From Fibrobacterota bacterium (lineage in GTDB: Bacteria > Fibrobacterota > Fibrobacteria > UBA11236), in contig JAHFCH010000021.1 in NCBI GenBank assembly GCA_023249635.1, forward strand, positions 1 to 35,787: a DNA stretch of 35,787 nucleotides. The letters run 5' to 3'. Below are positions 1 through 35,787 of the stretch, piece after piece (the stretch's first letter is position 1; each line of letters opens with the position of its first letter). The notes beneath the pieces were generated by a model, which saw nothing but the letters and a program-made list of their open reading frames with translations, did not search any database and was not told where the DNA came from. The translations under genes were made by a program, and so were the position numbers.

Positions 1-1983
1 CACGCATTTGATGTTGCCGTATAGTTCGGACACGTAATAGAAGGCGGAGTTGGGATCAACGGAAGGGTTGGCCACGAAGGCGATGTTGACCGGCATCCGG
101 AAGCCGGTGGCCGCGATTTCGGCCTGGATGCCGGATTGGCGCATGGCCCAGGGGCTGCCCGCGCCCGGGGGCGGCAGCACGGGGGCGCCGTTGGTGCGGA
201 TGGCGCGGGCCGAGAAGGGGCTCCATTCCGTGGCCGGATCATTGCTGTTGTCGCGATGGCGGGTGCGGAAATTGTAGTCGGTGGATCCCATCAAAGAGGT
301 ACGGCCCGCATGTGAGCCCATGAAGACCCCATCGCCAAGATGGGTGTGCAGCTTTTCGATGCCGCCGATGCAGGAGGTGAACCAGATGCGTTCGGAAGGC
401 GCCACCGTCCAGATCTCATAGTCGGAACAGCGATGGGTGCTGGCCGCGTCCGGATCGGAGAAAGGCGCGGTCTCCATATGGAAATCCTCGGGGTTGACCA
501 TCCCTCCGGCCTGGAAAGGCTCGGTGATGGTGGGCGCGTTGGGGGGCCGATTGCCGGAAACGATCCAGGAGTTGGGGATGGTTTGTTTCGCGAGACCGGG
601 GCCGGAAACGCTGACATCGATTACCTGGCCGCCGCCCAGCTCGAAGAAGGCCACGCCGACCGCATAGGTGCCGGCCGCGAGGTTGATGACGCCGCTGCGT
701 TCCTGGGGACCATGCAGGCCGTCATTGTCCACCACCAGGGTGGAGCCCACCCACAGGCGGCTGCCGTCGTCGGAGTTGGTGTAGAAGGTATACGCGCCCG
801 CCGTCGGGATGGCGATGTTGGCATCGAAGCGTAATCCGAAATTGTCCTCGCGCAGGCGCGGGGCCACGCTGATGGAAGTGGTGGTTCCCGAGGCCGCAGG
901 CGTAAGGGCGTTGAAATCGGGCAGGGCGTTCCAGGCGCCCTCGTAGTAGCGGTAATTCCACATGGCGGTGGCGGCAGGCAGGTAGAACAAGCGCGCATCC
1001 GGCACCAGGGCCTTGGCCAGTCCCGGTCCGGCGAAGGAAACTTCCATTACCTGATCGCCGCCCTTTTCGAAGAACTCGGCGGTGAAGGAATGCTTGCCGG
1101 CCTTGAGACCGATGGTCCCGGCTTGTTCAACCGAGCCATGCAGCCCGTCATTGTTGACTACCACGGTGGATCCGATGGAGAAACGGCTGCCGTCGTCGGA
1201 ACGCGTATAGAAGGTATAGCTGCCGTCGGTGGGCACGTCGATGTAGCCGGTATACTTGAAGGCGAAGAAATCTTCCTGGGTGCGGGGCGTCAGCAGGAAA
1301 TTGTTGAGGGTGCCGAGCTTGGCGGGCTGCAGGGCCGCGAAGTTGGGCAGCGCGTCCCAGGTACCCTGGTAGTATTGGTAGACTAGGCCCGCGACCACGC
1401 CGGCGGGAGCATCGGGGTTGCGCAGGGTGACGGGAGGGGTGCGGAAAAAACGGCTGTCGGGAATCAGGGCTTTCGCCAGGGTCGGTCCCGCCAAGGAAAC
1501 ATCCAGTACCTGGTCACCGCCCAGCTCGAAGAAATCCACGGTGATGGAATGCTTGCCGGCCTTTAGGGAGATGACGCCCGCTTGTTCCGCGGCGCCATGT
1601 AGGCCGTCGTTGTTGACCACCAGGGTGGTCCCGATCCACAGTTTGCTGCCGTCATCGGAGCGCGTGTAGAAGGTGTAGTTGCCGTCGACGGGCACGTCCA
1701 CGTAGCCCGTGAAGCGGAAGCCGAAATTATCTTCCTGGTTGCGCAGGGTCAGCAGGCAATTGGAGGCTGTGCCTGCTTTGACGGGAGTCAGCGCATTGAA
1801 ATCCGGCAAGGCATTCCAACTTCCCTGGTAATACTTGTAATCGATCCCCTGGATAACGCCCGCGGGGGCGTCCGGCGCGCGTTGCGCTTGGACCGCGGAG
1901 GCGGCCGCAAGCAAGGCCAGGGCGGCCAGGGCGGAACGGGAAGTGAAGGGGATGGCCATGGAAGGAACGGCAAAGCGGATCAT
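1..1983 (-). CDS. Secreted PA14-repeat protein with sugar-dehydrogenase-like domain (partial, 3' end beyond window)
   Basis: This reading frame is open from an ATG at 1983 to the window edge, giving 661 codons with no stop. GAGGG lies 5 bases before the ATG. Residues 1-33 form a signal peptide ending near AVQAQ. Three PA14-type domains follow at about residues 48-165, 200-318 and 343-460, each starting with YY(Q/E)G-W-ALP-F and carrying TFYT-SDDGS, the typical PA14 core. Residues 473-600 look like a fibronectin-III-like linker (PNAPTITEP to FSARAIRTN). From about residue 615 the sequence (GFRMPVNIAFV, FYYVSELYGNIKCV) matches the first propeller blade of soluble glucose/sorbosone dehydrogenase-like proteins. 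PA14 domains commonly bind carbohydrate, so I infer an extracellular sugar-binding oxidoreductase or adhesin. The catalytic part is outside the window, so the enzyme assignment is tentative. Confidence 0.85.
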   Translation of the reverse strand, partial: MIRFAVPSMAIPFTSRSALAALALLAAASAVQAQRAPDAPAGVIQGIDYKYYQGSWNALPDFNALTPVKAGTASNCLLTLRNQEDNFGFRFTGYVDVPVDGNYTFYTRSDDGSKLWIGTTLVVNNDGLHGAAEQAGVISLKAGKHSITVDFFELGGDQVLDVSLAGPTLAKALIPDSRFFRTPPVTLRNPDAPAGVVAGLVYQYYQGTWDALPNFAALQPAKLGTLNNFLLTPRTQEDFFAFKYTGYIDVPTDGSYTFYTRSDDGSRFSIGSTVVVNNDGLHGSVEQAGTIGLKAGKHSFTAEFFEKGGDQVMEVSFAGPGLAKALVPDARLFYLPAATAMWNYRYYEGAWNALPDFNALTPAASGTTTSISVAPRLREDNFGLRFDANIAIPTAGAYTFYTNSDDGSRLWVGSTLVVDNDGLHGPQERSGVINLAAGTYAVGVAFFELGGGQVIDVSVSGPGLAKQTIPNSWIVSGNRPPNAPTITEPFQAGGMVNPEDFHMETAPFSDPDAASTHRCSDYEIWTVAPSERIWFTSCIGGIEKLHTHLGDGVFMGSHAGRTSLMGSTDYNFRTRHRDNSNDPATEWSPFSARAIRTNGAPVLPPPGAGSPWAMRQSGIQAEIAATGFRMPVNIAFVANPSVDPNSAFYYVSELYGNIKCV
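600..1840 (-). repeat. Three tandem PA14 coding repeats
   Basis: Three units of about 350-430 bases lie in direct tandem inside the left-edge gene, near 1500-1840, 1020-1385 and 600-960. They share near-identical stretches encoding TFYTRSDDGS, VVNNDGLHG and AGKHS-FFE-GGDQV. The first two units are the closest to each other; the third has diverged (TFYTNSDDGS, VVDNDGLHG). This points to internal duplication, with the first two units duplicated or converted more recently. Confidence 0.75.
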
Positions 1984-2111
1984 GAATACCCTCGGATGAA
2001 AATGCAGCGTGGGAGAAAAATTCGTTACTCGGACGCTGTTTGTCATGACCCCAAACGCGACCGGTTTCACATGAAATGGAGAAGTTGCGGAAAACGTACA
2101 GGAGATCGCGT

Positions 2112-2152
2112 AAAAAAATCCGACGAAACGCCCTGGTTACGGGCGCGTCGGA
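2112..2152 (-). terminator. Rho-independent terminator after the beta-helix lipoprotein gene
   Basis: On the minus strand a stem TCCGACG / CGTCGGA (2146-2152 with 2119-2125) is extended by CGCCC / GGGCG (2141-2145 with 2129-2133) around a 7-base loop, with a 3-base bulge between the two parts. A run of seven T follows (A on the plus strand at 2112-2118). It lies 58 bases past the stop of the lipoprotein gene at 2210 and 128 bases before the next start at 1983, so the PA14 gene probably has its own promoter in between. Confidence 0.8.
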
Positions 2153-2209
2153 AAACGGTGAGAATAATTGGGAAAGCCGGGGAGGCGCGTCCGCACGTCC
2201 GGACCGGCG

Positions 2210-3331
2210 TCACTCCAGTACGGAGTGGATGACCTCGATGCGCGTGTCCTCATGCATGGATATGCCCGGGCGGGCGTACCAGGATCCGCCGGTATTCAGG
2301 CGCAGCACGGTTTCCTCCAGCTTGATGTTCCCGGTATGATCGTTGGTGACGAAGAAGATTCCCGAGCCGTAGGACTCCACTTCATTGTGTTCGATCAGGG
2401 TGCCGCATAACGAGAGCGTCATGGTATTGCCGTCATTGTAGATGGCCCCGCCGCTGCCGCCGCCGGGAGTGTTGCTCTGGGCCGGGTTGCCGCCGTTTCC
2501 GACCGCGCGGTTATACGAGAACAGGCTGTTGTAAATGCTCCAGGAAACCCCGATGCTGCTGATGCCGCCTCCGTTGGAACCGGTGTTGCCGTAGCCCGAT
2601 GCGCCGCCGAAGGTGCAATTGACCAGGATAACGGGTTTGCCTGCCGACTGGCTGAAGGCGCGGATGGCCCCGCCGCCCACGTCCGCTCCCGTGCGGACGC
2701 ATACGTTTCCGAAGAAGCGGCAATTGACGGCTTTGAAGCGGCCTCCCCGCGTCCAGATGGCCCCGCCGCCTCCATCCAAGTCCTCGCCGGTCCCGGCGTT
2801 CCCGTCCACGAAAGTGAGGTTCTGCACGGTCAGCCGGGGATGATCCTGATCCTGGCAATGCGCCGTGGTCCAGTGCAATTCCTGATCACAGGTATTCATG
2901 TACAGGATGCGCCCCGCGCCGCCGCCGCTCAGGGTCACCAGTCCGCCGCCGTCGATGACGATATCGGGACCGGAATCGTTGAATACCTTGGCGGGCCGCA
3001 GCATGGCCAGGGTAACCGGCGCGCTACCGCAGGCGAAAGTGATGGCGCCTCCGCGGGCCACCGCGGCGATGAAGGCTTCGGCCGTGCAGGAGGCGGCCGA
3101 ACCGTCGCCGACCACGGTCTTCGGTTTGGAAACGTCCCCGGTCCCGGCCTCGGCGGGGATGGGGCATTTGCCGTCCGGATTGCCCGCGGCCGGGCCGCTG
3201 GCGGGATTGGTCAGGGGATTCTTTACATCGATCGCGGCCGGGCTTTCCGTCGCCTTGTCGCAGGCCGCGAGGAAAAAGGAGCAGATGCAAAAAAGGCATG
3301 CCGCAATGCGCATGTCTTGAGTATAACGCAT
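2210..3331 (-). CDS. Beta-helix (polymorphic-outer-membrane-like) lipoprotein
   Basis: The protein has 373 residues from the ATG at 3331. An in-frame ATG at 3313 would give a more compact signal peptide (MRIAACLFCICSFFLAAC) and may be the true start; neither has a clear ribosome site. The lipobox FLAAC-DK marks it as a lipoprotein. Residues 60-370 carry short glycine- and asparagine-rich repeats (NLTFVDGNAG, NCRFFGNVC, NCTFGGASG, NSLFSYNRAVG) of the right-handed parallel beta-helix type, as in polymorphic outer membrane proteins and pectate-lyase-like folds. GGGGAIW, GGGAIRAF and GSGGAIYND are typical of this class. I see no catalytic set that would name a substrate. The gene lies 22 bases after the DUF3224 gene on the same strand and is followed by a strong terminator. 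Confidence 0.8.
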   Translation of the reverse strand: MRYTQDMRIAACLFCICSFFLAACDKATESPAAIDVKNPLTNPASGPAAGNPDGKCPIPAEAGTGDVSKPKTVVGDGSAASCTAEAFIAAVARGGAITFACGSAPVTLAMLRPAKVFNDSGPDIVIDGGGLVTLSGGGAGRILYMNTCDQELHWTTAHCQDQDHPRLTVQNLTFVDGNAGTGEDLDGGGGAIWTRGGRFKAVNCRFFGNVCVRTGADVGGGAIRAFSQSAGKPVILVNCTFGGASGYGNTGSNGGGISSIGVSWSIYNSLFSYNRAVGNGGNPAQSNTPGGGSGGAIYNDGNTMTLSLCGTLIEHNEVESYGSGIFFVTNDHTGNIKLEETVLRLNTGGSWYARPGISMHEDTRIEVIHSVLE

Positions 3332-3353
3332 CCGGGGCGTACGAGCAGCGGCT

Positions 3354-3791
3354 TCAGGAACCCCAAATCGGAACTTCGGCCATGGCCATCCCGTATTCCA
3401 GGGTGAAGGGGTATTCCTTCTGGTGCCCGGCGAGGATTTCCGCCCGGCCCGTGATCCCGATCAGCTCCCCCGTGCCTGATCCGTCCACGATCAGGGATGT
3501 CTGGACCATCTGGTCATGGGAGTAGGTCCCGCTATGGCGGAAGACGAAACTGCCCGGCAACCCTTTCAGCATTCCGGTAATGCGCTCATACCCGATGTAC
3601 TCGGCCGAACCATCGGTCTGGTATGCCATCAGGTATTCCAGCACCCCTTCGCCTTCGAGTTCGCCGGTGTAGGTTTTCTTTACGCTCACCTTGGTCAGTT
3701 TGCCGCTATGGCCCGGGCCTGCGTCGATCTCATGTTCGGAGAAGGTTTTCTCTTCCCATCCTGCCATCTTGAAATTGGATTGGCAACGCAT
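3354..3791 (-). CDS. DUF3224 family protein
   Basis: This 145-residue cytoplasmic protein matches DUF3224, a small beta-barrel family of unknown function. Family hallmarks seen are TKVSVKKTYTGELEGEGV near residue 33, EYLMAYQTDGSAEYIGYERI, GSFVFRHSGTY, GSGTGELIGI, and the end motif AGHQKEYPFTLEY. The frame is open further upstream to 3980, but I chose the ATG at 3791 because GGAGG stands 5 bases before it and the family fold begins just after. No signal peptide is present. The gene sits 160 bases downstream of the alpha/beta hydrolase gene and 22 bases upstream of the beta-helix lipoprotein, all on the minus strand. Nothing here shows its role. Confidence 0.85.
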   Translation of the reverse strand: MRCQSNFKMAGWEEKTFSEHEIDAGPGHSGKLTKVSVKKTYTGELEGEGVLEYLMAYQTDGSAEYIGYERITGMLKGLPGSFVFRHSGTYSHDQMVQTSLIVDGSGTGELIGITGRAEILAGHQKEYPFTLEYGMAMAEVPIWGS

Positions 3792-3951
3792 TCCGCCTCC
3801 TTTTCGTCGGTGATCCGCCTCCATTTCAAATAACCTTTTTGCGCGGGGGGATGCCGCTCCCGCCCCAATGGCAGGCTGGTCCGCTTGGGGAGGAACGGGA
3901 GAAGAATGGGAAGCTTGGGGAGGATTGGGGGCTATTCGAGACGATTCGGGA

Positions 3952-5427
3952 CTATTCGGGACGCAAGCGGCCTTCCGCATCGCTTACCAGGCCGCCGGCC
4001 CGGGTGGCCCAGCCCCATGCCCGACCGCGGGCGTACCGGCCCGCTCCCTGGGGAGAACCGGCCGGGAGAGCGGCCTTGCGCGGGGCCAGGGATACCTGCC
4101 CCGAGGCCAGTACCTTGAGCACGGCAGGATAAACGTAGTCGGGATCGCCGCGATCGTTGGCGGTGCGGTAGAGATCGCCGATGGTGCGCGCGACCGGCCC
4201 GGCGAAAACCGTCTTGCCCTTCCAGGTAACCGTAACGTTACGGTCGAGATCCAGCAGGGAATCGTTCAGGGAAATCGTCAGGGAATCGATATTGGCTTCG
4301 GCGATGGCCACTTGCTGCCCCGTGATGGCGGCGGCCAGGCGCGCCTGCTTGGGGCCGCCCGTCTTGGCGGCCAGTCCCAGCCAGTAGAACCGGAACTGGG
4401 TGGGATGGCCCGGCACGGCTTTGACGGCGCCGGTGGAAGGGAAGGAATTGGTGCCGACCGTGGTATCCTGCAGCCACACCACCTTGGCGGGATGGGGCCG
4501 GCGGGTGAAGTTGAAGGTCCAATCCAGCGCCACCTTGTCCTCCAGATCCATCCAATGCGGTTTGCCCGCGTGCACTTGCACGTCGTACTTGTAGAAACCG
4601 GGATCGGCATCCTGCAGCGCCTGGATGGCCTTACCGTAGGTGACGCAGATGGTATTCCGCCCATAGGACGCGTCCAGGCCGCCTACGTGCATGGTGAAGC
4701 CGATGCCGCGGAGGTTTATCGGCGAGGCATTGTTGGGATAACCCGCCATCATGGCCGCTGCGGCCCAGCGATCGGCCATGCGCGGCGCCATCTGGTAGGT
4801 GCCGTCGCCGCCGGCGGAGTAACCCATCACGTATACGCGATTGGGATTGGCCCCCAGATTGGCCACGCACAACTGGATGATGCGATCGAAGAAGCCGTCG
4901 ATATGATCCTTATGCCACATGTTCCAGGCGTCGGTGGGCGCGCGCGGCGCGAGGTAGATGCCCTTGGGCTGGTACAAGCCGATCTGGTTCTGCCATTGCT
5001 CATCGTTGACGGCCTTCTCGGCATCGCCTCCGCCATGCATGGAAATGTAGAGGTCGTACCCGGCCGCGGGCTTGCTGCCGTAGATGCGGTAGTCGAAGGG
5101 CATCTCAAGCTTTTCGGCGTTGACCAGTTTTTTTCCGCTCCATTCCGCCGCGCCGGAAGCCTTCACGTATGCCAATCGTTCGGCCCACACCAGCGCGCGG
5201 GCCTGGGTGGATTGCGGCGCGGTCAGCCCGATGGAAGAGAAGGCTTGGGACTCAAGGGCGGGACGGGAAGCGCGTGGCAGCTTAAGCCAGGCGTCCAGGT
5301 CTTCCACGGGACCCGCGGCCACAAGGCTTACTGTCCCTGCCATCAGGGCCAACAATGCTTTCGCCAGGCTCGTCCTAGGCGCCTTGGAAAAGAAGCATGA
5401 AGCATGCGGCTCGAATGCGGCTTCCAC
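3952..5427 (-). CDS. Secreted alpha/beta hydrolase (esterase/PHB-depolymerase-like)
   Basis: The protein has 491 residues from a GTG start at 5427, with GGAGG 7 bases upstream. Residues 1-39 form a signal peptide with a long n-region and hydrophobic core LAKALLALMAGTVSLVAAG. The hydrolase domain shows the oxyanion motif HGGG at 131-134, the nucleophile elbow GYSAGG with Ser204, a possible acid Asp252 and His291 in GKPHWMD, the order expected for the catalytic triad. The region after residue 310 is probably a beta-sandwich. The last 50 residues (arginine- and glycine-rich) look unstructured. The family includes acetylxylan and feruloyl esterases as well as polyester depolymerases, so a role in polymer breakdown outside the cytoplasm is an inference. 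The substrate cannot be named from sequence. Confidence 0.85.
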   Translation of the reverse strand: MEAAFEPHASCFFSKAPRTSLAKALLALMAGTVSLVAAGPVEDLDAWLKLPRASRPALESQAFSSIGLTAPQSTQARALVWAERLAYVKASGAAEWSGKKLVNAEKLEMPFDYRIYGSKPAAGYDLYISMHGGGDAEKAVNDEQWQNQIGLYQPKGIYLAPRAPTDAWNMWHKDHIDGFFDRIIQLCVANLGANPNRVYVMGYSAGGDGTYQMAPRMADRWAAAAMMAGYPNNASPINLRGIGFTMHVGGLDASYGRNTICVTYGKAIQALQDADPGFYKYDVQVHAGKPHWMDLEDKVALDWTFNFTRRPHPAKVVWLQDTTVGTNSFPSTGAVKAVPGHPTQFRFYWLGLAAKTGGPKQARLAAAITGQQVAIAEANIDSLTISLNDSLLDLDRNVTVTWKGKTVFAGPVARTIGDLYRTANDRGDPDYVYPAVLKVLASGQVSLAPRKAALPAGSPQGAGRYARGRAWGWATRAGGLVSDAEGRLRPE

Positions 5428-5547
5428 CCTGCATCCTCCGGCCCTTACCGGGCGCTATGGGGTTTTCGACCTGGTAAATCTCGCGCGGAAGGCGCGGGCG
5501 CGCCCCGGGAATCGTTCGGGAATACCGGGATGCCGTTGTCCGGCGGA

Positions 5548-6144
5548 CTACCGGTGGGGGGTTTTCCCCACCTGGCGGTGGCGGAAACAGCCGACGATAT
5601 GGTCGTTGACCATGCCGGTGGCTTGCATATGCGCGTAGCAGATGGTGGAACCGACGAACTTGAACCCGCGCTTGCGCAGATCCGCGCTCATGGCGTCCGA
5701 CTCCGGGCTGGTGGGCCGGTAATCCTTGTGCGCCTTGAGGGCATTCACCTTGGGCTTGCCTCCGGTGAAGCCCCACATATAGGCGGCGAAGCTACCGAAC
5801 TCCTTTTGCACTTCCAGGAAGCGACGGGCATTGTGCACGGCGGCTACGACCTTGGCCCGATTGCGGATGATGCCGGGATCGAGCAGCAGCTTTTCGATTT
5901 TCGCATCGCTGAAGCGGGCCACCTTGGCGGGATCGAATCCGGCGAAGGCCTTGCGGTAATTTTCGCGCTTGCGCAAAACCGTATACCAGGAAAGGCCCGC
6001 CTGCGCGGCCTCCAGCGTGAGGAACTCGAAGAGGCGGAGATCGTCGCGCACGGGCACGCCCCACTCCTCGTCGTGGTAGGCGATGTAGTCGGGCTTGGAG
6101 AGATCGACCCAGGGGCAACGGAGCGGAGCGGCTTTCTTCGGCAT
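5548..6144 (-). CDS. tag: DNA-3-methyladenine glycosylase I
   Basis: This 198-residue enzyme excises 3-methyladenine from alkylated DNA as the first step of base excision repair. It matches Tag along its whole length. CPWV begins the fold, YHDEEWGVPVRDD follows, and TLEAAQAGLSW holds the catalytic-site Glu45 and Trp53 (Glu38 and Trp46 in the E. coli enzyme). The zinc-binding set of the family is complete: Cys10, His24, His182 and Cys186. CYAHMQATGMVNDH is the conserved C-terminal segment. Length and start agree with the family. The ATG at 6144 is 37 bases from the next gene's stop at 6182, so the two may be co-transcribed. Confidence 0.96.
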   Translation of the reverse strand: MPKKAAPLRCPWVDLSKPDYIAYHDEEWGVPVRDDLRLFEFLTLEAAQAGLSWYTVLRKRENYRKAFAGFDPAKVARFSDAKIEKLLLDPGIIRNRAKVVAAVHNARRFLEVQKEFGSFAAYMWGFTGGKPKVNALKAHKDYRPTSPESDAMSADLRKRGFKFVGSTICYAHMQATGMVNDHIVGCFRHRQVGKTPHR

Positions 6145-6181
6145 GGCGGAAAGGTAGCAAGCCGGCGGGAGCCGGCCGCAA

Positions 6182-6697
6182 TCAGCGGATGGAAGGGAAC
6201 AGGCGCAGGACCGCCAGCAGGGTGAGCACGGCGAGGCCGGCCACCAGCGACCACCAGCCTGCGGCGCCCCACCAGGCGGCCTTGATCCAGGCCGCTTCGG
6301 GACGCTTTCCCGAGGACAGTGCCGCCACCAGGCGGGTAATGCTGATGAGGCCGGTGATGATGAAGCCCAAGGTCATGGGCCAGATCATCGTCCATAAGGC
6401 AAGCATCCACCACGGATGGGATCCGCTGTCATCGGGCAAGGGCATGGGTAGGGAGAAACGCCGGGCCGCCACCGCATAGGCCAGGGAGAAGGCGACCGCC
6501 GCGCCGGTCAGGGTCCAGAACAAGACCCGTTCCTGTTTCCACAAGCCTTCCACCCAGGCGGGATTCTTACCGCCGAAGGTCACTTCCCAATAACCCGCCT
6601 TTTCCCGTTCCAGGCGCAATTGCCGCCCATGGGCTTTGGCCGCGGCCAGGAACAGGGCCGCGCTGCCCGCCAATACCAATATATCCGCCGTGTCCAT
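6182..6697 (-). CDS. Four-helix membrane protein of unknown function
   Basis: The predicted protein has 171 residues with four likely membrane segments at about 5-20, 57-79, 97-122 and 142-167. The loop after the first helix (residues 22-55) is charged (KAHGRQLRLEREKAGYW). I recognise no family. The same frame stays open further upstream, but that part lies antisense to the BON lipoprotein gene, so the ATG at 6697 (MDTADILVLAG) is the sensible start even though its ribosome site is weak. It precedes tag on the same strand by 37 bases. Composition and helix pattern support a real gene; function is unknown. Confidence 0.7.
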   Translation of the reverse strand: MDTADILVLAGSAALFLAAAKAHGRQLRLEREKAGYWEVTFGGKNPAWVEGLWKQERVLFWTLTGAAVAFSLAYAVAARRFSLPMPLPDDSGSHPWWMLALWTMIWPMTLGFIITGLISITRLVAALSSGKRPEAAWIKAAWWGAAGWWSLVAGLAVLTLLAVLRLFPSIR

Positions 6698-6805
6698 CGT
6701 CCGGAAAATAACGTCATCGCCGTTGATCCGCGCCCGGAAAGTCGCGGACCGAAGAAAATTCCCCCGGTATCCCTCCAAAAGATATTTTCGCCTTGGAATC
6801 CGCTG

Positions 6806-6822
6806 CGGGGCATGCAGCCCCG
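6806..6822 (+). promoter_or_regulatory. Hairpin in the leader of the BON lipoprotein gene
   Basis: CGGGGC (6806-6811) pairs with GCCCCG (6817-6822) around a 5-base loop. It ends 8 bases before the AAGGAG ribosome site of the BON lipoprotein gene. It could influence mRNA stability or translation; no known riboswitch or thermometer family is recognised. Confidence 0.35.
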
Positions 6823-6841
6823 GCGGCACCAAGGAGTGAAT

Positions 6842-7459
6842 ATGAACCGACTGATTGGATTGGCAGTCTCCGCCTTGATCAGCATGGGCGGACTCGTCGC
6901 GTGCAATAAAACCGCCCGGCAGGAAAGCGCCGAGGACAAGTCCAATAGCCTGAAACAGGAAGCGCAACAGACCGCCGAGAACATCAAGGAAGAGGCCAAG
7001 GAGGCCGCCGCCGATGTGAAGGAGGGCGCCAGCCAAACCGCCAGCAATATCAAGGAAGGCGCCAATGAGGCCGCCGACAAGATCAAGGCGGAAGCGGAAA
7101 AAGCCGGCGATGCCCTGAAAGAAGGCGCAGACAAGGCCGCAGCCAAGACCAGCGAAGCCGCCCGCCAGACTTCCGCCGACATCCACGAGACCCTGACCGG
7201 GGATCGCGGTAAGACCCCGGCCGATGAGAAGCTCAACGTACGCATCCGGACGGCCCTCAAAGCGAGCGTCGTGGCCTCCAAAGAAGCCGGCGACGTAAAG
7301 CTGGATACCAAGGATGGTCACGTAACCATCGTGGGAACGGTGGCCACTTCGGACGGCAAAAAGGAAATCGCCCATGTGGCCCGCAAGGTCGCGGGGCTCA
7401 CGCATGTGGACGACGATATCAAGATAGCCCAGAAGGTCGGCCAGGCGGCCGGCGACTGA
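6842..7459 (+). CDS. BON-domain lipoprotein with LEA-like helical repeats
   Basis: The start is the ATG at 6842, with AAGGAG 5 bases upstream; 205 residues. The lipobox GLVAC puts the lipidated cysteine at 21. Residues 38-115 are an alanine-, lysine- and glutamate-rich amphipathic helix with an 11-residue period (AENIKEEAKEA, ADVKEGASQTA, SNIKEGANEAA, DKIKAEAEKAG), resembling LEA or apolipoprotein-like repeats. Residues 125-200 form a BON domain (LNVRIRTAL, GDVKLDTKDGHVTIVGTV, GLTHVDDDI), as in OsmY-like stress proteins that associate with membranes. I infer a periplasmic, membrane-protecting role under osmotic or desiccation stress. The neighbouring potassium-related block fits that theme but is not proof. 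Confidence 0.9.
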   Translation: MNRLIGLAVSALISMGGLVACNKTARQESAEDKSNSLKQEAQQTAENIKEEAKEAAADVKEGASQTASNIKEGANEAADKIKAEAEKAGDALKEGADKAAAKTSEAARQTSADIHETLTGDRGKTPADEKLNVRIRTALKASVVASKEAGDVKLDTKDGHVTIVGTVATSDGKKEIAHVARKVAGLTHVDDDIKIAQKVGQAAGD

Positions 7460-7466
7460 TCGACGC

Positions 7467-7490
7467 GGCGCCCCGCTCGGGGCGCCTTTC
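7467..7490 (+). terminator. Terminator after the BON lipoprotein gene
   Basis: GGCGCCCC (7467-7474) and GGGGCGCC (7479-7486) form a perfect 8-base stem with a GCTC loop, followed by TTTC. It starts 7 bases after the stop codon. The T-run is short, so it may be weak, but it separates this gene from the convergent permease gene ending at 7505. Confidence 0.65.
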
Positions 7491-7504
7491 ACCGCTTCAG
7501 GCCT

Positions 7505-9616
7505 TCAGCCCTTTTTAAGGTTGATGCGGATGGGCAGGATGATGAAGGGGATGCCCTGATGGTAAAGCTTCCGCTGCACCGCGAACACGGTGTTGTTGTG
7601 CAGCAGGCGAGAGAACAGGGTCTCTTCCGGGAATACCAGTTGCCCCATGAAGAACACTGCCTGCGGATACCGCGCCGCGATCTTCGCCGCCAATTCCCCG
7701 CTGCCTTCCACCACGTCCGGCGATAACCCCATTACCCCTTCGCCGTGCAAGCCGTTGCGCTCCACGAAGGTCACGTACTCGCCCAAGCCTTCCTGCACAT
7801 GCGCGCTCAGGTTATCCACTTCTTCGGCTCCCTTGAAGCTGCCCGCGTCGATGACGCCCACTTCCAAGAAGACGAAATTCTTGAAGATGCCGCCGAACAT
7901 GCGGATGATTGCCAGCAAGGAATGCAGGCCTAGCCCGTTGAACCCGTTCACGAGCAGCACCGCGGTCTTGGCCTTGGGATTGAAATCGGTATTAGGTACA
8001 GCCACCGTGACGGCCTTCGGCGCCGGCGGGGCCGCGGGATGGTTTACCGCCGAGGGTACTTTGGCCAATTCCTTCTCGTCGGATATGATCTCGATTACGG
8101 GGTTCACCAACGGCAAGGTGGTGGTCTCCTTGGCCCGGGCGATGGCCACCAGGTTGTCCATGCGTTTCAGGACCTTCTCCACGAAATTGTAATGGCGCTT
8201 GATGGCCGAGGCCAGCAGGATGAGCGCGCCGGTGATGACCAGGGTGATCCAACCGCCTTGGCGGAACTTGAGCAGGGTGACCGCCACCAGAATGAATGAG
8301 CAGAGCACCAGTCCCGTGGCGTTCACGGCCAGCTTGCGGCGCCAATGCGCCAATTCCTTGCGCGTGTTCCGCCAATAGCGCACCATGCCCCATTGCGAAA
8401 GCACGAAGGTCACGAACACGGTAATGCTATAAAGGACGACCAGGTATTTTACCGAGCCGCCGGTGAGCAGCAGGGTGGCGACCGCGGCCGCGCCCATGAT
8501 GAAGATGCCGTTCTGGCTCACCAGCCGATCCGAGAGCAAACTGAAGCGGGTAGGGAACCAATGGTCCAAAGCCATGTTGGCAAGCACGCGCGGTCCGCCC
8601 ATGAAACCGGCCTGCGCCGCCGCGAAGAGGATGAGGGCTTCCGAGACCAGGCATACGTAGACGAAAATCCTGCCCGAGGAGCCCGGCCAGGAAGCGGAGA
8701 TGGCTTCGAAGAGCACCGCGTTCAGGGTCTTCCCGGGAACATGCTGCACATGGAACAACAGGTATGCCAAGGTAAGGCCGAAAACCGTGACGGCCAGGGA
8801 TACGGCCATGTAAAGCATGGTGCGCTTGCCCGTTTTCACCTTGGGCTCGCGCAGGATGTTGAGACCGTTGCTGACGGCCTCGATTCCTGTGTAGGTTCCC
8901 GCACCCATGCTGAACGCGCGCAACAGAAGGTAAGCCATGCCCAACAGCCCCAGTTCGGAACGGGTATGCGCCGCCTGGACCGCGGTTTCGGCGGCCACAG
9001 CGGGAAAGTCGAGCAGATGCGTAAACAAGGCGTACCCGATGGCGAAAGCATGGGAGATGACGAATACCAGGAACACCGGTACCAGGGGCATTACGGTTTC
9101 CTTGGCCCCGCGCATGTTCAGCACGGTGAGCAGGACCAGGGCCCCCAGGGAGAATTGCATCTTGTGCGCGGCCCATTCCGGGGGCAGGAAGCTGAACAAG
9201 GCGTCGGCGGCGCTGGCGATGGAGATGGTGATGGTCAGGACGTAGTCGATGAGCAGCGCGCATCCGGAAATCATACCGGCCGTCGGCGAGATCAATTTGC
9301 TGGCCACCAGGTAGCCGCCGCCGCCGGTGGGGAAGACCTCGATCAATTGCGCGTAGCTGGCGCTGATGATGAGCACGGTCAAGGCCGAAGCGATGGCGAT
9401 GAGGATGGCGAGGTGATCGTGGCCGTTCAGGGCCAGGAAGGCTTCTTCGGGACCGTAGGCGGAGGAGGAGAGGCCATCGGAGCCGAGGCCGACCCAGGCG
9501 AAAAAGGCGGCCAGGGCGATGCCGTGGAAGGCCTGCTTGTTGGTGGGATCGATGGCTTGGCCAAGGATTAGGGTTTTACAGCGTTGTAGGAGATTCGGAT
9601 TCTTTTGGCTTTGCAT
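7505..9616 (-). CDS. APC-superfamily potassium-type permease (KimA/KUP-like)
   Basis: The integral membrane protein has 703 residues from the ATG at 9616; a TTG at 9652 would add 12 residues but would overlap the proposed promoter. The N-terminus carries GLGSDGLSSSAYGPEEAFL and QLIEVFPTGGGGYLVASK, matching the KimA (YdaO) branch of APC transporters, relatives of KUP potassium importers. About twelve membrane segments run to residue ~480, including LIDYVLTITISIASAADAL. A cytoplasmic C-terminal domain follows, with TAVLLVNGFNGLGLHSLLAI near residue 555. KimA in Bacillus is a high-affinity proton/potassium symporter. The two-component and KdpD-like genes next door support potassium as substrate here. 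The gene is divergent from the kinase gene across a 235-base region with sigma-54-type signals. Confidence 0.85.
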   Translation of the reverse strand: MQSQKNPNLLQRCKTLILGQAIDPTNKQAFHGIALAAFFAWVGLGSDGLSSSAYGPEEAFLALNGHDHLAILIAIASALTVLIISASYAQLIEVFPTGGGGYLVASKLISPTAGMISGCALLIDYVLTITISIASAADALFSFLPPEWAAHKMQFSLGALVLLTVLNMRGAKETVMPLVPVFLVFVISHAFAIGYALFTHLLDFPAVAAETAVQAAHTRSELGLLGMAYLLLRAFSMGAGTYTGIEAVSNGLNILREPKVKTGKRTMLYMAVSLAVTVFGLTLAYLLFHVQHVPGKTLNAVLFEAISASWPGSSGRIFVYVCLVSEALILFAAAQAGFMGGPRVLANMALDHWFPTRFSLLSDRLVSQNGIFIMGAAAVATLLLTGGSVKYLVVLYSITVFVTFVLSQWGMVRYWRNTRKELAHWRRKLAVNATGLVLCSFILVAVTLLKFRQGGWITLVITGALILLASAIKRHYNFVEKVLKRMDNLVAIARAKETTTLPLVNPVIEIISDEKELAKVPSAVNHPAAPPAPKAVTVAVPNTDFNPKAKTAVLLVNGFNGLGLHSLLAIIRMFGGIFKNFVFLEVGVIDAGSFKGAEEVDNLSAHVQEGLGEYVTFVERNGLHGEGVMGLSPDVVEGSGELAAKIAARYPQAVFFMGQLVFPEETLFSRLLHNNTVFAVQRKLYHQGIPFIILPIRINLKKG

Positions 9617-9646
9617 TTCCACTTCTTGTTTGGCTGACAGCCAAGG

Positions 9647-9664
9647 TAGCAACGGCCGGGCCGT
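9647..9664 (-). promoter_or_regulatory. Candidate sigma-54 promoter (-24/-12) of the permease gene
   Basis: On the minus strand the sequence reads ACGGCCCGGCCGTTGCTA. The invariant GG and GC are exactly 10 bases apart, and the -12 block TTGCT is a full match; the -24 block (CGGCCC for TGGCAC) is moderate. The predicted transcript start is near 9637, leaving about 21 bases before the ATG at 9616. The regulator at 13731-15083 has an intact GAFTGA loop, as sigma-54 activators need. Confidence 0.55.
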
Positions 9665-9726
9665 ATGCAGTTGCAGGCGATACTACGCGGGCTGGAAGGA
9701 GGTAGGCCCGAATTCACGCACTATTC

Positions 9727-9774
9727 CGTGCAGTCTGCACGCCGGTAATCGATCGGCATTGCAAAATGCAATGC
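9727..9774. promoter_or_regulatory. Two tandem inverted-repeat operators (enhancer-like sites)
   Basis: Site A is CGTGCAG-T-CTGCACG (9727-9741), a perfect 7-base inverted repeat. Site B is GCATTGCA-AAA-TGCAATGC (9756-9774), a perfect 8-base inverted repeat. Both contain TGCA-N3-TGCA, and their centres (9734 and 9765) are 31 bases apart, close to three helical turns. They lie about 97 and 128 bases upstream of the predicted permease transcript start, the usual distance for NtrC-family enhancers. I infer that the neighbouring response regulator binds here. Confidence 0.6.
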
Positions 9775-9822
9775 GGTAATCCAAACCTGTCGCCAGGATC
9801 GGGATTGCCGGGCTTGCAACGG

Positions 9823-9838
9823 TGGCATATCCTTTGCC
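9823..9838 (+). promoter_or_regulatory. Sigma-54-like element overlapping the kinase leader
   Basis: TGGCATATCCTTTGCC has GG and GC 10 bases apart with near-consensus -24 (TGGCAT) and -12 (TTTGCC) blocks. It would start transcription near 9849, only 3 bases before the kinase ATG and past its GGAGG ribosome site (9841-9845). Use as a promoter would therefore make a leaderless mRNA. It may be fortuitous. Confidence 0.3.
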
Positions 9839-9851
9839 TTGGAGGTATTCC

Positions 9852-11684
9852 ATGCTCGGACTCAGGCAAAAGCTTTTCGGCGCGTTCGCGGGCCTGTTTC
9901 TGCTGCTGGTGCTGGTCGCAACCTTGGCCGTGGCCATGATCGGGAAGGTTTCCCGCTCCTTTGAGCAAATCTTCCACGAGAATCTGGCGACCATCCATGC
10001 TTGCCAGGAGATGCGCCGCTCGGCGGAACGGATGCAAGACGCGACCTTGATGCCGATTTGGCGGGAGGCGCCCGTTGACTCAGCCAAGCTAGAGAGGGAA
10101 GCCGCGGGCTTCGAAATCCATTTGCGCTTCCAGCAAGACAACGTAACCGTTCCGGGCGAGCAGGTGTTGACGGACAGCCTTACGGCCGCCTGGTCGCGTT
10201 TCCGTTCCGCTTGCCTCGCTTCGCTCGGAGCCTCCTATCCCCGTGAGGGTCGCGATGCCTATCGCGAATCCCTCGCGGCCTCCTTCCACGCCGTGGAGGA
10301 TCTAAGCGGCCGCATCGTGGATCTCAACGCCGGAAACATACTTTCCGCCGACGGGCAAGTACGTTCGCAGGCCGAATCCGCACGGCGCTCCATCGCGGTT
10401 CTTTTGGTTTCGGGAGGGGTCCTGGTCCTGGCGCTCCTGTACCTCACGGGCCGGCTCATCCTTAATCCAATCCGGACCTTGCTGCTCTCCGCCCAGGAAA
10501 TCGAAAAGGGGAATCTCGATCTCTCCCTGGAAGCGCGCTCCGGCGACGAATTGGGAAAGCTCGCCGAGGCCTTCAACGCAATGGCTGCGCGCTTACGGGA
10601 ATTCCGCCGGTCCGACCGCGCCAAACTCATCCTCACCCAGCGCACTACCCAGATGGCCATCAATAGCCTACCCGATGCGGTAGCCGTATTGGGGGCGGAT
10701 GGGACGGTGGAATTGTCCAACAATCCGGCGCAGAACCTTTTCGGCATCAAGCCGGGAACCCGGGTGGATGGTCTGGGCATTGCCTGGTTGGCCGGGCTTT
10801 TCGCGAAAGCGCAAAGGGAAGCCCGCCCCATTAATCCACAGAGCTACGAATCGGCGATCCAGGTATTCCGCGACGGGGAGGAACGCTTTTTCCTGCCCCA
10901 TCTTATCCCTATTCAGGAGGGAAAGCAGCAGGTGTTTGGGATGACATTGGTACTGGCCGACGTCACCGAGTTACGCCGGCTCGACGAGACCAAGAGCGAT
11001 TTGCTCTCGACGGTTTCCCACGAATTCAAGACGCGGCTGACTTCCGTGCGCATGGCGATGCATTTATTGCTCGATGAAAAGGTGGGTGACCTGAACGCGC
11101 GCCAGGCCGAATTGCTGCTGGCCGCCCGCGAGGATGCCGAGCAATTGCACAAGATGATCGAGGGCCTGCTGGACATCGGCCGCATCCGTTCGGGACGGTT
11201 GAAAATGGAGATGCGGCCCATGGACGCCGGGGAAATGGCCATGCAAGCGATGGAAGGTGTCCGCCACGCGTACCAGGACAAGGGCCTGCATCTGGAGCGG
11301 GTATTTCCGCAGGACCTGCCGCAAATCAAGGCCGATCCATCCCGGGTACACCTCATACTGGACAACCTTCTCTCCAACGCCCTGAAGTATTCCTCCGCGG
11401 GAGGTAACGTGAAGGTTACGGCGGAAGCGGATGACGCATTTGTCACCTTTCGCGTGGCGGATACGGGGGCCGGCATCCCGGCTTCCGAACTTTCCAAGGT
11501 ATTCGAGCGTTTCTACCGAGGGGCGCGGGAGCATGAAGGCGGCGGCGCAGGACTGGGTCTGGCCATAGCCAGGGAAGTGGTGGAGGCCCATGGCGGGCGC
11601 ATCACGGTTGAAAGCAAGGAGGGGCAGGGGACGATGTTCGCGTTCACCCTGCCCCGGGCCGATTCCGATGCGCCGTCGGCATGA
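9852..11684 (+). CDS. Membrane sensor histidine kinase, KinB-like
   Basis: The protein has 610 residues from the ATG at 9852, with GGAGG 6 bases upstream. Membrane helix one spans about 9-30, a helical extracytoplasmic sensor 31-178, and helix two 180-203. HAMP is at 204-256 and a PAS domain at about 265-372. The HisKA domain has the phospho-acceptor His390 in SHEFKTRLTS. The ATPase domain shows the N-box DNLLSNALKYS, G1 DTGAGIP and G2 GLGLAIAREV. The layout matches Pseudomonas KinB, whose partner AlgB resembles the regulator encoded at 13731-15083. The H-box position five after the histidine is Arg395, where kinases of this group normally have Pro; in KinB that Pro is needed for phosphatase activity. 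It starts a three-gene run with the small membrane protein (7-base gap) and the KdpD fusion. Confidence 0.92.
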   Translation: MLGLRQKLFGAFAGLFLLLVLVATLAVAMIGKVSRSFEQIFHENLATIHACQEMRRSAERMQDATLMPIWREAPVDSAKLEREAAGFEIHLRFQQDNVTVPGEQVLTDSLTAAWSRFRSACLASLGASYPREGRDAYRESLAASFHAVEDLSGRIVDLNAGNILSADGQVRSQAESARRSIAVLLVSGGVLVLALLYLTGRLILNPIRTLLLSAQEIEKGNLDLSLEARSGDELGKLAEAFNAMAARLREFRRSDRAKLILTQRTTQMAINSLPDAVAVLGADGTVELSNNPAQNLFGIKPGTRVDGLGIAWLAGLFAKAQREARPINPQSYESAIQVFRDGEERFFLPHLIPIQEGKQQVFGMTLVLADVTELRRLDETKSDLLSTVSHEFKTRLTSVRMAMHLLLDEKVGDLNARQAELLLAAREDAEQLHKMIEGLLDIGRIRSGRLKMEMRPMDAGEMAMQAMEGVRHAYQDKGLHLERVFPQDLPQIKADPSRVHLILDNLLSNALKYSSAGGNVKVTAEADDAFVTFRVADTGAGIPASELSKVFERFYRGAREHEGGGAGLGLAIAREVVEAHGGRITVESKEGQGTMFAFTLPRADSDAPSA

Positions 11685-11691
11685 GAGGGAT

Positions 11692-12063
11692 ATGCGAAGG
11701 AGCGTGAGTACCGGAACCATTATAGGGGTCCTGGTCCTATTGTTTTTCGCTTATGCGGTCTTCCGGGAGCCAAAGGTAAACCTGGGCCCCTGCGCCATGG
11801 ACTATTCGGTATCCAACCGGTTCCTTCCCAACTTCATCCCCGATCGGAATATACCGTATGCGTCGATCCGGAGCCTTACCTGTGTTCCGGGGCGGGATGG
11901 TTTGGCCTTGGCCATCGGGTATGCCGAAGACGGGAAGATAAAACTGCTGCGTCTCAATCGCCTCGACATCGATAGCGTGGGAAAATTGGCTGAAGGACTT
12001 TCCAAGCGATCCGGAATCACCTTGCTTCGAAAATGGTCATTTTCCTCGCGCCGGACGAAATGA
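11692..12063 (+). CDS. Small membrane-anchored protein between kinase and KdpD-like genes
   Basis: The ATG at 11692 follows the kinase stop by 7 bases, with GAGGGA before it; 123 residues. An N-terminal membrane helix (IIGVLVLLFFAYAVF, about residues 10-24) is followed by a compact soluble domain. The segment IPYASIRSLTCV...KIKLLRLNR resembles the strand pattern of bacterial PH-like domains, but I cannot confirm this. The gene ends 15 bases before the KdpD-fusion start, so the three genes are probably one transcript. Its place suggests an accessory subunit of the sensing module. I recognise no family. Confidence 0.75.
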   Translation: MRRSVSTGTIIGVLVLLFFAYAVFREPKVNLGPCAMDYSVSNRFLPNFIPDRNIPYASIRSLTCVPGRDGLALAIGYAEDGKIKLLRLNRLDIDSVGKLAEGLSKRSGITLLRKWSFSSRRTK

Positions 12064-12078
12064 AGTAGACTTGGGACA

Positions 12079-13725
12079 ATGACGGACAAGGCCGCATCCT
12101 TCCTCCAAATGATCCGCCGCGACCGGCGGGGAAGGCTCAAGGTGTACCTGGGCTACGCGGCCGGCGTGGGCAAGACCTACCAAATGCTCCAGGAGGCCCA
12201 TCGCCTCCGGGCCGAAGGTATCGACGCTGTCATCGGGGTCATCGAGACCCATGGGCGCAAGGACACCGCCGCTTTGGTGGAGGGCCTTGAGTGCATCCCC
12301 ATGCGCCGCTCCGAATACCGTAGCATCGAAGTGGAAGAAATGGACATCGATGCCGTAATGGCTCGCCGACCGCAGGTTGCCCTGGTCGATGAATTGGCCC
12401 ATTCCAACGCCCCAGGCAGCCGGAATTCCAAGCGCTACCAGGACGTGGAGGACATCCTGGCCGCGGGGATAAACGTCATCGCCACCTTGAACGTGCAACA
12501 CCTGGAAAGCCTTTACGACACCGTGGAAAAGGCCACGCGGGTCAAGGTCCGCGAGCGCCTGCCGGATTCTGCGCTTTCCGAAGCGGACCAAATCATCAAC
12601 GTCGACTTGACGCCGGAAGATTTGCAGAAGCGCCTGAAAGCGGGCAAGATCTATCCCATCGAGCGGGTGCCTACGGTGCTGGATAATTTCTTCCAAACCG
12701 CGTACCTGGAACAATTGCGCGAGCTGACGTTGCGCGAAGCCGCTTCCCAGATCGACTTCCGCCGCCGCGAATCGGCGGGGGATGCGGGCCGCGGCGGTAT
12801 CGATCAGGTAATGGTCTGTCTGGATGCGCGCGGACCCGAAAACGCGGCCTTGCTCCGCTATGGTTCGCGGCTGGCAGGGCGGCTTAACCGCAATTGGTAC
12901 GCGGTCTACGTGCAAACCCTGGAAGAGGGTTCCGCCGTCATTGACGCGGCACGCCATCGGTTGCTGGCCGATACCCTCACCTTGGCGAACCAATTGGGCG
13001 CCACCGTTTTCACCTTGAAGGGCAATGACGTAGCCGAGGCCCTGGCGCGCTTCGCCAAGGAATACCGGGTGGGCCATGTGGTGGTGGGAAAGCCGCATCC
13101 CCGTCCGTGGTGGAAACGTCTACGATCCGGCGAGGTGGTGGAAAGGCTGTTGAACAAGGACGGCGGGTTCAACCTCATGGTCATCGATACGCGACCCACT
13201 CAGGACGGGAAAACCATCGAGGAGGTTCCGGAATCCCCGGCGCAGGTCTCGCCCGCTTTGATCGCGGAAAGGCATAGGCTGACGGTGCAGCTGAAGCCGG
13301 ATCAAATCCTCATTTGGAACGAGCCGCTGACCAAGTTCCAGGCCATGAAGGCGTTGGTCAAGTGCATGCAAGGCAAAACCGGATTCACGGACGAGGATTT
13401 GCTGGCCAAGCTGACGGCGCGTGAGAACGAGGGATCGACCTTCCTCAACGAAGGCGTGGCGCTGCCCCATGCGCGCATCGAAGGCCTGGAAAAACCCTGG
13501 ATGGCAATCGGCCTCAGCCAGGCAGGCATCCTGGATGCCTACACCGAATCCCCCGTGGAGATAGTGTTCCTATTGCTTTCCCCCAAGGAAGGGAACCGAT
13601 CGCATTTGCAGCTGTTGGCCGTGGCCGCCCGCATGATGCAGAACCGCACGCTGCGGAGCCAACTGCGGAAGGCGGAGCACCCGGCGGATGTGATCGCGTT
13701 ACTGGCGGAATCCGAGCTGTCCTGA
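12079..13725 (+). CDS. KdpD sensor domain - universal stress domain - PTS EIIA fusion protein (no kinase domain)
   Basis: The protein has 548 residues from the ATG at 12079. Residues 19-228 are the KdpD N-terminal domain: the Walker-A-like KVYLGYAAGVGKTYQ, ETHGRKDT, the Walker-B-like VALVDELAHSNAPGSR and NVQHLESL. Residues 241-372 form the universal stress (USP) domain found next in KdpD. The protein lacks the four membrane helices and histidine kinase of E. coli KdpD. In their place residues 393-546 form a type-2 PTS EIIA domain of the PtsN/FruA kind, with the phospho-histidine His464 in GVALPHARI. In E. coli, PtsN binds KdpD and regulates potassium uptake in trans; here both parts are in one chain. 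I infer a cytoplasmic potassium or nitrogen-PTS sensor acting on the separate kinase at 9852-11684 or on the permease. The stop is 5 bases from the convergent regulator gene. Confidence 0.9.
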   Translation: MTDKAASFLQMIRRDRRGRLKVYLGYAAGVGKTYQMLQEAHRLRAEGIDAVIGVIETHGRKDTAALVEGLECIPMRRSEYRSIEVEEMDIDAVMARRPQVALVDELAHSNAPGSRNSKRYQDVEDILAAGINVIATLNVQHLESLYDTVEKATRVKVRERLPDSALSEADQIINVDLTPEDLQKRLKAGKIYPIERVPTVLDNFFQTAYLEQLRELTLREAASQIDFRRRESAGDAGRGGIDQVMVCLDARGPENAALLRYGSRLAGRLNRNWYAVYVQTLEEGSAVIDAARHRLLADTLTLANQLGATVFTLKGNDVAEALARFAKEYRVGHVVVGKPHPRPWWKRLRSGEVVERLLNKDGGFNLMVIDTRPTQDGKTIEEVPESPAQVSPALIAERHRLTVQLKPDQILIWNEPLTKFQAMKALVKCMQGKTGFTDEDLLAKLTARENEGSTFLNEGVALPHARIEGLEKPWMAIGLSQAGILDAYTESPVEIVFLLLSPKEGNRSHLQLLAVAARMMQNRTLRSQLRKAEHPADVIALLAESELS

Positions 13726-13730
13726 TTGGC

Positions 13731-15083
13731 TCAGATGCCGTACTTCTTGCGCCGCCGCCACAAGGTGGCCGCGTCGATGCCCAGGATACGGGCAGCCTCG
13801 TCCAGGGATTTGGTCGAGCCCAGCACGAGACGGATATGCGCTTCTTCCAGCTTGTCCAAGGTCACGGCGTCGCCCACTTCGATTTGGCCGGGCCCTTTTT
13901 CCGGATTCAGCCCCAGTTCCGCGGCGCCGATGCGCGTGCCTTGCGACAGGATTACCGCGCGTTCGATGACATTGCGCAGCTCCCGCAGGTTGCCCGGCCA
14001 GGCATGGGCCCGCATGCCCCGCTCGGCCTCTTCCGTGAAGCCCAGGAATTGCTTGCGGTTGCGGGCCGCGTAGAAGGAGAGAAAGCGCTGGGCCAGCAGG
14101 GGCACGTCCTCGGAGCGCTCGCGCAGGGGCGGGAGTTCGACTTGCACCACGTTGAGGCGGTAGAACAGATCCTCCCGGAAGCGGCCGCTATGGGCCATGG
14201 CATCCAGATCCAGATTGGAGGCGGCCAGTACCCGCAGATTCGCCTTGCGGGTTGAGCCTTCGCCCACCCGTTCGTATTCGTGGTCTTGCAAGAAGCGCAG
14301 CAGCTTGGGTTGGACGGCTACGGGCAAATCGCCGATCTCGTCGAGAAACAGGGTGCCTCCATCCAAAGCCGCGATGCGACCGGGATGATCGCGCAAAGCG
14401 CCGGTGAACGCGCCGCGCACGTGGCCGAAGAGTTCGCTTTCCAAAAGCTCCGCCGAGAGGGAAGGGCAGGACACTACCCCGAAAGGCTTTCCTGCCCGCA
14501 GGCTCCAGGCATGGATCAGGCGGGCCAGTACGCTTTTCCCGGTGCCGCTCTCGCCGCGCAACAAGACGCTCGCCTCCGCCCCCGCAACCTGACGCGCCAT
14601 AGCCAGGGCCCGTTGCATCACCGGACTCTTGCTATCCAGATCCGTGCCCGGTTCGCCGTCCGTGGCCGCTTTACCAAGGGCCCCTACACTGGCTTCGGCG
14701 CGCTTGGTCGCGGCCACCCGCGTGGTAATAGCTTTGACCTGTCCGGGAGTGAACGGCTTGGGAAGGTACTCGGCCGCGCCCAGCTTGATGGCTTCCACCG
14801 CGGTCTCTACCGTGGCGTAGGCGGTGATGACGACGATTTTGATCCACGGGCTGGCGGCAATGAACTCCGGAATATGATCGGTGCCCTTGTCTGTGCCCAA
14901 GCGCATGTCCAGGAAAACCAGGTCGAAGGGTTTCAAGGCGGCTTGGGCCAAACCGTCCCTGGCATTCCCCACTGCGGTGACTTTGTGCCCATCGACCTCC
15001 AGGGCCATCCCCAGGGTCTTGCGGATATTGGGCTCATCGTCAACGATGAGAATGTGCAGGCCATCCGGATCCGTTTCGGGCAT
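13731..15083 (-). CDS. NtrC-family sigma-54 response regulator, AlgB-like
   Basis: The protein has 450 residues from the ATG at 15083 (a TTG two codons earlier is less likely). The receiver domain (9-125) has the acidic pair DD at 15-16, phospho-acceptor Asp59 in LVFLDMRLG, the conserved Thr in VVITAYAT and Lys in YLPKPF. The AAA+ domain shows Walker A GESGTGKS, the sigma-54 contact loop GAFTGA, Walker B GGTLFLDEIGDLP and the R-finger region FREDLFYRLNV. The Fis-type helix-turn-helix is at the C-terminus (SLDEAARILGIDAATLWRRRKKYGI region). Overall sequence, including DAATLWRRRKKYGI, is close to AlgB, partner of KinB. It probably receives phosphate from the KinB-like kinase and activates sigma-54 transcription of the permease. 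It is convergent with the KdpD-fusion gene. Confidence 0.93.
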   Translation of the reverse strand: MPETDPDGLHILIVDDEPNIRKTLGMALEVDGHKVTAVGNARDGLAQAALKPFDLVFLDMRLGTDKGTDHIPEFIAASPWIKIVVITAYATVETAVEAIKLGAAEYLPKPFTPGQVKAITTRVAATKRAEASVGALGKAATDGEPGTDLDSKSPVMQRALAMARQVAGAEASVLLRGESGTGKSVLARLIHAWSLRAGKPFGVVSCPSLSAELLESELFGHVRGAFTGALRDHPGRIAALDGGTLFLDEIGDLPVAVQPKLLRFLQDHEYERVGEGSTRKANLRVLAASNLDLDAMAHSGRFREDLFYRLNVVQVELPPLRERSEDVPLLAQRFLSFYAARNRKQFLGFTEEAERGMRAHAWPGNLRELRNVIERAVILSQGTRIGAAELGLNPEKGPGQIEVGDAVTLDKLEEAHIRLVLGSTKSLDEAARILGIDAATLWRRRKKYGI

Positions 15084-15113
15084 GGCCAAATATTAGTTTC
15101 CGTAGCGCCCCTG

Positions 15114-15122
15114 TGCTATACT
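15114..15122 (+). promoter_or_regulatory. Extended -10 promoter of the SPFH operon
   Basis: TG-C-TATACT (15114-15122) is an extended -10 element with a near-consensus hexamer. No good -35 is visible, as often with extended -10 promoters. Transcription would start near 15129, 30 bases before the SPFH start codon. The regulator gene starts in the other direction at 15083. Confidence 0.5.
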
Positions 15123-15158
15123 CTGACCCGGAATCCTAACCCAGGTAAAGGCGGCCCC

Positions 15159-16145
15159 ATGGGACTTCTCGATCCTATCCTCAACCAGCTCCGCTCGGTC
15201 ATCTCCTGGGACGATCCCGGCGAAGACGAACTGTTCCGCCGCTGGCCCGGCAACGGCGACGAAATCAAGAACGCCTCCAAGCTCATCGCCCAACCCGGCC
15301 AGGGCTGCATCTTCGTCCATGAAGGCAAGGTGCGCAGCGTGCTCGATCGCGAAGGCATGATCGATCTGGAAACCTCCAACATCCCGTTCTGGACCACTCT
15401 CTCAAAGGCGATGCAGGGTTTCGCGAGCGAGCATAAGACCGGCGTGTGGTTCTTCCGCAAGACGCGCATCCTCAACCAGAAATGGGGCACGCCGGCGCCC
15501 ATCAAGTACCAGGACCCGGAGTTTGGGTTCCCGGTGGCGCTAAAGGCCTACGGGAATTTCAGCTGTCAGATCTTGGAACCGGAAAAGTTCTTTCTGGGCG
15601 TTGTGGGCGCCCGTGAACGCTACGGGGTTTCCGATCTGCGCGAGGCCCTCGTATCCCTGATCGTGCCCACCCTGGGCGGGTATCTGGCCGAAAAGAAGCT
15701 GGCCTACCTGGAAGTGGACGCGCGCCGCGGGGAGATAGCCGCCGGGGCTTTGCAGCGGCTTGGAGCGGACTTCGCCAACCTGGGTTTCGCCATCACGGAT
15801 TTCCGCATCGAAGGCACTGATTTTGACGAAGGCACTAAGCAACGCATCGGCCAGATCGCGGATAAGTTGGCCGATTCCCACGCGGCAGAAAAGCTGGGCA
15901 TCTCGTATGGGGAGTTACAGCGGTTGCTGGCCATGCGTGATGCCGCCCGCAACGAAGGCGGGGCTGCCGGAGTATTGGTGGGCGCCAATACCGGCAATGC
16001 CTTGGCCTCCATTGCGGCTGCGGCTCCCGACGCTTCGGAGGGCACCTTGGCGCGATTGCGCAAGCTGAAGGGCCTGTTCGACGAGAGGCTGATCTCCGAG
16101 GCCGAATACACGGCCAAGAAGCAGGATATCCTTAAGGACTTATGA
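15159..16145 (+). CDS. SPFH-domain protein (YdjI/virion-core-like) with C-terminal SHOCT segment
   Basis: The ATG at 15159 has AAAGG 7 bases upstream; 328 residues. Residues 35-245 belong to the stomatin/prohibitin-like SPFH group related to Bacillus YdjI: GQGCIFVHEGKVRSVLDREG, a strand-rich core, and LGADFANLGFAITDFRIEG ending in a helical stalk. The C-terminal 35 residues (LRKLKGLFDERLISEAEYTAKKQDIL) are a SHOCT-type oligomerisation motif. There is no membrane segment, so it is likely a peripheral membrane scaffold; some relatives act in membrane stress. Relatives often end in a zinc ribbon, which here is encoded by the next gene, overlapping by four bases (ATGA at 16142-16145). Confidence 0.88.
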   Translation: MGLLDPILNQLRSVISWDDPGEDELFRRWPGNGDEIKNASKLIAQPGQGCIFVHEGKVRSVLDREGMIDLETSNIPFWTTLSKAMQGFASEHKTGVWFFRKTRILNQKWGTPAPIKYQDPEFGFPVALKAYGNFSCQILEPEKFFLGVVGARERYGVSDLREALVSLIVPTLGGYLAEKKLAYLEVDARRGEIAAGALQRLGADFANLGFAITDFRIEGTDFDEGTKQRIGQIADKLADSHAAEKLGISYGELQRLLAMRDAARNEGGAAGVLVGANTGNALASIAAAAPDASEGTLARLRKLKGLFDERLISEAEYTAKKQDILKDL

Positions 16146-16756
16146 TCCGATGTCTTAGTTGCTCCGCTCCACTGCCCGGCTATACGGGTATATGCGCCTA
16201 TTGCGGCGGCAACAACGATGTCGATCGTGCCGCCTTGGCCGGGGCCCGGGCTTCTCAGCGGGAAACGCGCTATGCATGCCCCGTTTGCGGCGTTGCCATG
16301 CAGGCCGTTGACGTCGGCGCCGGCCGGGAATCGGTTACCCTCGATCAATGTGGAACTTGCTTCGGGCATTTCTTTCCCTTCTTCGGATTGGAACCGTTGC
16401 TTGCCGACGCGGCCAAGTACGGGGCCTTGCTCGATGTAAAGCGCTTGGACGACCTGAGCCGCCATCCCGTCGAATACGCCGTCGCTTATCGCAAATGCCC
16501 CATCTGTACCAAGTTCATGAACCGGATCAATTTCGGCCAACGTAGTGGGGTCATTACCGATCAATGCCATAACCATGGCATCTGGCTGGATGCCGGGGAG
16601 CTAAAGCGCCTGGTGGAATGGAAGAACGCCGGCGGGGAGCTAGTGAATAAGGAATACCGGGAGCACGCGCAGCGCGAGGCGGAGAAGCGGCGCCAGCGGG
16701 AGCTGGAAAAGCTGGCCCGGCTCAAGAAAAGTGCCGGACCGGATGGCGGGTATTGA
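16142..16756 (+). CDS. Zinc-ribbon (TFIIB-type) protein coupled to the SPFH gene
   Basis: The protein has 204 residues and starts inside the stop codon of the SPFH gene, so translation is probably coupled. It has an N-terminal CxxC pair set (CLSC...CAYC, residues 4-21), a second ribbon CPVC...CGTC (46-73) and a third CPIC...CHNHG (119-143) with IWLDAGEL, the signature of the TFIIB-type zinc finger family. The C-terminus is a charged helix (REHAQREAEKRRQRELEKL). The zinc ribbons may bind the SPFH scaffold or other proteins. Because related SPFH proteins carry such a ribbon in the same chain, a shared complex is a reasonable inference. Confidence 0.88.
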   Translation: MIRCLSCSAPLPGYTGICAYCGGNNDVDRAALAGARASQRETRYACPVCGVAMQAVDVGAGRESVTLDQCGTCFGHFFPFFGLEPLLADAAKYGALLDVKRLDDLSRHPVEYAVAYRKCPICTKFMNRINFGQRSGVITDQCHNHGIWLDAGELKRLVEWKNAGGELVNKEYREHAQREAEKRRQRELEKLARLKKSAGPDGGY

Positions 16757-16813
16757 GCATCCGGCCCGGCGCACCGAAAGCCGTGCGAGCGGACTTCCGG
16801 CGTTGAGCGAAGC

Positions 16814-17911
16814 TTAGTCCTTGTCGGCTTTGGCCGCGACCGCGGCATTCTCCTTCTTCTTGAAATCCTTGGGCAAATCGAAATCCTCCGCCTTGGCCGA
16901 TTCCAGTTTGATGTCGGTGTATTCGAAGCTGCCGGAACTGATTTCGATCCAGCCTTGGGGAATGCCCTTTTCCGCGCGGGCGGTTTCCGATTTCTCCGCG
17001 TCCGCCTTCTCCTTTTTCTTCTTGAAGAACCCGAAGGCCGAGCCTAGGGCCTGGCCCGCCGCGTCGCCCGCGCTGGTGGGCACACGTACGTCCGATCCCT
17101 CGTCCTTTTTCGGGGCCTTGGCCGATTCGCCTTCCTTTTGAGGGGCGGGCGGGGGCATGGGTTTCATCAGGGTGAAGGTGAACTTAAGCGGCACGTCGCC
17201 GAGCTTCGCGAGTTTGTCGCCCATCCGGGTCATGGGCTTTTCGAAGTAACGGTACATCACCTCCAGCCCGTGGAAATGGTCCAGGTCCATCTTCATCTTG
17301 GCCGCGTAGGCTTTGTTGAAGGCCCCGAATTCCTTGGAAAGTTTGCTGTCCGAAGCCAGGTAGGCGTCGTACTTGAGCACCAGGGTATCCATACGGTTCT
17401 GGGTGCTGTCGAAAAAAGGCATGCGCATGGTGGCAATGGCTTGCTTGCCCTCGTATCCGGAAACGGAAAAAGTCTTACCGGTGGTTTCCACCATCAAGGT
17501 GGGTTCTCCCGAGGTCTTGTACGGCACGCTCCCCTTGTTGTCCGGTCCCTGGCCTTGCATGTTGGCCAACCCGCGGTCCAGCGCCTCCCGCTGTTCGGTG
17601 AAGGTCATCTCGGTGTATTCCTTCTCCTTGGGATTCAGGCTCCACACCAGTTCCTTGTCCAGGCGTGTGATGGTCCGGCCTTCCAGGCCTTTCTTGCCCG
17701 AGAGGAATTTCATCATGGCGCCCGTGAAGAAGGTGCGGCCGCGATCGTCCCGCTTATCCGCCGATTGCCGGGTTTCGTTCTCGCTTTTGAAGGCGGCCAG
17801 GCCCATAAGGCCCGAGGATTCGAAACGGCTATGGGTGATGACGTCGCCGTAGCTTATGGAGAGGGCTGCGGCGCAAGCGCCGAGCAGGCATAGCCAGGAG
17901 ATTCGAAGCAT
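16814..17911 (-). CDS. Secreted protein of unknown function (possibly DUF4412-like)
   Basis: The protein has 365 residues from the ATG at 17911, with AAAGGA upstream. A signal peptide covers residues 1-22 (LCLLGACAAALSISYG). Residues 25-250 have an alternating strand pattern (VVETTGK-like FSVSGYEGKQAIATMRM, ITRLDKELVWSLNPKEKEY) that resembles periplasmic beta-rich DUF4412 proteins; this match is by feel and uncertain. Residues 255-320 are a lysine-, proline- and glutamate-rich linker (FFKKKKEKADAEK) that is likely disordered. The C-terminus is again lysine-rich. The gene is alone on the minus strand, convergent with the zinc-ribbon gene and divergent from the small secreted protein at 18186. 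Confidence 0.75.
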   Translation of the reverse strand: MLRISWLCLLGACAAALSISYGDVITHSRFESSGLMGLAAFKSENETRQSADKRDDRGRTFFTGAMMKFLSGKKGLEGRTITRLDKELVWSLNPKEKEYTEMTFTEQREALDRGLANMQGQGPDNKGSVPYKTSGEPTLMVETTGKTFSVSGYEGKQAIATMRMPFFDSTQNRMDTLVLKYDAYLASDSKLSKEFGAFNKAYAAKMKMDLDHFHGLEVMYRYFEKPMTRMGDKLAKLGDVPLKFTFTLMKPMPPPAPQKEGESAKAPKKDEGSDVRVPTSAGDAAGQALGSAFGFFKKKKEKADAEKSETARAEKGIPQGWIEISSGSFEYTDIKLESAKAEDFDLPKDFKKKENAAVAAKADKD

Positions 17912-17989
17912 GGGAGGTCCTTTCTGGTAGGATCTGACATCTTAGGGATCCAACACGAAGTCGGGAAAAATGGCAAGACCCGGGGCAGG

Positions 17990-18013
17990 ATCCCAGGGTC
18001 GGGACCTTGGGAT
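17990..18013. repeat. Imperfect inverted repeat in a divergent intergenic region
   Basis: ATCCCAGG (17990-17997) and CCTTGGGAT (18005-18013) form an eight-pair stem with one bulged base. It lies between the divergent genes starting at 17911 and 18186 (274 bases apart). It could be an operator or an RNA hairpin. I saw no clear sigma-70 promoter in this stretch. Confidence 0.3.
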
Positions 18014-18185
18014 GTGATCGGGCTCACAGCCTCCCCGGAAAAGACCCGGCTGGGTAACGCTTTGACCCCCAATAACCGTCTAAGGCCGCTTCGCCGAACT
18101 GCTCCCAGTGATGGGGATCACCGACACCGGCGCGCGCCGAATCTACTTTGATACCATGTTGAAACGGGACATACCAGGAGCCGCC

Positions 18186-18566
18186 ATGAAGACCAAGACC
18201 TTTACTCTCGCCATCCTCGCCCTCGCCACTATCGTTCTCTCGGCCGCTCCCGTTTCCGCCGCCGAGGTCAGCCGCCATAGCATCTATACCGCTGATCGGG
18301 AAACCATCAAAGCCCCGGCGTCCAAGTTCCTGCTCGCCCAGGATACCCTGCGTTCCCCCGGCGGCGATGCCTATGCCGTGGCCGAGTTCTACGCCATCAA
18401 CGAACCCCTTCCCGAACCCAAGCCTGCGGCGGAAGTCTCGGATAAGAAGGCCTGGTACTGGGTGGGTGGCGCCGGAGCCGCCTTGGTCGCCGGCTTGACC
18501 GCCTGGCTGGTATTGCGCGACGATTCCGAATCGTCCCCGAGCCACGTCATCGCCGCGATTCCCTGA
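18186..18566 (+). CDS. Small exported protein with C-terminal membrane helix
   Basis: The ATG at 18186 follows AGGAG (18176-18180) by 5 bases; the frame is open further upstream but this start has the ribosome site and a clean signal peptide (MKTKTFTLAILALATIVLSA, cleaved near AAPVSAAEV). The mature part is about 65 residues without a known fold. A membrane helix WYWVGGAGAALVAGLTAWLVL at about residues 80-102 is followed by a short acidic tail, so it is tail-anchored. 126 residues in all. It converges with the DUF2341/LamG gene, 24 bases apart. I recognise no family. Confidence 0.75.
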   Translation: MKTKTFTLAILALATIVLSAAPVSAAEVSRHSIYTADRETIKAPASKFLLAQDTLRSPGGDAYAVAEFYAINEPLPEPKPAAEVSDKKAWYWVGGAGAALVAGLTAWLVLRDDSESSPSHVIAAIP

Positions 18567-18590
18567 TCGATTGGACTTTGGAAGACGCCC

Positions 18591-20765
18591 TTAGCGGCGC
18601 AAGCTGACGATGGTCGATCCCGGGCGCTGGGACTCGAACGCCATGCGGATCCACATCGGGGATCGGGGCTGGGACGAAATCCACACTTCATCCAATAATC
18701 CCTCGAATCCGTATTGCGATCCATCCGGGTACTTCGCCCCCAAGGTGACTTCGGCCTTAGGCCAGCCACCCTGGGTCCAATTGTGGCTCTCGCGTAGGAA
18801 CCCATCCACGTAGATATCGTACTTCGAGCCTGTATAGACCACGACCAGCCGGATGGCGTTGTCCATCCCGATATAGACGTTGCTCCGGCTTTCGCTCCCT
18901 TCCCGTTTCACATCGAGTACGCTGTTGCCCCCGCCCTCGATGAGGAATTCGAAGCGACTGTCCCCGGCCGTATACTTATCCGCTTTATTGAAGAATATCG
19001 CGGAGGTGGTGGCGTTCCCCACGCGTTTTATCCAGGTCTCGAAGGTCCATGTTTGTGGGCCGGGATCCATATTGGGATTCAGCATGATGGCGGCTTGGTA
19101 AGGCTGCCCCAGAATCTGCCCCACCACCGGTACCGACACCCCATCGGTGACGGGATGGAAATCCTGCGCGTAGTCCACGATGCCTTCCACGCGTTTGGGC
19201 ACATGCTTGCCGTCGCCCTCGCCGCCTTGGCCATGGTAGCGGCCGGAGGCATCTTTGTACTCGTTTTCGGATCCGTTCCCCTGCTCCGCCAGGTGGTACA
19301 CGGCCGTATACCCGTCGGACGATCCAAAGACGCTGCTCCCGGAAGATCCCGTGTGCGCGTCCGAATTGCCCCAGTACATGTTGTACTTGACCGAATCGTC
19401 GATCGCACGCAAGCTATCGGCATGGATCCAGATTTCCGCCCGGAACTTTTCCGGCTCCCAACGCGCGATTTCGTAAGGCAGAGGCGTACCGTCCAATTTG
19501 GTGAAACGCAAATCACGGCCTGTGGTACCGGCTTGGCTGAAATCGAAGTTGGATCTGGTCAAGCGCAAGAGCAGCGGGAAGCCGGTTTCGGACCATTGGC
19601 GGTCCATACCCATCGTCTTCAGGTTCACGAAGACCACGCCGTGGTATTTCCAATCCTTGAGCGGATCGATGATCAAGGGCGGCTCATCCCTCCAGGCCCT
19701 GATGGTGTACACGGTCTCCAGCTTGTTACGCAACACCCGGATGGTGAAATCGTTTTCGCCGACGGCCAAGGGATAGGCTCTGGAAGCCTTGAGGGCGGGA
19801 AGCGTATCCGAACCGATGACCGCATAAGTCTTCTTGGAGGAAACGCGGGCGGTGAAGGAGAGGGTGGATTCGGAATAGACCGCCGTGACGCTGTACTCGT
19901 AATGGGTCGAATCGAAAGCCGGGGTGAGCGCGCTGCGATCCACCGAGAGGAAGGAAAGATGCGGCATCGCGCTATCCCCGGGAACCGGCTTGCCGGTATC
20001 CGCAGGCGCCACCGCGCGCCAGACCTTGAGATTGTAGACGGTCTCGCGCTGCAGTAGGATGACGCGCACGGTGAAATCGTTTTCGCCAACATCGAGCTCG
20101 AAAGGCCGGGAGGGCAGGGCATACGGCAGACTGTCTCCGGCGACCTTGACCACGGCGCCCGTTTGCGAAGGCTTGGCCGTGAGGGTAATGGTGGATTCGG
20201 CATAGGCCACGTCGACACGGTAGTCATACCGGGACGAATCGAACCCGGGGTTCAGGGCGCTCGGGGATACCGATAAATCCGCGAGACGGGGAATGATCTC
20301 GATAACCGGCTTTAGCGTGTCCTTCGGCGGCACAATCACCGGCGGCTTGGTCGTATCCACCGGAATAACGGGGACGGGAAGATCCGCCACTACCTGGCCG
20401 CCCGTGTTCTTCGAGATAAGCATATTGAGGGTCAGATGCCCGGTTGAATCGAATCCGCGCACGCGCACCGACAGGTCCCGGTTCTCGCCGTCCGCGAGAT
20501 GGAAGGAAGGGACCGCGGATGGGTTCGGCAAGGCGCCGTTCCAGATCTTCCCCACGATCTGATTGGAATCCCCCGCGGCCAGAATCACGATCTCCACGCT
20601 ATCGTAACGCTTAAGGGAATCGTGCAGGCGGACGGTTACGTACTTCTCTTCGCGCGGTGCCTGGGTGTCGTCCAGACGGCATTGGGGCAGCAGGCAAAGG
20701 CATGCCATCAGGTGGGCCAGAGCGAGCCACCGATAACGCCGCAACCATGGGGTTTTCCCGGCCAC
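18591..20765 (-). CDS. Surface protein with two cadherin-like domains, DUF2341 and LamG-like lectin domain
   Basis: The protein has 724 residues from a GTG at 20765, with GGAGG 6 bases upstream. The N-terminus has a hydrophobic stretch and Cys29 in LLPQC, a possible though non-ideal lipobox. Residues 162-250 and 270-359 are two copies of a cadherin-like beta-sandwich (LSVSPSALNPGFDSS, LSVDRSALTPAFDST, each ending GENDFT-RV...ETVY). Residues 373-470 are DUF2341 (FPLLLRLTRSNFDF, YEIARWEPEKFRAEIW, YNMYWGNSDA). Residues 485-715 are a LamG/concanavalin-like domain (YTAVYHLAEQ, WTFETWIKR, FEGLLDEVWIS). This domain series is typical of Fibrobacter-type cell-surface proteins and suggests carbohydrate binding. 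It starts 72 bases after the LVIVD gene ends, on the same strand. Confidence 0.85.
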   Translation of the reverse strand: MAGKTPWLRRYRWLALAHLMACLCLLPQCRLDDTQAPREEKYVTVRLHDSLKRYDSVEIVILAAGDSNQIVGKIWNGALPNPSAVPSFHLADGENRDLSVRVRGFDSTGHLTLNMLISKNTGGQVVADLPVPVIPVDTTKPPVIVPPKDTLKPVIEIIPRLADLSVSPSALNPGFDSSRYDYRVDVAYAESTITLTAKPSQTGAVVKVAGDSLPYALPSRPFELDVGENDFTVRVILLQRETVYNLKVWRAVAPADTGKPVPGDSAMPHLSFLSVDRSALTPAFDSTHYEYSVTAVYSESTLSFTARVSSKKTYAVIGSDTLPALKASRAYPLAVGENDFTIRVLRNKLETVYTIRAWRDEPPLIIDPLKDWKYHGVVFVNLKTMGMDRQWSETGFPLLLRLTRSNFDFSQAGTTGRDLRFTKLDGTPLPYEIARWEPEKFRAEIWIHADSLRAIDDSVKYNMYWGNSDAHTGSSGSSVFGSSDGYTAVYHLAEQGNGSENEYKDASGRYHGQGGEGDGKHVPKRVEGIVDYAQDFHPVTDGVSVPVVGQILGQPYQAAIMLNPNMDPGPQTWTFETWIKRVGNATTSAIFFNKADKYTAGDSRFEFLIEGGGNSVLDVKREGSESRSNVYIGMDNAIRLVVVYTGSKYDIYVDGFLRESHNWTQGGWPKAEVTLGAKYPDGSQYGFEGLLDEVWISSQPRSPMWIRMAFESQRPGSTIVSLRR

Positions 20766-20837
20766 CCAAGCCTCCGCATCGCCCGCCCGGATTGGGCGAG
20801 TGGCCGCATCCGAACGGGAAGCGGGCCTGGGGGAATT

Positions 20838-22202
20838 TTAGGGGCCGGGGACCGGGGGGGACAAGGCTGGGGGGACCCGGAAAAGCGGGGTGGCCGGCCT
20901 GGAACCGGGGTCAGCCGCCAAGATCGCAAACGGATCGGTCGGGATCAGGCGTCCCGCGGCATCCATACGCAAGGCGGTGGGGTAGAAAGCCGGGTCCATG
21001 GTTGCGCGCGGAACGCGCACGGCCGTCCCGCAGGCGCGGTCGAAACCCAGGATTTTAACCCCGGTCCAGTTCGACGCGAAGGGAATTCCCAGCGTACAGA
21101 TGTATGAGAGGTAAATCTGATCCTGCCACAATCCCACTCCCCAGGTACCCAGGGCGTTACCCTCCCCGCCGTAGCCGCCGCAGGAATCCGGGTGCGCCGG
21201 ATCGGATACGTCCAGGATCCACAAATCGGATTTACCCGTGGACATGAATATCCGGCGGCAGGCCTTGTCCATCTGGATTTCGTTGGCGTGCACGGGGCTG
21301 GAGAACCAGTTGTTGTCCGGGCAATGGTAGGGGTTCCACCAGCCGGTGAGGGCGATGGCGGCGGTATCCGTCACGTCGAGTACCTCCATGCCGCAATAAT
21401 CCACGGCGGCATAGACCTTGTTCCCGTCCAGTACCAGGTTGTTGTAGGCCTTGGCATGGTTCAAGGGCTTGTACATGGCGGGATTCACGAAGCGCCCGAT
21501 TTCGCGGGGAGCGTCGGGCTTGCGGCAATCGACGATACGCAGCCCGCCCGCGTCGAAAGCGACGTAGGCGATGCCGTTGCGCACCTCCATCCCGCGCACG
21601 TTGTACAAATCCTTGTTGGGATTCGCGACGGGATATTCGCGATCGGGCATGAACAGGGAAAGGGATTTGATGTCGGCGGGATCGGAGATATCGAGCACGG
21701 CCAGGCCGCTTTGCATGGCGCCCAGATAGGCCACCTTGCCTTCGGCCTTGGCGATGCCCGCTCCCGACGCCGAACCGGGCACTATGTAAAAGTCCTTCAC
21801 CACCGGATGGGCCGGGTCGGTAACGTCCACGATGGCCATGCCTCCCGCCTGCGGGTTGGTGAAATGGTTGCCGATGGCAAGGAACAGCAGGTTACCCTGC
21901 TGCGAGAGGTTCATGACTTCGAGCTTGCCCAAATCCGAAACGGGCACCGTGGCCGCTAGGGACGGCGCCGCGGGATTGGCGATTCCGTAAATCTTGAGCC
22001 CGGCCTCCTTATTCGCCACATACAGGTAGGGCCGCGTGGAATCGTGCAGCATGGTCACGGTCATGGTGGCGCACATGGAGGGGATTTCGGACTTGGGGGC
22101 GATACCCAGATCGGGGCATGGCTTGGCGGTGACCGGGCCCGTGAGCAGCATCAGCGCGGCAAGCAAGGAGAGGGCAGGGAAAAAGTGTGATCTGGATCGC
22201 AT
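20838..22202 (-). CDS. Secreted LVIVD-repeat beta-propeller protein
   Basis: The ATG at 22202 has GGAGG 5 bases upstream; 454 residues. The signal peptide is at 1-26 (FFPALSLLAALMLLTGPVTA). The body has repeated LVIVD-type units: MAIVDVTDPAHPV, LAVLDISDPADI, LRIVDCRKPDAP, MEVLDVTDTAAI and LWILDVSDPAHPD, about 45-55 residues apart, which build a beta-propeller. Several cysteines in the second half (CGMEV, CPDN, CRRIF, CGGY) could form disulfides. The last 40 residues are rich in proline and glycine. Function of the family is unknown; surface location is inferred. The gene is divergent from the lipoprotein gene at 22314. Confidence 0.85.
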   Translation of the reverse strand: MRSRSHFFPALSLLAALMLLTGPVTAKPCPDLGIAPKSEIPSMCATMTVTMLHDSTRPYLYVANKEAGLKIYGIANPAAPSLAATVPVSDLGKLEVMNLSQQGNLLFLAIGNHFTNPQAGGMAIVDVTDPAHPVVKDFYIVPGSASGAGIAKAEGKVAYLGAMQSGLAVLDISDPADIKSLSLFMPDREYPVANPNKDLYNVRGMEVRNGIAYVAFDAGGLRIVDCRKPDAPREIGRFVNPAMYKPLNHAKAYNNLVLDGNKVYAAVDYCGMEVLDVTDTAAIALTGWWNPYHCPDNNWFSSPVHANEIQMDKACRRIFMSTGKSDLWILDVSDPAHPDSCGGYGGEGNALGTWGVGLWQDQIYLSYICTLGIPFASNWTGVKILGFDRACGTAVRVPRATMDPAFYPTALRMDAAGRLIPTDPFAILAADPGSRPATPLFRVPPALSPPVPGP

Positions 22203-22247
22203 GGGTTCCTCCAAGGCCGGTTTCATTGTACTGTAACGGCCCGACCG

Positions 22248-22261
22248 GTGACATCCGTCAC
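22248..22261. promoter_or_regulatory. Inverted repeat between divergent genes
   Basis: GTGAC-ATCC-GTCAC lies between the LVIVD gene (start 22202) and the lipoprotein gene (start 22314). It is 46 and 53 bases from the two starts, a good position for an operator acting on both. No matching regulator can be named. Confidence 0.3.
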
Positions 22262-22313
22262 GGAAATCATCCGCGGGGAATAATAGTTTTAGGGCATGAA
22301 ACGGAGGCTTACC

Positions 22314-22817
22314 ATGAAATACCTGCCCTTCGCGCTGGTGCTCGCCCTAGGCTTGATCGGCTGCAATTCCACCGAATCCGAGGCCTCGGCGTCTTCCACG
22401 AGTGGCGCCGTTTTCAATCCCGATCTGCCCAGCTCCGCCTTCCAATCGGAAACCGACGCCGCCAAGCGCCAAACCTTGATGACGGAAATGTGGACGGCCC
22501 TTTCCGCGCCCACCTGCTGGGACGCGTCCTTCGTCGGGCCCTCGACCCCTTCGGGCTACGCGGCCTCGGTCTCGCAATTCACTTTTTCCGGGAGCGGGGA
22601 TTACCGCTATGTGGGATTCGAGACCCACGTGGGAAGCCTTTCCCTTGTCGACCTGGGGCATTACCAGGGTAAGCCCGCGGCCCTTATCTCAAGCTGGTCG
22701 GGAGAAACCGAAGGCATCATCCTGGACAGCAAGGAGCATTTCGAGCACGTGCTGACGAATCCCTCGGGCGCCTTGTACGCCGTGAGTTTTTGGACCAGCC
22801 GCGGTCCCTGCCTGTAA
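22314..22817 (+). CDS. Small lipoprotein of unknown function
   Basis: I chose the ATG at 22314 because GGAGG stands 6 bases before it; an ATG at 22296 in the same frame has a weaker site. The 167-residue protein has a classic lipobox LIGC with Cys17. Residues 18-45 are a serine-rich linker. The mature domain (45-167) has two or more strands (FTFSGSGDYRYVGFETHVGS, AALISSWSGETEGIIL) and two cysteines (at CWDAS and the C-terminal GPCL) that could form a disulfide. I recognise no family. Confidence 0.75.
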   Translation: MKYLPFALVLALGLIGCNSTESEASASSTSGAVFNPDLPSSAFQSETDAAKRQTLMTEMWTALSAPTCWDASFVGPSTPSGYAASVSQFTFSGSGDYRYVGFETHVGSLSLVDLGHYQGKPAALISSWSGETEGIILDSKEHFEHVLTNPSGALYAVSFWTSRGPCL

Positions 22818-22833
22818 AGGCCGGGCTGGCGCC

Positions 22834-23067
22834 CTAGGCCATGCTCCGGGCGATGACGATGGCTTCGCCTTCCAAGGTCTTCTTCAGAACGCGCTCGGTT
22901 TCGGTGGTGTAGTCCGAGCTCGCGTTGCCGTTCCGCTGGATCTTCAACCGCTGCACGACCTTCTCGATCTGGTTCCAGTCTTCCCCCGAAAGGTTCTTTT
23001 CCAGTCCGTCGATCTGGGCCTTGACCCAACCGTCCACGTCCCCTTTGAAATCCTTGTAGGTCTGCAT
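22834..23067 (-). CDS. Small hypothetical protein, start uncertain
   Basis: The 77-residue frame from the ATG at 23067 reads MQTYKDFKGDVDGWVKAQ and ends EGEAIVIARSMA. It is mostly helical and charged, with no signal peptide or known domain. The ATG has no good ribosome site. An in-frame CTG at 23085 is preceded by AAGGAG 6 bases upstream and would add LITKEQ, which reads like natural protein. The frame stays open about 12 codons further up to a stop, without another ATG or GTG. Either a CTG start is used or the gene has lost its original 5' end. It lies about 65 bases after the phosphatase-like gene, at the tail of that cluster. Confidence 0.5.
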   Translation of the reverse strand: MQTYKDFKGDVDGWVKAQIDGLEKNLSGEDWNQIEKVVQRLKIQRNGNASSDYTTETERVLKKTLEGEAIVIARSMA

Positions 23068-23150
23068 CTGTTCTTTGGTGATCAGGTTCGGCTCCTTGTT
23101 GCGATGCTCCCAAGCTAGCTATTTGCGGGAACGATCCCCCGCGTACGGCC

Positions 23151-23483
23151 TCAATACAGCCCAGTGAGCTTCTTTTTGAGGTCTTCTATCAATCCCGATT
23201 CCATGTATTCGTAAATGTCGGGGATGCCCAGCACGATGACCCGCTTGCCATCCAATAGCTTTCCGAACATTTTCTTGAGTTTGTTTTTGTGCCTGGGTTC
23301 CATTACGTAAATGAGGTCCGCCCAGTGGATATGATCCGGTTCTACGACCACTACGGCATCGGTTTCGGTGCCCACCGAGTCGACTTCGATTTTATCGCTG
23401 TTGCGGAATACCTCTTCCGCAGTGCGGCTTCGGAACTTGTTCTGGGAACAGACGAACAGTACTTTTTTCTTTGCAGCAATCAT
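23151..23483 (-). CDS. Low-molecular-weight protein tyrosine phosphatase-like protein
   Basis: The protein has 110 residues from the ATG at 23483. It opens with KKVLFVCSQNKFRSRTAEE, the phosphatase loop C-X5-R with Cys12 and Arg18 followed by Ser. Further conserved parts are EVDSVGTETDA, WADLIYVMEPRHKNKL and VIVLGIPDIYEYM. This matches the small predicted tyrosine phosphatase group (COG4551) and is shorter than classical low-molecular-weight enzymes. It starts inside the stop codon of the membrane-protein gene upstream (ATGA at 23480-23483), so expression is probably coupled. A dephosphorylation role is known for the wider family; its substrate here is unknown. Confidence 0.88.
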   Translation of the reverse strand: MIAAKKKVLFVCSQNKFRSRTAEEVFRNSDKIEVDSVGTETDAVVVVEPDHIHWADLIYVMEPRHKNKLKKMFGKLLDGKRVIVLGIPDIYEYMESGLIEDLKKKLTGLY

Positions 23484-23971
23484 TTCCCGATAAAGCTCCA
23501 AGCGAAAAATTTCAGGTACGCAACGACTTTGTCGTTCTGGTTCGAAAAGACCCCATGCCAGGTGGCCCCCATTGCCTTGTAAAGGCCGAACAGGGCCAGC
23601 ACCTTGTACTTCCCGAGCCACGCCTGGATCTTGATGGACGCGCGGGCGATGAAAATGAAGCTCCCCAGTACCACAAGTACACCGAGAAAACTGGCGCCGG
23701 GATTCTTGCTTATGAATCCCAGGACGGTGCTGGTCGCATAGCTCTTGGCTTCCAGGTGGCCATCTTTGAAGGCCAGGACTTTGTATTTATCGTACCGGAT
23801 CCAAATCTTGTAGAGGGCCCCGAAAAGGATCATCTCGATGATCAGGAAGGTGGAAATCTTCTTCAGTATCCCGAATGCGTATGCGTAGATCGACTCCCCG
23901 TCCTGGATAGGCGTAAAGACCTCATCGCCCAAGGCAGTAGCCTGTTCGGAGAAATAATCAAAGGCGGACAT
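23480..23971 (-). CDS. Membrane protein of unknown function
   Basis: The protein has 163 residues from the ATG at 23971. Two membrane segments are likely: about 37-54 (ISTFLIIEMILFGALYKIW) and 91-108 (FLGVLVVLGSFIFIA). Aromatic and lysine residues are frequent in the loops (YDKYKVLAFKDG). A related pattern recurs near 123 (GKYKVLALFGLY). I recognise no family. It is 38 bases downstream of the PH-like membrane gene and overlaps the phosphatase-like gene by four bases. Base composition is lower in GC than the window average. Confidence 0.75.
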   Translation of the reverse strand: MSAFDYFSEQATALGDEVFTPIQDGESIYAYAFGILKKISTFLIIEMILFGALYKIWIRYDKYKVLAFKDGHLEAKSYATSTVLGFISKNPGASFLGVLVVLGSFIFIARASIKIQAWLGKYKVLALFGLYKAMGATWHGVFSNQNDKVVAYLKFFAWSFIGK

Positions 23972-24009
23972 GGGAGACTTTCTGGATTGAGTTTGCAGTC
24001 ATCACTTGA

Positions 24010-24534
24010 TTATCCATTGACGATGAAGTCCCAGAGGGAGTTGTAATCGTCACCGACTTCCAAATTCAGCCTAGCGGCGATGGTTTTACGGAAGCCGATC
24101 ATGGTCGTGTAAAACTCCAGAACGATCCGCTTATCCTTGGAGCGTACGACGAATACCTTTTTCCCTTTGGCTCTTCTTCGAAAGAAAAGCATGTCGCTCT
24201 CCGTCCATTCCTGGGCCACCCCGGTCTCGTAAATCCGTTCGATCTCCGGCCATGGGATCTGTGTGTACCTAAACACTCCGCGCTTATATACACCTTCGCT
24301 ATTCCACCCGAACCGGATCCCGAAGAACCGGTTCGCGAAAAAAAGGCTGATCCCCAGGATTAGGAATCCCACCAGCAGTATGGGAAAGTCTTTGTAACTG
24401 GATTCTCCTTCCAGCGCATGCATATATGTGCCAAGAAACGGGGCATTCAAGAAGAAAACGTACATGATCACGCGGATCAGGGTTGATGCCAGATCGGGTT
24501 TGAACTCTTCGCCTTCTCTATCCATCGCCATCAT
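24010..24534 (-). CDS. Membrane protein with PH-like cytoplasmic domain
   Basis: The start is set at the ATG at 24534, which overlaps the stop of the preceding gene (ATGA); this leaves 174 residues and removes a non-conserved upstream extension. Two membrane helices lie at about 18-38 and 48-70. The soluble part (75-165) has GVYKRGVFRYTQIPWPEIERI and VFVVRSKDKRIVLEFY, the strand-turn pattern of bacterial PH-like domains in which a conserved Trp follows IPW. The PH assignment is an inference from pattern. Co-expression with a metallo-beta-lactamase-fold protein and a phosphatase is suggested by the overlaps. Confidence 0.75.
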   Translation of the reverse strand: MMAMDREGEEFKPDLASTLIRVIMYVFFLNAPFLGTYMHALEGESSYKDFPILLVGFLILGISLFFANRFFGIRFGWNSEGVYKRGVFRYTQIPWPEIERIYETGVAQEWTESDMLFFRRRAKGKKVFVVRSKDKRIVLEFYTTMIGFRKTIAARLNLEVGDDYNSLWDFIVNG

Positions 24535-25307
24535 TGGTTGAACGCCTTTACCGCTTTGAGGACATTGCCTTTCACGAATGCGTAGGGGATCCACGAAGAG
24601 ACCACCATACCGAAACCGATCGGGATCATGGGGCTGCCATGCCACTCATGATGCGTCTGCCCCAAGTTGTCGGTGGTTTCGGTGTCGCTGCTGAGAAAGC
24701 CCGCCAGGGCCAGGCCGGCGCCGCCTACCAGCATCAGAATGGAGAGGGCTTTGCCTCCATCGCGCATGGACATCAGGTTGGAGGCTCGCGGTTTGGTCTT
24801 GAGGAAAAGCCGGAACTTGTCGGCCTGGAACGCCTGCACGGTATCGTCGCCCAGGCGCATATACGTAATCTCGTCCTGCCCGGGCTGGGCGGAATAGGTG
24901 GAGATTTTCCCCCGCACGGTGGGAAATACCCAGCGTTTGGAAGTGGTGTCGGCCTTGATGCGGATGGTATCGGAAGTTTGCGGGTCGATGCGATAGGCGA
25001 AGAGCGAATCGAAGTCATGAGGGAAGCGCCTGTCCATGTTCTCTTCGGTCAACTTTTTGCTTCCGGGCGCCTCTTCATCGAGACGGATGTAGGTTCTGCC
25101 GCTCGTCTCGGTGTACAAATGCGAGTTTACCGCGAGTCGCCCGCCTTCACGCGGATAGGCGAGGAACCGGAAAGTGGAGGCGGAATGTTCCGTGCCGCGC
25201 TCCCCGGGCGGGAAGTACATGGGCGGAGGTTGGTAGCGCGGCTGGAAGTAGGGGGCGGCGTGTAAGCCGCCTACGGATAATACGATGCATAACCAAAGGG
25301 CTTTCAT
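24531..25307 (-). CDS. Exported protein with two membrane segments, unknown function
   Basis: The ATG at 25307 is preceded by AAGGAAAGGA and overlaps the stop of the metallo-beta-lactamase-like gene (ATGA at 25304-25307). The protein has 258 residues. A signal peptide is at 1-17 (ALWLCIVLSVGGLHA), followed by a proline- and tyrosine-rich stretch (PYFQPRYQPPPMYFPPG). Residues 45-175 are probably beta-rich. Two hydrophobic segments near 188-207 (ALSILMLVGGAGLALAGFL) and 223-243 follow. No family is recognised. Confidence 0.75.
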   Translation of the reverse strand: MKALWLCIVLSVGGLHAAPYFQPRYQPPPMYFPPGERGTEHSASTFRFLAYPREGGRLAVNSHLYTETSGRTYIRLDEEAPGSKKLTEENMDRRFPHDFDSLFAYRIDPQTSDTIRIKADTTSKRWVFPTVRGKISTYSAQPGQDEITYMRLGDDTVQAFQADKFRLFLKTKPRASNLMSMRDGGKALSILMLVGGAGLALAGFLSSDTETTDNLGQTHHEWHGSPMIPIGFGMVVSSWIPYAFVKGNVLKAVKAFNQ

Positions 25308-26443
25308 TTTTCCTTTCCTTCCGGCCACCACACGGCATCCGGCAACTTCCCCCCGTCCAACGGCACGGCTTCCCCCAACTCCGGAATCACTACCGGCATT
25401 CCCGCCGCCTTGGCCTTCTCCGTGATGGTCCGCGCGGGCTCATACCACGGATGCAATGCCAAGGCGAAAGCGGCCCAATGGATGGGCATCATCAATTTCG
25501 TCCCGATCTCGCGGGCGGCTTGCACGGCCTCGGCGGCGCGCATGTGGATGGCCGGCCATTGCGCGTCATATTGGCCGCATTCGATCATGGCGAAATCGAA
25601 GGGCCCGTAGCGGCGCCCGATTTCGCGGAAATGCGGCCCGTAGCCGCTGTCGCCGCTGAAGTAGATGGTCTTGCCGCCCGCCTTGATGATCCAAGAGGCC
25701 CACAGGGTCGCGGAATTGTCCCGCAGTCCCCGGCCGGAGAAATGGCGCGCGGGCGCGCAAATGAAACCGATTCCCGCGAAGGCGGTGGAATCGCCCCAAT
25801 CCAATTCGCGGATGGCCTGGCCGTCCACGCCCCAGCGCTCCAGATGCGCGCCGACGCCCAGGGGAGCGAAGAAGCGATCGGTTTTGCCCTTGAGCTTCAG
25901 GATGGAACCGTAGTCGAGATGGTCATAATGATCATGGGAAAGCACGATGGCGTCGAGGTGGGGAAGGGCATCGGGATCCACGGGGAGCACCGGGTTGAAG
26001 CGATGCGTGGAGAGGAAGGGTAACGGAGCGGGTACCTGGCCGAACATGGGATCGAAAAGGATCTTGCGGCCGGCGATTTCGAGCAGGCAGGCCGAATGGC
26101 CGAACCAGGTGACCCTGGCGATGGCGGTATCCCTGGAGGCGAGTGCGGCGGGATCGGGCCGCAGCATGGGTAAAGGGCCGGGCGGAAACTTGTCCGGGAC
26201 CGAGGTGAGGTAATACCGGCGCAGCATCGGGACGAGGCGATCGATCCGCATGCTCATGTCGGTGGGGACCTGGTTGACGAATTTCCCGTGGGCGTAATGA
26301 CCGGTGCCTTCGAAGGCCTCGGAGCGGCCCTTGCCCTGTTCCGCCCCCAATTGGGGGCTGAAGGCCATGAAGGCCCAGACGGCCAGAAGGACCGCCGCCG
26401 CCAGACCGGCTACGGCCTGGAACAGGATTTTGAGCATTCGCAT
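25304..26443 (-). CDS. Metallo-beta-lactamase-fold hydrolase (NAPE-PLD/UlaG-like), membrane anchored
   Basis: The protein has 379 residues from the ATG at 26443. An N-terminal membrane helix is at 5-28. The fold begins with VTWFGHSACLLEIAG and has the metal motif SHDHYDHLD, His170, His172, Asp174 and His175. Further ligands are His in CAPARHFSGRG, Asp in YFSGDSGYG and His in MMPIHWAAF. This layout is that of the NAPE-PLD/UlaG branch, in which substrates are phosphodiesters or lactones. It is the first gene of a run of overlapping minus-strand genes and is divergent from the Crp/Fnr gene across 69 bases. A lipid or membrane role is an inference from the anchor. Confidence 0.9.
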   Translation of the reverse strand: MRMLKILFQAVAGLAAAVLLAVWAFMAFSPQLGAEQGKGRSEAFEGTGHYAHGKFVNQVPTDMSMRIDRLVPMLRRYYLTSVPDKFPPGPLPMLRPDPAALASRDTAIARVTWFGHSACLLEIAGRKILFDPMFGQVPAPLPFLSTHRFNPVLPVDPDALPHLDAIVLSHDHYDHLDYGSILKLKGKTDRFFAPLGVGAHLERWGVDGQAIRELDWGDSTAFAGIGFICAPARHFSGRGLRDNSATLWASWIIKAGGKTIYFSGDSGYGPHFREIGRRYGPFDFAMIECGQYDAQWPAIHMRAAEAVQAAREIGTKLMMPIHWAAFALALHPWYEPARTITEKAKAAGMPVVIPELGEAVPLDGGKLPDAVWWPEGKEK

Positions 26444-26476
26444 GGGTATCTCGCCCTCCGGGAAGGGACGGGGGCG

Positions 26477-26492
26477 TTGAAAACGTAATCAA
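26477..26492. promoter_or_regulatory. Inverted repeat in front of the Crp/Fnr-type gene
   Basis: TTGA-N8-TCAA lies 20 bases before the Crp/Fnr-type start and 33 bases before the divergent metallo-beta-lactamase-like start. The half-sites recall the FNR box, but the spacer is 8 instead of 6. It could bind the neighbouring regulator and control both directions. Confidence 0.35.
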
Positions 26493-26512
26493 ATCTTATT
26501 TTTCCGGACGGC

Positions 26513-27109
26513 ATGGAAGCTTCCTCGGACATTTTCCCCAGGTTCACGGAACTCTTCCGGACCACTTTCGGTCTGGACGAGGCGGAGTATACGCGTCTGC
26601 TGGCCTGTTTCCATCGCAGGCTGCTGCCCAAGAAGGCCTACTACCTCACCGCCGGGGATGTCACTCGCGGTAAGGCGTACCTCAACAAGGGCTGCACGCG
26701 CACCTACGTGGTCGAGGAAAGCGGCAAGGAGCATGTGCTCTTCTTCAGCTTCGAGGATTGGTGGGTGGGGGATTTCCAAAGCTACCATACGCTGCAGCCG
26801 GGAACCCAATACGTCCAGGCTCTGGAGGATTGCGAATTGTTCTGGATCTCCCGCGACGATTTCACCCGCCTGGCGGCAGAGATCCCCAAATTGCAGGCGT
26901 GGGATCAGGTGAAGGGTCGGAAGAGCATGTTCGCGACGCTCAATCGGCTCAGCGAGGTGAAAACCATGAACGCGGAAGAACGGTACCTCAACCTGATCGA
27001 GAAGCATCCCGCCATCAATCAGCGCATCTCGCTCCAGGATATCGCCGCCTTCCTGGATATCGAGCCCCAATCCCTGAGCCGTATGCGCAAGCGGCTTTCC
27101 GAGCGCTGA
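26513..27109 (+). CDS. Crp/Fnr-family transcriptional regulator (Bacteroidetes-type)
   Basis: The protein has 198 residues from the ATG at 26513. Residues 20-125 form the cyclic-nucleotide-binding beta-roll (YYLTAGDVTRGKAYLNKG, FFSFEDWWVGDFQSY, LEDCELFWISRDDF). There is no N-terminal cysteine cluster, so it is not an oxygen-sensing FNR. The C-terminal helix-turn-helix is ISLQDIAAFLDIEPQSLSRM. The style is that of short Crp-like regulators common in Bacteroidetes and relatives; many do not bind cAMP. It is divergent from the metallo-beta-lactamase cluster, and the shared 69-base region suggests regulation of that cluster. Confidence 0.88.
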   Translation: MEASSDIFPRFTELFRTTFGLDEAEYTRLLACFHRRLLPKKAYYLTAGDVTRGKAYLNKGCTRTYVVEESGKEHVLFFSFEDWWVGDFQSYHTLQPGTQYVQALEDCELFWISRDDFTRLAAEIPKLQAWDQVKGRKSMFATLNRLSEVKTMNAEERYLNLIEKHPAINQRISLQDIAAFLDIEPQSLSRMRKRLSER

Positions 27110-27136
27110 ACCTCCCGGCCTGTCCCCGCATTTTCT

Positions 27137-27171
27137 AACCCGGGTTCAGGCTTCCGCTTAACCCGGGTTAA
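27137..27171. promoter_or_regulatory. Two palindromic operator-like sites upstream of the methyltransferase gene
   Basis: AACCCGGGTT occurs at 27137-27146 and again at 27160-27169, the second inside a larger perfect palindrome TTAACCCGGGTTAA (27158-27171). The centres are 23 bases apart, near two helical turns. They lie between the Crp/Fnr-type gene and the methyltransferase gene, 80-115 bases before its start. A dimeric regulator binding both sites is likely; which one is unknown. Confidence 0.5.
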
Positions 27172-27251
27172 GGGGAACCTTTCCCCCTCCGGATATCTTT
27201 TTCGTATCACCCGGGGCCGCTCGCCGGCCCCCATACGGAAAGGACCGGACC

Positions 27252-28274
27252 ATGTCCCAGGAACACCACATGCCCCCGCCCGCCCAGATGATGCAGATCA
27301 TCAGCGGCTTCTGGACCTCTTGCAGCGTCTACGCCGCCGCCAAGCTAAACCTCGGCGCTTTGCTTTCCGAAGGCCCCATGACCGCGGAGCAGATCGCCAA
27401 GGCCACGGGAACCCATGCCCCGTCGATGTTCCGCGTGATGCGTGCCCTCTCCAGCGTCGGCGTGTTCCGCCAGAACGAAGACGGCGCGTTCGCCGGCAAT
27501 GCCCTGAGCGATACCCTGCGTTCCGGCGTGCCCGGATCCATGCGCGCCATGGCCATCGCGCAATTGGGCGATCATTACCGCGCCTGGGGCAACCTGATGT
27601 TCAGCCTCAAGACCGGCGGCATCGCCTTCGACGAAACCGAGGGGATGGATATCTGGAAGTATTACAATACCCATCCGGCCGAAGGCGTGAACTTCATGGA
27701 AGCCATGTCGGGCCTGACCCAGGCGGTGGCCGCCAACGTGGGCGCCGCCTATGATTTCAAAGGTCTGGGTACCATCGTGGACGTGGGCGGCGGGAACGGC
27801 GCGTTGCTGACCTCGATCCTGCGCAGCGCCCCGGATGCCAAAGGCATCGTGTTCGACGAGGAGTACGTGGTGCAGGAAACCCGCAAGAAGCTGGAGCAGG
27901 CGGGCCTTGCGGATCGCTGCTCCGTCGCCGGCGGCAGTTTTTTCGAAACCGTCCCCGCGGAGGCCGATGCCTACCTGCTCAAGATGGTCCTCCACGATTG
28001 GGACGACGAGAAGACCCTGAAAATCCTGGGCAATGTCTCCAAGGCCATGAAGCCCGGTTCCCGGGTGCTGGTGCTGGAGCCGGTCATCAAACCCGGCAAC
28101 GATCCTCATCCCGGCAAGTGGATGGACATGAATATGCTGGTGATGACGGGCGGCAAGGAGCGGAGCGAAGTCGAGTGGGCGGGATTGTTCGCCAAGGTCG
28201 GGCTCAAGCTCAACCGGGTGGTGGCCACGCCTTCGCCGATGATCAGCGTCGTAGAAGCCTTCAAAGCCACCTAG
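27252..28274 (+). CDS. SAM-dependent O-methyltransferase (family 2 type)
   Basis: The protein has 340 residues from the ATG at 27252, with AAGGACC upstream. Residues 15-100 form the helical dimerisation/winged-helix domain (LNLGALLSEGPMTAEQIAKA, SMFRVMRALSSVGVF). The catalytic domain has motif I VDVGGGNGALL near 176 and LHDWDDEKTLKIL, where the His acts as base in plant and bacterial family-2 O-methyltransferases. It methylates a hydroxyl group of a small molecule; the acceptor cannot be named, and no biosynthetic partner genes lie nearby. Related enzymes include those for polyketide, carotenoid and phenolic compounds. Confidence 0.9.
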   Translation: MSQEHHMPPPAQMMQIISGFWTSCSVYAAAKLNLGALLSEGPMTAEQIAKATGTHAPSMFRVMRALSSVGVFRQNEDGAFAGNALSDTLRSGVPGSMRAMAIAQLGDHYRAWGNLMFSLKTGGIAFDETEGMDIWKYYNTHPAEGVNFMEAMSGLTQAVAANVGAAYDFKGLGTIVDVGGGNGALLTSILRSAPDAKGIVFDEEYVVQETRKKLEQAGLADRCSVAGGSFFETVPAEADAYLLKMVLHDWDDEKTLKILGNVSKAMKPGSRVLVLEPVIKPGNDPHPGKWMDMNMLVMTGGKERSEVEWAGLFAKVGLKLNRVVATPSPMISVVEAFKAT

Positions 28275-28289
28275 GCATAGCCTCCGCGT

Positions 28290-28309
28290 ACCGGGGCTCC
28301 GGCCCCGGT
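28290..28309 (+). terminator. Hairpin after the methyltransferase gene
   Basis: ACCGGGGC (28290-28297) pairs perfectly with GCCCCGGT (28302-28309) around a TCCG loop, 15 bases past the stop codon. No T-run follows, so it may stabilise the mRNA end or act with Rho instead of being an intrinsic terminator. Confidence 0.4.
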
Positions 28310-28426
28310 CGTCCGACCCCTTGGAACTCCAAGTTTTCAGGTCGCTTCTGCAAACCCGACCCGGTTTTCCCCCCTAATTTGGCAGGAAACGGGCGGGTCG
28401 GGGAAGACCGCGCCGGGGGGATATTT

Positions 28427-30010
28427 ATGCTGTACGGATTCAAGGCCCTGGGCCTCATCGGGCTCGGGCTTTCGGCTTTTGCGGGAGGGGCCCAAGCGGC
28501 CCTGACCTACCCCGGGTGCGCGGACGTCAAGGCTTCGGATTTCACCGTCGTCCCGCTCATCAACAACGCCACGGACAAGTCGGTGCAGGAACCCATCAAG
28601 ATGGCGTTCGACATGGACGCCTCCGGAAACGTGGACGTGTACTTCACCCAGCGCTTCGGCAAGGTGCGCAAATGGTCGGGCGCGCGCAGGGCCATGATCA
28701 CCATCGCCGATTTCGCTTTTACCGCGGCCCAGTTGCCGGATACCCGGCACAGCAAGGGCCTCAACGGCATCGTGCTCGACCCCGGCTTCAAGACCAACCA
28801 TTGGGCCTACATCTATATCGGCCTCGACAACGATTGGCATGTCTCCCGCTTCCGCGTGGAGGGGGACAAGCTGGACTTGGCCACGGAGCGTCAGATCTTC
28901 CAGTTCGATGGGGGAGGCAAGGCGACGACCCACGTGGCGGGCGCCCTCCACTTCGATGTCGATGGCAACCTGTGGATCTCCAACGCGGAGAATGAAGCGG
29001 AGTCGCCTTCGGCCAATACCAACAGCTACCTGGGCAAGATCTTGCGCATCAAACCCATCCCCTTCGCCGATGGGGGCGCGGTGCCGAAACCGGGCATGGG
29101 AACCACTTACGAGATTCCCACGGGAAACCTGTATCCTGTCGGCACGGCCAAGACCCTGCCCGAGATCTACATCATGGGCGCGCGCAATCCCTACACCTTC
29201 AGCCTGGACGCCAAGCGTAAGGCGGTGGCCTGGGGCGACGTCGGGCCCGACGGCTATGGGCAGACCGAGGAGTACAACCTGGCGCGCAAGCCCGGGAATT
29301 ACGGCTATCCGGGTTGGGCCGGCAACAACAAGGCGCTCAAGGGGCAAGGCTACGGGACCCCTGCGGCGCCCTTAAACAATCAGCCGGACAATACCGGTCT
29401 AACCACCCTGCCCGCGGTGCAATTGCCCCTGCTGGCCTACAACGAGGCCTGCGCCATTTCCGGCCCCATCTACTACTACGATGCCTCCGTGAAGTCGGCC
29501 TACAAATGGCCGCCGCATTTCAACGGCGCGTGGATCATCAGCGATTTCAACAGCTCGTACATCGACGCGCTGGAACTGGATGACGAAGGGACGAAAATCC
29601 TGAGCCGCATGCCCATTCTGGCGGCAAACGCCGGGGGGCAATTGAACAAGCCCGGCGACGTCCAGATGGGCCCGGACGGGGCCCTCTACGTTATGAACTA
29701 TTCCGGGTTCCGGAGCTGGAACGCGCAGACGGGATTGCTGCGGGTGGAATACCACGGGGATTGCCACCCCGTGTCCAACGTAGCGCTCACGTTACCCGGG
29801 CCCCGCTTCCGCCTGGAAGGCACCCGCTTGCGCATCGACTACGCGGGCCGGCATCGCCTCTCCGTCGCCGATCCCTTGGGGCGGCTGGAGTCTCTCCAGG
29901 CCGGTGCCGGTCCCGCCGAATACGAGCTGGGCGCCGGACTGGCCCCGGGCCTGCATATCCTGCGCATCGTCTTTCCCGGAGGGGTGCGGACCGCGACGTT
30001 CATCCGCTAG
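28427..30010 (+). CDS. Secreted glucose/sorbosone-dehydrogenase-like protein with C-terminal sorting domain
   Basis: The ATG at 28427 has GGGGGGA before it; 527 residues. The signal peptide is 1-24 (LGLIGLGLSAFAGGAQA). The beta-propeller of the soluble PQQ-type sugar dehydrogenase family spans about 35-450: VDVYFTQRFGKVRKW, HSKGLNGIVLDPGF, GALHFDVDGNLWISNAEN, MGARNPYTFSLD and GDVQMGPDGALYVMNYSG. Residues 455-527 are beta-rich (HRLSVADPLGRLE, LAPGLHILRIVFPGG), resembling type IX secretion sorting domains. It is related to the dehydrogenase part of the left-edge gene. Cofactor and substrate are not certain; many relatives are carbohydrate-oxidising or of unknown function. Confidence 0.87.
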   Translation: MLYGFKALGLIGLGLSAFAGGAQAALTYPGCADVKASDFTVVPLINNATDKSVQEPIKMAFDMDASGNVDVYFTQRFGKVRKWSGARRAMITIADFAFTAAQLPDTRHSKGLNGIVLDPGFKTNHWAYIYIGLDNDWHVSRFRVEGDKLDLATERQIFQFDGGGKATTHVAGALHFDVDGNLWISNAENEAESPSANTNSYLGKILRIKPIPFADGGAVPKPGMGTTYEIPTGNLYPVGTAKTLPEIYIMGARNPYTFSLDAKRKAVAWGDVGPDGYGQTEEYNLARKPGNYGYPGWAGNNKALKGQGYGTPAAPLNNQPDNTGLTTLPAVQLPLLAYNEACAISGPIYYYDASVKSAYKWPPHFNGAWIISDFNSSYIDALELDDEGTKILSRMPILAANAGGQLNKPGDVQMGPDGALYVMNYSGFRSWNAQTGLLRVEYHGDCHPVSNVALTLPGPRFRLEGTRLRIDYAGRHRLSVADPLGRLESLQAGAGPAEYELGAGLAPGLHILRIVFPGGVRTATFIR

Positions 30011-30077
30011 GGCAGAATGGGAGCCCCGGCGGGCGGCCAGGCGGCCCTCCGGACCTGCACCCGTTATGCGGCGAGGC

Positions 30078-31259
30078 TTAGCGGACGGATTCCAAGGGTA
30101 GGGTAGCGACGGAGTTACCGACCTGTGCAGTGATCAACCAGGCGCCCGAAGCTCCCGGGGCCGCTACGGGCACGGACATCCGTCCCTGGGCCATGCCGTG
30201 GAACGGCTGCGCCACTTCCTTCCCTTGCATATCCAGGATGCGCACGCGTACGTCCCCGCGCGCGGGCAAGGTCAAATCGGCGAACAGGCCTTCGGCCGCG
30301 TGGCGAAGGCGCAGGAAGCTCAGGGTGTTGGCCGCCACCGGGCCCGGGCGCGCGAGGGCCGAAGGCGTATTGGCGCGGATCTTCCCGATCTTCTTCCAGG
30401 TATCGGCGCTTTCCCAACCGGCTTCGCCCAAGGCCGCGTCCCAGATGCCCAGCCCCATTTGCCCATCTGCCAGCACGTAGTCGAGATGCTGCGCGGCCGT
30501 ATTGCCCTGCCAGGACGCCGAGTTGCCGAACATGCCGATCATCAGCTTCCAGGGCTGCGTCGCGCGCTTCTTCTGCTCGGAATATTTCCAGCCCGCCGGG
30601 CTGTTCATGCCGGCCTCGTCATATCCCATGCTGGTGACGGCCGCGGCGGTTTTCATCAGCTCCGGCCACCACTTCCAGTTGGGCGCATTGTACTGGGCAG
30701 CGAAGGAGGCGACGGTAACGGTCTTGCCGACTGGGTTGAGGGCGGCCCCCAGATCGCGCACCAGTTGGATGTATTGCACGCTATCGTTGGCGCTGGGCGT
30801 GGTCGGGCCTTCAAGATCGAGTTCCACGCCGTCCAGTCCCAGACGATCCACTTCGTCCACCAGCGATTTGACGAAGGCGGGGCGGTTGTCCACGAAGGAG
30901 CGGCGGGCCTCGTTCCAATTCCAGCCGCCTACATGGTTGACCACGCACAGGGAGACCTTTACGCCGTTGGCCTTGCCCCAATCGCGGAAGAATTTCACGT
31001 TGTCGTCGAAGCCGCCACCGGCCACGTCGCCCCATTGCTTGATGGAGGGGCCGTCGGTGACCCACCATTGAAGGGCCAGGTAGGTGAGGCCATCCTTCAT
31101 GCCGATGCCGCCGCCGAAATCGCGCTGGACCTTGGTTTTGCAATCCGCCACGGAATAGGGCGGTACCCATGAGATGACCGGGCCCGCCAGCGCCCGCGCG
31201 GCCAAGGCTCCCGCGCATAGCCACAAACCGGGTCGCAACGCACCGTGCCGATTGTCCAT
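30078..31259 (-). CDS. Secreted GH18 glycoside hydrolase (chitinase-like)
   Basis: I chose the ATG at 31259 because GGAGG stands 5 bases upstream; 393 residues. The signal peptide is 1-26. The GH18 signature appears as LDGVELDLEG, with the catalytic acid Glu150 and Asp148; the family DxxDxDxE has Glu146 in place of the second Asp. Barrel strands include KVSLCVVNHVGGWN and VTSMGYDEAGMN. Residues 310-393 are a beta-rich C-terminal domain (GDVRVRILDMQGKEV) resembling type IX secretion sorting domains. The activity is probably on chitin or peptidoglycan-like N-acetylglucosamine polymers. The AT-rich stretch at 31310-31380 upstream may hold its promoter. Confidence 0.88.
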   Translation of the reverse strand: MDNRHGALRPGLWLCAGALAARALAGPVISWVPPYSVADCKTKVQRDFGGGIGMKDGLTYLALQWWVTDGPSIKQWGDVAGGGFDDNVKFFRDWGKANGVKVSLCVVNHVGGWNWNEARRSFVDNRPAFVKSLVDEVDRLGLDGVELDLEGPTTPSANDSVQYIQLVRDLGAALNPVGKTVTVASFAAQYNAPNWKWWPELMKTAAAVTSMGYDEAGMNSPAGWKYSEQKKRATQPWKLMIGMFGNSASWQGNTAAQHLDYVLADGQMGLGIWDAALGEAGWESADTWKKIGKIRANTPSALARPGPVAANTLSFLRLRHAAEGLFADLTLPARGDVRVRILDMQGKEVAQPFHGMAQGRMSVPVAAPGASGAWLITAQVGNSVATLPLESVR

Positions 31260-31408
31260 AGAGCCTCCCCGGTCAGCCATGTTAATCATGGCGCGAAATG
31301 CCGGGAATACTGATGGCAGATCCGGCGGCGAATTTAACAATTCCGATTATTGACGGTTATTTTAACGGCAATTTACGGGAGGAACTTGCGCGGTAGGAAA
31401 CCTGCGCG

Positions 31409-33349
31409 TTACAGCGTGATCTTGAGCGCCCCCAGCCGCGCGCCGGAGCGGACGCGCAGCAGGTAGAGGCCGCCCGGCAGGCCCTGGGTGGCCAAGACCA
31501 CGCGGCCGCCATGATTCCCGGCTTCGGTTTTCCGCAAGGCCAGGCGGCCATCGGGCGCGTACAGGGCTAGCTCCGCGGGTCCCTCCCCCAGGCCCGATAC
31601 CGCGAGACCCGCCTCGATGCGGGACCAGGCGAATACGGCGGGCAAGGGAACTCCCGGCTCGCCGCCCAATGCCACCGCGGGTTCGGAGAGATTCACGATA
31701 CGCAGGGCCTTGTCCTGCCCGGCCGCGATGCTCCCCGCGTTGATCACCAGGATTCCATTCTGGGATTTCTGTCCCGGCGCCGCGGTGTAGCCGCCGTTCC
31801 AGGTGTCGTACCATTCCAGGGAATAGTCGTCGTTTTGGTTCCGCAGCCCGGTAACGGTCAGGGTCACGTTGTTGGCCGCGGCCGTGCCCGCGTAATTGCT
31901 CACCCAGATGAATCCATGATTGCCGGTGCGCAGGCCCCCGGCCTGCTGGCCCGCCGTCGCCGCAACCTCCAACCGGGTCAAAGTGCGTATGTCGGTCCGG
32001 GCCAGGATGTCGTTGTGGAAGCCCGCCGCGCTCTTGAACACGAAATCGTCCCCCCAACGGAAATGGGAATCCCACCACCAGGTCATGGGCACGATGGGAT
32101 TCTGCTGGAACATGCCCAGCCACATCCCATAGTGGAGATCGATCCGGTAGTTGTCCGATACTTCCGTAGTCGCCGCTTCCCACCGCCGCGCGAACTCCCC
32201 GCACACGTACGGCTTCTTGAACCCGTCGATGTACCGCTTGGTCTCCGCCGGTAGCTTCCCGATCTTATTGCTGGGGCCACACAAATGGGACTGGGTGAAG
32301 TCGATGTCGGGCGACGCCCACATCTGTTCATAGACCCACGATACGCTGCTGGTGACCAGGTGGCGGTAGGGGTCGACGCGGTGGAACTCCGCGGCCATCT
32401 CGTCGTGCCAAGTGGCCAGGGATTTGGCGTCGATGCCGGTCGCCCCTACGGCGTTATCGATCTCGTTGAAGAATTCCCACGACTGGATGTTCGGGCTGTA
32501 TCCCCAGCGGGCCACGTAATAGCGGATCTTCTTCTTATAGATGGCTTTGGCTTCGGCATTGCTGAAGAAATCCTTGGCCGTGGCGCACGGTCCGCCCTTC
32601 GCGGTGCTGTAGGGATCGCTGTTCCACTGCTCCGAGAACTCGCGGTAGTCGTTCATCATCACCATCAGGTAGATGCCGTTCTTCTCGGCCAGGGTCACCA
32701 GCGCGTCCATGGCCTCGCTGTTGCGCGTATTGAAAACGGTAGGGGCGCTGTTCCACTCGATGGGCATATGCCAGGGGCAATGCCAAATGCGGATCATGTT
32801 GCAGCCCAGGCCATTGAGACGGGGCAGCACGGTCGCGTAGGTGAAGCCGCCGGGTTCCCAAGCCACGTTCTCGCCGATGCCGCGCCAAAGCCGGCCGGAA
32901 TCGAAGCGGAACCCGTACAAGGCCGAGGCGGTGGTATCGAGGTGCAGGAAGCCGTTGGTAGGCCCGGCCTGGGAGGCCAACGTGAAGGCCTCCGAGCGCT
33001 TGACGCTGCCTTTCTCGTCTACGGCTACCTTATAACCGTAGTTGCCCACCGCGCGGGGGGCGAAGCGCGCCTCGAACAGGGCATTTGCGCCTTGATCGCC
33101 TTTGTAAAAGCAAGGCTGTACGATAGCCTCGCCGCCGGGACCCGTGAGTTCGAGATCGACCTTGATTTGATCGGGATCGAACCCGTTCTGGAAGGTCTTG
33201 GTCACCGCGATGGAAACGATCAGCGGATGATAGCGTTCCACCGAGGTCGCGGCCGGGCTAACGGAAACGAAATCGGCGGCGGCCGGCGCCAGGGCGGACA
33301 AAGCCATGGCCATGCCCAGCCTGGGGCCGGGGGCGAATATGTTCGACAT
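31409..33349 (-). CDS. Secreted cellulase-like (GH5-type) enzyme with N-terminal DUF5060 and C-terminal sorting domain
   Basis: The protein has 646 residues from the ATG at 33349, with AGGAAAG upstream. Signal peptide 1-25. Residues 28-125 match DUF5060, a beta-sandwich found before clan-A barrels. Residues 135-480 form the barrel: WHCPWHMPIEWN, the acid/base Glu296 in WEFFNEID, and the nucleophile Glu385 in KPYVCGEFAR. MTWWWDSHFRWGD is the last aromatic strand. Residues 570-646 are a beta-rich domain (AELALYAPDGRLALRK, LPGGLYLLRVRSG), as in type IX secreted proteins. Substrate is probably a beta-glucan or mannan. It lies 149 bases before the GH18 gene on the same strand. Confidence 0.88.
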   Translation of the reverse strand: MSNIFAPGPRLGMAMALSALAPAAADFVSVSPAATSVERYHPLIVSIAVTKTFQNGFDPDQIKVDLELTGPGGEAIVQPCFYKGDQGANALFEARFAPRAVGNYGYKVAVDEKGSVKRSEAFTLASQAGPTNGFLHLDTTASALYGFRFDSGRLWRGIGENVAWEPGGFTYATVLPRLNGLGCNMIRIWHCPWHMPIEWNSAPTVFNTRNSEAMDALVTLAEKNGIYLMVMMNDYREFSEQWNSDPYSTAKGGPCATAKDFFSNAEAKAIYKKKIRYYVARWGYSPNIQSWEFFNEIDNAVGATGIDAKSLATWHDEMAAEFHRVDPYRHLVTSSVSWVYEQMWASPDIDFTQSHLCGPSNKIGKLPAETKRYIDGFKKPYVCGEFARRWEAATTEVSDNYRIDLHYGMWLGMFQQNPIVPMTWWWDSHFRWGDDFVFKSAAGFHNDILARTDIRTLTRLEVAATAGQQAGGLRTGNHGFIWVSNYAGTAAANNVTLTVTGLRNQNDDYSLEWYDTWNGGYTAAPGQKSQNGILVINAGSIAAGQDKALRIVNLSEPAVALGGEPGVPLPAVFAWSRIEAGLAVSGLGEGPAELALYAPDGRLALRKTEAGNHGGRVVLATQGLPGGLYLLRVRSGARLGALKITL

Positions 33350-33500
33350 GATGCTTTCCTACGGTTCTCCGCGCCGCGCGGGAGCGCAGCGGTGGGAGTC
33401 CCCCCGTGGCGCTAAGTTACGGCGCGCTTACGCCAAGCACGCGCGTTATCGCGGCGGGAATCCGTTTTGAGCTTACAGGGAGAAAGCGGGAGCCGGGGTT

Positions 33501-33950
33501 TCAGTGGGGGAATGTCGAACCGGAACGGGACCGGGGCGGCACGGGTGCATCCACATCGTCTTCGGGTTGCGGGGCGGCCGGTTCGACTTCCGCCGTATCG
33601 CCGCGCGTGGCCTTGAACCATTGCGTGAAAGCGGCGGAGTCGGTCCGGTGGATGTTCTCGCGGGTTTCCGGAACGCCCATGGAATACGCATCGGCGCTGT
33701 CCAAACTGATGGAAAAGCCGCCCCCGTATTCCGAGGTGAGCTTGCCCTCGTTGAGATGGGCTTCCATGGTCACGTCGCGCCCCGACTTGCCGAGAATACT
33801 GACCTGGTAGGCATCCGCGCCGGCGGGTTTGATGCGGACGGCCTTATCGGTGCCGAGGTAGTAGCCGGCGTAGGGGTCGGGGGCGGTGCCGGCGCAAGCC
33901 ATCAGGAGAAAGGCGGCGGCCAGGGAGGGGAATGCGCGGTAATGATTCAT
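33501..33950 (-). CDS. Small lipoprotein of unknown function
   Basis: The ATG at 33950 gives a 149-residue protein with lipobox LMAC and Cys19; the frame is open further upstream but without a signal sequence there. The usual ribosome site is missing, the leader being pyrimidine-rich (TTTTTCCTCCCC). The mature part has a compact strand-rich domain (YYLGTDKAVRIKPAGADAYQVSI, GKSGRDVTMEAHLNEGKLTSEY). The C-terminal 40 residues are acidic and proline-rich. I recognise no family. Confidence 0.75.
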   Translation of the reverse strand: MNHYRAFPSLAAAFLLMACAGTAPDPYAGYYLGTDKAVRIKPAGADAYQVSILGKSGRDVTMEAHLNEGKLTSEYGGGFSISLDSADAYSMGVPETRENIHRTDSAAFTQWFKATRGDTAEVEPAAPQPEDDVDAPVPPRSRSGSTFPH

Positions 33951-33982
33951 GGGGAGGAAAAATACAATCCTTCGACCAGGCT

Positions 33983-34249
33983 TTAGCGCGTTGCGCGGTC
34001 CAAATCTACTTTTTCGCGGCGCCAGAAGATCGCTGATGCCAAAAATAGCGCGGCGGCCAACCACATCATGCCGAATACGGAATAATATTCCCTTGAAGTG
34101 ATGTACACGATTGATCCGTCGTTATAAAGCTCGTGGATCCGCCCGGTTGCCGGATTGAATATTCTGGACTCATGCTTCATGAAATAAGTGTAAACACCGA
34201 AGGAGGAAAACCATACGACCATGGAGAGTATGCCCGATATGATCTTCAT
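33983..34249 (-). CDS. Small two-helix membrane protein
   Basis: The protein has 88 residues from the ATG at 34249. Membrane segments are at about 4-24 (ISGILSMVVWFSSFGVYTYF) and 58-78 (YSVFGMMWLAAALFLASAIF). The short loop between them, with NPATGRIHELYNDGS, is probably outside. No family is recognised. It is 20 bases after the zinc-ribbon membrane gene. This pair of genes is visibly richer in A and T than its neighbours. Confidence 0.65.
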   Translation of the reverse strand: MKIISGILSMVVWFSSFGVYTYFMKHESRIFNPATGRIHELYNDGSIVYITSREYYSVFGMMWLAAALFLASAIFWRREKVDLDRATR

Positions 34250-34269
34250 GGTTCTACATCCGGCGGTTT

Positions 34270-34563
34270 TCAGTTTTGCCCGCAATTTTTACAGGTATTC
34301 GTGAACAAAGACGGGAGCAGGGAACGCCCGAAAAATCCGGCTTTTCTGAAATACGGGAGACCGCATTTTCCGCAACGGTATGATGAATAGACCTTCGCGA
34401 ATAGCAAGACGACGACCAAACTCGCGAAGGCGGTTACCGCATTCGGGATGAGTTTGAAACTCGGCACAACCGCTACCAAAAAAAAGAGGAAACCAATTTC
34501 CATCAGGAGAATCGGGGCAAGTAGAACCTTTAATTTCCCAACGTTCTCCCGTGTTACAATCAT
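34270..34563 (-). CDS. Small membrane protein with C-terminal zinc ribbon
   Basis: The protein has 97 residues from the ATG at 34563; a GTG at 34596 in frame would add 11 residues across a run of nine G. Two membrane segments lie at about 13-33 and 42-62. The C-terminus carries CGKC and CKNC, 22 residues apart, the ligands of a zinc ribbon. Function is unknown. The first codons are next to the homopolymer run, so its frame could be changed by slippage. Confidence 0.65.
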   Translation of the reverse strand: MIVTRENVGKLKVLLAPILLMEIGFLFFLVAVVPSFKLIPNAVTAFASLVVVLLFAKVYSSYRCGKCGLPYFRKAGFFGRSLLPSLFTNTCKNCGQN

Positions 34564-34578
34564 CCGCTTTCTCGTGTT

Positions 34579-34587
34579 CCCCCCCCC
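34579..34587. repeat. Run of nine C (nine G on the coding strand)
   Basis: Nine C in a row lie 15 bases upstream of the ATG of the zinc-ribbon membrane gene. Runs of this length in leaders or 5' ends are prone to slippage. An upstream ATG at 34627 is out of frame now and would come into frame after loss or gain of bases. Confidence 0.7.
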
Positions 34588-34790
34588 ACGCGACACCTTG
34601 ATCCAAATCCGGTCCCCGGTAGATCATTCAGGGGAATTGTATCAATGATCACGCAGGGAGTGTTTGGAGAAAACCCGGATTGCACCACTTTTGATTGTCA
34701 TCCGCCGAGGAGCGGAAAAACCAAAATAACCTGCCACGAATCGGGTGGAAGAGCCCGCCTGGGCGCTACCAATGCGGCGTCAACACCCGG
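34588..34790. other. Intergenic region with no recognised feature
   Basis: This stretch lies between the GH16 gene stop at 34791 and the start region of the zinc-ribbon membrane gene. I saw weak stems (CCGC-N6-GCGG at 34702-34715) without T-runs, and no clear promoter or gene. Confidence 0.4.
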
Positions 34791-35651
34791 TTACGGAAGC
34801 CAAACTGAACCTTGGCTTAGCCGACGACCGTTTGGATCAACCAGGTAAGGCGAATTGGTGAAATTCTTTACAGCCAAAACCGGCATGTAACCGCGATTTC
34901 CGTCGTAATGGACTTGACCGGAAATCCCTTCGGCTTCGTGCTGCTTGGGAAGCAGCAGCGCCGTGGTCGGGAAATCGCTCGAATAGATCATCCAATCCAC
35001 GAGCATGTACATGTCCTGGGTGGGCGCAGCCCCGCCCCAACCCGCGATGTTTCCGCTCCAATGGTTGAGCATGATGGCGGCCTCCATGTCGGGAACTTTC
35101 TTCGTCAGTGTTCCCGCGGGTTTTCCGTCCACGAAATAATCCACCTTGTCGGCATGCCAGTCGAAACGGTATTCGTGGAAGGCTTCCGAGGGATCGAACT
35201 CCATCTTGATGACTTTGGAGTCCACGTTCTCCTGGACATGGTGGAGGGTGAAGTAAAGGTTCTTGTTCTCCCTGGTGAGCATCTCCACGTCGATTTCATT
35301 GAGGGGGGAATCGCGGTAGGTGAACCAACCCACCACACCGCCCGGCGTTTTCGAGGTCTTGATGGAGGCCCGGTAAGAACCATAGCGGAAGTTGGTGCGT
35401 TTGGACGCGATCTCGGCGCATACCGGTTTCGTACCCTGCGGCGAAGCGCTGAGCTTAAGCGAAAGGATGCCATCGGCGATGGTAACGTTCTGCGCGGCAT
35501 GCACGCGGTTCTCGTTACCCCACGTCGAGATGCTCCAGAAGGCATTTAGATCGGCCATGCTGTTGAAGTCCTGCTTGATGGTCTCGGAGTGGGCCAGCAG
35601 GGGCGCGATGGCGAGGGCGAAGCAGGCGGCGTAGCGGGTGTGGATTTCCAT
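34791..35651 (-). CDS. Secreted GH16 beta-glucanase
   Basis: The ATG at 35651 has GGAGG 4 bases upstream; 286 residues. Signal peptide 1-22 (YAACFALAIAPLLAHS). The GH16 catalytic motif is LNEIDVEML with nucleophile Glu119, Asp121 and acid/base Glu123. Other family parts are YGSYRASIKTS, FHEYRFDWHADKVDYFVDG and MLNHWSGN. Licheninases and laminarinases share this fold, so the substrate is probably a mixed-linkage or beta-1,3-glucan. The protein ends soon after the catalytic domain and has no obvious sorting domain, unlike the GH18 and GH5-like enzymes nearby. Confidence 0.92.
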   Translation of the reverse strand: MEIHTRYAACFALAIAPLLAHSETIKQDFNSMADLNAFWSISTWGNENRVHAAQNVTIADGILSLKLSASPQGTKPVCAEIASKRTNFRYGSYRASIKTSKTPGGVVGWFTYRDSPLNEIDVEMLTRENKNLYFTLHHVQENVDSKVIKMEFDPSEAFHEYRFDWHADKVDYFVDGKPAGTLTKKVPDMEAAIMLNHWSGNIAGWGGAAPTQDMYMLVDWMIYSSDFPTTALLLPKQHEAEGISGQVHYDGNRGYMPVLAVKNFTNSPYLVDPNGRRLSQGSVWLP

Positions 35652-35691
35652 GGTTCCTCCGCTTCCAATATGCCGCACGCCCCGTTTTCCT

Positions 35692-35732
35692 GCCGTGGAC
35701 GGCGGGGAATACCGTGGACATGGCTGTCCACG
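35692..35732. promoter_or_regulatory. Inverted repeats between divergent GH16 and right-edge genes
   Basis: CGTGGACA-TGGC-TGTCCACG (35713-35732) is a perfect 8-base inverted repeat. A smaller one, GCCGT-GG-ACGGC (35692-35703), lies next to it, and both contain CCGTGGAC. They sit between the GH16 start at 35651 and the plus-strand start at 35767, as operators for one or both genes would. Confidence 0.45.
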
Positions 35733-35766
35733 CAGGCTAATTTTCGCCGAGTCCCCAGGAGGTCCT

Positions 35767-35787
35767 ATGCGCTCGGAAGCCGAAACC
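35767..35787 (+). CDS. Start of a plus-strand gene (partial, continues past the window)
   Basis: AGGAGG (35757-35762) is followed 4 bases later by an ATG and the codons MRSEAET to the window edge. The strong ribosome site supports a real start. Nothing can be said about its product. Confidence 0.6.

Follow-up and report, generated by a model that had tools for sequence, protein, structure and literature searches.

Paired dyads beside a histidine kinase gene as the probable enhancer of a sigma-54-dependent, Kdp-type potassium-response system in a Fibrobacterota genome

The window analysed here, a stretch of 35,787 nucleotides from a Fibrobacterota bacterium, carries two perfect dyads in the gap between a transporter gene and a histidine kinase gene. 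The dyads most likely form an enhancer, or upstream activating sequence, belonging to a Kdp-type potassium-response system of the DVU3334 kind that depends on sigma-54; the enhancer would act on a promoter on the kinase side of the gap, in a genome without kdpA. This assignment draws on the kdp genes present in the kinase operons of three relatives, as well as on similar pairs upstream of kdpFABC in Desulfovibrionaceae. What is corrected is the gene that the enhancer serves: the initial annotation had attributed the element to the transporter gene, there called a permease, which is either not the promoter concerned or no more than one of two.

The dyad pair, the kinase-side promoter and the surrounding genes

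The features of the gap and of the genes around it are as follows.

7505-9616, minus strand: KimA-type K+ transporter gene (the "permease"), likely ATG at 9616; phmmer match to the KimA structure 6s3k (E 3.5e-59), Pfam AA_permease_2
9648-9663, minus strand: permease-facing -24/-12 element of the initial annotation, CGGCCCGGCCGTTGCT, overlapping the extended -10-like TTGCTACCTT; assignment uncertain
9727-9741, no strand: dyad 1, CGTGCAG-T-CTGCACG, core TGCAGTCTGCA, centre 9734; predicted enhancer site of the sigma-54 response regulator
9756-9774, no strand: dyad 2, GCATTGCA-AAA-TGCAATGC, core TGCAAAATGCA, centre 9765; second predicted enhancer site
9823-9838, plus strand: predicted -24/-12 promoter of the kinase operon, TGGCATATCCTTTGCC; best -24/-12 score of the window, with a counterpart at the same place in four relatives
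9852-11684, plus strand: histidine kinase gene (HAMP, PAS, HisKA, HATPase); N-terminus MLGxR kept in five genomes
12079-13725, plus strand: gene for a KdpD N-terminal sensor domain (KdpD-N) fused to Usp and PTS EIIA, without kinase domain; Pfam KdpD 1.4e-91, PTS_EIIA_2 2.5e-21
13731-15083, minus strand: gene for a sigma-54-dependent response regulator (receiver, AAA+ with GAFTGA, Fis-type HTH), from domain and motif matches

Re-reading of the sequence bears out the two perfect dyads, their 31-bp separation from centre to centre and the GG-N10-GC element on the transporter side, together with the distances of -97 and -128 given for them. Both dyads share TGCA-N3-TGCA, and these are the only two exact occurrences of this pattern in the window, where 0.49 would be expected. 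Across the genome (6.75 Mb) there is one instance of the paired pattern and none of its reversed control, while the single pattern is found 32 times (reversed control: 15). Fifteen of these 32 single places were inspected for further targets, and none showed a convincing dyad with a -24/-12 layout. Beyond the dyads the two sites have further sequence in common, forming a direct repeat of 22 nt with GGTAATC at its end, which the initial annotation had missed. That the dyads are chance palindromes of an intergenic gap can hardly be credited: single TGCA-N3-TGCA sites are admittedly not rare in the genome, but two within one gap of 236 bp have a probability of about 1.4e-4 in first-order simulations of the same gap, and four other genomes have the pair at the corresponding position with a spacing of 31-32 bp. 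The dyad pair is a real, conserved regulatory element.

The element at plus-strand 9823-9838, overlooked by the initial annotation, is the highest-scoring -24/-12 sequence across all 35.8 kb, with approximate scoring weights set after the published consensus. It predicts a kinase transcript start at 9849, 3 nt before the ATG. Each of the five Fibrobacterota genomes that carry the regulator has a GG-N10-GC just 5' of the kinase ATG, and the dyad centres lie at -84 to -146 relative to the predicted kinase start in the five, within the roughly 80-150 bp usual for upstream activators. The strength of the element varies, being weak in G119 (AGGCATCAACTTTGCC) and in G125. In the window (9823-9852, plus strand) and in its four counterparts (L116, L131, L129 and L130) the -24/-12 element hugs the ATG, so that the predicted leader measures only 2-4 nt; the kinase transcript would thus be a conserved, nearly leaderless sigma-54 mRNA, which is unusual.

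A candidate activator is encoded in the same cluster. The regulator gene lies downstream of the kinase-side genes and is convergent with them, and its GAFTGA motif is intact. The kinase and kdpD-N genes are separated by a small ORF (11693-12063, plus strand) that has no Pfam match; in G119 they are adjacent. The EIIA domain of the KdpD-N/Usp/EIIA fusion retains an ALPHA motif resembling the EIIA active-site histidine region, and the fusion itself suggests a PTS input to potassium control. Across the gap, the homology of the transporter to KimA spans residues 36-500, the membrane domain, which by sequence makes the "permease" a KimA-family K+ transporter.

Conservation in Fibrobacterota and in Desulfovibrionaceae

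The sites, the promoter-like elements, the gene order and the co-occurrence with the regulator can be followed directly across genomes. A search of 126 genomes of the class for regulator orthologues (E<=1e-120) returned five (G000, G115, G117, G119 and G125), and all five carry the dyad pair, one G115 dyad with one mismatch. The spacing is 31 bp in four of them and 32 bp in G125. This constant association upholds the proposal that the neighbouring sigma-54 response regulator is the fitting one. The assignment to the permease promoter is not supported: in G115, G117, G119 and G125 the pair has the regulator gene on one side and the kinase gene on the other and does not immediately precede kimA, and the conserved -24/-12 element faces the kinase.

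The operon that follows contains kdp pump genes and/or kimA in the relatives. The kinase gene is followed by kdpA and kdpB in G115, G117 and G125 (kdpC was confirmed in G117), then by kdpD-N in G115 and G117, and by kimA in G117, while the order in G119 is regulator-[pair]-kinase-kdpD-N-kimA. KdpA gave no match in the window's genome and none in G119. An ORF at about 6182-6790 near the window's kimA has a look-alike near kimA of G119 (6182-9616 compared with L116 11320-14723), and the orientation of kimA to the kinase gene differs between the two; it looks as if an inversion had made kimA divergent from the kinase gene. G119 also holds a second dyad pair (L116 15723-15893), 30 bp apart and accompanied by a -24/-12 element, CGGCATCGCTTTTGCA, before an SPFH/band-7 gene, which is likely, judged from this layout, to be a second target of the regulator; the window's own genome has only a partial relative of that gene (44% identical).

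The exact pair was seen in none of ten more distant kimA-bearing genomes, nor was a dyad pair seen in L062, a more distant regulator-kinase-KdpD cluster beside kimA from another lineage. For the pairs present in other genomes of the class, a search of the adjoining 400 bp gave no strict match to -24/-12.

In another phylum, several KdpA loci of Desulfovibrionaceae combine a strong -24/-12 element before kdpF/A with paired dyads of the form TTRCA-N3-TGYAA further upstream. The spacing is again 31 bp in G157, G271 and G207; at other loci the dyads are about 20-21 bp apart as read by eye, and some half-sites are imperfect. A regulator 42-49% identical to that of the window is encoded, with KdpD-N and a kinase, at four of five such loci (G157, G234, G271 and G136), while the stretch fetched for the fifth, G207, contained none. 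At the kdp locus of G174, with no such regulator nearby, neither promoter nor dyads were seen. Twenty-two sites from Desulfovibrionaceae genomes read T-[G/A]-C-A-N3-T-G-[C/T]-A, flanked by T and A, counts that illustrate the pattern and do not test it, as the sites were picked by the same pattern. The window regulator and the Desulfovibrionaceae regulators have HTH residues in common.

The view that the dyads are NtrC-type enhancer sites of a sigma-54 promoter is thus strengthened by pairs before -24/-12 elements in Fibrobacterota and by similar ones before kdp operons in a second phylum, and the dyads are likely, from this comparison, to be binding sites of the sigma-54 potassium-response regulator. 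A different dimeric regulator, acting as a repressor of either gene, would be compatible with the generic form of the dyads and with the excess of single copies in the genome over the reversed control; it is improbable given the pairing, the fixed spacing, the place upstream of -24/-12 and the co-occurrence with a sigma-54 regulator in both phyla. In both phyla, paired TTRCA-N3-TGYAA would provide a concrete operator of the sigma-54 Kdp regulators.

Proposed regulation and related systems

In the favoured scheme, the dyads as a kinase-side enhancer, potassium shortage or osmotic stress would be sensed by the separate kinase together with the KdpD-N/Usp/EIIA protein, and the sigma-54 response regulator would become phosphorylated as a result. 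The phosphorylated regulator would oligomerize on both dyads, which lie on one face of the helix, and DNA looping would then drive sigma-54 RNA polymerase at the kinase-side promoter. The output would be transcription of the kinase and kdpD-N genes, and hence positive feedback. KimA, encoded divergently across the enhancer, probably has an ordinary promoter of its own and may also be activated from the same dyads.

The closest known system is that of DVU3334 of Desulfovibrio vulgaris, described as the sigma-54 response regulator of kdpFABC in an operon with a split KdpD (PMC3333781, PMC4641369). As in the window, a sigma-54 response regulator is combined with a KdpD N-terminal/Usp protein that is separate from the kinase (PMC3333781). 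The DVU3334 regulon is a potassium-uptake operon; the dyads were compared with those at related Desulfovibrionaceae loci, where pairs and a -24/-12 element precede kdp. By contrast, the window has its enhancer before the kinase gene, KimA alongside, an EIIA domain on KdpD-N and no kdpA in the genome, so that control of kdpFABC is not found here, whereas three relatives hold kdpA and kdpB in the operon. The regulator has been retained in a genome lacking the pump that accompanies it in relatives, and adjoins another potassium transporter.

Other systems resemble the window in part. KinB-AlgB of Pseudomonas likewise pairs a HAMP-PAS kinase with an NtrC-family regulator, and the end of the window regulator's HTH, TLWRxRKxYGI, recalls that of AlgB; however, no alginate genes were seen in the window, where the linkage is to Kdp and KimA genes. 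NtrC enhancers of the glnA type also consist of paired dyads on one helix face upstream of -24/-12. NtrC sites follow approximately TGCACY-N5-RGTGCA, in which the spacing of the half-sites differs from that of the window dyads, and the window regulator scores 336 bits, far under the NtrC cut-off of 559. The transporter itself is a sequence relative of KimA (YdaO) of Bacillus subtilis, the structure of which has been solved; in that species a c-di-AMP riboswitch controls the kimA gene.

The permease-facing element

The sigma-54 promoter proposed for the transporter gene is uncertain and not well supported. Its minus-strand sequence, CGGCCCG-GCCG-TTGCT at 9663-9648, does contain an exact GG-N10-GC, and the +1 that it predicts (9637) lies 21 nt upstream of the likely ATG, which places the dyads at the -97 and -128 mentioned above; but it overlaps an ordinary-looking extended -10 that is common to kimA relatives lacking the -24 GG. 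The -24/-12 element alone is unremarkable, as GGC-N7-TTGC has 13 matches in the window against 10.5 expected; its score is matched or beaten by six sites of the window, and each strand of a gap like this one would be expected to contain about 0.02.

Conservation of the element was followed to G116, whose kimA is the nearest orthologue (81% identical) and in which the GG-N10-GC is present within a conserved 25-nt block. No dyads occur at that place in G116, and the genome has no regulator orthologue at E<=1e-120, so that conservation of the element does not depend on this enhancer; it may be a sigma-54 promoter that is served there by another activator, or in the window by the dyads. The initial annotation had suggested looking for the repeats before orthologous permease genes and had named their absence from relatives as the refuting outcome. 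Taken literally, this outcome was obtained: among the other Fibrobacterota kimA genes examined, none has the pair directly upstream, and element and activator sites thus do not occur together there. In G117 kimA and four kimA paralogue genes, TTTGCTAT-type boxes are found (TTTGCTA in common) that have no GG at -24.

These observations bear on how kimA is transcribed. It is somewhat more probable than otherwise that the sole promoter of kimA is of the sigma-70 type with an extended -10, namely TTGCTACCTT on the minus strand at about 9652-9643, with the -24 GG being a coincidence and the dyads serving the kinase side alone. Comparable boxes without the -24 GG precede the four paralogue genes (TTTGCTATATTTT) and G117 kimA (TTTGCTATTCT), TTTGCTACTTT is found in G116, and in a sister genus TTTGCTAAAATTC lies shortly upstream of two tRNA-Ser genes; TTGCTACCTT would accordingly represent, as this series suggests, a weakened form of the extended -10. 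Against this, the window box is a poor -10 for which no -35 was identified, the form may not be the housekeeping promoter of the phylum, and TTTGCTATNTTT is uncommon in the genome. Indeed, TTTGCTATATTT was rejected as a genome-wide promoter, since TTTGCTATNTTT has only two matches in 6.75 Mb, and is instead regarded as an element of the kimA group that resembles an extended -10. No 16S was found in these assemblies that would have provided rRNA promoters as a yardstick. A second kimA group (paralogues L117, L118, L120 and L122) has in common an upstream CTTTGCTATATTTT, an element with few other occurrences in the genome.

A less probable arrangement, which we consider unlikely, is that the one pair activates two divergent sigma-54 promoters, those of the kinase operon and of kimA (9663-9648). 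The exact GG-N10-GC at the right distance from the dyads and its place in the block conserved in G116 are consistent with it, and joint control would be kept from relatives that have kimA in the same operon; the persistence of the element in G116 without the enhancer and the TTTGCTA boxes at the other kimA loci speak against it. Divergent activation of kimA from the dyads is therefore put no higher than possible. Were it true, a sigma-54 Kdp regulator would have been rewired, in a genome without kdpFABC, to its sensor operon and KimA, so that a potassium regulon would have exchanged its effector and KimA would be under sigma-54 control, of which we know of no description.

The predicted +1 of the permease coincides with the centre of a perfect 7-bp inverted repeat, TTGGCTG-T-CAGCCAA (9630-9644). 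Its arms TTGGCT/AGCCAA are retained in G116 around a longer loop, and the repeat could be an operator or a leader hairpin.
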